Positions 1 to 64,000 of a DNA stretch of 64,000 nt are shown here, piece by piece. The translations under genes and the position numbers were made by a program. Origin of the DNA: Microbacterium sp. VKM Ac-2870 (GTDB lineage: Bacteria > Actinomycetota > Actinomycetes > Actinomycetales > Microbacteriaceae); the NCBI RefSeq assembly GCF_015350795.1, contig NZ_JADKSH010000001.1:558461-622460 (forward strand), read 5' to 3'. Every line of letters starts with the position of its first letter. The first letter of the stretch is position 1. The notes below the pieces were generated by a model. The model worked only from the letters and a program-made list of their open reading frames with translations. It was not told the DNA's origin and did no database searches.

Positions 1-1
1 C

Positions 2-382
2 ATCCCGTTCTGGGTGCTCGTGGGCGGTTCGGTCGTCGCCATCGGCGGCGGCGTGTACCTGCTCGTGAACAAGCTCACGATCATGGCAGACACCCTCACC
101 GACCAGACCGCCACGGGCGTCGAGGTCTACCCCGGCCAGATCTGGGCCGTCTTCGGCGCTCTTCTCATCGGCGCCGGCCTGGTGGGCCTTGCCCTCGCCC
201 TGACGCTCGGCGCGCTCAGCAGCCTGATCGGTACGAAGGCGCAGCCCGCCGTCGTCGCCGAAGAGCTCGAGGTCGTGGAGGTCGTCGAGCCCGCCGCGGC
301 GCCCGCCGCTCCCGTAGCCGAGACGGTCGCCACCCCGGCGGCCCAGACGACCGAAGACGCAACCGACCGTCCCGCGGTCTGA
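2..382 (+). CDS. Small membrane protein, 5' end outside window
   Basis: The open frame enters from base 2 without a stop, so the true start is probably upstream. The visible 126 residues hold two hydrophobic segments (about residues 3-19 and 44-71) joined by a short loop, then an acidic, Ala/Pro/Val-rich low-complexity tail ending in PAV. No catalytic motif is visible. It converges on the heme O synthase gene across a strong hairpin. I do not recognise the family; similar short proteins in this group carry an unreliable 'dinucleotide-utilizing enzyme' label, which nothing here supports. Confidence 0.75.
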   Translation: MPFWVLVGGSVVAIGGGVYLLVNKLTIMADTLTDQTATGVEVYPGQIWAVFGALLIGAGLVGLALALTLGALSSLIGTKAQPAVVAEELEVVEVVEPAAAPAAPVAETVATPAAQTTEDATDRPAV

Positions 383-394
383 CCCACACCCCGC

Positions 395-452
395 GTCATA
401 CGACGAAGGCGCCGGCTCCCCTGCACGGGGACCGGCGCCTTCGTCGTGTGAC
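395..452. terminator. Bidirectional hairpin terminator
   Basis: A long inverted repeat (arms near 395-415 and 432-452, core ACGACGAAGGCGCCGG with its complement) lies between the convergent first gene and ctaB. The stem is long and GC-rich, so it can serve both directions. Confidence 0.75.
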
Positions 453-466
453 GGGAGCGGGCCTTC

Positions 467-1393
467 TCAGAAGGGCAGCAGCGGATCGACGGCGATCGCC
501 ACGAACAGCAGCGTCAGGTAGGTGATCGATGCGTGGAAGACGCGCATGGGCCGAATCTGCTCGCCGCGCACCGCACGGTTGTAAAGGACGTGCGACTCGA
601 CGATGAACCATCCGCCGAACACGAGAGCGGATGCCGTGTACACGAGCCCCATGCCGGCGACCGGGATGAGCAGAAGCGACGACGCGACGGTGGCCCACGC
701 GTAGAGGATGACCTGCAGGCCGACCTGGAGTCCGTCGCGGGTCGCGCCGAGCATCGGCACATCCGCTTCCTGGTAGTCGCCCTTGTACTTCATGGAGAGC
801 GGCCAGTAGTGCGGCGGCGTCCACAGGAACACGAGCAGGAAGAGGATGAAGGGGGTCCCCGTGAGCGACCCGGTGACAGCCGACCACCCGATGAGAACCG
901 GGAAGCAGCCCGCGATGCCGCCCCACACGATGTTCTGTTCGGTGCGTCGCTTAAGGATGATCGTGTAGATCACGACATAGAAGAAGATCGCCACGGCGCT
1001 CAGGGCCGCCGCGAGCCAGTTGGTGGTCACCAGCAACCAGACCGTCGATGCCACGGCGAGGACCCAGGCGAACGTCAAGGCCCCACGCGGCGACACCTCC
1101 CCCGTCACGAGGGGGCGGTTCTCGGTGCGACGCATATGCGCGTCGATGTCGCGATCGAGGTACATGTTGAACGTCGCGGCCGATCCGGCACTCATCGCAC
1201 CGCCGATCACGGTGGCGAGCACGAGCCACAGATTCGGCAGGCCTCCCTGCGCCAGGATCATCACCGGCACCGTCGTCACGAGCAGAAGCTCCAGCACGCG
1301 GGGCTTCGTCAGGGCGACATAGGCCCGGACGGTACGCCCCAGAGAAGAACGAGTCGCGGGGTCGGTCACGGCGGACACGCTCGACTGCACCAT
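467..1393 (-). CDS. ctaB: Heme O synthase (protoheme IX farnesyltransferase)
   Basis: A membrane prenyltransferase of the UbiA superfamily that transfers a farnesyl group to heme B, making heme O, the precursor of the heme A needed by the aa3 oxidase encoded at 38-47 kb. The protein has 308 residues and about nine hydrophobic segments. The first conserved region is [14 protein letters not shown] and the Asp-rich site is [15 protein letters not shown]; a second conserved region contains the [10 protein letters not shown] motif. The start is the ATG at 1393, preceded by AAAGGGG; a longer frame to 1492 would add a poorly coding N-terminus. It is divergent from tkt. Family assignment is secure. 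Confidence 0.95.
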
Positions 1394-1625
1394 GCCCCGG
1401 ATCCCCTTTCTCGGCTGCGCCCAGTCTAGGTCACGTCGAGAACCGCCGGGATTTCGCTGTGCTGCGGCGCGATTCATAGTCCCGGACGACACACCGGGCT
1501 CCCACCCCGTCCCTCTTCGCTAAGCTGAAAACACAGGCGCCGCCGAGCGCCGGCCGAACGCGATACGACTTCGTGCGGGCCGGCGCACTATTCGGCCGCA
1601 CTCCCTCTTTTCGAAAGGGCACCAC
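1394..1625. promoter_or_regulatory. Divergent promoter region ctaB/tkt
   Basis: This is the longest gene-free stretch in the window (232 bases). It holds the ctaB -10 candidate, a TAAGCT hexamer at 1521-1526 that could serve tkt on the plus strand, and a ribosome site AAAGGG about 8 bases before the tkt GTG. No RNA gene or repeat is seen. The long tkt leader that TAAGCT would imply (about 90 bases) shows no structure I can name. Confidence 0.4.
1423..1428 (-). promoter_or_regulatory. Candidate -10 box of ctaB
   Basis: TAGACT read on the minus strand lies about 30 bases before the ctaB ATG, giving a leader of roughly 23 bases that contains the AAAGGGG ribosome site. The nine bases CCTAGACTG recur exactly at the ctaC promoter. 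No convincing -35 is visible. Confidence 0.4.
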
Positions 1626-3704
1626 GTGTCGGAACTGGCTTGGGATGAGATCGATCGGCGCGCGGTGGACACCGCCCGCGTGCTGGCCGCGGATGCTGTG
1701 GAGAAGGTCGGCAACGGCCACCCCGGCACCGCGATGAGCCTGGCTCCGGCCGCATACCTGCTGTATCAGCGCGTGCTGCGCCATGATCCGACCGATACGC
1801 ACTGGTTGGGCCGCGACCGGTTCATTCTTTCGGTGGGGCACTCCTCGCTGACCCAGTACGTCCAGCTCTACCTGGGCGGGTTCGGCCTCGAGCTGTCCGA
1901 CCTCGAAGCTCTGCGCACGTGGGGCTCGCTCACGCCCGGCCACCCCGAGTACGGCCACACGAAGGGCGTCGAGATCACCACCGGCCCCCTCGGCCAGGGC
2001 CTCGCCTCGGCCGTCGGATTCGCCTACGCGGCCCGCTACGAACGCGGCCTGTTCGACCCGCAGGCTCCGGCAGGCACGAGCCCCTTCGACCACTTCGTGT
2101 ACGTGATCGCCGGCGACGGCGACCTGCAGGAAGGTGTGACCAGCGAAGCATCGAGCCTCGCCGGCCACCAGGAGCTGGGCAACCTGATCGCCATCTACGA
2201 CTCCAACCAGATCTCGATCGAAGACGACACCAATGTCGCCTTCACCGAGGATGTGGCCGCTCGCTACGCCGCCTACGGCTGGCAGGTGCAGGTGGTCGAC
2301 TGGAAGAAGTCCGGTGAGTATGTCGAAGACGTCGCGGAGCTCTACGCGGCCATCGAGGCAGCTAAGGGCGAGCCCTCGAAGCCTTCGCTCATCATCTTGA
2401 AGACGATCATCGGCTGGCCCTCGCCCGGCAAGCAGAACAGCGGCAAGATCCACGGCTCCGCGCTCGGTGCCGACGAGCTCGCCGCGACCAAGAAGGTGCT
2501 CGGCTTCGACCCGCAGCGCTCGTTCGTCGTCGCCGATGATGTCATCGCCCACACTCGCGCCCTGAAGGACCGTGCCGCCGAGGTCCGCCGCGCCTGGGAG
2601 GCGGACTTCGACGCCTGGGCCGCCGCCAACCCCGAGCGCAAGGCCCTGCTCGACCGCCTCGAGGCGCACGAGCTGCCCGCCGACCTCTCCGCGCCGGTGT
2701 TCGAATCGGGCAAAGAAGTGTCCACCCGTGCCGCCTCGGGACAGGTGATCAACGCCCTCGCCGCTCAGCTGCCCGAGCTGTGGGGCGGGTCGGCTGATCT
2801 CGCCGAGTCGAACCTCACCACCATCAAGGACGCGAAGTCGTTCATCCCCGCCGAGTGGTCGACCCACGAGTGGTCGGGAGACCCGTACGGGCGGGTCCTG
2901 CACTTCGGCATCCGCGAACACGCCATGGGCTCGATCGTCAACGGCATCAAACTGCACGGTCCCACGCGTCCGTTCGGCGGAACGTTCCTGATCTTCAGCG
3001 ACTACATGCGTCCCCCGGTGCGCCTGGCGGCCCTGATGGACATCCCGTCGATCTTCGTCTGGACCCACGACTCCGTGGCCCTGGGTGAAGACGGACCGAC
3101 CCACCAGCCGATCGAGCAGCTCTCGACGCTGCGCCTGATCCCCAACTTCACGGTTCTGCGACCGGCAGACGCCAACGAGACATCTGCCGCGTGGCTGGAG
3201 ATCATGCGACGCCCCACGGGTAGCCCGGTGGGTATCGCCCTCACCCGCCAGAACATCCCGGTGTTCCCGCGCGGAGAGAACGGCTTCGCATCGACCGACG
3301 GCGTCGCCAAGGGCGCGTACACGTTGATCGACGCCGAGAACGGCGAGCCGGACGTCATCCTGATCGCCACCGGCTCCGAGGTTCAGCTGGCTGTCGCCGC
3401 ACGCGAGACGCTGGCCGCCGAGGGCATCGGGGCGCGCGTCGTCTCGGCGCCGTCGCTGGAGTGGTTCGCCGAGCAGGATGCCGCGTACCGCGAGAGCGTA
3501 CTCCCGGCCGCTGTGAAGGCGCGGGTGTCGGTGGAGGCCGGATCGACGCCGCTGTGGCGTGCGATCGTCGGCGACACCGGTCGCACGGTGGGCATCGACC
3601 ACTTCGGCGCTTCGGCCGACTACAAGACCCTGTTCCAGAAGTTCGGCATCACCACCGACGCGGTCGTGGAAGCGGCCCGCGCAACCGTCAAGGAGAACGC
3701 ATGA
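1626..3704 (+). CDS. tkt: Transketolase
   Basis: A thiamine-diphosphate enzyme that moves two-carbon ketol units between sugar phosphates in the non-oxidative pentose phosphate pathway. It has 692 residues, the usual length. Visible motifs are [19 protein letters not shown] near residue 30, the ThDP/Mg motif starting GDGDLQEG (about residue 164) and ending in a Asn-rich IYDSNQISI, and in the middle domain GIREHAMG and the [18 protein letters not shown] segment. The start is GTG at 1626 behind AAAGGG. It opens a six-gene operon and overlaps tal by four bases (ATGA), which implies translational coupling. Confidence 0.97.
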
Positions 3705-4843
3705 GCACCCCCACTTCGGGCTCGACCCCGACCCAGCAGCTCGTCGACGCCGGCGTCAGCATCTGGCTCGACGACCTCTCCCGCGCCCGCATCGCGTCCG
3801 GCAACCTCGCCGAGCTGATCGCGTCGCGCAACGTGTCGGGCGTGACGACCAACCCGTCGATCTTCCAGGCCGCCATCGGCAACAAGAACGACGACTCGTA
3901 CGACGCCCCCCTGGCCGTCCTCGCGTCGTCGGGTGCCGATGTCGACGCGGCGATCTTCGAGCTGACCACCACCGACGTGCGTGACGCCGCCGACATCTTC
4001 CGCGGTGTCTTCGACGCTACGGGAGGGGTGGACGGCCGCGTGTCGATCGAGGTCTCCCCCGACCTCGCGCACGACACCGATGCCACGGTCGCCGAGGCCA
4101 AGAAGCTCTGGGCGAAGGTCGACCGTCCCAACGCGCTCATCAAGATCCCCGCGACGAAGGCGGGGCTCCCGGCGATCACCGCGGTCATCGCCGAGGGCAT
4201 CTCGGTCAATGTCACGCTGATCTTCTCGCTGGAGCGCTACGCGGAGGTCATCGACGCCTACCTCGCCGGACTCGAGAAGGCGAAGGCGAACGGCCACGAG
4301 CTGTCCGGCATCCACTCGGTCGCCTCGTTCTTCGTCTCGCGCGTGGACACCGAGGTCGACAAGCGTCTATCCGCGTTCGAGAGTGAGGACGCCGAGGCCC
4401 TCAAGAGCCGTGCCGGCCTCGCGAATGCACGCCTGGCGTACGAGCTGTTCGAGAAGGCGTTCGCGGAGCCGCGCGCGCAAGAGCTCATCGCCGCCGGTGC
4501 GAACGTGCAGCGCCCCCTGTGGGCGTCCACCGGCGTCAAAGACCCGGCTCTTCCCGACACCCTCTACGTGACCGAACTCGTCGCTCCGGGAACGGTGAAC
4601 ACCATGCCCGAGAAGACCCTCGAGGCGACGTTCGACCACGGCGTCGTCACCGGTGACACCGTCACCGGCGCCTACGAGGACGCGCACCTGGTCTTCTCCC
4701 AGCTGGCCGACCTGGGTGTGGACATCAACGATGTCACCCAGACCCTCGAAGACGAAGGCGTCGCGAAGTTCATCGCGTCGTGGCAGGACCTCAAGCAGAC
4801 GGTCGCGGCGGCGCTCGCCGAGGCTCCGGAGACCAGCCGGTGA
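3701..4843 (+). CDS. tal: Transaldolase
   Basis: Transfers a dihydroxyacetone unit between sedoheptulose 7-phosphate and glyceraldehyde 3-phosphate. It has 380 residues, as in the longer actinobacterial subfamily. The Schiff-base lysine is in NALIKIPAT (K148), and the early TTNPSIF motif and [15 protein letters not shown] region are conserved. The start is the ATG overlapping the tkt stop; the AAGGAGAACGC before it is a good ribosome site. Its stop overlaps the pgi GTG. In some bacteria this domain and the next gene's product form one fused polypeptide; here they remain separate. Confidence 0.97.
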
Positions 4844-6459
4844 GTTTCGAGATCCACGTCTCGGGGCACGTCAAGGACGTCGTCGAGAAGACCTTGCCGG
4901 GCCTGGTCGACAGCCTCGTCGCGAGTGGCATCACCGCGGGCGACCCCGACCTCTGGGGCCCGGACGCCGCGGCGGAGGCCGCCGTTCGCCTCGGTTGGGT
5001 CGATGCGGTCAGCGTCTCACGACCGCTGGTGGCGGAGATCACGGCGCTGCGCGAGCAGTTGGTGGCGCGCGGGCTGACGAGGATCGTTCTGGCCGGCATG
5101 GGCGGCTCGTCGCTCGCGCCGGAGGTCATCACGCGGACGGCCGGCGTGCCGCTCGTGATCCTCGATTCGACGGATCCCGCGCAGGTTCTCGCCGCCATCG
5201 ACGGTGACGCCGAAAGCGGCGGACTCGAACAGACCGTGCTCGTCGTGGCCTCCAAGTCGGGGTCCACGATCGAAACCGACTCCGCTCGTCGTGCGTTCGA
5301 AGCAGCGTGGTCGGATCTCGGCATCGATCCGGCCGAGCACATCGTCGTCGTGACCGACCCCGGATCGCCGCTGGAGCAGTCGGCCCGTGACGCCGGCTAC
5401 CGCGTCTTCACTGCCGATCCCCATGTCGGCGGCCGCTACTCGGCACTGACGGCGTTCGGGCTCGTCCCGTCCGGGTTGGCCGGCGTCGATATCGCCGAGC
5501 TCCTGGACGAAGCGGAGGCCACGCTCCTGGAGGTGGCGATCGACGACCCGCGCAATCCCGCCCTCACGCTCGCTGCCGCGATCGCGGGCGGCGAGCCGCG
5601 CCGCGACAAGCTGGGTCTCGTGACGGATGGTACGCACATCGTCGGTCTTCCGGACTGGATCGAGCAGCTCGTCGCCGAGTCGACGGGAAAGAACGGCACC
5701 GGCATCCTGCCCGTCGTTCTGTTGCCGCTCTCACCCGAGGTCGACCAGACACCCGCCGACCTCCAGATCGTTCGACTCGTGGACGACGCGGTGCACTTCC
5801 GGATCATCGAGCAGCACCCGGACGAGATCCTCATCAGCGGATCGCTCGGCGCGCAGTTCGTGGTCTGGGAGTACGCCACCGCCGTCGCCGGCCGCATGCT
5901 CGGCATCAATCCGTTCGATCAGCCCGACGTCGAGTCGGCCAAGGTCGCCGCACGCGGCCTGCTCGACGCGCGCCCCGAGGCGGGTCCGCCGGCGTTCACC
6001 ACCGACGGGGTCGAGGTGCGGGTTTCCGATGCGGCCCTCGCAGCATCGGGCACCCTCGCCGGTGTTCTCGACGCGCTGTGGGCGCGACTCGGACCCGACG
6101 GGTACGTCGCGGTGCAGGCGTATGCCGACCGCACCTCGGTCCCGCAGCTGGCCGGCCTTCGCGAGCTCATCGCGGCCGACAGCGGACGCCCGACCACGTT
6201 CGGGTGGGGCCCGCGCTTCTTGCACTCGACGGGTCAGTTCCACAAGGGCGGTCCGGCGACCGGAGTGTTCCTGCAGATCATCGGCGGCGGTGAGGTCGAT
6301 CTGGAAATACCCGGGCGACCCTTCACGTTCGGTCAGTTGGTCACCGCACAAGCGGCCGGCGACGCGGAGGTTCTCGTCGCACACGGACGTCCGGTGGTCA
6401 CCCTCACCCTGACCGATCCGCAGGTCGAGGTGCTTTCGCTGTTCGAAGCCGCGCAGTAG
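4840..6459 (+). CDS. pgi: Glucose-6-phosphate isomerase
   Basis: Interconverts glucose 6-phosphate and fructose 6-phosphate, linking glycolysis to the pentose phosphate pathway around it. It has 539 residues from a GTG that overlaps the tal stop (GTGA). Two SIS-type sugar-isomerase regions are visible: [14 protein letters not shown] near residue 87 and [20 protein letters not shown] near residue 136. A C-terminal KGG motif sits in the [16 protein letters not shown] region. It resembles the isomerase half of transaldolase/isomerase fusions more than the classical E. coli Pgi. Its place between tal and zwf departs from the plain tkt-tal-zwf-opcA-pgl order of corynebacteria. Confidence 0.93.
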
Positions 6460-6484
6460 CCGCGGCCACAAGGAGTCTTTCTCG

Positions 6485-8035
6485 ATGACTGCCGAAATCT
6501 CGCGCGACCACAACCCGCTGCGCGACCCCGGTGACCGCCGCCTCAACCGCATCGCCGGGCCCAGCGCCCTCGTGATCTTCGGTGTGACAGGCGACCTGTC
6601 CCGCAAGAAACTCATGCCGGCGGTGTACGACCTCGCCAACCGCGGGTTGTTGCCGCCCGGGTTCGCCCTGGTGGGTTTCGCGCGACGCGACTGGGAGGAT
6701 CAGGACTTCGCGAACGTCGTCCACGACGCGGTCCGCCAGTACGCGCGCACCCCGTTTCGCGAAGAGACCTGGAAGCAGCTGCTGCAGGGCATCCGCTTCG
6801 TTTCCGGCGAGTTCGGCGACGATGACGCGTTCCGGCGCTTGCGCGAGACGGTCGAGAAGCTGGACGTCGAGCGGGGCACGATGGGAAACCACGCGTTCTA
6901 CCTGTCGATCCCACCCCGTGACTTCCCGATCGTCGCCAAACAGCTGAAGGAGTCCGGACTGGTCGACGACAAGTCGAACAACCCGGATGCGTGGCGACGC
7001 GTCGTCATCGAGAAGCCGTTCGGCAGCGATCTGCAGACCGCGCGCGAGTTGAACGCCACTCTCGAGGTCGCCTTCCCCGCCGATTCGATCTTCCGCATCG
7101 ACCACTACCTCGGCAAAGAGACGGTGCAGAACATCCTGGCGCTGCGCTTCGCAAACGAGCTCTTTGAGCCCCTGTGGAACGCGAACTACGTCGACCACGT
7201 GCAGATCACGATGGCCGAGGACATCGGCGTCGGCGGCCGCGCAGGCTACTACGACGGCATCGGCGCGGCGCGCGACGTCATCCAGAACCACCTGCTGCAG
7301 CTGCTCGCGCTGACGGCGATGGAAGAGCCCATCTCGATGGACGCGACCGACCTTCGCGCCGAGAAGGAGAAGGTCCTCGCCGCCGTACGCCTGCCCGCCG
7401 ATCTGTCCCACGCCACGGCGCGCGGCCAGTATGGAGGCGGCTGGCAGGGTGGCGAGAAGGTCACCGGCTTCCTCGAAGAAGACGGTATGAACCCCTCGTC
7501 GACCACCGAGACCTACGCGGCCATCAAGCTGGAGATCGCGACACGACGCTGGGCAGGGGTGCCGTTCTACCTGCGCACCGGCAAGCGTCTCGGGCGCCGC
7601 GTCACCGAGATCGCCGTGGTGTTCAAGCGGGCACCGCAGCTTCTCTTTCAGCGCAATCAGACCCTCGAGCTGGGCCAGAACGCACTCGTCATCCGGGTAC
7701 AGCCCGACGAGGGCGTGACCATCCGGTTCGGCTCCAAGGTGCCCGGTGCCGGCAACGAGGTGCGCGACGTCACGATGGACTTCGGCTACGGCCACGCGTT
7801 CACGGAGTCGAGTCCCGAGGCCTACGAGCGCCTCATCCTGGACGTTCTCCTGGGCGACCCGCCGCTGTTCCCGCGCCACGAAGAAGTCGAGCTCTCCTGG
7901 AAGATCCTCGACCCGGTGGAGCAGTACTGGGCGGCGCAGGACAGCCCCCTCGAGCAGTACTCCCCCGGCTCATGGGGACCCCCATCCGCCGACGAACTTC
8001 TGGCCCGCGACGGCCGCGTCTGGAGGCGTCCATGA
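6485..8035 (+). CDS. zwf: Glucose-6-phosphate 1-dehydrogenase
   Basis: Oxidises glucose 6-phosphate to 6-phosphogluconolactone, the NADPH-yielding entry to the pentose phosphate pathway. It has 516 residues. The nucleotide-binding GVTGDLSRKKLMPA lies at about residues 34-47 and the active-site signature RIDHYLGKE at about residue 204, inside the expected PROSITE-type context. The ATG at 6485 follows AAGGAGTCTTTCTCG. The stop overlaps the opcA ATG. Activity is expected to depend on OpcA, the next gene product, as shown for actinobacterial and cyanobacterial homologs. Confidence 0.97.
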   Translation: MTAEISRDHNPLRDPGDRRLNRIAGPSALVIFGVTGDLSRKKLMPAVYDLANRGLLPPGFALVGFARRDWEDQDFANVVHDAVRQYARTPFREETWKQLLQGIRFVSGEFGDDDAFRRLRETVEKLDVERGTMGNHAFYLSIPPRDFPIVAKQLKESGLVDDKSNNPDAWRRVVIEKPFGSDLQTARELNATLEVAFPADSIFRIDHYLGKETVQNILALRFANELFEPLWNANYVDHVQITMAEDIGVGGRAGYYDGIGAARDVIQNHLLQLLALTAMEEPISMDATDLRAEKEKVLAAVRLPADLSHATARGQYGGGWQGGEKVTGFLEEDGMNPSSTTETYAAIKLEIATRRWAGVPFYLRTGKRLGRRVTEIAVVFKRAPQLLFQRNQTLELGQNALVIRVQPDEGVTIRFGSKVPGAGNEVRDVTMDFGYGHAFTESSPEAYERLILDVLLGDPPLFPRHEEVELSWKILDPVEQYWAAQDSPLEQYSPGSWGPPSADELLARDGRVWRRP

Positions 8036-8973
8036 TCGTCGACCTGCCCGACACCACGGTGTCCAAGATCGCCCGTTCTCTCGTCAGCGTGCGCGAGGAG
8101 GGCGGCGCGGTCGCCCTCGGCCGCGTGCTGACGCTGGTCATCGTGACCACGCACGGCCTGCATGAGGAAGCGATCGAGGCTGCAAACGACGCGTCCCGTG
8201 AACACCCCATGCGCGTCATCGTGCTCATTGCGAACCCCGAGGGCGAGGCGAAGCTCGACGCGCAGATCCGCGTGGGCGGGGATGCCGGTGCCAGCGAGGT
8301 CGTGGTGCTGCGCGCTCAGGGCGATGTCGCCAGCAACCAGGAGGGCCTCGTCACGGGTCTGCTGCTTCCCGACGCTCCCGTCGTGGCGTGGTGGCCGGAC
8401 TTCCCGCCGGCACGGCCCGCGGCATCCGACATCGGCCGTATGGCTCAGCGGCGCATCACCGACGCCTCGACGAAGCCCTACGCGAAGGACCGCCTCTCCA
8501 GCCTCGGCCCGTCGTATGCACCGGGTGACACCGATCTGGCGTGGACCCGCCTCACCCACTGGCGTGAGCAGCTCGCTGCCGTGCTCGACCAGCCGCCCTA
8601 CGAGCCTGTCACGGCCGTCGAGGTCGTGGGCGCGGGCAGCTCACCGTCGACGGGGCTGCTCGCCGCGTGGCTGCGCTTGAAGCTCGAGGTGCCCGTGCAG
8701 TGGCGCTATTCCGCGCCGGAAGAGTGGGAGCACGGCATCCAGAAGGTGCGTCTCGTGCGCCCCGGCGGCGACATCGTCCTCGAGCGTACGAACGACATCG
8801 ACGCCACCCTCACGCAGCCCGGACAGCCCTCGCACGACATCGTGCTGCCGCGACGGACCTTGCGCGAATGCCTCGCGGAGGAGCTGCGCAGGCTCGATCC
8901 TGACCTCCTGTATGGTCGAGTGATCACGGAAGGCTGGGAGCTACTGGGGCCCCCGACCGTGACCGAGGTCTAG
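8032..8973 (+). CDS. opcA: Glucose-6-phosphate dehydrogenase assembly protein OpcA
   Basis: A partner protein that supports assembly or redox control of the Zwf enzyme. It has 313 residues, starts at the ATG overlapping the zwf stop (ATGA), and shows the conserved VVAWWPDFPPARPAA stretch and an ending rich in acidic residues (DPDLLYGRVITEGWELL). No catalytic site is expected. Its position between zwf and pgl is the standard actinobacterial arrangement, which makes the call secure. Confidence 0.94.
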   Translation: MIVDLPDTTVSKIARSLVSVREEGGAVALGRVLTLVIVTTHGLHEEAIEAANDASREHPMRVIVLIANPEGEAKLDAQIRVGGDAGASEVVVLRAQGDVASNQEGLVTGLLLPDAPVVAWWPDFPPARPAASDIGRMAQRRITDASTKPYAKDRLSSLGPSYAPGDTDLAWTRLTHWREQLAAVLDQPPYEPVTAVEVVGAGSSPSTGLLAAWLRLKLEVPVQWRYSAPEEWEHGIQKVRLVRPGGDIVLERTNDIDATLTQPGQPSHDIVLPRRTLRECLAEELRRLDPDLLYGRVITEGWELLGPPTVTEV

Positions 8974-8981
8974 GAGATCCG

Positions 8982-9761
8982 ATGGCGCAGATGTGGACCG
9001 AAAAGCGCGTTGTGATCAGCCCCGACGCCCCGACGCTGGCGGCTGCCGTCGCCGATCGACTGCTGTCACGGCTCGCGCGGCGAACCTCCGCGGGAAAGAC
9101 CACGCATATCGCTCTGGCCGGCGGCCAGATCGGCACGGCCGTGCTGCGCGCGGCCGGCGCGAGCGCGCAGCGCGCGGAAGTCGACTGGTCGCGGGTCCAC
9201 CTCTGGTGGGGCGATGAGGTGTTCGCCTCCCGCAGCGATGCGGAACGGCATGAGCGCGCGGCCCGCGAGGCCCTGATCGAGCGGGTCGCCATCCCTGCCG
9301 AGAACGTCCACGCGATCCCCGGAAGCGACGACGTCGACGACCCGGATGCCGCAGCCTTGGCGTACGCGAGCGAACTCGCGGACTACGGCAACGAGGAGCA
9401 GCCCTGGCCGGAGTTCTATGTCTGCTTCCTCGGCGTCGGGTCCGACGGCCACGTCGCATCGCTCTTTCCCGACCGCGCCGAGATCCAAGTCACCGACCGT
9501 GCGGTCGTCGCGGTTCGGGAGGCGCCGAAGCCGCCGGCGGTGCGGGTGACGCTGACGCGTCCGGTGATCAACTCAGCACGCTGCGTGTGGCTCGTGGTCT
9601 CCGGTACCGACAAAGCCGCCGCTCTGGGGCTCGCCCTTGCCGGCGCCAGCTATGAGACCGTGCCGGCTGCAGGAGCGAAAGGTCGCAAGAAGACGATGCT
9701 CTTCGTCGATGAAGCTGCCGCGGCGAACGTTCCCGGCGAACTCATCGATCAGGACTTCTGA
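8982..9761 (+). CDS. pgl: 6-phosphogluconolactonase
   Basis: Hydrolyses 6-phosphogluconolactone to 6-phosphogluconate, the step after Zwf. It has 259 residues with the NagB/Pgl-type fold: ALAGGQIGTAVLRA (phosphate-binding region, about residue 44), VHLWWGDEVF with the conserved WGDE (about residue 75), and FLGVGSDGHVASLFP (about residue 150) holding the catalytic histidine. An eight-base gap from opcA with AGGAGAT gives a good ribosome site. It is the last gene of the operon and converges on rbpA 18 bases away; no clear terminator hairpin is visible. Confidence 0.95.
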   Translation: MAQMWTEKRVVISPDAPTLAAAVADRLLSRLARRTSAGKTTHIALAGGQIGTAVLRAAGASAQRAEVDWSRVHLWWGDEVFASRSDAERHERAAREALIERVAIPAENVHAIPGSDDVDDPDAAALAYASELADYGNEEQPWPEFYVCFLGVGSDGHVASLFPDRAEIQVTDRAVVAVREAPKPPAVRVTLTRPVINSARCVWLVVSGTDKAAALGLALAGASYETVPAAGAKGRKKTMLFVDEAAAANVPGELIDQDF

Positions 9762-9779
9762 CGCCGCGAGGCGCGCCGG

Positions 9780-10136
9780 TCAGGCTTGGCCGCGACGGTC
9801 GCGCAACTGCTGCAATGCGTCGTCGAGGAGGGCGTCGGCCTCTTCCTCGGTGCGACGCTCCTTGACGTACGCGAGGTGCGTCTTGTACGGCTCCGACTTG
9901 GCGAGCGCCGGCGGGTTCTCCTTGTCGCGTCCGGCAGGCAGGCCGGAGTGCGGAGAGTCGATGGTCTCGGGAATCTCGTCCTCGGTGATGCCGGCGGCGA
10001 AGTAGCGCACGGTCTCATTGCCGAGTGCGTCCCAATACGACACCGAGACGCGGTCTGCGTGGTGTCCGTGATCCTGCTCGCCCATCGGACCGGCACCCAC
10101 TCGGGTGCCACGAATCGCGTTGCCGCCGGTTGCCAT
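9780..10136 (-). CDS. rbpA: RNA polymerase-binding protein RbpA
   Basis: An actinobacterial transcription factor that binds sigma factor and RNA polymerase and stabilises the open promoter complex. It has 118 residues, the family size. The N-terminus (GGNAIRGTRVGAGPMGE) and central RVSVSYWDALGNETVRYFA core are typical, followed by a charged C-terminal helix (ERRTEEEADALLDDAL) that matches the sigma-interaction region. Its ATG overlaps the secG stop by one base (TAATG), so the two are translated together. Confidence 0.94.
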   Translation of the reverse strand: MATGGNAIRGTRVGAGPMGEQDHGHHADRVSVSYWDALGNETVRYFAAGITEDEIPETIDSPHSGLPAGRDKENPPALAKSEPYKTHLAYVKERRTEEEADALLDDALQQLRDRRGQA

Positions 10137-10384
10137 TAGAGCCCCTGGAATTTTGTGATGAGTCCGAGGGCGACGATGGCCACGAACCAGACGAGTGCGA
10201 GAACCACGGTGAAGCGGTTGAGGTTGCGTTCGGCAAGCCCCGACGAGCCGAGCGCCGAGCTCATGCCGCCGCCGAACATGTCGGACAGGCCGCCGCCGCG
10301 CCCCTTGTGCAGCAGGATCAGCAAGGTCAGCAGAAGGCTGGTGATGCCTAGCAGCACCTGCAGCACGAACTCGAGGATGTCCAC
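10136..10384 (-). CDS. secG: Preprotein translocase subunit SecG
   Basis: A small subunit of the SecYEG export channel. It has 82 residues with two membrane segments (about 3-23 and 55-77) around a Gly-rich loop (GRGGGLSDMFGGGM), exactly the SecG pattern. The start is GTG at 10384; the frame runs farther upstream but that part lacks family similarity. The gene sits after the tpiA inverted repeat and has its own TATACT box, so it can be expressed separately from the glycolytic genes. Confidence 0.93.
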   Translation of the reverse strand: MDILEFVLQVLLGITSLLLTLLILLHKGRGGGLSDMFGGGMSSALGSSGLAERNLNRFTVVLALVWFVAIVALGLITKFQGL

Positions 10385-10434
10385 AGTCGATGAAGCCTTT
10401 CGCGGCGCCCGCGTCGTCGGGCGCACAGAGGTCG

Positions 10435-10440
10435 AGTATA
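10435..10440 (-). promoter_or_regulatory. Candidate -10 box of secG-rbpA
   Basis: TATACT on the minus strand is the closest match to a consensus -10 in this stretch. It implies a leader of about 44 bases before the secG GTG, with AAAGG 11 bases before the start. The -35 is weak. Confidence 0.5.
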
Positions 10441-10454
10441 CCGGCACGTGCACG

Positions 10455-10530
10455 TTCGACTCGATTCCGCGACACTCGCTCAACGACCGGAGGGTCTCCC
10501 CCGGTCGTTGAGCAAGCGAAGCGAGTCGAA
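10455..10530. repeat. Interrupted palindrome downstream of tpiA
   Basis: A 13-bp perfect inner stem (GCTCAACGACCGG at 10478-10490 with CCGGTCGTTGAGC at 10501-10513) and a 9-bp perfect outer stem (TTCGACTCG at 10455 with CGAGTCGAA ending 10530) enclose a 10-base loop. The right arm, GAGCAAGCGAAGCGAGTCGAA, is of a type I recall as scattered in intergenic regions of many high-GC actinobacteria. It follows the tpiA stop directly and probably acts as its terminator. Confidence 0.75.
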
Positions 10531-10540
10531 AGCGCGGGCG

Positions 10541-11323
10541 TCAGACGCCGACGTGCTTCTGGTAGCGGATGATCGCCGCGAACTCGTCGGCGACGAGACT
10601 CGCTCCCCCGACCAGCGCGCCGTCAACGTCCGGCTCCCGCAGGAAGCTCGCGACGTTGCCCGACTTGACCGAGCCGCCGTACAGCACGCGCGTGCGCGCC
10701 GCCGCATCGGCACCGAGTTTGTCGGCGATGACCTCACGCAGCGCGACGCACACTTCCTGCGCCTGCTCCGGAGACGCCACCTGACCGGTGCCGATCGCCC
10801 ACACCGGTTCGTAGGCCACGACGATGTCCGCATCGGCGGGCACACCCTCCAGGGCGGCCTGCAGCTGCGCCACCGCGACGGCGGTGGGTCCCGACGCCTC
10901 GCGCTGCTCCAGCGTCTCGCCGACGCAGATCACAGGAACCAGCTCGTGCTTCAGTGCCGCTTGCACCTTGGCGGCGACGATCTCGTCGCTCTCGTGGTGG
11001 TACTCACGACGTTCCGAGTGTCCGATGAGGACGTATCGGCAGGCCAGCTTGGCCAGGAAGGCCCCGGAGATCTCACCGGTGTAGGCGCCCGAGTCGTGCG
11101 TCGACAGGTCCTGCGCGCCGAGCGCGAAGGGGATCTTGTCGGCGTCGAGCAGCGTCTGGACCGTGCGCAGGTCGGTGAAGGGCGGGAAGACCGCCACCTC
11201 CACCGAACCGGCCTCGTGGCCGGCATCCTTCAACGTCCAGTGCAGCTTCTGCACGAACGCGACCGCCTGCAGGTGGTCGAGGTTCATCTTCCAGTTGCCG
11301 GCGATGAGCGGGGTGCGCGCCAT
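10541..11323 (-). CDS. tpiA: Triosephosphate isomerase
   Basis: Interconverts dihydroxyacetone phosphate and glyceraldehyde 3-phosphate. It has 260 residues. The N-terminal GNWKMN holds the catalytic Lys12, IGHSERR holds the catalytic His, and [10 protein letters not shown] holds the catalytic Glu in the family signature; loop Gly residues in LYGGSVK bind phosphate. I chose the ATG at 11323, which overlaps the pgk stop (TGATG) and follows GGGAGAGC, over an in-frame ATG four codons upstream. Confidence 0.97.
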
Positions 11324-12540
11324 CAGCTCTCCCATCCGAGAATTTCCAGCCCGGGGAGCTTCTTGCCCTCCAGGAACTCCAGGCTCGCTCCACCGCCGGT
11401 GGAGATGTGGCCGAACTGATCATCGGTGAAGCCGAGCTGACGCACGGCCGCAGCCGAGTCACCGCCGCCCACGACCGACAGACCGTCCACCTCGGTGAGA
11501 GCCTTCGCCACCGCTTTGGTGCCCGCGGCGAACGCCGGCATCTCGAACACGCCCATCGGGCCGTTCCAGAACACGGTCTTGGCCCCTCGGATCGCCGCGG
11601 CGAAGATCTCCGCCGTCTGCGGACCGATGTCCAGGCCCATGCCGTCGGCACCGTAGGGGGTGTCTTCCAGCGCGTCCGCCGCGGCGACGACGTGGTCGGC
11701 GTCGGCAGCGAACCCGGATGCCATGACGGCATCCACCGGCAGGATCAGCTCGACGCCGCGGGCTGCGGCATCGGTGATGTACCCCTTGACCGTCTCGATC
11801 TGATCGGCCTCGAGCAGGCTCTTGCCGACCGGGTGACCCTGGGCGGCGAGGAACGTGAACAGCATCCCTCCGCCGACGAGGATCTTGTCGGCGCGCGGCA
11901 ACAGGTGAGCGATGACGCCCAGCTTGTCGCTGACCTTCGATCCGCCCAGCACGACCGCGTACGGACGCTCCGGGGTCTCGGTCAGGCGGTCGAGGACGTC
12001 GACCTCCTTCTCGATCAGGTAGCCGGCGGCCGAAGGCAACAGCTCGGCGAGGTCGTACACCGAGGCCTGCTTGCGGTGGACGACGCCGAACCCGTCGGAG
12101 ACGAGGGCGTCGCCCAGGGCAGCCAGTTCCTCGGCGAAGGCCCGGCGCTGCGCGTCATCTTTCGCCGTCTCGCCGGGGTTGAACCGGAGGTTCTCGATGA
12201 CCGTGACGTCGCCGTCTTCGAGGGCGGCGACCGCCTCCTGGGCTGAGGTGCCCACCGTGTCACGCGCGAACACGACCGGCTTGCCGAGCAGCTCGGACAG
12301 GCGCTGGGCGACGGGCTCGAGGCTGTACTTCGGGTCGGGGGCCCCGTCGGGGCGCCCGAGGTGGGAGCACGCGATGACGCGTGCGCCCTGGTTGATGAGC
12401 TCGTTGAGGGTCGGAAGAGCTGCCCGGATACGGCCATCGTCCGTGATGACGCCGTCCTTTAGGGGGACGTTGAAGTCAACACGGACGATGACACGCTTAC
12501 CGGCCAGCGACCCCAGAGATGCGAGGGTGCGCAAAGCCAT
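11323..12540 (-). CDS. pgk: Phosphoglycerate kinase
   Basis: Makes ATP from 1,3-bisphosphoglycerate in glycolysis. It has 405 residues, full length. Visible motifs are [11 protein letters not shown] (about residues 20-30, substrate binding), CSHLGRPDG (about 58-66), FGVVHR, and the nucleotide-binding C-terminal segment with GGGDSAAAV. It lies between gap and tpiA in one minus-strand unit with a 9-base gap to gap; GAGG precedes the ATG. Confidence 0.97.
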
Positions 12541-12549
12541 GGTGAAACC

Positions 12550-13578
<1,029 letters not shown>

Positions 13579-13638
13579 TCACGACGACGACGGCGTTTCG
13601 CCGCGCCCAGTCGCGAACTCTGTGTGTGAAGGAAAAAG

Positions 13639-13680
13639 GATGCCGGGTCACCTCCCGTCGCCGGGAGGGACCCGGCATCC
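13639..13680 (-). terminator. Intrinsic terminator of sodA
   Basis: A near-perfect hairpin (GGATGCCGGGTC-A-CCTCCCG against CGGGAGG-GACCCGGCATCC, loop of four) is followed on the minus strand by CCTTTTTCC, a rare true T-tract for this GC-rich region. It lies 20 bases after the sodA stop and upstream of gap. Confidence 0.9.
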
Positions 13681-13699
13681 TCACCTGGTCTTGAGACTA

Positions 13700-14329
13700 C
13701 TACTTGAGCAGTCCCGTCGTCTTCTCGCGCGCCGTCGAAAAGCGCTCGGCGACGTTGCCCCAGTTGGCGATGTTCCAGACGGCCTTGACGTAGTCGGCCT
13801 TGACATTGAGGTAGTCGAGGTAGAACGCGTGCTCCCACATGTCCAGCTGGAAGATCGGGACGGTGCCCTGTGCCGTGTTGGACTGCTGGTCGAAGAGCTG
13901 CTGGATGATCAGCTGCTCACCGATCGGGTCCCAGCTGAGCACGGCCCAACCCGAACCTTGGATGCCGGTCGCAGCCGCCGTGAAGTGCGCCTGGAACTTG
14001 TCGAAACCGCCGAAGAACTCGTCGATCGCGGCCTTCAGTTCACCCTCGGGCTGGCCGCCGCCGCCGTCGGTGGCGGGTGCGAGGTTGGTCCAGAAGATCG
14101 AGTGGTTGACGTGACCGCCGAGGTTGAACGCAAGGTCCTTCTCGAGCTTGTTCACGTTTGCGAGGTTGCCGGTCTCACGGGCCTCGGCGAGCTGCTCGAG
14201 AGCGGTGTTGGCACCCGTCACGTAGGCCTGGTGGTGCTTGTCGTGGTGGAGCTGCATGATCTTGCCGCTGATGTGCGGTTCGAGAGCCGAGAAATCGTAG
14301 GGGAGTTCGGGCAGCGTGTAGATCGCCAT
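13700..14329 (-). CDS. sodA: Superoxide dismutase (Mn/Fe type)
   Basis: Converts superoxide to oxygen and peroxide. It has 209 residues with the four expected metal ligands: the first His in LHHDKHH (His28), the His in GGHVNHSIFW, and the Asp and His in DMWEHAFYLDY. The GSGWAVLSWDP region is conserved. I chose ATG 14329 (MAIYTLPELPYDF), preceded by GGAAGAAGAG; the frame extends upstream without family similarity. Metal choice between Mn and Fe cannot be fixed from this view. It interrupts the common whiA-gap adjacency. Confidence 0.94.
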   Translation of the reverse strand: MAIYTLPELPYDFSALEPHISGKIMQLHHDKHHQAYVTGANTALEQLAEARETGNLANVNKLEKDLAFNLGGHVNHSIFWTNLAPATDGGGGQPEGELKAAIDEFFGGFDKFQAHFTAAATGIQGSGWAVLSWDPIGEQLIIQQLFDQQSNTAQGTVPIFQLDMWEHAFYLDYLNVKADYVKAVWNIANWGNVAERFSTAREKTTGLLK

Positions 14330-14384
14330 GTTCTCTTCTTCCTGTCGTCGGCGCCGCAACTGCGCTGCGGCGATGGACATTGCC

Positions 14385-14390
14385 ATCCTA
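14385..14390 (-). promoter_or_regulatory. Candidate -10 box of sodA
   Basis: TAGGAT on the minus strand gives a leader of about 49 bases before the sodA ATG. A short imperfect hairpin (14400-14422, CCCC/GGGG arms) immediately upstream may end the whiA transcript. Confidence 0.4.
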
Positions 14391-14451
14391 TTGAGATGCA
14401 ACACCCCGGCGAGGGGGTTGTTCCCTCTGAGAACGACATGTACCGATCGCG

Positions 14452-15429
14452 TCAGTCCTCGAGGCCTTCGGGCACGGCGGCGTCGGTGCCGGGGATGCCG
14501 TCTGTCACGGCCTTCTTGTCGGCCATGGCCAACAGACGCCGGATGCGGCCCGCGACGGCGTCCTTGGTCAGCGGTGGATCGGCGTGATGACCGAGTTCAT
14601 CCAGGCTGGCATCGCGATGCGAGAGCCGCAGCTCTCCCGCTTCGCGGAGGTGATCGGGCACGTCGTCGCCGAGGATCTCCAGGGCACGTTCCACGCGTGC
14701 GCATGCCGCGACGGCGGCCTGTGCGGAACGGCGGAGGTTGGCGTCGTCGAAGTTGACCAGACGGTTCACCCCGGCGCGTACTTCGCGGCGCTGGCGCATT
14801 TCCTCCCACGCCTGCGCCGTCTGGACGGCGCCCATCTCGGCGAGGGCGATGCGGATCGCCTCGCCGTCGCGCACCACGACGCGCGGCACGCCGCGCACTT
14901 CACGTGCCTTCGCGGCAATGCCGATGCGGTGCCCCGCTCCGACGAGAGCCATCGCCGCTTCGCCCGACGGGCACGAGATCTCTAGGGCGGCCGAGCGGCC
15001 CGGGTCGGACAGGGTGCCACTGGCCAGGAAAGCGCCACGCCACACGGCGGCCAAGTCGTGGCGAGCGCCGGTCGTGAGCTTGTTCGGCAATCCCCGCACG
15101 GGTCGACGTCGCGCGTCCAGAAGACCGGTCTGGCGAGCGAGGGTCTCGCCGCCTTCGATCACCCGCACGGCGAAGTGACCACCGGCGCGACCGCCGGATG
15201 CTTGCACGCGGTGCAGCTCGGGACGCACACCGTACAGCTCCATGATGTCCCGTGCCACGCGACGCGCCAGCGGATCGGTCTCCAGCTCCGCCTCTACCGC
15301 GACGCGACCGGCGATGGAGTGCAGGCCACCGGAGAAACGGAGGATCGCGGTGAGTTCGGCCACCCGTGCCGTGGGGCGAGGGTCGCGGACCGCGGCCAGC
15401 TCGGACTTCACGTCAACGGTCGGCGACAC
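14452..15429 (-). CDS. whiA: DNA-binding protein WhiA
   Basis: A sporulation/cell-division regulator conserved in Gram-positive bacteria; in Streptomyces it works with WhiB. It has 325 residues from GTG 15429 ([14 protein letters not shown]), preceded by AAGGATCGCC. The N-terminal half has the degenerate homing-endonuclease-like fold with RFSGGLH and [14 protein letters not shown]; the C-terminal half carries the helix-turn-helix with [12 protein letters not shown] and [15 protein letters not shown]. rapZ lies directly upstream; the yvcK gene that usually sits between them is absent. Confidence 0.95.
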
Positions 15430-15467
15430 GGCGATCCTTCGTTCGGGGGGCGGGACAACGATCCAGC

Positions 15468-16343
15468 CTACTCGCGACCGAGGTCGCGATGCTTCACCCG
15501 AACGGCCACACCCGGTACCTCCGCCAGCCGGTCGGCCAGTTCGAGCACCGTCACCACCGACCGGTGCTTGCCACCGGTGCACCCGACGGCGAGCACCGAG
15601 TGACGCTTGTTCTCGCGCTGGTAGCCCGCAAGCACAGGGTGGAGTGCGGCCGCGTACGCGTCGATGAACTCGATCGCCCCCTCTTGCGCGAGGACGTACT
15701 CGCGCACCGGCTCTTCCTCCCCCGTTCGCCCCTTGAGCTCGGGAATCCAGAACGGATTGGGCAGAAACCGCATGTCGGCGACGAGATCGACGTCGGTGGG
15801 CAGGCCGTACTTGAAACCGAAGCTCATCACCGTGATCGTGTGCCGAGCGGCGCCCTCCTCGCTGAAGAGGTCGACGACACGGTTCGCCAGCTGGTGGATG
15901 TTCATCGCGCTCGTGTCGATGATGACATCCGCGCCCTCGCGGATGACGCCCAGACGGTCGCGTTCGCGCTGAATACCGTCGAGGATCGTGCCGTCGCCCT
16001 GCAGAGGATGCGGCCGGCGCACCGACTCGAAACGGCGCACCAGGGCATCGTCGGCGGCATCGAGGAACAGTACGCGCAGGGGGCGTCCGGCGCGCAGCGC
16101 GCTGGTCACCGCCGGCAACGCGCGGAAGAGGTCACGGCCGCGCACGTCGACGACGGCGGCGAGCTTCGGAAGGGCCTCACCCGCCAGTTCGGTCAGTTCC
16201 AGCAAGGGGCCGAGCATCTGGGGCGGCAGGTTGTCGACCACATACCACCCGAGGTCTTCGAGAGCATTGGCAGCCGTCGTGCGGCCAGCTCCGGACATCC
16301 CGGTGACGATGAGCACCTCGCCGGCGGGCTGGTCGTCTGCCAT
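15468..16343 (-). CDS. rapZ: RapZ/YvcJ family nucleotide-binding protein
   Basis: A P-loop protein of 291 residues; E. coli RapZ is an RNA-binding adaptor, and the role in actinobacteria is not well defined. The nucleotide loop is [11 protein letters not shown] near residue 15, with Arg where the classical Walker lysine stands, as I recall for actinobacterial members. The family's DNLPP follows, and the C-terminal half holds SFGFKYGLP and the [10 protein letters not shown] motif. A good GGGAGGGCAC site precedes the ATG. It sits between uvrC and whiA, the conserved context of this family. Confidence 0.94.
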
Positions 16344-16388
16344 GTGCCCTCCCTGGACGGGTCGCGGGTCGATCGGGATGAGGACAGC

Positions 16389-18308
16389 CTATCGATTCGC
16401 CAGGCGCTGCTCGATCGCGGTGGCGAGCTTGGGACCGATGCCCGGGAGCGCAGTCATCTCGTCGGCGGTCGCTGCGCTGAGGGCGGTGACGGAGCCGAAA
16501 TGCCGCAACAGCGCCTTGATCCGCGCATCCCCCAGTCCCGGAACCTCGCTGAGCACGCTCGAGATATCGCGACGACGGCGCTTGCGTTGGTGCGTAATCG
16601 CGAATCGGTGCGCTTCGTCGCGCAGCCGCTGCAGCAGGTAGAGCGCCTCGGAGGTGCGCGGGAGGATCACCGGATACTCCTCACCGGGCAGCCAGATCTC
16701 TTCCAGCCGCTTCGCGATTCCGCAGAGCGCGATCTCTGTGTGACCGGCATCCTCGAGGGCGCGTGCCGCCGCGGCGACCTGAGGGGCGCCACCGTCGACG
16801 ACGAGCAGCTGCGGGCGGTAGGCGAACCGCGGTCGCTTGCGGTCGGTCACGACCGGAGCATCGGGATCGGAATCCGCCGTCACGGCGGCCTCAGCGGCGT
16901 CCGCGTCGGATGCCGCGTCGTCGCGGTCGACGTGGGCGAGCCGGCGGGTCAAGACCTGATAGAGCGAGTCGGTGTCATCCGTGGTCTCGGGAACGCCGAA
17001 CGAACGGTACTGATCCTTGCGCGGCAAGCCGTCTTCGAAGACCACCATCGACGCGACGACGTTGGTACCCGACAGATGCGAGACGTCGTAGCACTCGATG
17101 CGCAGCGGCGCCTCGTCCATCCCGAGGGCGATTCGAAGGTCCGTGAGCGCCTTGGTGCGGGCGGTGTAGTCGGAGGTACGGCGGGTCTTGTGGAGCAAGA
17201 GCGCCTGCTGCGCATTGAGGGTCGCAGTGCGCAGTAGGTCGGCCTTCCGACCTCGCTGGGCGACTTGAAGGGTGACGCTCTTGCCGCGGCGTTCCTGGAG
17301 CCACTGCTCCAGATCGGCGGCATCGTCGGGCAGCGTCGGAACGAGCACTTGACGGGGGATCTCCCCCGCGGCGGCCGCACCGTAGGTGCGCTGGATCACC
17401 TGATCGACGAGGTCGGCACCGGAGATGTCGAGTTCTTTGTCGATCGTCGTCGCCCGCACACCGCGCACGCGACCGCCGCGCACAACGAAGTGCTGCACGG
17501 CCGCCGACAGTTCGTCCTCGGCGATACCGAAGAGGTCGGCGTCGGTGTCTTCGGCGAGCACGAGCGAGCTGCGGCTGAGCACCGCGTCGATGGCTTGCAG
17601 TCGATCGCGGTACAGGGCCGCGGACTCGTAATCCATCGCCGCGGACGCTTCGCGCATGCGCTTGGTGAGGTCGCGGGCGAAACGCTGGTCTCCGCCGGCC
17701 ATGAAAGCGACGAAGTCGTCGACGATCGCGCGGTGCTCTTCGATGGTCACCTTCATCGAGCACGGACCGCCGCACCGCCCGATCTGGCCAGGGAAGCACG
17801 GCCGACCCGACGCCATCGCCTTCTTGTAAGACGCATCGGAGCAAGTGCGGATCGGGAACACCTTGATCATCAGATCGATGGTGTCGTGCACCGCCCACAC
17901 CTTGGGATAGGGCCCGAAGTAGCGGGCACCGGGAATGCGCCGGTTGCGGGTCACGATCACCCGCGGAGCCTCATCGGCCAGGGTGATCGCCATGTACGGA
18001 TACGACTTGTCGTCCTTGTATCGCACGTTGAATGGCGGCGAGAATTCCTGGATCCACATGTACTCCAGCTGCAGTGACTCCACATCGCTGCCAACGACGG
18101 TCCATTCGACGGATGCCGCGGTCAGCACCATCCGCCGAGTGCGTTCGTGCAGCGTGTGCAGCGGCGCGAAGTAATTCGACAGGCGCGCGCGAAGGTTCTT
18201 CGCTTTGCCCACGTAGAGCACACGACCGTCCGCATCACGGAAGCGGTACACGCCGGGCTGGGTCGGAATCTCACCCGGCCGCGGCTTGTACGGGAGCGCG
18301 TCGGCCAT
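16389..18308 (-). CDS. uvrC: UvrABC excinuclease subunit C
   Basis: Makes the two incisions in nucleotide excision repair. It has 639 residues. The N-terminal GIY-YIG nuclease shows [22 protein letters not shown] from about residue 15, a UVR motif near residues 205-240 binds UvrB, the RNase H-like endonuclease domain includes the VVDGGAPQV segment, and a helix-hairpin-helix pair closes the protein ([22 protein letters not shown]). The ATG at 18308 overlaps the end of uvrA by proximity (one base after its stop), so the two genes form one unit. Confidence 0.96.
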
Positions 18309-18309
18309 C

Positions 18310-21228
<2,919 letters not shown>

Positions 21229-21234
21229 CGCACA

Positions 21235-21240
21235 AGTCTA
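21235..21240 (-). promoter_or_regulatory. -10 box, leaderless uvrA
   Basis: TAGACT on the minus strand with six bases to the GTG places the expected transcription start on the start codon. Confidence 0.6.
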
Positions 21241-21297
21241 GGTGTGGCCTCAGACACCGGATCCGACGTGCGCTCTCGGCGTAGCGCGAGGCGCCGA

Positions 21298-21735
21298 TCA
21301 GTCCGCGCGTCGACCAGCGAACGGCGCCAGCGCATCGCGAAGCCCGGCGAGCTCGGCGGCATCCATCCCCACGCGCGCCATGATCTGTTCGGGCACGGGC
21401 AGCGCCAATGTTCGCAGCGCCCGACCGTCGGCTGTCAGGGCGATCTCGAGCACCCGTTCATCGTCGGCCCGTCGGCCGCGCGAGACGCGGCCCTGCGACT
21501 CCAGGCGTTTGACCAGCGGGGACAGGGTGGCCGGCTCCATCGCCAGCTCTTCGGCCAGATCACCCAGCGACCGCGGCGACTGCTCCCAGAGTGCGAGCAT
21601 CACGAGGTACTGCGGATGCGTGAGTCCAAGCGGCTCGAGCACCGGCCGGTAGATGGAGACCACATTGCGCGCCGCCGTCACCAGCGCGAAGCACAGCTGA
21701 TTCTCGAGCTTCAACAGATCGTCGCGGGCATCCAC
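21298..21735 (-). CDS. MarR/OhrR-like redox-sensing transcriptional regulator
   Basis: A 145-residue winged-helix repressor. The N-terminus ENQLCFAL places a cysteine at residue 15, the position of the peroxide-sensing Cys in OhrR proteins, and the LGLTHPQYLVMLALWE and LSPLVKRLE helices fit OhrR well. The wing contains RADDERVLEI. The start is GTG at 21735, leaderless by its TAGGAT box. It faces a zinc-ribbon gene across 33 bases that hold a perfect ATTAGT/ACTAAT palindrome. No ohr peroxidase gene is adjacent, which is unusual. The ligand is inferred from Cys15, not shown. Confidence 0.88.
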   Translation of the reverse strand: MDARDDLLKLENQLCFALVTAARNVVSIYRPVLEPLGLTHPQYLVMLALWEQSPRSLGDLAEELAMEPATLSPLVKRLESQGRVSRGRRADDERVLEIALTADGRALRTLALPVPEQIMARVGMDAAELAGLRDALAPFAGRRAD

Positions 21736-21741
21736 CCTGCC

Positions 21742-21747
21742 ATCCTA
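21742..21747 (-). promoter_or_regulatory. -10 box, leaderless MarR/OhrR-like gene
   Basis: TAGGAT on the minus strand ends six bases before the GTG at 21735. It lies next to the palindromic operator, so the regulator probably represses itself. Confidence 0.6.
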
Positions 21748-21752
21748 GACCA

Positions 21753-21770
21753 ATTAGTTAGTACACTAAT
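21753..21770. promoter_or_regulatory. Probable MarR-family operator
   Basis: ATTAGT-TAGTAC-ACTAAT is a perfect 6-bp inverted repeat with a six-base spacer, the size and AT-richness expected of MarR-family operators and conspicuous in this GC-rich DNA. It covers the -10 box of the divergent zinc-ribbon gene (TACACT, 21762-21767) and abuts that of the regulator, so one bound dimer would block both. Confidence 0.75.
21762..21767 (+). promoter_or_regulatory. -10 box, leaderless zinc-ribbon gene
   Basis: TACACT on the plus strand ends seven bases before the ATG at 21775 and lies inside the MarR-type palindrome. Confidence 0.55.
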
Positions 21771-21774
21771 GGTC

Positions 21775-22011
21775 ATGACACGAAAAGAACCGGAACGCCC
21801 ACCGCTCCGCGAGCGGGTGCGCGAGGCGGGAGGCTGGTACACCTACCTCAACACGCGACTGATCCGGTTCGCCGGTCCGGCATCGGTCGGCCCCTACGAC
21901 GTCGAACCCGAGCCCGAGCGCGCCGAGCGCGCCTGCCCGCTGTGCGGCGCCGCCATGTCGGCGCACACGTTCGACCGCAGCGGCCCGAAGCCGCTCATGC
22001 ACTGCCCCTGA
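21775..22011 (+). CDS. Small zinc-ribbon-like protein
   Basis: A 78-residue protein. Residues 1-50 are charged and Pro/Arg-rich with one aromatic patch (GGWYTYLNTRLIRF). The C-terminus has CPLC at 54-57 and HC at 76-77, a possible zinc site. The ATG at 21775 fits a leaderless start; an in-frame ATG at 21769 lies inside the operator. No function is known to me. Its promoter lies under the OhrR-like operator, so it may be the regulator's main target. An alternative view is that it is only a divergent bystander. Confidence 0.75.
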   Translation: MTRKEPERPPLRERVREAGGWYTYLNTRLIRFAGPASVGPYDVEPEPERAERACPLCGAAMSAHTFDRSGPKPLMHCP

Positions 22012-22034
22012 GAGAGCCCTGCCCCGGAGAGATC

Positions 22035-23645
22035 TCAGCGGTCGGATGCCGGCGGGGTCGCGTTCTGGTCGCGACGACGCTGCAGGGCCCACTCGACCTC
22101 ATCGGGATCGCTGTGCGGCACGATCACTCCATCGCGCATGATCTGGTGGCGCTCGTCGCCCTTTCCGACGATCGCGAGGAGGTCGCCTTCCCCCGCCAGC
22201 TCGACGGCCTTGTGGATCGCTTCGGCACGTCCGCCCACATCGAACACCTCCGCGCGCGATCCGCGGGTTCCGCGCACCACGGCGCGGCGAATCGTCGCGG
22301 GATCCTCGTCGGCCGGGTTGTCGTCGGTCACGATGACGATGTCCGACGCCATCGCGGCGAAGCGTCCCATGAGCGGACGCTTGTGGACGTCGCGGTTTCC
22401 GTTGGAGCCGATCACCGTGATGATCCGCCCCGGCGTCAGCGGACGCAGCGCGCACAGCAGGGCGTTGATGGCCTCCGGCTTGTGCCCGGCGTCGATGACC
22501 ACCTGGAACTCGGCATCCACGGGCACGAACTGCACCCGGCCCTCGACGCCCGTGAACGCGGCGATGCCCTCGACTGAAGCGTCCAACGGGTGACCGACCA
22601 GATCGAGCGCGGCGACGGCGGCGAGGATGTTGCTGACGTTGAACTCGCCGACGATCGGTGTCGTGAAACGCGCGGTCTGACCGTCAGGTCCGACGACGGT
22701 GAACGAGGATCCCTTGAGACCGAGCTCGATGTCGACGGCACGCCAGTCGGCCGGGCGCCCCGTCACCGAGAACGACTGGGTCTGCAGCTCGGGGTCGGCG
22801 TGCAGACGACGCCCCGCGCCGTCGTCGATGTTGACGAGGCCGATGCCCGACATCGTGCTCGTCAACAGCTCGCGCTTGGCGAGGAAGTAGGCCTCCTGCG
22901 TGCCGTGGAAGTCGCGGTGATCGTGCCCCAGGTTGAGGAACACACCGACGTCGAAGCGGAGGCCGTCGACGCGATTCATCGTGATCGCGTGACTGGACAC
23001 CTCTGAGGAGACGACCTCGACGCCGCGTTCGCGCATGAGGGCGAGGAGGGCGTGCATCTGCGGCGCCTCGGGCGTGGTGAGGGTCGACGGCACAGCGACA
23101 CCGTCGATGCGCGTGCCCATCGAGCCGATGACGCCGCTGCGGATCGACCGCCGGGCGGCGTCGACCAGGTACGTCGTCGACGTCTTGCCCTGCGTGCCCG
23201 TGATGCCGATGGTCTTGAGGGACTCGGCGGGCCGGCCGTAGAACCATGCCGCGAGCGATCCGAGGAAGCGACGAGGGTGCTGGTCGACGACGATGCGCGG
23301 CAGCGAGGCGACGTCGGATGCCCCGTCGATGAGAGCGGCGCCGGCTTCATCCGTGAGCACCGCGGCCGCCCCCGCAGCCACGGCGGCCACGACGAAATTC
23401 GCACCGTGCGTGCGTGCGCCGGGCTGGGCGAAGAACAGGTCGCCGGGTTGGGTCATCGCTGTGCTGAGCGCGATGCCGGTCACGCTCGTCGAACCGTGCA
23501 CGCGGGCACCGGGGATATGCGCCGCGATCTCCTCGAGGGTGCGGGGGGTCACGAGGCGGGGACGATTGCCCGCCTCGACGGCGGCAGCGGACTCTCCCGC
23601 CGCGGCATCCGACTCATCCGACACGGCAAAATCCTCGATACTCAC
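22035..23645 (-). CDS. murE: MurE-family UDP-MurNAc-peptide ligase
   Basis: An ATP-dependent Mur ligase of 536 residues that would add the third amino acid of the peptidoglycan stem. Domains in order are the MurE N-domain (TGIALSTAMTQPGDLFFA), the ATP-binding centre and the C-domain with RPLMG. Motifs differ from textbook MurE: the P-loop is GTQGKTSTT instead of GTNGKTTT, and DDNPADEDP replaces the DNPR that selects diaminopimelate. DNPA resembles lysine-type enzymes and fits the B-type walls of Microbacteriaceae. The EVSSHA and AKRELL (carbamylated Lys) motifs are kept. It is outside the division cluster, so it may be a paralog. Start GTG, leaderless. Confidence 0.85.
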   Translation of the reverse strand: MSIEDFAVSDESDAAAGESAAAVEAGNRPRLVTPRTLEEIAAHIPGARVHGSTSVTGIALSTAMTQPGDLFFAQPGARTHGANFVVAAVAAGAAAVLTDEAGAALIDGASDVASLPRIVVDQHPRRFLGSLAAWFYGRPAESLKTIGITGTQGKTSTTYLVDAARRSIRSGVIGSMGTRIDGVAVPSTLTTPEAPQMHALLALMRERGVEVVSSEVSSHAITMNRVDGLRFDVGVFLNLGHDHRDFHGTQEAYFLAKRELLTSTMSGIGLVNIDDGAGRRLHADPELQTQSFSVTGRPADWRAVDIELGLKGSSFTVVGPDGQTARFTTPIVGEFNVSNILAAVAALDLVGHPLDASVEGIAAFTGVEGRVQFVPVDAEFQVVIDAGHKPEAINALLCALRPLTPGRIITVIGSNGNRDVHKRPLMGRFAAMASDIVIVTDDNPADEDPATIRRAVVRGTRGSRAEVFDVGGRAEAIHKAVELAGEGDLLAIVGKGDERHQIMRDGVIVPHSDPDEVEWALQRRRDQNATPPASDR

Positions 23646-23651
23646 CCGGCG

Positions 23652-23657
23652 ACGATA
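23652..23657 (-). promoter_or_regulatory. -10 box, leaderless murE
   Basis: TATCGT on the minus strand ends six bases before the GTG at 23645; no ribosome site is visible. Confidence 0.5.
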
Positions 23658-23717
23658 GCAAATCCGACGCGGCGCGCCCGTCGCCCGCGCCGTTCATACG
23701 CCGGGCCGACGGCCGGT

Positions 23718-25787
23718 TCAGGCGTGGCCCGCCCGCTCCATGGCACGCAACTCCTTCTTGAGATCCTGTACCTCGTCACGCAGCCGCCCGGCGAGCTCGA
23801 ACTTCAGTTCCGCCGCGGCCGCCAGCATCTGGTTCGAGAGGTCCTCGATCGTCGATTCCAGCTGCATCGCGCCCTCGGCGGCGATGCCTTCGCGACGCAG
23901 GCGTGGCGTCGGTGAGCCGCCGCGTCCGCTGCTGCCCTTGCGCGCGAGCATCGCCTTGGTGTCAGAGGCTTCGCGTGCGAGCACGTCCGTGATGTCGGCG
24001 ATCTTCTTGCGCAACGGCTGCGGGTCGATGCCGTGTGCGGTGTTATAGGCGATCTGCTTGTCGCGACGCCTCTCGGTCTCGTCGATCGCCGAGCGCATCG
24101 AATCGGTCATGTTGTCCGCGTACATGTGGACCTCGCCCGACACGTTGCGCGCGGCGCGACCGATCGTCTGGATGAGCGAGGTGCCGCTGCGAAGGAACCC
24201 CTCTTTATCGGCGTCGAGGATGGCGACCAGTGACACTTCGGGGAGGTCGAGACCTTCGCGCAGGAGGTTGATGCCGACGAGAACGTCGTAGATGCCTTGG
24301 CGCAGCTCAGTGAGCAGTTCGACGCGCCTCAACGTGTCGACATCGGAGTGCAGGTAGCGCACGCGCACACCGTGCTCGCTGAGGAAGTCAGTGAGCTCTT
24401 CCGCCATCTTCTTCGTGAGCGTGGTGACCAGCACGCGCTCATCGCGTTCGACGCGGATGCGGATCTCCTCCAGCAGATCGTCGATCTGACCCTTGGACGG
24501 TTTGACGACGATCTGGGGGTCGACGAGACCGGTCGGACGGATGATCTGCTCGACGATGCCGTCGGCGATGCCCATCTCGTAGCGCCCGGGTGTCGCCGAC
24601 AGGTAAACGGTCTGACCGATGCGGTTCTTGAACTCGTCGAAGCGAAGCGGACGGTTGTCCAGAGCACTCGGGAGGCGGAAACCGTGGTCGACGAGCGTGC
24701 GTTTGCGCGAAGCATCGCCCTCGTACATGGCCCCGATCTGCGGGACGGTGACGTGCGACTCGTCGATAACCATGAGGAAGTCGTCGGGGAAGAAGTCGAG
24801 GAGGGTGTGCGGGGGCTCACCCGGCGCGCGACCGTCCATGTGGCGCGAGTAGTTCTCGATGCCGGAGCAGAAGCCGAGCTGCTGCAGCATCTCAAGATCG
24901 AATGTCGTGCGCATGCGCAGTCGCTGCGCCTCGAGCAGCTTGCCCTGGCCCTCGAGTTCCTTCAGCCTCTCGGCGAGCTCGGCCTCGATCGTGCCAATGG
25001 CGCGGTGAACGGTGTCCGTACCGGCCACGTAGTGCGAGGCCGGGAAGATCGGGACGCTGTCGAGCTTCTGCACCACGTCGCCGGTGAGCGGGTGCAGCAT
25101 GTACAACGCTTCGATCTCATCACCGAACAGTTCGATACGGACGGCGTACTCCTCGTACACCGGAATGATCTCGATCGTGTCTCCGCGCACGCGGAAGTTG
25201 CCGCGCGAGAAATCGACGTCGTTGCGGTTGTACTGCATCGCGATGAACTTGCGGATCAGAGCGTCGCGGTCGTAACGCTCCCCCACCTGCAAAGCCACCA
25301 TCGCCCGCAAGTACTCCTCCGGCGCACCGAGGCCGTAAATGCACGACACCGTGCTGACCACCACGACGTCGCGCCGGCTGAGCAGTGCGTTCGTGGTGGA
25401 GTGGCGGAGCCGCTCGACTTCTGCGTTCACCGAAGAGTCCTTCTCGATGAACGTGTCCGTCTGCGGAACGTAAGCCTCGGGCTGGTAGTAGTCGTAGTAG
25501 CTCACGAAGTACTCGACCGAGTTGTTCGGCATGAGGTCGCGGAACTCGTTGGCGAGCTGCGCAGCGAGCGTCTTGTTGTGAGCGAGCACGAGCGTCGGGC
25601 GTTGCACCTGCTCGATCAGCCAGGCCGTCGTCGCCGACTTACCGGTTCCGGTCGCACCCAAAAGTACGACGTCGGTCTCACCGGCGTTGATCCGCGCGGC
25701 GAGATCGGCGATGGCCTGCGGCTGGTCGCCACTGGGCACGTACTCGCTGATGACCTCGAACGGCCGAACGGATCTCGTGGTCTGCAT
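23718..25787 (-). CDS. uvrB: UvrABC excinuclease subunit B
   Basis: The damage-verifying helicase of excision repair. It has 689 residues. Helicase motif I is [16 protein letters not shown] near residue 40, the beta-hairpin region has [13 protein letters not shown], motif VI is QTIGRAARN, and a C-terminal UVR domain (about residues 632-668) binds UvrA and UvrC. The ATG at 25787 has GGAGG only one base before it, too close for normal use, but TACGCT ends six bases before the ATG, so a leaderless mRNA explains the start better. Confidence 0.97.
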
Positions 25788-25793
25788 TCCTCC

Positions 25794-25799
25794 AGCGTA
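25794..25799 (-). promoter_or_regulatory. -10 box, leaderless uvrB
   Basis: TACGCT on the minus strand, then GGAGGA and the ATG. The six-base distance predicts transcription starting on the A of ATG. Confidence 0.6.
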
Positions 25800-25873
25800 G
25801 AGTCGGCTTCCGACATTCGGGCCTGCGTTCGCCGACGGCATCCCTCGGCACGACGCCCTGCCGGAAGCCCACG

Positions 25874-25879
25874 TACCCT
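25874..25879 (+). promoter_or_regulatory. -10 box, leaderless DUF4126 gene
   Basis: TACCCT on the plus strand ends six bases before the ATG at 25886. With the uvrB box it forms a back-to-back pair of leaderless promoters. Confidence 0.55.
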
Positions 25880-25885
25880 GGGCAC

Positions 25886-26491
25886 ATGGTGGAGTTCCTC
25901 GTCGGATCCGGCCTTGCAGCCGCCGCAGGCCTGAACGCGTGGATGCCGCTGTTCGTGCTGGGCCTGCTGGACCGCTTCCTGCCGGTCATCCAGCTGCCGA
26001 GCTCGTGGTCGTGGCTTTCCAGCGACGCCGCCCTGTGGATCACCGGCATCCTCCTGGTCGTCGAGATCGTCGCAGACAAGATCCCCGCCATCGATTCGGT
26101 CAACGATGTTCTGCAGACGGTCGTGCGCCCGGCATCCGGCGGCATTGTCTTCGGCGCGGGCGCGAGCGCAGAGGCGGTGCGCGTCGACGACCCTTCTTTG
26201 TTCTCGGGCGGAACGTGGGTGCCCATCGCGATCGGTGTCGTCATCGCCCTGGCGATCCACGCTCTGAAGGCGTCGGTGCGACCGGTCGCGAACGTCGCCA
26301 CCGCAGGTCTTGCGGCGCCGGTGCTCTCCGCGGGCGAGGACGTGTCGGCGTTCGTCCTCATCCTCGCCGCGATCTTCGTCCCGGCTCTCGCGGGGGTGCT
26401 GATCGTCGGACTCGTCTTCGCCGCGATCGTGCTCCTGCGTCGACGGCGCCGACGTGCATCGGCGGAACGCTCGACCGCGGCGACGCGCTAG
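25886..26491 (+). CDS. DUF4126 family membrane protein
   Basis: A 201-residue protein with about five membrane segments (near 5-28, 48-62, 85-97, 108-126, 146-190) and a basic C-terminal tail (RRRRRRAS). The N-terminal [17 protein letters not shown] and the [12 protein letters not shown] loop are the family hallmarks. Function unknown. Its TAG stop and the coaE stop share the palindrome CTAG at 26488-26491, so the two convergent genes overlap tail to tail. Confidence 0.88.
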
Positions 26492-27114
26492 ACGAGGCTT
26501 CGTTCGTCGCTGCCACCCGACGCGGTGAGCCGATCCCACAGGGCGTCCGCCTGGGCGACCGTGTCATCGATCGTTCCGGTGGTGTCGATGACGACGTCTG
26601 CGATCGCGAGACGGGCGTCGTCGTCGGCCTGTGCGGAGATGCGGGCCCGCGCATCGTCGGGCGTCATCCCGCGAAACGCCACGAGACGCTCTCCGCGAGT
26701 GGATGCCGGAGCGTGCGCGACCACGACCAGTTCCCACGGATCATCGGCGCGCGCCTCCACCAGAAGCGGCACGTCGTAGACGACGACGGCGTGCGGGTCG
26801 GTGGCGAACGCCTCCGCGAACTTCCGGGCGGACTCCTCCCTAACCGCGGGATGGACGATGGCGTTGAGCCGTCGGCGAGCCGCACTGTCGGAGAAGACGA
26901 TCGCGCCGAGGGTGGGCCGGTCCAGCGAGCCGTCGGCGGCGATGACGCCGGCGCCGAAGGAATCCGCGATGGCGTGCAGCACGGGGCTGCCCGGTTGCTG
27001 CACCTCACGGACGATCGCGTCCGCGTCGACCACGATTGCGCCCCGTTCCGCGAGGCGGCGCGCGATGGTGGACTTTCCCGATGCGATTCCGCCGGTGAGA
27101 GCGATCAAGGGCAT
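26488..27114 (-). CDS. coaE: Dephospho-CoA kinase
   Basis: Catalyses the last step of coenzyme A synthesis, phosphorylating the 3'-hydroxyl of dephospho-CoA. It has 208 residues. The P-loop GGIASGKSTIARRLAERGA is at residues 7-25, followed by VVDADAIVREV, and the PLLVEARADDPWELVVVV region is typical. Its ATG comes two bases after the stop of the degenerate GGDEF gene, so it is probably co-transcribed with the kinase pair upstream. It lacks the C-terminal GrpB-like extension seen in some actinobacterial CoaE proteins. Confidence 0.94.
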   Translation of the reverse strand: MPLIALTGGIASGKSTIARRLAERGAIVVDADAIVREVQQPGSPVLHAIADSFGAGVIAADGSLDRPTLGAIVFSDSAARRRLNAIVHPAVREESARKFAEAFATDPHAVVVYDVPLLVEARADDPWELVVVAHAPASTRGERLVAFRGMTPDDARARISAQADDDARLAIADVVIDTTGTIDDTVAQADALWDRLTASGGSDERSLV

Positions 27115-27116
27115 GA

Positions 27117-28313
27117 CTACGAGGATGCCACGTCTGACGAGGACGACGTCGGCGGGCCCGCGACGATCACCGAGGCTTCGGCGATCCGGGCGGCACGCAA
27201 CGCCGACTCGCGCGCGGCGCTGAGGAGAACATCGGGGTCGTGTCCCACGATCTGCGTGAGCGCGGCGCCGACGCCAACCGAGGGAAGGCGCCCGTGATCG
27301 GTCGTTGTGAGCTCGTCGATCACGCCGCGAAACAGCGCCCCACCGATGCGGCGCGTGTCGGCGGTGGATTCGGCGAAGGTGCAGATGGCGAGCTGGCCGT
27401 CGCCATCCTCGCCGACGAGGGCCGCTGCCGGAGCATAGACGCGCACCGCGTGGCGACAGGTGGCGGAGATCGCGTCGACGACGTCACCGCCGAACGCGTC
27501 GCCGATCTCGTCCAGGCCGTCGGCGCGCAGCACGATCACCGCGATCCCCTCGTGCCGCCACGAGGCGCGCTCGGAGATGTCGGCAAGAGCACCTGCGAAT
27601 GTGCGAGAGAGCATGACGCCGTCCGCCGCGACGCCGTTGGAGGTGAGCCACTCGTACCGCTGCACACTCGTGCGGTGCGATCGCAGCACCGAGGTGACCA
27701 TGGCGGCCACCATCGTCAGGATCACCGTGACGATGCTCGCGCTGACCGATCCCAGCCAGGTCGAGAAGAGTGCACTCTCGGGGCCCAAGGCGAGGAACAC
27801 CACAAGCCGCAGCGCGTAGAACGCGGCGGCCACGGCAAGGACCAAAGACAGCGTCCAGGCGCTGGGCAGTCGGCGCATCGGAGTTCGCAACGATTCCGCC
27901 GCACCCGACGCGAACAACACCACGAGCGACGCGGCCATCACACTCCACCCACCCCAGCTTCCCCGCACGGGATACTCGATGAGGGCGACGACGAAGGCTG
28001 CGAGGGCCAGCAGCCCCACGACGATCGCCGCGGTCGTCAGCGCACGGTCGTTGAACAACCGGCATCCGAGAAGCATGAAACCCGCCACGCAGACGAACAG
28101 CGTGTTGCCCACCGCCACGGTCACGGCCCCTCCCACACCCGCCGACCACGCCATATAGGCGAAGGTGGTGGCGAGGCCGCAGAAGAATGCCACGGCCCAG
28201 AGCCGGCCCGGTCCCGTGTCTCGGCGGAGGAGAGTGTCGAGGATGAAGGTGACGCTTGCGACCGACGCGACGATCGCCGTCATGACGGTGACGCTGAACA
28301 GATCGAGAGTCAT
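27117..28313 (-). CDS. Membrane protein with degenerate GGDEF domain
   Basis: A 398-residue protein with six or seven hydrophobic segments in residues 5-210 and a cytoplasmic domain from about 235. That domain has the layout of a diguanylate cyclase (VIVLRADGLDEIGDAFGGDVVDAI, later LPSVGVGAALT like the SIGVA end motif), but the catalytic GGDEF is replaced by GEDGDGQLAI near residue 301. It is therefore probably inactive as a cyclase and may bind a ligand or signal by contact. Its ATG overlaps the stop of the sensor kinase by four bases, which suggests they work together. Confidence 0.75.
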   Translation of the reverse strand: MTLDLFSVTVMTAIVASVASVTFILDTLLRRDTGPGRLWAVAFFCGLATTFAYMAWSAGVGGAVTVAVGNTLFVCVAGFMLLGCRLFNDRALTTAAIVVGLLALAAFVVALIEYPVRGSWGGWSVMAASLVVLFASGAAESLRTPMRRLPSAWTLSLVLAVAAAFYALRLVVFLALGPESALFSTWLGSVSASIVTVILTMVAAMVTSVLRSHRTSVQRYEWLTSNGVAADGVMLSRTFAGALADISERASWRHEGIAVIVLRADGLDEIGDAFGGDVVDAISATCRHAVRVYAPAAALVGEDGDGQLAICTFAESTADTRRIGGALFRGVIDELTTTDHGRLPSVGVGAALTQIVGHDPDVLLSAARESALRAARIAEASVIVAGPPTSSSSDVASS

Positions 28314-29989
28314 CGAGCGGAATCCTCGTCCGACGAGTCTGCTGCGCCGCGGGCGATGGCAAGATCACGCTCGTACACGTCGCTCGTGGCGGGGAGCACC
28401 ACCGTGAAGACGGTTCCCTCTCCGGCGACCGAATCGACCGAGATGGTTCCGCCGTGCGCCGTGACGATATCGCGGGTGATCGACAAGCCGAGCCCATTGC
28501 CGGGCACGAGCGGCGTCGCACGGAAGAACCGGTCGAACACCCGCGCAGTGGATTCGGGGGTCATGCCGATGCCGGTGTCGGCGATGCGGACCACCGTGTG
28601 GATGCCGTCCGTGGCGGTGGATGCAGTGACGGTGCCCCCGTCCCGGTTGAACTTGATCGCGTTCGCGAGCAGATTGTCGACGACCTGGCGGATGCGCGAC
28701 GGGTCGGCGTACGCCTGCGCCCATCCTGAACGATCCACGCGGACCGTCACGAACCGGTCTGCGGCCACCGGCTCGAGGGCGGCGACGGCCGATCTCAGCA
28801 CCTCGACCATGTCGAGCGTCTGAGGACGCGGCCGCGTGTCGATCGACGACCCCGAGCGCGACGACGCCGACAAGATGTCCGTCACGATGCTGAGCAGACG
28901 TTCACTGTTGCGGTGTGCCGTGTCGATCTGGCGGCGTGCGATATCCGTGAGGGTGCCCCCGTCGAGCACGAGCTCCAGGTAACCGAGGATCGAGGTCAAC
29001 GGCGTGCGCAGCTCGTGCGAGATCGACGCGACGAGGTCGTCGCGCACGCGTTGCGCCTCGTGCTCGACGGTGACGTCGCGAGCGATGAGCACGGCACCTG
29101 CCGGCGTGCCGTTGTGATCGTTCAGGTGACGACCGGTGAAAGCGATGGCCCGTCGGCTGCCGTCGGGCACGGCGAACCACAACACGACCTCCTCGAACGA
29201 TTCGCGTCGCTGCAGGCGGAGAAGGGGATGCTGCGAGGGATCGAGCGGCGACAGATCCTCGTCGGTCACCTCGGCGGTGTCGGAGCCGGTCGAGAGGAAC
29301 CCGGGGATGTGTCCGAAGCGCACCTGCGCGTCGTTCTCGAGCACGACCTCGCCGGCCTCGCTGAGACGGATCACGCCGAAGTCGACCGTGTCGAGCACCT
29401 CGCTCACGACCTGCTCCTGGCGGAGCGCCTCGCGGTGGGCAGCGGAAGCGCGCACGGCCTGTCGGTCCAGAAGGCGGCGCTGGGCACGATGTCGCCGCGC
29501 GGAGGAATAGCTGGCAGCGCTGACCGCCACGATGATCGCAGGAAGAAGCACGACGGCGTAGATTCCGTGCGCCGAGCCGTTCGCGAGAATCACCCAGTAC
29601 ACCGCGGGGATGCCCACGGCCGCCAACGCGAAGCCGACCCTCCCGAGGGTGGGCAGCCACATCGCGGGGAACACCCACAACAGCGCGAAGCCTCCGCCCG
29701 GATCCGAGACGCGCAGCACGGCGATCGCGGCGACGTCGATCATCGGGATGAGCGCGACCCAGAAGGGGGGCACGCGCGACCATGGGAAGGCGAGGGCGGC
29801 GATACCGCCAGCGACGACGAGCAGCAGCGCGATGCCGAACTGTCCGGCGTCGGCAAGCGAGTCCGTCGCCAAGCCCAGGACGAACAGGACGCCCACGACG
29901 GCACAGAGTACGAGTTGATTGTTCGCCGCCGCGCGGTCGTGCAGTTCTCCGCTGATGCGACCATCGGCGGAGCGAAGAGGGGGCTCCAT
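28310..29989 (-). CDS. PAS-containing membrane sensor histidine kinase
   Basis: A 559-residue kinase. Five to six membrane segments lie at about 25-165, then a coiled linker, a PAS-like domain (about 195-310), the dimerisation helix with His325 in ASISHELRTPLTS, and the ATPase domain with NLLANAIKFN (N box), ADTGIGM (G1) and GNGLGLSIT (G2). All catalytic residues are present. No response regulator gene is next to it; the partner gene downstream encodes a degenerate GGDEF protein. The start is leaderless (TAACGT box). Confidence 0.9.
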   Translation of the reverse strand: MEPPLRSADGRISGELHDRAAANNQLVLCAVVGVLFVLGLATDSLADAGQFGIALLLVVAGGIAALAFPWSRVPPFWVALIPMIDVAAIAVLRVSDPGGGFALLWVFPAMWLPTLGRVGFALAAVGIPAVYWVILANGSAHGIYAVVLLPAIIVAVSAASYSSARRHRAQRRLLDRQAVRASAAHREALRQEQVVSEVLDTVDFGVIRLSEAGEVVLENDAQVRFGHIPGFLSTGSDTAEVTDEDLSPLDPSQHPLLRLQRRESFEEVVLWFAVPDGSRRAIAFTGRHLNDHNGTPAGAVLIARDVTVEHEAQRVRDDLVASISHELRTPLTSILGYLELVLDGGTLTDIARRQIDTAHRNSERLLSIVTDILSASSRSGSSIDTRPRPQTLDMVEVLRSAVAALEPVAADRFVTVRVDRSGWAQAYADPSRIRQVVDNLLANAIKFNRDGGTVTASTATDGIHTVVRIADTGIGMTPESTARVFDRFFRATPLVPGNGLGLSITRDIVTAHGGTISVDSVAGEGTVFTVVLPATSDVYERDLAIARGAADSSDEDSAR

Positions 29990-29995
29990 GGGATG

Positions 29996-30001
29996 ACGTT
30001 A
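29996..30001 (-). promoter_or_regulatory. -10 box, leaderless histidine kinase gene
   Basis: TAACGT on the minus strand ends six bases before the ATG at 29989, downstream of the rpsA terminator. Confidence 0.5.
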
Positions 30002-30037
30002 CAGCCGCGTGAAGCACTCAGGACGAAGACAACGGCG

Positions 30038-30078
30038 ACAGGGCCGCCGCCCGGAGAAATCCGGGGCGACGGCCCTGT
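30038..30078 (-). terminator. rpsA terminator hairpin
   Basis: Arms ACAGGGCCGCCGCCCGG and CCGGGGCGACGGCCCTGT pair almost fully around a short AGAAAT loop, 15 bases after the rpsA stop. The T-tract is weak, as usual here. Confidence 0.8.
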
Positions 30079-30093
30079 TCACGATGTTGCTTC

Positions 30094-31545
30094 TCAGCGA
30101 CCCGACAGCTTCTCGCGAAGAGCCGCGAGAGCCTCGTCGTCGGCGAGCGTTCCGCCGCCGTTCGAGGTGTCGGAGGAGAACGACGACGAACCGGTCTCGG
30201 TCGGTGCAGCGGCCTCAGCTTCGAGCGTCTTGGCGACGGCGAGCTTGTGCGCCTCCCAGCGAGCCTGGGCAGCGGCGTACTCCTGCTCCCACTTCTCGCG
30301 CTGAGCGTCGAAGCCCTCGAGCCAGGCACCCGACTCGGGGTCGAAGCCCTCGGGGTACTTGTACTCGCCGTTCTCGTCGTACTCGGTGGCCATACCGTAC
30401 AGCGCCGGGTCGAACTCGGTGCCGTTGGGGTCGACCGACTCATTGGCCTGCTTGAGCGACAGCGAGATGCGGCGACGCTCGAGGTCGATGTCGATGATCT
30501 TCACGAAGACCTCTTCACCGACAGACACGACCTGCTCCGCGAGTTCGACGTGCTTGCCGGAGAGCTCCGAGATGTGCACGAGGCCCTCGATGCCGTCCGC
30601 GACGCGCACGAATGCACCGAACGGAACGAGCTTGGTGACCTTGCCCGGCGCGACCTGACCGATCGCGTGGGTGCGGGCGAACACCTGCCACGGGTCTTCC
30701 TGCGTCGCCTTCAGCGACAGGGAGACCCGCTCGCGGTCGAGGTCGACCTCGAGGATCTCGACGGTGACTTCCTGGCCCACCTCGACGACCTCGGAGGCGT
30801 GCTCGATGTGCTTCCAGGACAGCTCGGAGACGTGCACGAGGCCGTCCACGCCGCCCAGGTCGACGAACGCACCGAAGTTGACGATCGAGGACACGACGCC
30901 CTTGCGAACCTGACCCTTGTGCAGGTTGTTGAGGAACGTGGTGCGCGACTCGGACTGCGTCTGCTCCAGCAGGGCGCGGCGCGAGAGCACGACGTTGTTG
31001 CGGTTCTTGTCAAGCTCGAGGATCTTGGCCTCGATCTCCTGACCCAGGTAGGGGGTGAGGTCGCGGACACGGCGCAGCTCGATGAGCGATGCGGGCAGGA
31101 AGCCACGCAAGCCGATGTCGACGATGAGGCCACCCTTGACGACCTCGATCACGGAGCCGGTGACGACACCGTCGTTCTCCTTGATCTTCTCGACGTCGCC
31201 CCACGCACGCTCGTACTGTGCGCGCTTCTTGGAGAGGATCAGGCGGCCTTCCTTGTCCTCCTTCTGGAGAACGAGGGCTTCGACCTCGTCGCCGACCTTG
31301 ACGACCTCGTTGGGGTCGACGTCGTGCTTGATGGAAAGCTCGCGCGAGGGAATGACGCCCTCGGTCTTGTACCCGACGTCGAGGAGCACCTCGTCGCGGT
31401 CGATCTTCACCACGGTGCCTTCGATGAGGTCGCCGTCGTTGAAGAACTTCAGGGTCTTCTCGACCGCGGCCAGGAAGTCCTCAGCAGATCCGATGTCGTT
31501 GATGGCGACCTGCTTGGTGGCCGGGGCGGTCGTTGCGGTAGTCAT
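30094..31545 (-). CDS. rpsA: 30S ribosomal protein S1
   Basis: A 483-residue RNA-binding ribosomal protein with four S1 domains (about 36-105, 122-190, 207-276, 293-363), each showing the typical pattern such as IVNFGAFVDLGGVDGLVHVSEL. The C-terminus is charged and Ser/Gly-rich without further S1 repeats, as in other actinobacteria. I chose ATG 31545 (MTTATTAPATKQ), with AAGGAC 12 bases before it. Between rpsA and coaE, often neighbours in actinobacteria, lies the kinase/GGDEF pair. Confidence 0.97.
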   Translation of the reverse strand: MTTATTAPATKQVAINDIGSAEDFLAAVEKTLKFFNDGDLIEGTVVKIDRDEVLLDVGYKTEGVIPSRELSIKHDVDPNEVVKVGDEVEALVLQKEDKEGRLILSKKRAQYERAWGDVEKIKENDGVVTGSVIEVVKGGLIVDIGLRGFLPASLIELRRVRDLTPYLGQEIEAKILELDKNRNNVVLSRRALLEQTQSESRTTFLNNLHKGQVRKGVVSSIVNFGAFVDLGGVDGLVHVSELSWKHIEHASEVVEVGQEVTVEILEVDLDRERVSLSLKATQEDPWQVFARTHAIGQVAPGKVTKLVPFGAFVRVADGIEGLVHISELSGKHVELAEQVVSVGEEVFVKIIDIDLERRRISLSLKQANESVDPNGTEFDPALYGMATEYDENGEYKYPEGFDPESGAWLEGFDAQREKWEQEYAAAQARWEAHKLAVAKTLEAEAAAPTETGSSSFSSDTSNGGGTLADDEALAALREKLSGR

Positions 31546-31750
31546 GTAGTGGGTTGTCCTTGTTGGGTTGGGTGTCGGGCTCTGGCGCGGATGGTCGTGG
31601 TGCGGCACCCGTTCGAAGACGAACGGATATCGCCGCCAGAGCGGTCGGTCAGGGATTGCGTGTCATGATTGCGCGGCGCAGCGCCACACGAATGACACTC
31701 CAGAGTATCAGAATCGCCGGATCACCGCGGTGCGCGAGCGACGCCCGACA
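31546..31750 (-). promoter_or_regulatory. rpsA upstream region
   Basis: The 205 bases between the transporter stop and rpsA hold a perfect 7-bp hairpin (CCGTTCG-AAGA-CGAACGG, 31609-31626) and a TACTCT hexamer near 31700 that could be a -10 for rpsA. The arms are in the opposite order to a LexA box. No RNA gene is recognised. Confidence 0.35.
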
Positions 31751-32788
31751 TCATCCTCGCAGCGGGTCCGCGGGGTCGGTCGGATCGAGCGCCGGCGCCC
31801 CGGGTCGCGAAAGGGTCAGCACCGCCCAGGCGACGCGCGGACTCTGCGCGAGACGATCCTCGATGGCGTTGAGCTGCTCGGCGACCATATGTTCGGGGAT
31901 GTCTCCCACGAGATCGACCGCGGCGACGACGAACACACGACCGGGTCCCACATATTCGATGTGCAAGTAGGTGATCTGAGCGATCTCGGACTGCGCGAGC
32001 AGCTTCTGCAGCGCAGCGGCTCGCACCATCGGTTCCACCGCCACGCCGACGAGGAAGCGCCGGTTCTGGCGGATCAGCACCACCGCGACCACCGCGAGGA
32101 GCACGCCTACCAGGATCGAGCCGACGGCATCCGGCACGGCGGAGCCCGTGAGTTGGTGCAGCAGGATCCCGGCGAAGGCGATGGTGAGACCGATCAGCGC
32201 GGCCGCATCTTCGAAGAAGACGGCGCGCAGGGTGGGGTCGGATGTGCCCATTACATAGTCGAGGACATCCCGGGAGCTCTCCCTTGCGTGTCGGCGAGAC
32301 TGGCGGAGCGCTTGCAGGAAGGACACTCCCTCGAGCACGAACGCGACGCCGAGTACGGTGTACGACACCCAGAACATTCCGGCCGGCTCGGGCGAGAACA
32401 GCTCTTGCACGCCGTGCATGATCGACACGCCCGCGCCGACGGCGAACAGGCCGAACGCCGCGAACAAAGACCAGACATAGGCCTCGCGGCCGTATCCGGT
32501 GGGATGCCGCGCGTCGCGCGGCCGCACCGAACGCCGCGCTGCGACGTAGAGGAGAACCTCGTTGCCGGCGTCGGCCCACGAGTGCGCCGCCTCCGCCAGC
32601 ATGCTCGCGGCGCCGGTGAGCATCGCGGCGACCGTCTTCGCGATCGCGATGAGCACGTTCGCTCCGAGCGCGATGAGCACCGTGGTCAGCGATTCGCTCT
32701 TGCCTGCCGGCTCGTCGACGCCCAACGCCTGAGCAGGCCCCGGTGCGGCGGTGAGCGCTCGGGGCGGGCGCGACGGAGTCATACTCAC
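31751..32788 (-). CDS. Cation diffusion facilitator transporter
   Basis: A 345-residue exporter of divalent metals such as zinc, driven by proton exchange. Six membrane segments start near residue 35. The first metal site is visible as AEAAHSWADAGNE (HSxxD) and a second conserved patch is GLTIAFAGILLHQ. The HPTGYGREAYVWSLFAA segment puts it in the subgroup related to eukaryotic ZnT9. The start is GTG 32788, overlapping the ychJ-type gene's stop (GTGA), or ATG 32782 two codons later. Metal specificity cannot be read from the sequence. Confidence 0.9.
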   Translation of the reverse strand: MSMTPSRPPRALTAAPGPAQALGVDEPAGKSESLTTVLIALGANVLIAIAKTVAAMLTGAASMLAEAAHSWADAGNEVLLYVAARRSVRPRDARHPTGYGREAYVWSLFAAFGLFAVGAGVSIMHGVQELFSPEPAGMFWVSYTVLGVAFVLEGVSFLQALRQSRRHARESSRDVLDYVMGTSDPTLRAVFFEDAAALIGLTIAFAGILLHQLTGSAVPDAVGSILVGVLLAVVAVVLIRQNRRFLVGVAVEPMVRAAALQKLLAQSEIAQITYLHIEYVGPGRVFVVAAVDLVGDIPEHMVAEQLNAIEDRLAQSPRVAWAVLTLSRPGAPALDPTDPADPLRG

Positions 32789-33225
32789 ACGCTACGCCGG
32801 TGGACCGCCCCGTCGAGGTAGACCCAGCGCCCGTCAACGCGTCGGAACCGGCTGATCTCGGCGAGCACTCCCCGTTGCCCGGTGACCGAGTCGCGCCATG
32901 ACGCACGGAAGCTCACGGTTCCGCGGGTGTCGTCGATCGATCCGCCCTCTACGGCGTTGATGTCGAGGCCTTCCCACGCGAGACCGTTGTCGGCGTCGAG
33001 ACGTGCGGGGCGGGTCGCCGGATGCCAGGACACCTGTAGATGAGCGAGATCGCCGAGGGCGAAGGCCGCGTAGCGAGATCTCATCAGTGCTTCGGCCGTC
33101 GGCGCCGGGATTCCATCGAGTACCGGTCCGCAGCACTGCGAGAAGGGCACCCCACTGCCGCAGACGCACGCCGAGTTCGGCGCGGGACGTCGTCCTCGCG
33201 CCGCCGAAACCTGCCCGAACGACAT
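32785..33225 (-). CDS. YchJ (UPF0225) family SEC-C motif protein
   Basis: A 146-residue protein with an N-terminal SEC-C zinc motif (CVCGSGVPFSQCC, about residues 20-32) and the family segment ALMRSRYAAFALGD, then an NTF2-like domain ending in DGRWVYLDG. Function is unknown. The ATG is directly preceded by GGAGG with no spacer, while TAGAGT ends six bases before it, so the mRNA is probably leaderless. The transporter gene overlaps its stop and is likely co-transcribed. Confidence 0.9.
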   Translation of the reverse strand: MSFGQVSAARGRRPAPNSACVCGSGVPFSQCCGPVLDGIPAPTAEALMRSRYAAFALGDLAHLQVSWHPATRPARLDADNGLAWEGLDINAVEGGSIDDTRGTVSFRASWRDSVTGQRGVLAEISRFRRVDGRWVYLDGAVHRRSV

Positions 33226-33231
33226 CCTCCG

Positions 33232-33237
33232 ACTCTA
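33232..33237 (-). promoter_or_regulatory. -10 box, leaderless YchJ-type gene
   Basis: TAGAGT on the minus strand ends six bases before the ATG at 33225. Confidence 0.5.
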
Positions 33238-33281
33238 CGACGCAGCTGTGGATAACCCCTGTCGGGTTCGACACTCCTGAC

Positions 33282-33287
33282 TACCGT
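33282..33287 (+). promoter_or_regulatory. -10 box, leaderless lipoprotein gene
   Basis: TACCGT on the plus strand ends six bases before the ATG at 33294. Confidence 0.5.
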
Positions 33288-33293
33288 GGGGGC

Positions 33294-33830
33294 ATGGCGA
33301 CTCATCGACGCGCGACAGCCGCAGTGCTCGTGACGCTCGTGTGTGCGCTCGCCGCTACCGGTTGCACGACCGCTCCCGCTCCGACCGCGAGTCCGACGTC
33401 CACCGGCTTCGCTTCCGACGACGCCGCCTTCGCCGCCGCCGAGGCGACCTTTCGTTCCTACATCACCGCCTCGAATGAAGTGCATCCCGAGGACGCAAGT
33501 ACGTTTGAGGATTTCCTCTCACTGTCGACCGGCGAACAACACGCCTTCGATCAAGAGCGTCTAGAGAAGTACCACGCCGATGGCTACAAGCTCACGGGCG
33601 CGACAAGAATCGTGAAGGTCAATCTCGACAGTTTCAACCCCGATCAGAGGCTCATAGCGCTCAACGTCTGCCTAGACGTTTCCCAGGTCGAGATACTCGA
33701 CTCCTCCGGAACATCCGTCGTCTCGCATGACCGCCCGGACCAACAGAACCTGAGCGTCCGACTAACGACTGATCCGATGCGAGTTTTGCTAATCGAGGGG
33801 TCGAACGGAGCTGACGCGTGCTCAAACTAG
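33294..33830 (+). CDS. Putative lipoprotein of unknown function
   Basis: A 178-residue protein with a basic start, a hydrophobic segment and a lipobox-like ATGC at residue 24, then a Thr/Pro/Ser linker. The mature part is a predicted mixed alpha/beta domain of about 140 residues with an early helix (DDAAFAAAEATFRSYI), of the kind found in NTF2-like secreted proteins. Its 3' half is visibly richer in A and T, with codons such as AGA, CTA and ATA that its neighbours avoid, which suggests transfer. Its stop overlaps the start of the next gene by 13 bases. Confidence 0.75.
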   Translation: MATHRRATAAVLVTLVCALAATGCTTAPAPTASPTSTGFASDDAAFAAAEATFRSYITASNEVHPEDASTFEDFLSLSTGEQHAFDQERLEKYHADGYKLTGATRIVKVNLDSFNPDQRLIALNVCLDVSQVEILDSSGTSVVSHDRPDQQNLSVRLTTDPMRVLLIEGSNGADACSN

Positions 33831-34549
33831 CTCTCGTTGCCACCGTCGCCTCGCTGCTATCGCCCGCCTCTAGCGTTCCCTGCGATTTCACTACTTCCGC
33901 TTGCTCTGTGTCGAACAACGGTTCGTCCGTCGAGCTCGGCGCGACGCGACCGGGGGCATCCGAAGGTGGTAGCGGCGGCAGCGATTCCGGCGGCGTCACC
34001 GTGCCCGCTCCTCCCCCGCCGGTCTGCACCGATTCCCTCTGCCGCGGCAACTACTCGGTCGGCGTGCTGCGGCCCACACTCACCGACGTCGCGTCCTTCG
34101 CTCCCACCTCGGCGCCCTTCGTCGACGAACCCGACGGGGTCGGAGTCGTCGGCATGCCCGTGAACTTCGTCGTGAGTGCCGGGGTCCACGAGCAGGCCGG
34201 ACGTCTCTTCGATCTGCCGGTGACGGTGCGGTTCACTCCGACGTCCTACGTCTTCACACACGGCGACGGTACATCCCGGGAAGCGACAACCGGAGGCCGC
34301 AGGTGGGCTGAGCTCGGGCTCGCCCAATTCAGTGCCACCCCGACCAGCCACGCGTACGCATCCCGCGGCACCTACACAGCCACTGCGGCTGTCCGATATG
34401 CGGCCCAGGCGAACTTCGGCAACGGTTGGATAGACGTACCCGGTCAGCTCGAGATCCCGATCGGCACGACCACGCTGCAGATCGTCGAGGTGAAGACCGC
34501 CCTCGTCGACAAGACGTGCGCCGAGAACCCCACAGGCCCAGGGTGCTGA
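33818..34549 (+). CDS. Secreted PKD-like protein of unknown function
   Basis: A 243-residue protein starting at GTG 33818 with CGGAG before it. Residues 1-20 form a signal peptide (LALVATVASLLSPASS), followed by a Gly/Ser/Pro-rich linker and two Cys pairs near residues 22-29 and 70-75. The second half (about 120-230) ends with THGDGTS and HAYASRGTYTATAAVRY, the closing strands of a PKD-type immunoglobulin-like domain. The overlap with the lipoprotein gene indicates a two-gene surface module. No enzyme motif is visible. Confidence 0.75.
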   Translation: MLKLALVATVASLLSPASSVPCDFTTSACSVSNNGSSVELGATRPGASEGGSGGSDSGGVTVPAPPPPVCTDSLCRGNYSVGVLRPTLTDVASFAPTSAPFVDEPDGVGVVGMPVNFVVSAGVHEQAGRLFDLPVTVRFTPTSYVFTHGDGTSREATTGGRRWAELGLAQFSATPTSHAYASRGTYTATAAVRYAAQANFGNGWIDVPGQLEIPIGTTTLQIVEVKTALVDKTCAENPTGPGC

Positions 34550-34578
34550 TCGCCACCACGGGCGTCTGACCTCCATGA

Positions 34579-34584
34579 CAGGAT
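34579..34584 (+). promoter_or_regulatory. Possible -10 box, exonuclease gene
   Basis: CAGGAT lies six bases before the GTG at 34591, a near-match to the leaderless pattern; AGGA in the same place could instead be a ribosome site. Confidence 0.3.
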
Positions 34585-34590
34585 GAGCGC

Positions 34591-35511
34591 GTGGCCGATC
34601 GCCTGATGCTCCTCGACACCGCGTCCCTCTACTTCCGCGCGTTCTATGGCGTCCCCGACACGGTGAAGGCGCCCGACGGCAGACCCGTGAATGCCGCCCG
34701 CGGCCTGCTCGATATGATCGCCAAGCTGGTCACCATGTACGAGCCCACCCATGTCATCGCCTGCTGGGACGACGACTGGCGACCGCAGTGGCGCGTCGAC
34801 CTCATTCCGACCTACAAGACCCACCGGGTCGCCGCAGTCCTCGACATCGGAGCCGACGTCGAAGAGGTCCCCGACCCCCTGACCGCTCAGATCCCCGTGA
34901 TCCGAGACGAGCTCGGCGCCCTCGGCATCCCCATCGTCGGACATGTGGACCACGAAGCCGACGACGTCATCGCCAGCTACGCGACGCAGTCGCCGGTCGC
35001 CGTCGACGTCGTCACCGGCGACCGGGACCTCTTTCAGCTCGTCGACGACGACCAACAGATCCGGGTGATCTACACAGGTCGAGGAATGAGCAAGCTCGAA
35101 GTACTCGACGACGCCGCCGTGGTCGCCAAGTATGCCGTGCTGCCGACGCAATACGCCGACTTCGCAGCGCTGCGCGGCGATGCCTCCGACGGCCTTCCCG
35201 GTGTCGCCGGCATCGGCGAGAAGACCGCCGCGACGCTCCTGGCCACCCACGGCGACCTGGCCGGCATCATCGCCGCAGCCGCGTCCGGCGCCGGGCTCAC
35301 GGCGAGCGTGCGCGCCAAGGTGCTGGCCGCGAGCGACTACCTCGCCGTCGCACCGCGGGTCGTCGAGGTCGTGCGCACGCTCGCGCTGCAGCCCATCGAC
35401 AACTCCCGTCTGCGCCTGCCGGATGCCGCCGAGATCGCTCGAGTGGATGCCGAGTGGAACCTCGGCACGCCACTCGCCCGGACCGTCGCCGCGATCACCG
35501 CTCGGGTCTGA
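34591..35511 (+). CDS. 5'-3' exonuclease (PolA N-terminal type, standalone)
   Basis: A 306-residue nuclease of the FEN family, matching the N-terminal domain of DNA polymerase I but without the polymerase. Metal-binding acidic motifs are visible: LLDTASLYFRAF at the start, DHEADDVIASYA, VVTGDRDLFQLVD, and the helix-hairpin-helix region GDASDGLPGVAGIGEKTAA. It should remove RNA primers or flaps. The start is GTG. Such standalone versions occur alongside a full PolA in actinobacteria; polA itself is not in this window. Confidence 0.92.
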   Translation: MADRLMLLDTASLYFRAFYGVPDTVKAPDGRPVNAARGLLDMIAKLVTMYEPTHVIACWDDDWRPQWRVDLIPTYKTHRVAAVLDIGADVEEVPDPLTAQIPVIRDELGALGIPIVGHVDHEADDVIASYATQSPVAVDVVTGDRDLFQLVDDDQQIRVIYTGRGMSKLEVLDDAAVVAKYAVLPTQYADFAALRGDASDGLPGVAGIGEKTAATLLATHGDLAGIIAAAASGAGLTASVRAKVLAASDYLAVAPRVVEVVRTLALQPIDNSRLRLPDAAEIARVDAEWNLGTPLARTVAAITARV

Positions 35512-35520
35512 GCCGCTGCG

Positions 35521-36507
35521 TCAACGGCCCAGCCACTGCTGCAGACGCTCCCGCGGCCACGTCGTGACGATCCGCTCCGCGGGCACGCCCGCGCGCTCGG
35601 CCCGCGCAGCACCTTCGTCCAGCAACCCGAGCTGACCGGGTGCGTGCGCATCGGAGTCGATCGAGAAGAGGCATCCTTCCGCCAGCGCCAGCGCGATGAG
35701 GTCATCAGGCGGATCTTCGCGTTCTGGCCGCGCGTTGATCTCCACCGCGACGTCATGCGCAGCGCACGCGGCGAACACCGCGCGGGCGTCGAAGGTCGAG
35801 GGGGGACGCGTCCCGCGCTCGCCCCGCACGAGTCGGCCGGTCACGTGACCCAGCACATCGACGTCGCCGCGGGAGACAGCGCTGACCATGCGGCGCGTCA
35901 TCGCGGGCGCCTCCAGACGGAGCCGAGAGTGCACGGACGCGACCACCACGTCGAGGCGGTCGAGGAGCGCCTGTTCCTGGTCCAGGTGCCCATCGTCGAG
36001 GATGTCCACCTCGATACCGCTGAGCAACGTGAACCCGTCGCAGGTGAAGGCCGGCAGCTCATCCAGCTGCGCTCGCAGGCGCTCCGCGGTCAGACCGTTG
36101 GCGACGCGGAGCCGCGGCGAATGATCCGTCAGCGCCAGATACTCATGCCCGAGCGCGCGAGCCGCCTCCACCATCTCCCCAATCGATGTCGTGCCGTCCG
36201 ACCAGTCGGAATGACAGTGCAGATCGCCGCGCAACGACGCCCGCAGCGCCGACGACGCGGGTGCGTATCGCTCGCGAAGTTCGACGAGGTAGCCGGGCAC
36301 CTCGCCGGCCGACGCCTGCTGAATGACCCGAAAGGAAGAATCGCCGATTCCCTTGCGTCGGCGCAGCGCGGCGGCATCCGCCATCTGATCGTCGGTGAGG
36401 TCGGCGATCGCCGCCGCCGCCGCTCGGAACGCGGCGGAACGATACCGCGATGCCCGCTCCCGTTCGAGCAGGCTCGCGATCTCGCGCAGCGCATCGATCG
36501 GCTTCAT
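35521..36507 (-). CDS. PHP-domain phosphoesterase (PolX-like, no polymerase domain)
   Basis: A 328-residue protein. Residues 1-85 resemble the helix-hairpin-helix end of PolX polymerases (RRRKGIGDSSFRVI), and residues 92-325 form a PHP metal-dependent phosphoesterase with DLHCHSDWSDGTTS, ALTDHSP, GIEVDIL, ASVHSR, VLGHVTGR, EINARPERED and SIDSDAHAP, so all nine metal ligands seem kept. The nucleotidyltransferase palm of PolX is missing. It may act as a DNA 3'-phosphatase/exonuclease or on a small phosphoester. It converges on the exonuclease gene with a nine-base gap. Confidence 0.88.
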   Translation of the reverse strand: MKPIDALREIASLLERERASRYRSAAFRAAAAAIADLTDDQMADAAALRRRKGIGDSSFRVIQQASAGEVPGYLVELRERYAPASSALRASLRGDLHCHSDWSDGTTSIGEMVEAARALGHEYLALTDHSPRLRVANGLTAERLRAQLDELPAFTCDGFTLLSGIEVDILDDGHLDQEQALLDRLDVVVASVHSRLRLEAPAMTRRMVSAVSRGDVDVLGHVTGRLVRGERGTRPPSTFDARAVFAACAAHDVAVEINARPEREDPPDDLIALALAEGCLFSIDSDAHAPGQLGLLDEGAARAERAGVPAERIVTTWPRERLQQWLGR

Positions 36508-36540
36508 GTGACAGCCATCATGTCAGCGCAGCGCACACAG

Positions 36541-36575
36541 CGAAACGGGCCCGCGTGAGACGCGGACCCGTTTCG
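36541..36575 (-). terminator. Hairpin terminator of the small membrane protein gene
   Basis: CGAAACGGGCCCGCG and CGCGGACCCGTTTCG pair over 15 positions with one mismatch around TGAGA, 20 bases after the stop at 36596 and ahead of the PHP gene. Confidence 0.8.
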
Positions 36576-36595
36576 AGTGGGGGGAAGATCGGCGA

Positions 36596-37087
36596 TCAGG
36601 CCCTGGTGACGCTGGAACGGCGCACGATCACCGGTACCGAGGCGAGGCGCGTCAGGGCGGCCCCGAACAGGATCGACAGGATGCCAACCCCCATGGCGAA
36701 GGCCGCGACTCCGAAGGAGACGACCGAGGTGAACAGCGATGCGCGCAGGAACGACGCGTTCATCATGGTCGCGCGCACCGGGTCATCCTTGCCGAGCTCG
36801 GCGTACGTCTTGCCCTCCGACGCCTTCAGCGCGTGGTGCTGGATGATGTCGGCCTGCACGTACGCGGTGAAGGGGCCCTGGACGGTCTGCCCCTGGAAGG
36901 CGATGGCGTCATCCGGCACCGTGATGTTCTCGGCGCGAAGCTGGGTGGACACAGCGACCCAGACGATGACTCCGACGACGATCAGCGCGATGCCACCGAG
37001 GATGCCGAGAATGCCGGCGATCTTGACGAACCCGACCTTCTTCTGCGGGGGTTCGACGGTGTCTGCGGTGGCGATGTTCTCTGACAT
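36596..37087 (-). CDS. Two-segment membrane protein of unknown function
   Basis: A 163-residue protein: a soluble N-terminus of about 20 residues, a Gly/Ile-rich membrane helix (about 24-47), an external domain (about 50-105) with ENITVPDDA, and a second helix near 115-140. The ATG at 37087 has GAGAGGA at good spacing. Relatives are often labelled 'aromatic ring-opening dioxygenase LigA', which no motif here supports; the name seems to be a propagated error. Confidence 0.78.
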   Translation of the reverse strand: MSENIATADTVEPPQKKVGFVKIAGILGILGGIALIVVGVIVWVAVSTQLRAENITVPDDAIAFQGQTVQGPFTAYVQADIIQHHALKASEGKTYAELGKDDPVRATMMNASFLRASLFTSVVSFGVAAFAMGVGILSILFGAALTRLASVPVIVRRSSVTRA

Positions 37088-37180
37088 GGTGATGTCCTCT
37101 CTGGGGTGCCGGGCTGTGATGTCACGGTATCGCTCCCAGAAGCACAAGCCCCAGTGGATGGGCCAGAGAAAACCCTGTGG

Positions 37181-38242
37181 TCAGTCCACAGGACGGGTCG
37201 TCGCCTCGACCCACTTCGACAGCACGCCTGCCGCCGCCCCGTCATCGATCGCTGATGCCGCGCGATCGCGAGCCGCGGCGAGCCGCTCCACGATGGGGTG
37301 CTGCACCTGCGTTGCGTCACGGAACAGCTCGTAAGCGACGATGCCGGCTGCGGCGTTGAGGAGCACGATGTCGCGCACCGCCCCCTTCTCGCCGTCCAGA
37401 ACGCGGTGCACGACCTCTGCGTTGTGCTGAGCGTCACCGCCCAGCAGGTCGCTGATGTCGGCCAGCGCAATGCCGAGATCACGGGGATCGAGATCGTGCT
37501 CGTGAATGTCGCCGCGGCTGATCTCCCACACACGGCTGTGACCGGTGGTGGTGAGCTCGTCGAGACCGTCGTCTCCGCGGAAGACCAGGGCCGTGGCGCC
37601 ACGGGTCTGGAAGACGCCGGTGATCAGCGGCACGCGGTCGAGCGCGGCCACGCCCACCGCATTGGCCTCGGCGCGAGCCGGGTTGCACAGCGGTCCCAGG
37701 AAGTTGAACACCGTCGGCACTCCGAGTTCCGAACGCGTCGGGCCCGCGTGGCGGAATCCGGGGTGGAAGGCCGCGGCGAACGCGAACGTGATGCCGGCCT
37801 CGGCGAGTACGTCGGCCACCCGCTCCGGCGGCAGTGCGAGGTCGATGCCGAGCGCGCCGAGAACATCAGATGAGCCCGACGCCGAGCTGGCCGCGCGATT
37901 GCCGTGCTTCACGACCGGGATGCCGGTGGCTGCCGCCACGATCGCCGACATCGTCGACACGTTGACAGTGCCGAAGCGATCGCCGCCGGTACCGACGATG
38001 TCGAGCACGTCCGCAGGAACGGGCAGGGGCAGCGCCGACTCGAGGATCGCGTCGCGGAACCCGACGATCTCGTCGACCGTCTCGCCTTTCGCCCGCAGCG
38101 CGAGCAGGAATCCACCGAGCTGAGACGGGGTCGCGGCACCCCGCATCACCTGCCGCATCGCCCAGGTCGATTCCGACACACTGAGGTCGCGCCGCTCGAG
38201 AACGGCAGTCAGGATCTCGGGCCAGGAATAGAGCTCCGCCAT
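37181..38242 (-). CDS. trpD: Anthranilate phosphoribosyltransferase
   Basis: Joins anthranilate to phosphoribosyl pyrophosphate, the second dedicated step of tryptophan synthesis. It has 353 residues. The phosphoribosyl-binding [14 protein letters not shown] (about residue 88) and [16 protein letters not shown] (about residue 115) motifs are clear, and [10 protein letters not shown] is conserved. The start is ATG 38242 ([21 protein letters not shown]); TAGGAT eight bases before it suggests a near-leaderless mRNA. It stands alone, divergent from the cytochrome oxidase gene ctaE, with no other trp gene in the window. Confidence 0.94.
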
Positions 38243-38250
38243 GAGCCCTG

Positions 38251-38256
38251 ATCCTA
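38251..38256 (-). promoter_or_regulatory. -10 box of trpD
   Basis: TAGGAT on the minus strand ends eight bases before the ATG at 38242. Confidence 0.45.
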
Positions 38257-38359
38257 TCGGCACTCTGCCAGCGAACTCCCGGCGGGTGCGAAGCGCCGTC
38301 CAATGCCTCCGAAAGTCGAACGCACCTTCAGTGATGCGAAAACCGGCTGTGAAATCAGC

Positions 38360-38365
38360 CATAAT
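38360..38365 (+). promoter_or_regulatory. -10 box of ctaE-qcrCAB
   Basis: CATAAT on the plus strand ends seven bases before the GTG at 38373; it would drive the whole ctaE-qcrCAB operon. GGGGAG in between could also act as a ribosome site if transcription starts earlier. Confidence 0.45.
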
Positions 38366-38372
38366 GGGGAGC

Positions 38373-39008
38373 GTGACGACCACTCCATCGACCTATTCCC
38401 ACGCCTTGCGTTCCGTCAAGCGGCCGGATCCGGTCGCGGTCGGCACCATCGTCTGGCTCGGCAGCGAGGTCATGTTCTTCGCGGGTCTGTTCGCGATCTA
38501 CTTCACGCTGCGCAACGCCTCCCCCGATCTCTGGGCCGAGAGCACCGGCGACCTGAATGTGCCATTCGCGGCCGTCAACACGCTGATCCTGGTGCTGTCG
38601 TCCTTCACCGCTCAGGCCGGCGTGTTCGCCGCAGAGCGCTTCCAGCCGTACCGCCGCGGCTCCTTCTGGCAGTTCCGCCAGTGGGGCATGGTCGAGTGGT
38701 TCTTCCTCACCTTCCTCATGGGAGCCGTCTTCGTTTCCGGCCAGGTCTGGGAATACGCGACGCTCGTCATGGAGGGCCTACCGATCAGCGCGAGCTCGTA
38801 CGCGTCGGCCTTCTACATCACCACCGGTTTCCACGCACTGCACGTGACGGGCGGTCTCCTGGCCTTCCTCCTCGTCATCGGCCGCGCCTACGCCGTCAAG
38901 AACTTCGGTCGCAAGGAGATGACGTCCGCGATCGTCGTCTCCTACTACTGGCACTTCGTCGATGTGGTGTGGATCGTGCTGTTCTTCGTCATCTACGTCG
39001 TCAAGTGA
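38373..39008 (+). CDS. ctaE: Cytochrome c oxidase subunit III
   Basis: A membrane subunit of the aa3 oxidase, 211 residues with five membrane helices. Visible conserved segments are [33 protein letters not shown] and [19 protein letters not shown], the last being the family's C-terminal signature. I chose GTG 38373 ([10 protein letters not shown]); ATG 38364 adds three residues, and the longer frame is not credible. It leads the operon ctaE-qcrC-qcrA-qcrB, the usual actinobacterial arrangement that ties complex III and IV together. Confidence 0.96.
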
Positions 39009-39028
39009 GAGCGGAGCTGAGTTCCTCC

Positions 39029-39832
39029 ATGGCATCCAAGACCACCCGACCGAAGACCGGTCGCCGCAGCAAGTGGGCCGCGGCCGCGCTGATCGGAATC
39101 GGCCTGCTCGTCACCGGCGGCGTCTACGCCGGCGCCTCGGCGGCCATGGCGTCGACCGAGCCCGCGTCGTCGGCGTCCACGACGCTCACCGTCGATGACG
39201 GCAAGAAGCTCTTCCAGGCCAACTGCGCCACGTGTCACGGCCTGAACATGGAAGGCTCCGCCGACGGGCCCTCGCTCTACGGCGTCGGCGAACTCGCGGT
39301 GGAGTTCCAGATGTCCACCGGTCGCATGCCCTTGCAGATGCAGGGCCCTCAGGCTCCGCAGAAGCCCGCGCAGTTCACCGAAGACCAGATCAAGGCGATC
39401 GCGGCCTGGGTCCAGTCGGTCGCTCCCGGCCCGACCTACCCCGACGCGCACATCCTCGACGGCAAGGGTGACGTCGCCAACGGCGCCGAGCTCTTCCGCA
39501 TCAACTGCGCGATGTGCCACAACGTCGCTGCTGCCGGCGGCGCGCTGACAGAGGGCAAGTACGCCCCGGCGCTCACCAAGACCAGCCCGCTGCACATCTA
39601 CGCCGCGATGGTCACGGGCCCGCAGAACATGCCCGTGTTCAACAACATGACGATCACGCCCGACGAGAAGCGCGACATCATCTCGTCGCTGATGTACCTG
39701 CAGAACAACGAGTCGGCCGGAGGGTTCAACCTCGGCTCGCTCGGTCCGGTCTCGGAAGGTCTGTTCATCTGGATCTTCGGCATCGGCGCTCTGATCGGCA
39801 TCACCGTGTGGATCACGGCGAAGTCGAACTAA
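39029..39832 (+). CDS. qcrC: Diheme cytochrome c subunit of the bc1 complex
   Basis: Carries electrons from the Rieske protein straight to the oxidase, replacing a soluble cytochrome c. It has 267 residues: an N-terminal membrane anchor (about 17-40), two cytochrome c domains with CATCH at 66-70 and CAMCH at 160-164, and a C-terminal membrane helix (about 243-262). The ATG at 39029 follows GCGGAGC. It is expressed with qcrA and qcrB downstream. Confidence 0.96.
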   Translation: MASKTTRPKTGRRSKWAAAALIGIGLLVTGGVYAGASAAMASTEPASSASTTLTVDDGKKLFQANCATCHGLNMEGSADGPSLYGVGELAVEFQMSTGRMPLQMQGPQAPQKPAQFTEDQIKAIAAWVQSVAPGPTYPDAHILDGKGDVANGAELFRINCAMCHNVAAAGGALTEGKYAPALTKTSPLHIYAAMVTGPQNMPVFNNMTITPDEKRDIISSLMYLQNNESAGGFNLGSLGPVSEGLFIWIFGIGALIGITVWITAKSN

Positions 39833-39878
39833 TCGGGCATTCGTGGACAACGGCACTGACGTAGGGAACGGACGAGAC

Positions 39879-40958
39879 ATGGCACACGAGGAAGACGCAC
39901 ACGAGCACGAGAGGGCTTCTTGGAAGCCTTCCCCCGGGCTCGCCGTCGCCGTCCCCGACGCCGTGCAGAACCCGGGTCTTCCCCCGCACCGCGAGCGTGT
40001 CACCGACAAGGATCCGGCCGCGATGGAGCGCGCCGTCCGCACGGTCTACACGCTGTTCTACCTGTCTCTCGCGGGAAGCATCTGGGCGGTCGCCGCCTAC
40101 ATGCTCTTCCCGATCGAGAGCGGGCAGATCATCGACATCCGCCATAACAACCTCTTCATCGGGCTGGGAATCGCACTCGCACTGCTGGCCATCGGCATCG
40201 GCGCGATCCACTGGTCGAAGGCGGTGATGAGCGACAAGGAGCACATCGAGCTCCGTCACCCCACGCGCGGTCGCGACGTCACGCGGGAAGGTGCCGTCGA
40301 GGGCCTGCGCGCGGCGAATGAGGAGTCCGGTTTCGGACGCCGCACCGCCATCCGCGGCTCGCTGATCGCGGCGCTGGTCGCCTCGGTCCTGCCCGGTATC
40401 ACGCTGTTCCGCGGCCTCGCCCCCGAGTCGAGCCCCGAGCACCCGGATGCCGGTGACCCGGTCGCCCTGCTCAGCCACACCATGTGGAAGAAGGGCGAAC
40501 GCCTCGCGCACGACCCGACCGGCGAACCGATCCGCGCCGCCGACCTGACGCTCGGCTCCGCGGTGCACGTCATCCCCCAGTCGCTGGCCGATGTCAGCCA
40601 TCACGACGGTTACCTGGAGCAGAAGGCCAAGGCCATCGTGCTGCTCATGCGTCTGCTCCCGGAGCAGCTCGTCGAGGCGGAAGACCGCAAGGACTGGTCG
40701 TACAACGGCATCGTCGCGTACTCCAAGGTCTGCACCCACGTCGGTTGCCCCGTCGCGCTGTACGAGCAGCAGACCCACCACCTGCTCTGCCCGTGCCACC
40801 AGTCGCAGTTCGACGTGACCCACGGCGCTGCCGTGATCTTCGGCCCGGCAGCCCGTCCGCTGCCGCAGCTGCCCATCACCGTCGACGCTGAGGGCTACCT
40901 CGTCGCGCAAAGCGACTTCATCGAACCCGTCGGCCCGAGCTTCTGGGAGCGCCATTGA
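39879..40958 (+). CDS. qcrA: Rieske iron-sulfur subunit of the bc1 complex
   Basis: A 359-residue protein with three N-terminal membrane helices, as in actinobacteria (near 56-80, 93-113 and 160-177), and a C-terminal Rieske domain whose CTHVGC and CPCHQS motifs (about residues 285-310) bind the 2Fe-2S cluster. The frame opens at GTG 39843, but those first twelve codons use A-ending triplets unlike the gene and have no ribosome site, while ATG 39879 follows GGACGAG. The stop overlaps the qcrB TTG. Confidence 0.94.
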   Translation: MAHEEDAHEHERASWKPSPGLAVAVPDAVQNPGLPPHRERVTDKDPAAMERAVRTVYTLFYLSLAGSIWAVAAYMLFPIESGQIIDIRHNNLFIGLGIALALLAIGIGAIHWSKAVMSDKEHIELRHPTRGRDVTREGAVEGLRAANEESGFGRRTAIRGSLIAALVASVLPGITLFRGLAPESSPEHPDAGDPVALLSHTMWKKGERLAHDPTGEPIRAADLTLGSAVHVIPQSLADVSHHDGYLEQKAKAIVLLMRLLPEQLVEAEDRKDWSYNGIVAYSKVCTHVGCPVALYEQQTHHLLCPCHQSQFDVTHGAAVIFGPAARPLPQLPITVDAEGYLVAQSDFIEPVGPSFWERH

Positions 40959-42772
40959 GCACCGCGACTGTCACTGAGACAGGCCCTGACACCAACCCGT
41001 CCGCGGCCTCCCGTGACGAGAAGCCGCTCGGCGGCCGATTCGTCGCCGGAGCGGCGAACTACCTCGACGAGCGCACCAGCATCTCGGGCCTGGTCAAGGA
41101 GCTGGGACGGAAGATCTTCCCCGACCACTGGTCGTTCATGCTCGGCGAGATCGCGCTGTGGAGCTTCGTCGTCGTTCTGCTGTCGGGGACCTTCCTGACC
41201 TTCTTCTTCCAGGCCTCGATGGTCGAGACCCACTACAACGGCGCCTTCCTGCCGCTGCGTGGCGTCGAGATGTCGGCTGCGCTCGACTCGTCGTTGCGCC
41301 TGTCGTTCGACATCCGCGGCGGCCTGCTCGTGCGTCAGATCCACCACTGGGCGGCGCTCGTGTTCGTCGCCGGCATCGGCGTGCACATGCTGCGCGTGTT
41401 CTTCACCGGCGCGTTCCGCAAACCACGCGAGCTCAACTGGGTGATCGGCTTCATCCTGTTCATTCTCGCGATGGCAGAGGGCTTCACCGGGTACTCGCTG
41501 CCCGATGACCTGCTTTCCGGAAACGGCTTGCGCATCATCGACGGCATGGTCAAGGGCATCCCGGTGATCGGCACGTGGACCTCGTTCCTGCTCTTCGGCG
41601 GCGAGTTCCCGGGCTCGCAGATCGTCGGCCGCCTGTACACGCTGCACATCCTGCTGCTGCCGGCCATTCTGGTCGCGCTGCTCGCCGTGCACCTCATGCT
41701 GATGATCGTGAACAAGCACACCCAATTCGCCGGCCCCGGCCGCACGAACGACAACGTCGTCGGTTACCCGATGGTCCCGGTGTACATGTCGAAGATGGGG
41801 GGATTCTTCTTCATCACGTTCGGCGTCATCGTGCTGATCGCGTCGCTGTTCACGATCAACCCGATCTGGAACTACGGCCCGTACGACCCGTCGCCCGTGT
41901 CGGCGGGTACCCAGCCCGACTGGTACATCGGCTTCGCCGACGGTGCGCTGCGTCTGGTGCCTCCGCACCTGGAGTTCGTGCTCTGGGATCGCACCTGGTC
42001 GTTCAACATCCTGATCCCGCTGACTGCCCTCGGCTTGTTCATCGTGCTGGTGGCGATCTACCCGTTCATCGAGGCCTGGATCACGGGAGACAAGCGCGAG
42101 CACCACATCGCTCAGCGTCCGCGCAACGCGGCGACCCGCACCGCGATCGGCGCCGCCGGTGTGACGTTCTACGCGGTGCTGTGGGCCGCGGCGTCCTCCG
42201 ACATCATCGCGACCCACTTCTGGCTCACGATGGAAGGCGTCATCCACACGCTCCAGGCGTTGCTCTTCATCGGGCCTGTGCTCGCGTACTTCGTCACGAA
42301 GCGCATCTGTATCGCGCTGCAGAAGAAGGACCGTGAGATCGCCCTACACGGCTACGAGTCGGGTCGTATCGTCCGCCTTCCCGGCGGCGAGTACATCGAG
42401 GTCCACCAGCCGGTCGACCAGTACGAGGTCGTCAAGCTCGTCGATTTCGAGACGAACCAGCCGTTGGTCGTTCGTCCCAACGATCAGGGTCGCATCCCCT
42501 GGCACGAGAACGTCCGCGCGTCGCTGTCGCGCTGGTTCTTCGAAGACCGCCTGGCCCCCGTCACGCAGACGGAGCTCGAGGAGGCCCGCGCCCACCAGCA
42601 CCACACGCTGGAGCACGTCGCCGCCGAGGAGGATGCCGAGATTCAGGGCATGCACGAGCGCGCCGGAGTTCCGGATGCCCCGCACCACCCGATCGACGAC
42701 GGCAGCCGCAGCGAGACCGCTGTTCGCCCGTCGAATGTGATCGTCCCCGACGAGGATGACACGAAGAGCTGA
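40955..42772 (+). CDS. qcrB: Cytochrome b subunit of the bc1 complex
   Basis: A 605-residue quinol-oxidising subunit. The bis-heme histidines lie in the second and fourth helices (QIHHWAALVFVAGIGVHMLR and LHILLLPAILVALLAVHLML), and the quinol-site PDWY motif appears as QPDWYIGFADGALR. A long charged C-terminal tail of about 150 residues is typical of actinobacteria. The start is the rare codon TTG at 40955, fixed by GGGAG five bases before and by its four-base overlap with the qcrA stop. It is the last gene of its operon. Confidence 0.96.
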   Translation: MSTATVTETGPDTNPSAASRDEKPLGGRFVAGAANYLDERTSISGLVKELGRKIFPDHWSFMLGEIALWSFVVVLLSGTFLTFFFQASMVETHYNGAFLPLRGVEMSAALDSSLRLSFDIRGGLLVRQIHHWAALVFVAGIGVHMLRVFFTGAFRKPRELNWVIGFILFILAMAEGFTGYSLPDDLLSGNGLRIIDGMVKGIPVIGTWTSFLLFGGEFPGSQIVGRLYTLHILLLPAILVALLAVHLMLMIVNKHTQFAGPGRTNDNVVGYPMVPVYMSKMGGFFFITFGVIVLIASLFTINPIWNYGPYDPSPVSAGTQPDWYIGFADGALRLVPPHLEFVLWDRTWSFNILIPLTALGLFIVLVAIYPFIEAWITGDKREHHIAQRPRNAATRTAIGAAGVTFYAVLWAAASSDIIATHFWLTMEGVIHTLQALLFIGPVLAYFVTKRICIALQKKDREIALHGYESGRIVRLPGGEYIEVHQPVDQYEVVKLVDFETNQPLVVRPNDQGRIPWHENVRASLSRWFFEDRLAPVTQTELEEARAHQHHTLEHVAAEEDAEIQGMHERAGVPDAPHHPIDDGSRSETAVRPSNVIVPDEDDTKS

Positions 42773-42790
42773 CGCCACACGTTGGCAGTC

Positions 42791-42830
42791 AAGCGGCGAG
42801 GAGAGACCGTTCCGGTCCTCCTCGCCGCTT
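42791..42830 (+). terminator. Terminator of the ctaE-qcrCAB operon
   Basis: AAGCGGCGAGGAG and CTCCTCGCCGCTT are perfectly complementary and enclose a smaller ACCG/CGGT stem; CTTCTTCGTTC follows. It starts 19 bases after the qcrB stop. Confidence 0.9.
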
Positions 42831-42841
42831 CTTCGTTCGCG

Positions 42842-42847
42842 TAGCGT
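42842..42847 (+). promoter_or_regulatory. -10 box, leaderless rhodanese gene
   Basis: TAGCGT on the plus strand ends seven bases before the ATG at 42855, just past the qcr terminator. Confidence 0.5.
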
Positions 42848-42854
42848 CTCGGTC

Positions 42855-43286
42855 ATGACCTCACAGACGCCCGCATCTACGCTCGCCCACTTCAGCGCGA
42901 AGCTCGCACATGAGACTGACCCGTCCGACGTGTATGCGGCGCAGCGAGCCGGCGAAGAGTTCGTACTCGTCGACGTTCGTGGCGCCGACGCGTGGGCGCA
43001 GGGCCACCCTGTGGGGGCCATTCACATGCCCTACCGCGACATCGCGGAGCGCGCACCCCGCGAGTTCGCACCGCACCTGCCGATCGTCGTGTACTGCTGG
43101 AGTCCTGGCTGCAACGCCGGCACGCGCGGCGCCATCGAGTTCGCCCGGCTCGGGTACACGGTGAAGGAGATGATCGGCGGTTACGAGTATTGGGTACGCG
43201 AAGGGTTGCCTACCGAGAACGACCAGGGCCCACTCCCCCGCGTTTTCGACGCGCAGGTCATGTACGTGCGACCTGAGACGACCTGA
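42855..43286 (+). CDS. Rhodanese-like sulfurtransferase domain protein
   Basis: A single-domain rhodanese of 143 residues. VLVDVRGADAWAQGHPVGAIHMPY is the typical entry and VVYCWSPGCNAGTRGA holds the active-site cysteines, with the second (in PGCN) at the catalytic position of this subgroup. The substrate is unknown. It is a monocistronic insert between the two halves of the respiratory cluster. A ten-base tandem repeat lies over its stop codon. Confidence 0.9.
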   Translation: MTSQTPASTLAHFSAKLAHETDPSDVYAAQRAGEEFVLVDVRGADAWAQGHPVGAIHMPYRDIAERAPREFAPHLPIVVYCWSPGCNAGTRGAIEFARLGYTVKEMIGGYEYWVREGLPTENDQGPLPRVFDAQVMYVRPETT

Positions 43287-43295
43287 GACGACTGA

Positions 43296-44090
43296 TCAGC
43301 CGGCGAGAGCACCGGCGCCTTCCGTGAATCGATCGGCCGCCGCCCCGGCGAAGGTGACAGTCTCACCCTGTGAGGCACCGGCGATGACATCCGCCACCAC
43401 GGCGGTCACGTTGTCGCGCGAGCCAGCCTGCAGGGCCGCTGCCACCACCAGGGAAGCTGCCACATCCGGGTCCGTCACCGTCCGCAGGACGTCGGCGATG
43501 GCGTCATCGGGCAGGTAATCGCTCACACCGTCGCTGCAGAGCAACCATCGATCGCCCCGCACACCTACGCGCTCGCTCACGCGGACGAGGTCGGACGCGT
43601 CACCGCGCAAGGAAGCGGTGATGATGTTGCGCCGCGGGTGAGCCATCGCGTCTTCCTCGCGGACGAGCCCCTGGTCCACCAAAACCTGGACGAACGAGTC
43701 ATCGCGGGTCTGCCGAATGAGGTGGCCGTCTCGGACCCGATATGCACGAGAATCGCCGGTGTGCGCGAGCAGGAGGGCGCCCGTGCGGCTGAGCCAGAGC
43801 CCGGTGAAGGTCGTCGCCATCCCAGCGAGCGACGGGTCTCGTCGCACGTGAGCACCCAGATCCCAGTTCGCGATGCGTACGCGCGTGGCGAGTTCGTCCG
43901 CGTCGTCCAGGCCGGATCCGCCGGCGACAAGTCGATGCAGGAACGCTGCGGATGCCAGGTCACCGGCTGGGCCGCCGCCGACACCGTCCGCGACACCGGC
44001 CCCCCACGACGAGACGAACGCGGCATCCTGATTGACGTCGCGAAAGCCTCCGACGTCGCTACAGACGCCGGCCCGCAAGGAGAGAGCCAT
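43296..44090 (-). CDS. PP2C-type serine/threonine protein phosphatase
   Basis: A soluble Mg/Mn-dependent phosphatase of 264 residues. Metal-binding motifs are in order: DVNQDAAF, GVADGVGG, LAHTGDSRAY, LLCSDGVSDYL and GSRDNVTAVV. It has no membrane or sensor domain. The ATG at 44090 (or GTG one codon earlier) comes 19 bases after the ctaF stop, so it is probably transcribed with the oxidase genes. No matching Ser/Thr kinase lies in the window. Confidence 0.9.
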   Translation of the reverse strand: MALSLRAGVCSDVGGFRDVNQDAAFVSSWGAGVADGVGGGPAGDLASAAFLHRLVAGGSGLDDADELATRVRIANWDLGAHVRRDPSLAGMATTFTGLWLSRTGALLLAHTGDSRAYRVRDGHLIRQTRDDSFVQVLVDQGLVREEDAMAHPRRNIITASLRGDASDLVRVSERVGVRGDRWLLCSDGVSDYLPDDAIADVLRTVTDPDVAASLVVAAALQAGSRDNVTAVVADVIAGASQGETVTFAGAAADRFTEGAGALAG

Positions 44091-44109
44091 CACAGCCGGG
44101 GGGCGACGC

Positions 44110-44544
44110 TCAGCGCGCGAAGTACCCGCGGTAGTACTCGAACACCCAGCCGACGATCGCGACGACGAAGACGCCGAGACCGATCGGAAGCAGGAACGTT
44201 CCTACGGCCAGACCGAGCATCGCCAGCGCAGCCGAGAACGCGAGCACGAGCGGCCACCACGACCAGGGGCTGAACTCACCCATCTCAGGGTCACCGTCAT
44301 CGATGTCCGCCGTGAGCGAGTCCTCGGGCAGCTCGCCGCCCTGCGCGCGGTGCACGCGATCGACGTAGAAGCCGATCATCGCGGACATGAAGACCGTGAA
44401 CAGCAGCGCGACGGACCCGACCCACTCGATGGCGTGGAACCAGGGCCGGTCGGAGTGCTCGATGATGTTCCACCCCGTATACAGGGCGAAGCACAGGAAG
44501 AAGAACCCCGACAGGATCCACCAGAGGTTGACGTTGGTCTTCAC
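44110..44544 (-). CDS. ctaF: Cytochrome c oxidase subunit IV (actinobacterial type)
   Basis: A small accessory subunit of the aa3 oxidase, found only in actinobacteria. It has 144 residues with four membrane helices (near 7-25, 38-60, 95-113, 117-137) and the conserved MGEFSPWSWWP segment. It begins with GTG at 44544 directly after the ctaD stop, so there is no gap between the two genes. Confidence 0.94.
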   Translation of the reverse strand: MKTNVNLWWILSGFFFLCFALYTGWNIIEHSDRPWFHAIEWVGSVALLFTVFMSAMIGFYVDRVHRAQGGELPEDSLTADIDDGDPEMGEFSPWSWWPLVLAFSAALAMLGLAVGTFLLPIGLGVFVVAIVGWVFEYYRGYFAR

Positions 44545-46308
44545 TTACTTGACCTTCCCATCAGCCACATCCACGACCGGTGCGTCCGGAGCATCCTTCG
44601 CCGGTCCGACACCAACAGGCAAGGCCGCCTCTGGGTGGTTCAGGTCGAACGCGGGACGTTCACTGCGGATACGCGGGATCGAGGTGAAGTTGTGACGCGG
44701 CGGCGGGCAGCTGGTCGCCCACTCGAGCGAGCCTCCGTAGCCCCACGGGTCGTTGACCGTGACGCGAGGAGCCTTGCGAGAGGTGATCCACACATTCAGG
44801 AAGAAGGGGATCATCGAGGCACCGAGGATCATCGCACCGATCGTGGAGACCTGGTTCTGCCACGTCCACCCGTCAGCGGCGGAGTAGTCCGCGTAGCGGC
44901 GCACCATGCCATCCACGCCCAGCCAGTGCTGGATGAGGAAGGTCATGTGGAAGCCGATGAACAGCATCCAGAAGTGGACCATGCCGAGACGCTCGTTGAG
45001 CATGCGGCCCGTCCACTTCGGCCACCAGAAGTAGAACCCGGCGAACATGGCGAAGACGACCGTGCCGAAGACGACGTAGTGGAAGTGCGCGACGACGAAG
45101 TAGGAGTCGGAGAGGTGGAAGTCCAGCGGCGGCGACGCGAGGATGACGCCGGTGAGACCACCGAAGACGAAGGACACCAGGAAGCCGAGCGAGAACACCA
45201 TCGGCGTCTCGAAAGTCACCGAGCCTCGCCAGAGCGTGCCGATCCAGTTGAAGATCTTCACACCCGTCGGCACGGCGATGAGCATCGTCATCAGAGCGAA
45301 GAAGGGCAGCAGCACCGAGCCCGTGACGTACATATGGTGCGCCCAGACCGACACCGACAGTGCAGCGATCGCGATGGTCGCGTAGACGAGGGTCTTGTAC
45401 CCGAAGATCGGTTTGCGGCTGAAGACCGGGAAGATCTCGGAGACGATGCCGAAGAACGGCAGCGCGATGATGTACACCTCGGGGTGGCCGAAGAACCAGA
45501 ACAGGTGCTGCCACAGGAGCACGCCGCCGTTCGCGGGGTCGTAGATGTGGGCGCCGAGAATGCGGTCGGCGGCAGCAGCCAGAATGGCCGCGGCGAGCAC
45601 CGGGAATGCCATCAGGATCAGGATGCTGGTGACCAGAGTGTTCCACGAGAAGATCGGCAGACGCCACATGGTCATACCGGGAGCGCGCATCGTGATGATG
45701 GTCGTGATGAAGTTCACCGCACCGAGGATGGTTCCAAAGCCCGACATACCGAGCCCCAGCATCCAGAGGTTTCCACCGGCGCCGGGAGAGAACGACGCCC
45801 CTGCCAGGGGCTGATAGGCGAACCATCCGAAGGCCGCCGCACCCTGGGGCGTGAGGAACCCGGCGACGGCGATGACCGAACCGAAGATGAACAGCCAGAG
45901 GGCGAACGCATTCAGACGGGGGAACGCGACGTCGGGGGCACCGAGCTGCAAGGGCAGGATCGCGTTGGCGAAACCGGCGAACAGCGGCGTCGCGAACATC
46001 AGAAGCATGATCGTGCCGTGCATCGTGAAGAGCTGGTTGTACTGCTCCTTCGTGGGCAGGATCTGCATGCCGGGCTCGAACAGCTCGGCGCGGATGATCA
46101 GTGCCATCACACCGCCGAGGAGGAAGAAGATCACCGAGGCGATGAGGTACATGTACCCGATCGTCTTGTGGTCAGTGGAGGTGATCCACTTGACGATGAT
46201 GTTGCCCTTCTGGGCCACGCGGGTCGAGCTCATGAGCGCGGCCTGACGCGGGGGCAGCGTCGTCGGACGAACGGTGGTGTCGCCCTGGAGAGGAAGCGTC
46301 GTCGCCAT
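44545..46308 (-). CDS. ctaD: Cytochrome c oxidase subunit I
   Basis: The catalytic subunit of the aa3 oxidase, with 587 residues and about twelve membrane helices. The CuB ligands and tyrosine cross-link are in [15 protein letters not shown], further CuB histidines in [11 protein letters not shown], and heme ligands in the paired-His segment [14 protein letters not shown]. The ATG overlaps the ctaC stop (TGATG). Heme A for this subunit derives from the heme O made by CtaB at the left end of the window. Confidence 0.97.
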
Positions 46309-47213
46309 CAGTGTTTTCCCTCTGATTCAGTGGAAGCACCCGTGCCCGGGAAGTTCTGCAGACGGTCGTAGGCCTTGTTGATGTCACCGGTCTGACCGGC
46401 GGCACGCAGCCCTGCGAGGTACTGCTGGTACTCGGCAGGTTCGACGACCTTGACCTTGAAGAGCATCATCGAGTGGTACTGACCGCAGAGCTCGGCGCAC
46501 TTGCCGTCGTACTCGCCGACGCGGGTCGGGGTGAAGGACCAGTAGTTGTCCTTGCCGATGTACATGTCCTTCTTGTACAGGAAGTCGATGATCCAGAACG
46601 AGTGGATCACGTCGCGCGAGGTCAGCTTGAGCTTGACGGTCTCGTTGACGGGAAGGACAAGGGTCGGCAACTCGCTGGTGACGGTGCCCTGGGCGTCGGT
46701 CTGGGCCTGAACGCCCATGGTCCAGACGGCCTTGTCGCCGGCCTGGCAGTCCGCCGTGTCGTCGTTGTACTGGAAATCCCACGCCCACTGCTTACCGATC
46801 GCGGTGACGCACACGTCCGGGTTGTCGTACTGCGTTTCGAGCACGGCCTGGTCACGCGCGGTGAACGCGAAGAAACCCAGCACGAGGATGAGCGGGACGA
46901 CCGTGTAGAAGATCTCGACCGGCATGTTGTAGCGAAGCTGCACAGGCAGGCCGCGCTGGCCGCGACGACGACGGTAAGCGATCGCCGCCCACCCCATCAG
47001 CGCCCACGTGATGACACCCACCGCGAGGAGCACGATCCACGAGTTGACCCACAGTCCCGACACCATCTCGGTGTGGTTGGTGGCCTGCGTGCCATCGTCG
47101 GTGAAGCCGGGCAGGAAGCCGTTCAGCTCGGTGGGAGTGCATCCAGCAAGGGCGATCGCGGTAGCGATCCCGATCGGGATGACGGCGAGCCGGAGTCGGC
47201 GTTTGACGCGCAC
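46308..47213 (-). CDS. ctaC: Cytochrome c oxidase subunit II
   Basis: Carries the CuA centre that takes electrons from QcrC. It has 301 residues from GTG 47213, preceded by GAAAGG. The N-terminus ends in a lipobox (ALAGC, Cys25), so the mature protein is a lipoprotein; two membrane helices follow (about 55-80 and 100-120), then the cupredoxin domain with QWAWDFQY and the CuA motif [12 protein letters not shown]. It heads ctaC-ctaD-ctaF. Confidence 0.96.
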
Positions 47214-47251
47214 GGTGCACCTTTCGGGGTCATGAAGGTCGAACACCGTTC

Positions 47252-47257
47252 AGTCTA
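47252..47257 (-). promoter_or_regulatory. Candidate -10 box of ctaC
   Basis: TAGACT on the minus strand in the context CCTAGACTG, identical over nine bases to the ctaB promoter. It gives a leader of about 32 bases. The rest of the 47214-47349 gap shows no erpA terminator that I can recognise. Confidence 0.45.
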
Positions 47258-47349
47258 GGGCAACCTCCCACACGATTCAGGCCATCCGCCCAGGATGTCT
47301 GCCACTATCGGAGGGGTTTTCCCGGCCTGATCAGCGCTGACGACTCGAC

Positions 47350-47721
47350 TCAGTGGAAGCTGTCACCGCACGCGCAACTGCCCGCCGCATTGGGGTTGTC
47401 GATCGTGAAGCCCTGCTCCGAGATGGTGTCCTTGAAGTCGATGCTGGCGCCGTCGAGATACGGCACCGACATGTCGTCGATGATGACCTCCACGCCGTCG
47501 AAGTCGACCGCCTGGTCACCGTCGAGGAAGCGCTCGTCGAAGTACAGCTGGTAGATCAGACCCGAGCATCCACCGGGCTGGACAGCGACGCGCAGACGCA
47601 GGTCATCGCGTCCCTCCTGCTGCAGGAGGCTCTTGACCTTCTCGGCCGCAGCATCCGTGAGCAGCACGCCGTGAGCCTTCTGCGTCGTGTCGGCGGGGGC
47701 GTTCGTGGCGATGTCGGTCAT
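47350..47721 (-). CDS. erpA: Iron-sulfur cluster insertion protein (ErpA/HesB type)
   Basis: An A-type carrier of 123 residues that delivers iron-sulfur clusters to target proteins. The three conserved cysteines are in PGGCSGLIYQL and the C-terminal SCACGDSFH. The N-terminus (MTDIATNAPADTTQKAH) is a short flexible extension. The ATG has GGAGAG at good spacing. It stands alone upstream of ctaC; the Rieske and other cluster proteins nearby are plausible clients, but no direct link is shown. Confidence 0.93.
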   Translation of the reverse strand: MTDIATNAPADTTQKAHGVLLTDAAAEKVKSLLQQEGRDDLRLRVAVQPGGCSGLIYQLYFDERFLDGDQAVDFDGVEVIIDDMSVPYLDGASIDFKDTISEQGFTIDNPNAAGSCACGDSFH

Positions 47722-47817
47722 GGCACTCTCCGGAACCTCGGTGGTGATCGAAGCCGCTATCAGACGGCGGGTCGTGCTCGATTCTACGCCGGGTCGGGCG
47801 TGGCGGGCCGAAGCCGC

Positions 47818-49221
47818 TCAGGCGTCTCGGAGTGTCTGCGTGTCCAGCTGCTCCAGCAGCAGAGCCTCGGACACCAGCGCGTGGCGGAAGGTGTCCAGGT
47901 GCAGCGACTCATTGGGGCTGTGCGCACGCGCGTGCGGGTCTTCGACTCCTGTGACGAGGATCTGTGACTCGGGGAATTCACGCACGAGGTCGGCGATGAA
48001 GGGGATCGATCCCCCGACTCCGATATCGACGGCGGGCACACCGTATCCCTCCTCGAGGGCGGCGCGCGCCGCTGCGACCGCAGGACCGCTGGTGTCGACC
48101 AGGAAGGCGTCTCCACAGTCGACATCGGTGAAGGTGAGCTCCGCACCGAACGGAGCGTGCGCGCGCAGGTGCGCCTCGAGCGCGGCATAGGCCTCCCGCG
48201 CCGGCTGCCCCGGCGCGACGCGCATGCTGATGACGACCGACACCTCGGGCGACAGCGTGTTGGAGGCGTTCTTGACGCTGGGTGCGTCGATGCCGGTGAC
48301 CGTGATCGAGGCTGTATTCCAGATGCGACTCAGGATCGTGCCGCGCCCGATCGGGCTGACACCCGCCGGGAGGCCCGCTTCGTCGCGGAGCGTCTCCTCC
48401 GAGTAGTCGGGCGTCGCCGCGTCGCGCGCCGTGAGCCCGGCCACCGCGACAGCGCCGTCGTCGTCCCACAGCGTCGAGAGCAGTTTGACCGTGGCGAGCA
48501 TCGCGTCGGGTACCGCTCCACCGAACATCCCCGAGTGCGAGGCGTGCTCGAGCGTGCGCACCGTGAGAGTGAAGCGGGCATTCCCGCGGAGCGACACGGT
48601 CAGCGCCGGCGTCACGGCATCCCAGTTGCCCGAATCCGCGACGACGATCACATCCGCCCGGAGGGCATCGGCGTTGTCGCTGAGGAACTGTGCGAAGGAT
48701 GCCGAGCCGGCTTCCTCCTCACCCTCGATGAAGAGGTTGACCCCGAGGTCGAAGTCGGTACCGAGAGCACTGGTGAGAGCGCGCAGCGCACCCACGTGAG
48801 CCATGACGCCGGCCTTGTCGTCGGCCGCGCCACGACCGTAGAGGCGCCCGCCGCGCACCGTTGGTTCGAACGGCGGCGACTCCCACAGCTCCTCGTCTCC
48901 GACCGGCTGCACGTCGTGGTGGGCGTAAAGCAGAATGGTGGGGCGTCCGGCGCGAGCGGCTCGGGAAGCGAGCACGGCGGGCATGCCTTCGGCACCCGTC
49001 TCGGGCACGACAGCGGTCTTGACCTCGACGCGATCGAAGATGCCGAGGTCATCCAGCAGCGCCTTGACGGCGTCTGCGCTGCGCTCGACATCCGCGCGGT
49101 CGAAACCGGGGAATGCGATCGACGGGATGCGCACGAGACGTCCCAGATCGGCCAGGGCGGCGGGAACCGCCGCTTCGGCGGCATCACGGACGGCGGGACG
49201 GCGGGACATCTCCGAGCTCAT
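47818..49221 (-). CDS. M20 family dipeptidase
   Basis: A metallopeptidase of 467 residues. Zinc ligands are in YAHHDVQPVG and YGRGAADDKAGV, the catalytic acids in IEGEEEAGS, and a dimerisation/lid domain lies near residues 205-370. It should release single residues from short peptides. I chose ATG 49221 because TAAGAT ends seven bases before it (leaderless pattern); ATG 49209 four codons later has GGAG with no spacer. The longer frame to 49410 overlaps the divergent gene and is rejected. Confidence 0.9.
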   Translation of the reverse strand: MSSEMSRRPAVRDAAEAAVPAALADLGRLVRIPSIAFPGFDRADVERSADAVKALLDDLGIFDRVEVKTAVVPETGAEGMPAVLASRAARAGRPTILLYAHHDVQPVGDEELWESPPFEPTVRGGRLYGRGAADDKAGVMAHVGALRALTSALGTDFDLGVNLFIEGEEEAGSASFAQFLSDNADALRADVIVVADSGNWDAVTPALTVSLRGNARFTLTVRTLEHASHSGMFGGAVPDAMLATVKLLSTLWDDDGAVAVAGLTARDAATPDYSEETLRDEAGLPAGVSPIGRGTILSRIWNTASITVTGIDAPSVKNASNTLSPEVSVVISMRVAPGQPAREAYAALEAHLRAHAPFGAELTFTDVDCGDAFLVDTSGPAVAAARAALEEGYGVPAVDIGVGGSIPFIADLVREFPESQILVTGVEDPHARAHSPNESLHLDTFRHALVSEALLLEQLDTQTLRDA

Positions 49222-49228
49222 GCGGGTA

Positions 49229-49234
49229 ATCTTA
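49229..49234 (-). promoter_or_regulatory. -10 box, leaderless dipeptidase gene
   Basis: TAAGAT on the minus strand ends seven bases before the ATG at 49221. Confidence 0.5.
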
Positions 49235-49298
49235 GGGGGCAGCTCTCGCGCGTCCCTGTGCGTGTGCACCACCCGTGAAGACAACGAGGATCCACATC

Positions 49299-49859
49299 GT
49301 GGCCAAGACTCCCGCCGCCCCCGAGGCCGCTCCCGACGCTTCCACCGGACCGGGCAAGAACCGTCCGACGCCCTCGCGCGCCGAGCGGGAAGCCGCGCGC
49401 AAGCGGCCACTGGTGGCGGACACGAAGGAAGCCCGCGCCCGCGCGAAGGCCGAACTCGCCACTCAGCGCGAGAAGGCCAGGATCGGCATGGCCAACGGAG
49501 ACGAGAAGTACCTTCCCACCCGTGACCGCGGCCCGCAGCGTCGCTTCGTGCGCGATTTCGTCGACGGCGGCTGGCACCCGGGTGAACTGCTCATGCCGCT
49601 CATGCTGGTCGTGATCCTGCTGAGCCTCGTACCCAACACGGCGATCGTCTATTACGGCTTCATCGCATTGTGGCTCTACATCCTCATCGTGGTCGTGGAC
49701 ATGATCATCACGAATGTGCGGGTGAAGAAGCTCACCCGCGAGAAGTTCGGTGACCGCCGGGAGAAGGGTCTCGGCTGGTACGCGGGCATGCGTACGATCC
49801 AGATGCGCTTCATGCGTCTGCCCAAGCCGCAGGTCAAGCGCGGCGGCCGCCCGGTCTGA
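49299..49859 (+). CDS. DUF3043 family membrane protein
   Basis: A 186-residue actinobacterial protein. A Lys/Arg/Ala-rich cytoplasmic half with KNRPTPSRAEREAARKRP is followed by RRFVRDFVDGGWHPGE, two membrane helices (about 99-142) and a basic C-terminus (KPQVKRGGRPV). I chose GTG 49299 (VAKTPAAPEA), which has GAGGA eight bases upstream, over GTG 49275. Function unknown; hisD, nrdR and dnaE follow nearby on the other strand, as is common around this family. Confidence 0.88.
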   Translation: MAKTPAAPEAAPDASTGPGKNRPTPSRAEREAARKRPLVADTKEARARAKAELATQREKARIGMANGDEKYLPTRDRGPQRRFVRDFVDGGWHPGELLMPLMLVVILLSLVPNTAIVYYGFIALWLYILIVVVDMIITNVRVKKLTREKFGDRREKGLGWYAGMRTIQMRFMRLPKPQVKRGGRPV

Positions 49860-49875
49860 CTCCCCGCGACCCGAC

Positions 49876-50934
49876 GTGGCACAGCTGCGAAGAGACCGCC
49901 GCGGTCGTCGCCCCGACGCCGGATGGCGTCGATGGTTCGTCGCGGCGCCCGCGATCGTCGGTGTCGCGCTCTGTGCCGCAGGCGCGCTGACGGGTGCGTC
50001 CGGATCGGAGCTCGAGCTGCCCGCCTATCTGTGTGTCATCGTCGGCGGATGGGCGCTCGCCTTCGCGGCGGTCAATGCCGTGGACGGTCTCGCCGACCCG
50101 GTCGCGTGGATCGTCCACAGCGTCCTGGCTCTCGCCGTCATCGCCCTGCTGAGCGGATTCCTGCCGGCGCTGGAGGCGCTGCGGACACTTCCCGACCCCT
50201 GGCGGCGCCCCCTCGGCTTCGCGCTACTTGCGGTGCCTCCGGCCGGCGGCTGGGTTCTTCTCACCCTGCTCGGGCGGGTGTCGACCCTCTTCGAACGCCG
50301 CGCCGCGCGGCGGGCAGCGGCGCTGCCACGACCCGCCTGGAGCGGGAGCGACAGCCGTCCCGAACTGACCATCACCGCGGCACGGTTCTCACCGCGCCGG
50401 CTGACGACCCTCGTCATCGCCGTCACGGTCGTCGGCGGCATCATCGCGGCGGCCATCGTCATCCTGACCGAGCGTTGGGTGACACGGCTCGGCCCGATGG
50501 CCCTGATCGTGCTCCTCGGCGTGTTCATCGGCCTTCCGCTCTACGGCATCGTCCGAACGATCGTGAATCGACGCCGCACCCGGATAACGCTGGCGTGGAC
50601 CACCGGAGGACTCGCCATGGAGAGCGGCAGCTCGTGGACGGTGCCGTTTCCCACCCTGACGCGGTTCGTCTGGCGCGAACGCGGCGACATGGCTCGTGTG
50701 GAGGTGCACACCGCGCAGCGCAGCGAGACGTTCCTGGTCGGAATGGTACGACAGAGCGGCGGAGCCGCCTCAGAGCTGCCGCCGCTGCAGCATCGGATGG
50801 TGCGTGCGCTGGAGCACGCCGGCTTCAGGCGCCGGGACCATCGCGGCGTTGTCCGCTTCGACCGCATCGCCGATCCGGACCGCACAGCGCCAGCGGTCAG
50901 CCTCGTCGACGCCGCGCAGCCAGATCGCGGTTGA
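49876..50934 (+). CDS. Multi-spanning membrane protein of unknown function
   Basis: A 352-residue protein with about seven hydrophobic stretches (near 20-40, 48-68, 76-97, 113-133, 172-195, 203-220) and a soluble C-terminal part with a beta-rich region (MESGSSWTVPFPTLTRFVW). The GTG at 49876 is a weak start without a ribosome site; translation may depend on the DUF3043 gene 16 bases upstream. Its last 38 bases run antisense to the 3' end of pyrD. I do not recognise the family. Confidence 0.7.
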   Translation: MAQLRRDRRGRRPDAGWRRWFVAAPAIVGVALCAAGALTGASGSELELPAYLCVIVGGWALAFAAVNAVDGLADPVAWIVHSVLALAVIALLSGFLPALEALRTLPDPWRRPLGFALLAVPPAGGWVLLTLLGRVSTLFERRAARRAAALPRPAWSGSDSRPELTITAARFSPRRLTTLVIAVTVVGGIIAAAIVILTERWVTRLGPMALIVLLGVFIGLPLYGIVRTIVNRRRTRITLAWTTGGLAMESGSSWTVPFPTLTRFVWRERGDMARVEVHTAQRSETFLVGMVRQSGGAASELPPLQHRMVRALEHAGFRRRDHRGVVRFDRIADPDRTAPAVSLVDAAQPDRG

Positions 50935-51931
50935 TCTGACGCGCCCACAGCGGGCCGCGATAGATGAAGCCCGTATACCCCTGAACCAGGTTCGCTCCGG
51001 CGTCGAGGCGCTCCTGAACGTCGTCCGCCGTCTCGACGCCACCTGCCGAAATGACGCAGAACTCTCGCGGCACGGCGCCGCGCACGATGCGCAGCACCTC
51101 CAGGGCTCGGGCACGCAGCGGGATGCCGGAAAGCCCGCCCGGCCCCATGGCTTCCACGGCGCGCGCGTCCGCCTGCAGGCCACGACGGGAGATGGTCGTG
51201 TTCGTGGCCACAAGACCGGCCAGGCCCAGATCGACGGCGAGACGTGCGACGCCCTCGATCTCCTCGTCGGCGAGGTCCGGCGCGATCTTGACGAGCAGCG
51301 GCGTCGTGCCGGCGGCATCCCGCACCGCCTCGAGCAGAGGGCGCAGCGTCTCGACGGCCTGCAGCCCGCGCAGCCCCGGGGTGTTCGGCGACGAGACATT
51401 CACGACGAGGTAGTCGGCGACCGGCGCCACCAGCTTCGTGCTCGTGACGTAGTCGGCCGTGGCGTGCTCGACGTCGACGATGCGGCTCTTGCCGATGTTT
51501 CCGCCGAGCACCGTGCGGCGGGGGCGACGGCGCGAACGGGCGAGTCGGGTGGCTGCTGCCGCGGCACCGGCGTTGTTGAACCCCATGCGATTGATCAGGG
51601 CGCGGTCGGAGACCAGTCGGTACAGTCGCGGCCGGGGGTTGCCGTCCTGCGCCACCGCCGTCACCGTGCCCACCTCGACGTGCCCGAACCCCAGCGCGTA
51701 GAGCCCCTCGCTCATGACCGCGTTCTTGTCGAATCCGGCTGCGACGCCGAAGGGCGAGTCGAAGACAAGTCCGAGCGCACGCGTGCGAAGGATCGGGTGA
51801 GGCGCGGTCAGCGCACGTACGATCGGCCGCAGCGGCCAGATCCCGAACGCCCGGATGACCGGGATCACGAGGTGATGAGCACGCTCGGGGTCCATGTGCG
51901 AGAACACGGTGCGGAAGATGAAGGGATACAT
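50897..51931 (-). CDS. pyrD: Dihydroorotate dehydrogenase (quinone), class 2
   Basis: A membrane-associated flavoprotein that oxidises dihydroorotate to orotate in pyrimidine synthesis, passing electrons to quinone. It has 344 residues. The N-terminal amphipathic helix (MYPFIFRTVFSHMDPERAH) marks class 2. FMN and substrate sites include AAGFDKNA, NRMGFNNAG and VVNVSSPNTPGL with the catalytic Ser; GGVETADDV and GYTGFIYRGP close the barrel. It follows nrdR by 52 bases and may share the hisD-nrdR transcript. Confidence 0.95.
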   Translation of the reverse strand: MYPFIFRTVFSHMDPERAHHLVIPVIRAFGIWPLRPIVRALTAPHPILRTRALGLVFDSPFGVAAGFDKNAVMSEGLYALGFGHVEVGTVTAVAQDGNPRPRLYRLVSDRALINRMGFNNAGAAAAATRLARSRRRPRRTVLGGNIGKSRIVDVEHATADYVTSTKLVAPVADYLVVNVSSPNTPGLRGLQAVETLRPLLEAVRDAAGTTPLLVKIAPDLADEEIEGVARLAVDLGLAGLVATNTTISRRGLQADARAVEAMGPGGLSGIPLRARALEVLRIVRGAVPREFCVISAGGVETADDVQERLDAGANLVQGYTGFIYRGPLWARQINRDLAARRRRG

Positions 51932-51983
51932 CGGCACCCAGCCTAGAGCGCTCGCGGCGGTGCTCCGCGCCGGTCGGCCGTGA

Positions 51984-52448
51984 CTACTCGGCGCTCTCCC
52001 GCGCGTGGTCCGCGCGCAGCTGCGCGATCGACGACTCGAAGTCATCGAGGGAGTCGAATGCCTGGTAGACGCTCGCGAAACGGAGATACGCAACCTCATC
52101 GAGATCGCGGAGCGGACTGAGAATGGTCAGCCCGATCTCGTTGGTGTCGATCTGCGACGCACCGGTCTGGCGTACGGCCTCCTCGACCGCCTGCGCGAGC
52201 ACGGCCAGGTCTGCCTCGGTGACCGGGCGTCCCTGGCACGCTTTGCGCACGCCCGACATCACCTTCTCGCGGCTGAAGGGCTCGATGACGCCCGACCGCT
52301 TGATCACGTTGAGGCTGGCCGTCTCCACGGTGGTGAATCGACCGCCGCACTGCGGGCACTGGCGACGCCGACGGATACTGAGCCCGTCGTCGCTCGTGCG
52401 CGAGTCGATGACCCGCGAATCGGCATGGCGGCAGAAAGGACAATGCAT
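51984..52448 (-). CDS. nrdR: Transcriptional repressor NrdR
   Basis: A zinc-ribbon/ATP-cone repressor of ribonucleotide reductase genes, with 154 residues. The zinc ribbon has CPFC (residues 3-6) and CPQC (32-35), the linker RRRRQ is typical, and the ATP cone spans about 49-139. The ATG lies three bases after the hisD stop with GGGGGAG overlapping it. No ribonucleotide reductase gene is near, so regulation acts in trans. Confidence 0.95.
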
Positions 52449-52451
52449 GAG

Positions 52452-53768
52452 CTACTCCCCCGTGGGTTCGTCGGCGAACCGCGCCGACACCGCCTCGCCG
52501 TGAGCAGGAAGCTCCTCGGCCACCGACAACGCGACGATGTCGTCGTGCACCATGCGCAGCGCCTCGCGGTCGTAGGCGATCACCTGCTGCGGACGAAGGA
52601 AAGTGGATGCCGACAGCCCCGACGCGTACCGCGCCTGGCCCCCGGTGGGGAGCACGTGATTGCTGCCCGCGAGGTAGTCCCCCAGGCTCACCGGCGAGTT
52701 CTCCCCCACGAACACCGCGCCGGCGTTGACGAAGGTCTGCGCCCGCGGCTCGCCGAGATGAAGTTCGAGGTGCTCAGGGGCATAGGCGTTGCTGAACGCG
52801 GTCGCCACGTCCAGATCGTCGACGAGGACGATCGCGGACTGGGGACCTTCGAGTGCGTCGATCGCGCGGGCACGGTTGCGGGTGTGCGCGACCCGCTCGA
52901 GAACCTCGTCTTGTACACGTTCAGCGAGCTCCGGCGACCACGTCACCAGGATGGCGGAAGCCTGTTCATCGTGCTCGGCCTGGCTGATCAGGTCCGCCGC
53001 GATCAGGCCGGGGTGCGCAGCCTCGTCGGCGACGATGAGAATCTCGGTGGCACCGGCCTCCGAATCGGTTCCGACGACCCCGCCGACGGCCCGCTTCGCG
53101 GCGGCGACGAAGTTGTTGCCCGGCCCGGTCACGACGTCCACAGGATCCAGACCGATGCTCTCGACACCGTACGCGTAGGCGGCGATGGCCCCCGCGCCAC
53201 CCATCGCGTAGACCTCGGTGACGCCGAGCAGACGCGCGGCAGCGAGGATGTCGGGGTGGACGCGGCCGCCGAACTCCGATTGCGGCGGCGAGGTCAGTGC
53301 CACCTCGCCCACACCGGCGACCTGAGCCGGAACGACGTTCATGACGACGCTGGACGGGTAGACGGCCTTGCCGCCCGGCACGTAGACCCCGGCGCGTCGA
53401 ACGGGCACCCACCGCTGTTCGACGCGGGCGCCTGGTCCCAGATCGGTGACCACAGCTGGCGGCACCTGAGCCGCAGACGCGATCCGGACGCGGCGGATGG
53501 ACTCTTCGAGCGCTCGGCGCACCGCGGGATCGAGCTGTTCGAGCGCCTCGTCCAGGTGTGCCTCGGGGACGCGGATCGCGTGATCGGTGACCCGGTCGAA
53601 TCGGCTCGCCTGTTCTCGCAGTGCTGCTTCTCCGCGCCCCCGCACGTCCGCGACGATCTCGGAGGCGGCCTGCAGGGCTTCGGCGCGCGCAGCCTGGGCG
53701 CGTGGCACGGCGGAGAGCAGCTGCGCGGCGGTCAGCTCACGACCGCGCAGATCGATGGTGCGAAGCAT
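52452..53768 (-). CDS. hisD: Histidinol dehydrogenase
   Basis: Catalyses the last two oxidations in histidine synthesis with NAD and zinc. It has 438 residues. Visible segments are VYVPGGKAVYPSSVVMNVVPA, GVTEVYAMGGAGAIAAYAYG, VTGPGNNFVAAAKR and DLISQAEHDEQA with zinc-binding Gln/His; the C-terminal ANH/GSNHVLPTGG signature is present. The ATG is predicted leaderless (TAGCCT six bases before). The rest of the his operon is not in the window; hisD runs straight into nrdR. Confidence 0.96.
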   Translation of the reverse strand: MLRTIDLRGRELTAAQLLSAVPRAQAARAEALQAASEIVADVRGRGEAALREQASRFDRVTDHAIRVPEAHLDEALEQLDPAVRRALEESIRRVRIASAAQVPPAVVTDLGPGARVEQRWVPVRRAGVYVPGGKAVYPSSVVMNVVPAQVAGVGEVALTSPPQSEFGGRVHPDILAAARLLGVTEVYAMGGAGAIAAYAYGVESIGLDPVDVVTGPGNNFVAAAKRAVGGVVGTDSEAGATEILIVADEAAHPGLIAADLISQAEHDEQASAILVTWSPELAERVQDEVLERVAHTRNRARAIDALEGPQSAIVLVDDLDVATAFSNAYAPEHLELHLGEPRAQTFVNAGAVFVGENSPVSLGDYLAGSNHVLPTGGQARYASGLSASTFLRPQQVIAYDREALRMVHDDIVALSVAEELPAHGEAVSARFADEPTGE

Positions 53769-53774
53769 CCGTCC

Positions 53775-53780
53775 AGGCTA
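53775..53780 (-). promoter_or_regulatory. -10 box, leaderless hisD
   Basis: TAGCCT on the minus strand ends six bases before the ATG at 53768; the box lies beside the stop of the upstream membrane protein gene. Confidence 0.55.
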
Positions 53781-54848
53781 CCCGCGCGTGACGCCCGAGA
53801 CGTCGCGGAGGTACCCGATGCGACCGTCCTCGTGACGCAGGACAAAGCTATCTCCACGGTCTTCGATGACGAGAGCCCACGCCGTCGGGCCGATGCGGAA
53901 CAGCGGAGCTCCGCTCTCATCGACCACGTCGCGTTCGACCGGCACGAGCGCCCAGAACGCCTGCGAGGCCGCCGGCGCCGTCGTCTGCTGCCCGAGCACG
54001 GTCGTCTCCGCCGCCGGCTTCTCCCCCGCGGCCGGCGCGGTCTGCGGCGACTGCGGTGCGAAGGGGTTCGCTTCCGTGGCAATCGGGACCGGCGAGGGTA
54101 CGGTGTGCGCGGTGGGACGGGCGACGACCGGACGGGCGACCACGGGACGGGCGGGTCGGGCGTAGCGGTGGGCGGGCACCTCGGTGCGGTAGCGGAAATC
54201 GTCGCCGATCGTCGGCAGCAGCGGCGCGAACACGGTCAGGACGACGCCCGCGAGCATGAGGATGAGCTCCACCCACACCACCCACGTGGCGAGAAAGACA
54301 CCGGCAGCCGATGCCGATACGAAGGAGCTCCAGAGGATACCGAGCCAGATGATCGCCGACACGCTGAAGGCGACCGACGCGAACTGGTCGATGCCGAGCG
54401 AGCCGACGCGCCGGATTCCCTGCGGTGAGAGGCGGCGCAGGCCCAGCAGGAACACAGCCACCGTGGGCACGCCGATGGTCAGCAGCCAATCGATCCCGGT
54501 CCATACGGAGGTGCCCCAGCTGCTGCTGCCGTAGCTGTAGATCGGGAAGAACGACACGACGAAGGCGACGAGCCAGATACCGGCCAGCGCCATCTCGCGG
54601 ACCGAGAAGGGACCGACCCCGTACTGCGGCGGCGCAGACTCGTCGATGCCGTCGGGCCCGTCGGTCATCGCGTCGCACGCCTCAGAGAAGCTGCCGTACG
54701 CCACGTTCGCATCGCCGTCTGCCGTCGTGTCGGAGCTCGAGTGCTCCGCGGCATCCGCAGCGGTCGTCGGTTCGGCAGACAACCCCGCAGAGGGCTCATC
54801 GGTGGCGTCGAACGCCGGGGCGTCGGGGGTGGGCTTCTCGTCGGTCAC
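53778..54848 (-). CDS. Four-helix membrane protein of unknown function
   Basis: A 356-residue protein: an acidic disordered N-terminus (about 1-70), four membrane helices (near 85-100, 115-135, 148-170, 178-205), a Pro/Ala/Val linker, and a C-terminal domain of about 70 residues (FWALVPVERDVVDE to the end). I chose GTG 54848 because GGAAGG lies eight bases before it; the in-frame ATG 54857 touches that site directly. It sits between dnaE and hisD. The family is unknown to me. Confidence 0.78.
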   Translation of the reverse strand: MTDEKPTPDAPAFDATDEPSAGLSAEPTTAADAAEHSSSDTTADGDANVAYGSFSEACDAMTDGPDGIDESAPPQYGVGPFSVREMALAGIWLVAFVVSFFPIYSYGSSSWGTSVWTGIDWLLTIGVPTVAVFLLGLRRLSPQGIRRVGSLGIDQFASVAFSVSAIIWLGILWSSFVSASAAGVFLATWVVWVELILMLAGVVLTVFAPLLPTIGDDFRYRTEVPAHRYARPARPVVARPVVARPTAHTVPSPVPIATEANPFAPQSPQTAPAAGEKPAAETTVLGQQTTAPAASQAFWALVPVERDVVDESGAPLFRIGPTAWALVIEDRGDSFVLRHEDGRIGYLRDVSGVTRG

Positions 54849-54905
54849 GTGTCGCATCCTTCCGGAACAGAACTCGACAGCGATCCTAGTCGGACCGCTT
54901 TCGGG

Positions 54906-58424
<3,519 letters not shown>

Positions 58425-58430
58425 CCATCG

Positions 58431-58436
58431 AGTCTA
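58431..58436 (-). promoter_or_regulatory. -10 box, leaderless dnaE
   Basis: TAGACT on the minus strand ends six bases before the GTG at 58424; same hexamer as at uvrA, ctaB and ctaC. Confidence 0.6.
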
Positions 58437-58516
58437 CGAAGCCCGCCGACATCCTCGGGCAGACGCCCTGGATGCCGTCCGAGGTCGCCTCACCTTCGAG
58501 TTGAGGGTGAGACACC

Positions 58517-58522
58517 TAGTGT
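58517..58522 (+). promoter_or_regulatory. -10 box, leaderless Nudix gene
   Basis: TAGTGT on the plus strand, then GGAGGC and the ATG at 58529. The GGAGG is too close to act as a ribosome site. Confidence 0.55.
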
Positions 58523-58528
58523 GGAGGC

Positions 58529-59002
58529 ATGGCCACTCCGGAGTTCGTCCTGTCGCTGCGCGAGAAGATCGGCGGCGCGCCACTGCCTCTGGTCGGAGTG
58601 ACGGCGGTCGTCTTCAAGGACGAGAAGGTGCTGCTCGGCAAACGCGCCGACAACGGCGCCTGGCAGTGCGTGTCGGGCATCGTCGACCCGGGCGAGGAAC
58701 CGGCGGATGCCGCGGTGCGCGAGTGTCATGAGGAAGCAGGCATCGTCGTGCGGGCGACCCGTCTCGCCGTCGTCCAGCAGTTGCCGCGGATCACGTACGA
58801 CAACGGCGACCAGGTCGACTACCTCGACCTCGTGTTCCGCTGCGACTGGGTGTCTGGAGAACCGCACCCGGCCGACGGCGAACTGACCGAGGTCGGCTGG
58901 TACGGCCTCGGCGAACTCATCGACGTGGAGCAGTTCCACGTGCGCAAGATCGCGCTCGCGATCGCCGAAGACGACCCGGCATCCTTCGCCGGCGGACGCT
59001 GA
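58529..59002 (+). CDS. Nudix hydrolase
   Basis: A 157-residue hydrolase of a nucleoside diphosphate linked to another group. The complete Nudix box runs from GIVDPGEEPADAAV to RECHEEAGIVV (about residues 50-74) with the Glu residues that bind metal. An NTF-like N-terminal helix precedes it. Substrate unknown; small single-domain members often cleanse oxidised or dipped nucleotides. It is divergent from dnaE and converges on the acyl-CoA ligase gene with a three-base gap. Confidence 0.93.
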   Translation: MATPEFVLSLREKIGGAPLPLVGVTAVVFKDEKVLLGKRADNGAWQCVSGIVDPGEEPADAAVRECHEEAGIVVRATRLAVVQQLPRITYDNGDQVDYLDLVFRCDWVSGEPHPADGELTEVGWYGLGELIDVEQFHVRKIALAIAEDDPASFAGGR

Positions 59003-59005
59003 GGT

Positions 59006-60703
59006 TCAGCGCCGGCGGCGACCGAGGATCTCCTCGCGCACCTGGCGGCGGAGGACCTTGCCGACGAGCGAGCGCGGCAGCGTGTCGAGCTCGACGACCG
59101 AGCGCGGCACCTTGTAGGCGGCGAGGTGCGTTCGGGTGAACGCGCGAATCTCATCGGCGTCGAAGACCGTGCGTTCGCGCATGACGACCGCGGCGGTGAC
59201 CGTCTCGCTGCCATCCGACCGCGGGATGCCGACGACAGCAGCATCGGCGACATCGGGATGCAGCAGCAGCGCACCCTCGACCTCGCTGGGACTGACGTTG
59301 AAGCCGCCGCTGATGATCAACTCCTTGAGGCGGTCGACGACGGTCACGAATCCGTCGGCATCCACCGTCACGATGTCGCCGGTGCGCAGCCATCCCCCCT
59401 CGAGGAGGGTGGACGCCGTTTCGCTCGGCTGCTGCCAATAGCCCTGGAAGACCTGCGGGCCGCGCACCAGCAACTCGCCTTCTTCTCCCAGCTCGAGATC
59501 ACGCGTCGGATCCGCCGGATCGACGACGCGGATCTCGGTGCTGGGAAACGGGACCCCGACCGTACCCGGACGCCGCAGCGGCCCCATCGGGTTGCCGACG
59601 CTGATCGGAGAGGACTCGGTCATCCCGTAGCCTTCGACGATGATTCCGCCGGTTGCTTCCTCCCACCGCAGCACCGTCGACGGGGGCAGGCTCATCGCGC
59701 CGGAGATGGCGTTTCGAAGGCTCGAGACGTCCACGCCCGCACGTGCCGTCGCCCGCGCCAGCGCATCGTAGATCGGCGGCACCGCGGCGAGGAAAGTCGG
59801 CGGCGTGCGGCGGATCGCGTCGAGCGTGAGCCCCACGTCGAATGTGGGGAAGAGCACGATTCGTGCCCCCACCGACAGCGCCGTTGTGATGCAGAGGGTG
59901 AGTCCATACGCGTGGAAGAGCGGAAGGACCGCGTAGAAGACCTCGCGTCCGGCGACGAGATCCGGTACCCAGGCGGCGGACTGCGCCCCGTTGGAGCGAA
60001 GGTTGCGGTGAGTGAGGATCGCGGCCTTCGGCGCACCGGTCGTGCCGCTCGTGAACTGCAGCACCGCGATGTCGTCGAGACTCGGCCGGGCAACGCGGCG
60101 ACCGACGGGTCGCGCGTCGGCGATCGTGCTCCACGACAGGATCCCCTTCGCCCGCGGCCGCGTGGTGAGCGCGGCCCGCGCGTCGCGGGCCTTCTTCAGC
60201 GGCAGGCGCAACGCGACCCGAGTGCGGCGCGGCATCGCGTCCGTCATCCGCACCGCGACGATATGGTCGGGACGGATGTCGGAGGGAAACTCGGCGATCG
60301 TGTCGGCGACGGCATCCCAGACGATCGCGACGGTGGCATGGTGCACCTCGAAGAGGTGCCGCAACTCGGGTGCCGTGTAGCGAGGGTTGTGTTCGACGAC
60401 GATCGCCCCGAGGCGCTGCACGGCGTAGAAGGCGACGATGTGCTGCGGACAGTTGGGCATGATCAGCGCGACGCGATCGCCGGCACGGACGCCCAGCCGA
60501 CGAAGCCCCTCGGCCGCCCGTGCGACCTCGTCACCGAGTTCGCGATACGTCGTCACTGCGCCGAAGAACTCCAGTGCCGGCCGCCGCGGAAACGCGTGCA
60601 CGACGTCGTCGAGCATGTCGGAGAGAGTCTGCGTGACCGGATCGATGTCGGCGGGCACACCCGGTGCGTAGGAAGACAGCCAGGGACGCTCGGAAAGACT
60701 CAC
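59006..60703 (-). CDS. Long-chain fatty acid-CoA ligase (AMP-binding family)
   Basis: A 565-residue acyl-activating enzyme. The AMP-binding motif is FTSGTTGAPKAAILTHRNL (about residue 209), with YGMTESSP (about 360), GWLRTGDI (about 440), and the catalytic Lys near the C-terminus in RSLVGKVLRRQV. No carrier-protein domain is attached. Substrate range (long-chain fatty acids) is inferred from family resemblance. The start is GTG 60703 (VSLSERPWLSSYAPG), leaderless by TACGCT six bases before; an upstream ATG frame is not credible. Confidence 0.9.
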   Translation of the reverse strand: MSLSERPWLSSYAPGVPADIDPVTQTLSDMLDDVVHAFPRRPALEFFGAVTTYRELGDEVARAAEGLRRLGVRAGDRVALIMPNCPQHIVAFYAVQRLGAIVVEHNPRYTAPELRHLFEVHHATVAIVWDAVADTIAEFPSDIRPDHIVAVRMTDAMPRRTRVALRLPLKKARDARAALTTRPRAKGILSWSTIADARPVGRRVARPSLDDIAVLQFTSGTTGAPKAAILTHRNLRSNGAQSAAWVPDLVAGREVFYAVLPLFHAYGLTLCITTALSVGARIVLFPTFDVGLTLDAIRRTPPTFLAAVPPIYDALARATARAGVDVSSLRNAISGAMSLPPSTVLRWEEATGGIIVEGYGMTESSPISVGNPMGPLRRPGTVGVPFPSTEIRVVDPADPTRDLELGEEGELLVRGPQVFQGYWQQPSETASTLLEGGWLRTGDIVTVDADGFVTVVDRLKELIISGGFNVSPSEVEGALLLHPDVADAAVVGIPRSDGSETVTAAVVMRERTVFDADEIRAFTRTHLAAYKVPRSVVELDTLPRSLVGKVLRRQVREEILGRRRR

Positions 60704-60709
60704 CCGTCC

Positions 60710-60715
60710 AGCGTA
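60710..60715 (-). promoter_or_regulatory. -10 box, leaderless acyl-CoA ligase gene
   Basis: TACGCT on the minus strand ends six bases before the GTG at 60703. The gap to the rluA-type gene also holds a pair of TGCACCGGCAT direct repeats (60718 and 60732 regions). Confidence 0.5.
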
Positions 60716-60758
60716 TGCACCGGCATGTACGTGCACCGGCATAGGTCCTCTGTGAGCC

Positions 60759-61676
60759 TCAGCCCCGCAGCACCTCGAGGGCGTGCGCCAAGTCGGCCGG
60801 ATAGGCGCTCGAGAAGGTGACCCAATCAGTGGTTACGGGGTGGGAGAACGAGAGTTCGTGGGCGTGGAGCCACTGGCGGGTCAGCCCCAGGCGTGCGGAG
60901 AGCGTGGGGTCGGCGCCGTACAGGGGGTCTCCCACGCACGGATGCCGGTGCGCCGCCATGTGCACGCGGATCTGGTGAGTGCGACCCGTCTCGAGGTGGA
61001 TCTCCAGAAGGGACGCCGAAGGGAACGCCTCGAGCGTCTCGTAGTGTGTGACCGAGTCCTTGCCGTCCGGAGTGACCGCGAACTTCCAAGAGTTGGAACG
61101 GTGTCGACCGATCGGAGCGTCGATCGTTCCCGCGAGCGGGTCGGGGTGGCCCTGCACGACGGCGTGGTAGATCTTCTCGACCTCGCGCTCTTTGAACGCG
61201 CGCTTGAGCGCGGTGTATGCGCGCTCGGACTTGGCGACGACCATGAGCCCGCTGGTGCCGACGTCGAGGCGGTGAACGACCCCCTGCCGCTCCGCCGCAC
61301 CGGTCGTCGCGATACGGAAACCGGCCGCGGCCAACGCCCCCAGCACCGTCGGACCTTCCCAGCCGATAGAAGGATGCGCCGCGACGCCGGACGGTTTGTC
61401 GACGACAACGATGTCATCGTCGTCGTACACGATGCCGAGGTCCGGCACCGCCAGCGCAACGACTTCGGGACCGCGGCGTTCTTCCCACTCCACATCGAGC
61501 CAGCCGCCGGCGCGCAGGCGGTCGGACTTGGCCAGCGGGCGCCCGTCCAACCGCACACCGCCGGCGTCGGCGACATCCGCTGCGAAGGTGCGCGAAAAGC
61601 CGAGCATCTTGGCCAATGCCGCATCGACGCGAACGCCGTCCAAACCGTCGGGGACGGGCAGGGTACGCGACTCCAT
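60759..61676 (-). CDS. RluA family pseudouridine synthase
   Basis: Isomerises uridine to pseudouridine in RNA, most likely 23S rRNA (RluD type). It has 305 residues: an N-terminal S4 RNA-binding domain (about 12-70) and the catalytic domain with [14 protein letters not shown] holding the catalytic Asp, and the [10 protein letters not shown] motif. The ATG overlaps the lspA stop (TGATG). The exact target base is not readable from the sequence. Confidence 0.93.
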
Positions 61677-62299
61677 CAGTGTTCGGGTTCGCTGGTCGCC
61701 GGCGCAATCGCCGCGTCAGTGTCGGCCTCAGCCCGCCGCACGGACGCGCCGCGTTCGCGCGTGCCGTCCAGGCGGCGCCCGATGAGAACCAAGAGCGCGA
61801 CGCCGATCATCATCGTGACGATGAACATGTCGGCGACGTTGTAGATCGCGGGGTTCATCCCCGGCCACATCCACGGCGTGTTGATGAAATCGACGACCTG
61901 ACCGACGAAGAAACCCGGCTCCCGCAGCACACGGTCGGCGAGGTTACCCAGGATGCCGCCGAGCAGCAGTCCCAAGACGATCGCCCAGACGCGGGACCGC
62001 ACACGGGTGACCGTCAGAAACACGATAACGAGAGCAGCGATGCTCATGACCACCGTGAAGATCCAGGTCTGCCCTTCGAGAAGGGAGAAGGCGGCGCCCG
62101 GATTGCGCGTCAGATAGAACTGCAGCGCATCTCCCCATACCGCGACGGGCTGCTGGTAGGGCAGGTTGGTGAGCGCAAGATGTTTGGTGAACTGGTCGGC
62201 GGCCAGCACCACCGCAGCGAGGATCGCGACGATGGCACCGGCCGCCGCCCTGTTCAGGGCCTTGTGCAGAGTGCTGCTCTGGGGAGTCTGCTCCGTCAC
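61676..62299 (-). CDS. lspA: Lipoprotein signal peptidase II
   Basis: A membrane aspartyl protease that removes signal peptides from prolipoproteins, for example CtaC and the lipoprotein at 33.3 kb. It has 207 residues with four membrane helices. The catalytic Asp pair lies in [10 protein letters not shown] and YNVADMFI, and the [11 protein letters not shown] segment is conserved. A charged C-terminal tail of about 35 residues extends beyond the core. The start is GTG 62299, five bases after the divIVA stop. Confidence 0.95.
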
Positions 62300-62304
62300 C
62301 GGGC

Positions 62305-62907
62305 TCAGGAAGCCGAGACGGGCGATGCACCCGAGGTGGCGCCGGCGACGTCGAGGTCGCGCAGCTTGTCCTCGATGAATCCACGCAGCTGCGAGCGGTA
62401 GTCACGCTCGAACTGACGCAGTTCGCTGATGCGGCTCTCGAGGACGGCGCGCTCGCTCTCGAGGCGGGCCATCTCGTCGCGGCCCTTGGCTTCGGCTTCG
62501 GCGAGAATGGTCGCGGCCTTGGCCTGTGCTTCGGAGACGAGCTTGTCGCGCTGAGCCTGACCCTCGGCGACGTGCTCGTCATGAAGACGCTGGGCCAGCT
62601 CGATGATGCCGGCCGAAGCCGCCACACCACCGGCGGCCGGAGCCTCGACCGCCGGAGCCGGCGCGGGCACGGATTGGACGGCGGCGGGCTCTTCGACGAC
62701 CGCGGCCTCGACGACCTCAGCGGGCGCGGCATCACCGGACTCGTACGCCGCGAGCTTGGCCTTCAGCTCCTCGTTCTCGGCGATGGTCTTACGCCACTCG
62801 ACGACAATCTCGTCGAGGAAGTCGTCGACCTCATCGGGGTCGAACCCTTCCTTGAACCGCACGTGCTGGAACTGCTTGGTGACGACGTCTTCCGGGGTCA
62901 AAGCCAT
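62305..62907 (-). CDS. divIVA: DivIVA/Wag31 polar growth protein
   Basis: A coiled-coil scaffold that marks cell poles and directs wall synthesis. It has 200 residues. The conserved N-terminus (LTPEDVVTKQFQHVRFKEG) is the membrane-binding module, then a first coil (about 30-65), an Ala/Pro/Val linker (about 68-105) and a long second coil (about 108-190). I chose ATG 62907 with AGAGGAAA before it. It is followed closely by lspA. Confidence 0.95.
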   Translation of the reverse strand: MALTPEDVVTKQFQHVRFKEGFDPDEVDDFLDEIVVEWRKTIAENEELKAKLAAYESGDAAPAEVVEAAVVEEPAAVQSVPAPAPAVEAPAAGGVAASAGIIELAQRLHDEHVAEGQAQRDKLVSEAQAKAATILAEAEAKGRDEMARLESERAVLESRISELRQFERDYRSQLRGFIEDKLRDLDVAGATSGASPVSAS

Positions 62908-62935
62908 GGTGTTTCCTCTTTCGGGGCTCACGACG

Positions 62936-62956
62936 CGGGCCGATTCGGTCGGCCCG
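62936..62956 (-). terminator. Hairpin between yggT and divIVA
   Basis: A perfect 8-bp stem (CGGGCCGA and TCGGCCCG, five-base loop) lies 58 bases after the yggT stop, without a T-tract. A TATGCT hexamer at 62980-62985 (minus) upstream of it could be the divIVA -10, which would put the hairpin in the divIVA leader. Confidence 0.4.
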
Positions 62957-63014
62957 TCATCGACGAACCGTGATGATCAAGCATAGTCGGCCCTCGTAGG
63001 GGGTGCGACGGGGG

Positions 63015-63317
63015 CTATAGGCGCTCGATGACCCGGACGATGGTCAGCAGCAGGAAGCACGCGAGCATCGTCACCGGAAATCCGAGATCGAGAGCGATGG
63101 GTCCGAGACGCAGCGGCGGGATCAGGCGGCGGAAGAACCGCAGCGGCGGATCGGTCACGGTGAACACGGCTTCGGAGATGACGAGACCGAAGCCGTGGGG
63201 ACGCCACTGCCGGTTGAACATCGGAATGTACTCGAGGACGAGCCTCGCCAGCAGCGCGAGAATGTAGAGGAGGAGAAGGACGTCGACGACGGACGCCGCC
63301 AGGCGCACGATCTCCAC
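63015..63317 (-). CDS. YggT family membrane protein
   Basis: A 100-residue protein with two membrane helices (about 6-28 and 75-95) and the family's central segment TDPPLRFFRRLIPPLRLGPIAL. The precise function is unknown; the family sits in division clusters and is thought to act at the membrane near SepF. The start is GTG 63317, two bases after the sepF stop. Confidence 0.92.
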   Translation of the reverse strand: MEIVRLAASVVDVLLLLYILALLARLVLEYIPMFNRQWRPHGFGLVISEAVFTVTDPPLRFFRRLIPPLRLGPIALDLGFPVTMLACFLLLTIVRVIERL

Positions 63318-63319
63318 GA

Positions 63320-63787
63320 CTACTGCGTGAAGGGCGCGGCCTCGGGGTCGGCGTGCGCCACCGTGCCGTCACCGGAGATCGCGACGTTTTCAGGCGAAAG
63401 CAGAAAGACCTTGCTGGTCACCCGCTCGATGCGCCCGTACAGACCCAGGGACAGTCCGCTCGCGAAGTCGATCAGACGACGCGCATCGGCGTCACTCATC
63501 TGCGAGAGGTTGATGATCACCGGGATGCCGTCGCGGAAGTTCTCGGCGATGATCTGCGCATCGCGATACTGCTTGGGGTGCACCGTGAGGATCTCACTGA
63601 CCGTGCCGGCCGTCGGCTGACGCACGACCGCGGGACGGTGCAGGGGGGTCACGGGTGCAGCCTTTTCGATGGTGCGCTCGACCCCGCGTTCGCGGCGGGC
63701 CGGCGTCTCTGCGACGGGCGCATCGTAAACCTCTTCTTCGTCGGCGAGGCCCAGGTACACCATGGTCTTCTTGAGCGGGTTCGACAT
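63320..63787 (-). CDS. sepF: Cell division protein SepF
   Basis: Anchors FtsZ filaments to the membrane. It has 155 residues: an amphipathic N-terminal helix (MSNPLKKTMVYLGL), a flexible acidic/Ala linker, and the SepF core (about 62-145) with RDAQIIAENFRDGIPVIINL and RLIDFASGLSLGLYG. I chose ATG 63787 with GGAGG before it; the longer frame overlaps the yggS gene and is rejected. Confidence 0.95.
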   Translation of the reverse strand: MSNPLKKTMVYLGLADEEEVYDAPVAETPARRERGVERTIEKAAPVTPLHRPAVVRQPTAGTVSEILTVHPKQYRDAQIIAENFRDGIPVIINLSQMSDADARRLIDFASGLSLGLYGRIERVTSKVFLLSPENVAISGDGTVAHADPEAAPFTQ

Positions 63788-63819
63788 CGCATTCCTCCGT
63801 TTGCTCGTCTGATCTGAGG

Positions 63820-64000
63820 CTAGCCGCGGTCCGGTCGCGGTCCCGTGATTGCCGTGCCGATCCGCAGGTGTGTCGCGCCTGCGGCGATGGCTTCGGTGAA
63901 GTCGCCCGACATTCCGGCCGAGATCCACGTGGCATCCGGCACCACGCGACGCACGGCAGCAGCCGCCGACGCGAGGCGTTCGAACGCGGAAGCCGGCGCC
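63820..64000 (-). CDS. YggS family PLP-binding protein, C-terminal fragment
   Basis: The gene runs off the right edge; only the last 59 residues are visible, ending in the family's SAGMSGDFTEAIAAGATHLRIG region (shown here in part) and the closing TAITGPR, which contacts the PLP phosphate. Homologs keep pyridoxal phosphate balance. It lies upstream of sepF, its usual place in actinobacterial division clusters. Confidence 0.88.
   Translation of the reverse strand, partial: APASAFERLASAAAAVRRVVPDATWISAGMSGDFTEAIAAGATHLRIGTAITGPRPDRG

Follow-up and report, generated by a model that had tools for sequence, protein, structure and literature searches.

Genes and Features of the Locus

We analyzed a pair of divergent genes in a 64,000-nucleotide stretch of DNA from Microbacterium sp. 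VKM Ac-2870, the whole of which is referred to here as the window. The gene on the minus strand (positions 21298..21735) starts at a GTG codon and encodes a MarR/OhrR-like regulator of 145 residues. The gene on the plus strand (21775..22011) encodes a 78-residue protein with a putative C-terminal zinc ribbon. Between the two genes lies a conserved operator core, TTAGTACACTAA (TTAGT-N2-ACTAA, 21758..21769), which is recognized by its conservation and which the regulator would be expected to bind. Reading of the two frames confirmed the original prediction of a regulator with Cys15 in the context ENQLCFAL and of a divergent gene for a 78-residue protein carrying CPLC and HC near its C-terminus; the expectation of a partner other than ohr also held, in that the locus contains no Ohr gene and the small gene is undescribed. 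A uvrA gene on the minus strand (18310..21228; named by eye from its sequence) begins 69 bp downstream of the regulator, and the pair as a whole sits within a stretch composed of uvrC, uvrA, the pair, a Mur ligase gene, and uvrB (window 16389–25841; likewise named by eye).

The Regulator

The regulator matches the Pfam MarR model at 47.6 bits (cut-off 24.6), as expected for a MarR winged-helix fold. Its best NCBIfam match, at 135.1 bits and below the 200-bit cut-off, is NF052638 (TransRegOhrRVib), whose name suggests a narrow model. A profile search against solved structures places the regulator closest to OhrR chains from Xanthomonas and Bacillus (E values of 1e-42 to 5e-35), the next structure being another MarR protein (5e-28). 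Structural alignment of an AlphaFold2 model (pLDDT 87.2) likewise puts OhrR and SarZ on top (Z scores of 15.2 to 2pex and 14.7 to 1z91); CouR, MexR, and other MarR proteins fall within 1 Z of OhrR, so that structure does not single OhrR out.

The single cysteine of the regulator, Cys15, is accompanied by Val19, Tyr29, and His40. Tyr29 of OhrR has a role near the sensing cysteine. In the structure of Bacillus subtilis OhrR, described by Hong et al. in 2005, Tyr29 and Tyr40 reportedly contact Cys15, and Tyr40 and Tyr19 are said to lie near the cysteine; the open-access literature that we searched yielded no role for Tyr40. Because His40 and Val19 replace OhrR tyrosines, the cysteine of the window regulator may have a lower or altered reactivity, or its pocket may accommodate a ligand, and the exchange of Tyr40 for histidine suggests, from sequence, another reactivity. 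Among the aligned relatives that share His40, Cys15 and the following phenylalanine are kept in 72 of 72 rows, as is Tyr29, and residue 19 is alanine, serine, valine, or threonine in all 72, compared with tyrosine, histidine, or asparagine in 25 of the 25 other rows.

These substitutions permit an account in which the regulator is a ligand-binding MarR protein that recognizes a phenolic compound, a quinone, a CoA-thioester, or sulfane sulfur, with Cys15 leftover or structural and the small gene answering a chemical rather than oxidation. A small residue 19 together with His40 could open a pocket beside Cys15, and MarR proteins responsive to other signals are common (PMC4737184, PMC11211675); however, the retention of Cys15 and its phenylalanine in every His40 row would be unexpected if the cysteine had no role, and we consider this account somewhat unlikely.

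The genome carries a separate ohrR–ohr pair (ohr at G000:C6), and the OhrR of that pair has the canonical residues (CFAMY...LTYPQY), from which we conclude that the window regulator is not the ohr regulator. The description of the protein as an OhrR-like sensor is thus sound to the extent that it is related to OhrR and has the sensing cysteine. Plain OhrR membership was rejected on the grounds of residues 19 and 40, linkage to ohr (which lies elsewhere), an operator unlike the OhrR box, and the NCBIfam cut-off.

The Small Protein

The C-terminus of the small protein contains the pattern C54-x2-C57...H64...C77, and its N-terminal part (GGWY...N..LIR.AGPA.VGPY) is predicted to be helical. In a set of 33 rows, the ligand set C54, C57, H64, and C77 is invariant, as are G19, G20, Y22, N26, A33, G34, P35, A36, V38, G39, and P40, and the putative ribbon, whose ligands are assigned from sequence, is likely to bind zinc. 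A structural model (pLDDT 78.4, pTM 0.33) places helices at residues 11–18 and 21–33, with the ribbon contributing two short strands. Helix 21–33 has little amphipathic character (moment 0.44, mean hydrophobicity 0.05), which makes membrane binding of the small protein a guess.

We sought a known family for the protein and rejected all candidates: no Pfam or NCBIfam model matched above its cut-off and PHROGs contained no family. Among PDB sequences the best E value was 0.86, with no solved relative, and a Foldseek search with the model of pTM 0.33 gave no significant relative (best E value of 4.5). The RGCVC family (NF038206) weakly matches 9 of the 33 members (best E value of 5.6e-4), the window protein not being among these. 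The closest named relative is encoded by Microbacterium hominis (92% identity), and diverged versions adjoin the same regulator in some Microbacterium (L129, L143).

Conservation of the Gene Pair

Using a threshold of E <= 0.001, we matched the small gene in 141 of 149 genomes of the genus. The loci that we compared are the 110 best-scoring matches (the best 30 of 144 places and the best 80 of 139), which repeat some species from two collections and contain 101 distinct upstream regions. The regulator is divergent from the small gene in all 110, every one of which has the cysteine and THPQYL, and it also adjoins the small gene in three weaker loci (L129, L143, L167). The flanking genes vary between loci while the regulator stays beside the small gene.

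No small-gene match was obtained in eight genomes of the genus, of which three are 100% complete and five 68–94% complete. The small gene was sought in these genomes with a single protein query and the regulator with a profile, and by that profile search none of the eight has a regulator of the His40 type: the profile found nothing at E <= 1e-8 in G003 and G033; in G094, G108, and G132 it gave only matches with E values between 6e-11 and 7e-9, none of them starting before profile position 31; and in G016, G091, and G098 its best match was a Tyr40-type OhrR (about 1e-35). For comparison, the genus orthologues of the regulator score 4e-72 to 2e-80.

A profile of the small protein matched 38 of 396 genomes at the level of the order, 20 of them outside the genus, of which 14 belong to other genera of Microbacteriaceae. 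In these other genera, the regulator is divergent in 12 of the 12 loci read, 9 of which have TTAGTNNACTAA between the genes; two genomes of another Microbacteriaceae genus (G391, G476) have neither the small gene nor the regulator. Outside the family, the pair occurs in tandem with the operator between the genes in G493, and two genomes of yet another family (G152, G171) have a small-protein homologue and no close regulator. A homologue also lies between priA-like and fmt-like genes at L176, in a genome that matches the regulator at best with an E value of 1.6e-9. These results show strong conservation of the pair and palindrome across Microbacteriaceae, which the original prediction had named as a check. 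It named as evidence against itself an unconserved pair with the regulator beside other genes, an arrangement that is absent within the genus; outside the family, by contrast, other small genes often adjoin regulators of the same type.

Additional ribbon proteins were observed in other settings. One Microbacterium genome (G032) encodes a small-gene paralogue between uvrA and uvrB (L219, 967–1185) that has no adjoining regulator, the pair itself being elsewhere in that genome. Six loci from other Microbacteriaceae (L207, L208, L209, L210, L213, L216) encode a second ribbon protein with the C-terminal motif L[ND]E[LF]GMP, with no His40 regulator in the stretch; genes that by eye are DhaM-like or encode short-chain dehydrogenases are among the neighbors.

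The position of uvrA on the same strand raises the question of whether the regulator mainly serves that gene, the small gene being secondary. The short distance seen in the window recurs in 56 of the 110 best-scoring loci, in which uvrA lies within 300 bp downstream of the regulator (starts 49–168 bp away; the uvrA counts of 56, 28, and 29 together exceed 110, as uvrA was matched twice in some loci), and read-through from the regulator into uvrA is possible. In the other 54 loci, however, uvrA is farther away or outside the stretch, whereas every one of the 110 keeps the small gene next to the regulator, which leads us to regard service to uvrA as quite improbable. In L007, L008, L010, L017, L039, and L042, a catalase gene faces the regulator in convergent orientation, 22–68 bp from where the regulator match ends; as a linked target it was rejected, since these are 6 of the 110 best-scoring loci and some represent the same species twice. 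We also rejected the possibility that the pair is phage or plasmid cargo: there was no phage record and a single plasmid record, a Microbacterium plasmid on which the small gene is annotated "hypothetical protein," and viral contigs, which were scanned with the regulator only, gave one distant match.

Operator and Promoters

The original prediction placed a perfect palindrome shared by the two genes, ATTAGT-N6-ACTAAT, over the −10 of the small gene. This 18-mer does exist at 21753..21770, is the sole match in the window at up to two mismatches (against an expectation of 0.07, and with a match in 7 of 100 shuffles), and has one exact place in the whole 3.15 Mb genome. The conserved element, however, is the inner TTAGTACACTAA, which is nearly invariant in the 101 distinct genus upstreams while most flanking columns drift, and which is exact in 103 of the 110 best-scoring loci and has one mismatch in the remaining 7. 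The 18-mer is present in 4 of the 101 distinct upstreams, from which its outer arm appears to be largely a local accident, and it was rejected as the functional register of the operator.

Both genes have candidate leaderless promoters. Within the operator, a −10-like hexamer of the TAnnnT form (TACACT, 21762..21767, plus strand) precedes the small gene, whose ATG lies 13 bp after its first T, and a second −10-like hexamer (TAGGAT, 21742..21747, minus strand) precedes the regulator, whose GTG lies 12 bp after its first T. In leaderless actinobacterial genes (PMC3160421), the first T of a TAnnnT −10 lies about 12 bp before the start, and these spacings would accordingly fit leaderless promoters for both genes. 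A simple promoter scan of 21200–22100 found no sigma-70-type site. An in-frame ATG also occurs at 21769, inside the operator; a start codon 5–6 bases past the last operator base (21775 here) is present in 110 of the 110 best-scoring loci. If TAGGAT is the −10 of the regulator, then the operator would also cover the −35 region of that gene. Part of the conservation of TTAGTACACTAA may reflect promoter constraint.

Across the 149 genomes of the genus, exact TTAGTACACTAA occurs in 131 copies in 129 genomes, compared with 8 for a reversed-pattern control, and 129 of the 131 copies lie within 80 bp upstream of a small-gene match, all in its orientation; 12 genomes with a small-gene match have no exact copy. 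A second exact copy is found only in the genome studied here and in G081, in each case about 82 kb from the first, and precedes a 65-residue protein that resembles two membrane helices (L116, 1501–1766, G000:C1:498659; L215, approximately 1012–760, G081). Although homologues of this protein occur in 44 of the 59 genus genomes searched, the restriction of the second site to 2 of 149 genomes led us to reject it as a target in a general regulon.

His40 Relatives across Actinomycete Genera

Relatives of the regulator with either type of residue 40 were found at E <= 1e-38 in 154 of 345 genomes of the class and in 49 of 126 genera. We compared 80 class loci, composed of L229–L248 and 60 hand-picked loci (mostly one or two per genus, E <= 1e-38); L177 and L220–L228, from the same genome and genus as the window, were left out. 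Grouped by residue 40, the set contains 60 His40 and 20 Tyr40 loci, which are related rather than independent, and 7 of the 60 His40 loci are from Microbacteriaceae. An Ohr gene is present in the stretch at 0 of 60 His40 loci and 17 of 20 Tyr40 loci (Fisher p ~1e-14, ignoring relatedness).

The upstream regions also differ between the two groups. Of the 60 His40 regulators, 33 have the pattern TTRGNNNNCYAA in the 130 bp upstream and 27 do not, and none of the 20 Tyr40 regulators has it there; the controls gave 2 of 60 downstream and a mean of 0.1 in shuffles. The stricter TTAGTNNACTAA lies upstream of 16 of the 60. This distribution bears on whether the conservation of the operator reflects a strong promoter element only, with the palindrome not bound by the neighboring regulator. 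TACACT does lie inside the operator, and binding by the regulator is our inference; however, both the TTAGT and the ACTAA arms are nearly invariant, beyond what a −10 needs, and this invariance and the confinement of the upstream pattern to part of the His40 group make an operator that is a promoter alone very improbable.

One of four small uncharacterized proteins is encoded at 44 of the 60 His40 loci and at none of the 20 Tyr40 loci, a comparison in which the four classes were drawn up from the very 80 loci scored. A class was scored anywhere in the stretch (about 1.2–1.5 kb on each side, three stretches being shorter), three classes by tblastn and the ribbon protein by a profile near the regulator. 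By neighbor, the 60 His40 loci comprise 15 with the ribbon protein, 11 with a charged-tail GPA protein, which shares the GPA helix segment, 11 with DUF5313, 7 with an HGPAK protein, a short protein that combines HGPAK or a close variant with a single hydrophobic stretch, and 16 with none. By eye, the DUF5313 and HGPAK proteins look like membrane proteins. On plasmids of two Mycobacteriales, Tsukamurella tyrosinosolvens and Rhodococcus pyridinivorans (L309, L311), a His40 regulator that reads LTHPQYL is followed by DUF5313, and the Tsukamurella locus also adjoins Ku and ATP-dependent DNA ligase genes.

The recurrence of the GPA helix segment in ribbon-less neighbors of regulators of the same type is among the features that would suit a small protein that serves its own regulator as antirepressor or corepressor rather than being a stress effector, in the manner of ArmR acting on MexR. 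Strict pairing within the genus is in keeping with this role, and ArmR is known as a 53-residue antirepressor of a MarR protein (PMC4737184). The homologues without an adjoining regulator (that at L176 and the G032 paralogue between uvrA and uvrB) argue against such a role, which we judge unlikely.

In an unrooted tree of 97 rows and few columns, the His40 rows fall on one side of a single branch (SH-aLRT 94), which is also recovered when columns 19 and 40 are masked (88). In the masked tree, another branch (95) unites the 25 Tyr40 rows with 22 His40 rows, that of the window among them, and the Tyr40 group may therefore be nested within the His40 rows. Whether the His40 rows constitute a clade depends on where the unrooted tree is rooted.

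We conclude that in many actinomycete genera there are His40 relatives of OhrR that lie apart from ohr and adjoin genes for small uncharacterized proteins, a finding that goes beyond the original prediction. That the group represents an undescribed actinomycete-wide branch alongside ohr-linked OhrR that senses another thiol-reactive signal and commands small proteins at few sites per genome, perhaps at the membrane, is a broader proposal for which we see the chances as evenly balanced.

Proposed Mechanism and Significance

The association of 129 of 131 exact operators with the small gene, together with the joint absence of small gene and His40 regulator from eight genomes, gives the system the appearance of being dedicated, nearly single-target, and autoregulated. 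The reading that we favor, and consider rather probable, is a dedicated, autoregulated two-gene switch in which Cys15 is a thiol sensor and the small protein is a zinc-ribbon stress effector. According to this reading, a dimer of the reduced regulator would bind TTAGTACACTAA and, by masking the small gene's −10 together with the regulator's −35 region, silence both. Once an oxidant or electrophile had modified Cys15, with a mixed mycothiol disulfide as the probable end product, the dimer would come off the DNA and the small gene would be switched on as a leaderless transcript. The aromatic N-terminal helix and GPA-VGPY segment of the small protein would probably rest against the membrane or a partner, and the C-terminal C-x2-C...H...C ribbon would bind zinc. 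Operator binding and repression by the regulator are inferred, as is the nature of the inducer, for which a peroxide or an electrophile acting through thiol sensing is proposed. In OhrR, oxidation of Cys15 releases DNA (PMC6034001), and in Corynebacterium the S-mycothiolation of an organic peroxide regulator, one that looks unrelated, is reported (PMC6306002).

We found no description of the pair of regulator and small gene in the open-access literature that we searched, and a widespread stress switch and its target thus appear to be undescribed. OhrR is a textbook thiol sensor that is tied to one enzyme. The His40 group has sequence marks of its own (His40, a small residue 19, and often TTRGNNNNCYAA upstream) that separate it from ohr-linked OhrR and that make it testable how changes beside the sensing cysteine alter what is sensed and which functions the adjoining small proteins have; in Microbacterium, an operator that is nearly single in each genome offers a clean reporter. 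If the broader proposal is correct, then the His40 branch would amount to a stress response by small proteins that has stayed hidden, perhaps one located at the membrane, in which such proteins replace a peroxidase target.

Comparison with Known Systems

The RGCVC family has the pattern CPxCG...H...C. A knuckle of this kind is akin to the ribbon of the small protein. DUF5313 and the other small proteins beside His40 regulators resemble the small protein in being uncharacterized and differ from it in having no zinc ribbon.

The 1-Cys OhrR proteins (B. subtilis 1z91/1z9c, Streptomyces coelicolor) share with the window regulator the MarR fold, Cys15 in LENQLCF, and Tyr29, and a target that is divergent over a shared intergenic operator (PMC6034001). 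The OhrR boxes given in the same source are TACAATTNAATTGTA or GCAACTNAATTGC, whereas the intergenic region of the window has TTAGTACACTAA instead. OhrR has tyrosine at both positions 40 and 19, in contrast to the His40 and Val19 of the window regulator, and the target of OhrR is ohr, in contrast to a small-gene partner in a locus that has no Ohr gene. Some accepted relatives of OhrR likewise have no link to ohr. OspR, EstR, SydR, SarZ, MgrA, and AbfR act on enzymes or on wider regulons. These are OhrR-related or MarR-type redox regulators that share with the window regulator a target other than ohr (OspR–gpx and EstR–estC, together with SydR, in addition to SarZ, MgrA, and AbfR). Compared on the basis of target, the window system is set apart from these regulators by an uncharacterized small protein at a near-single site.
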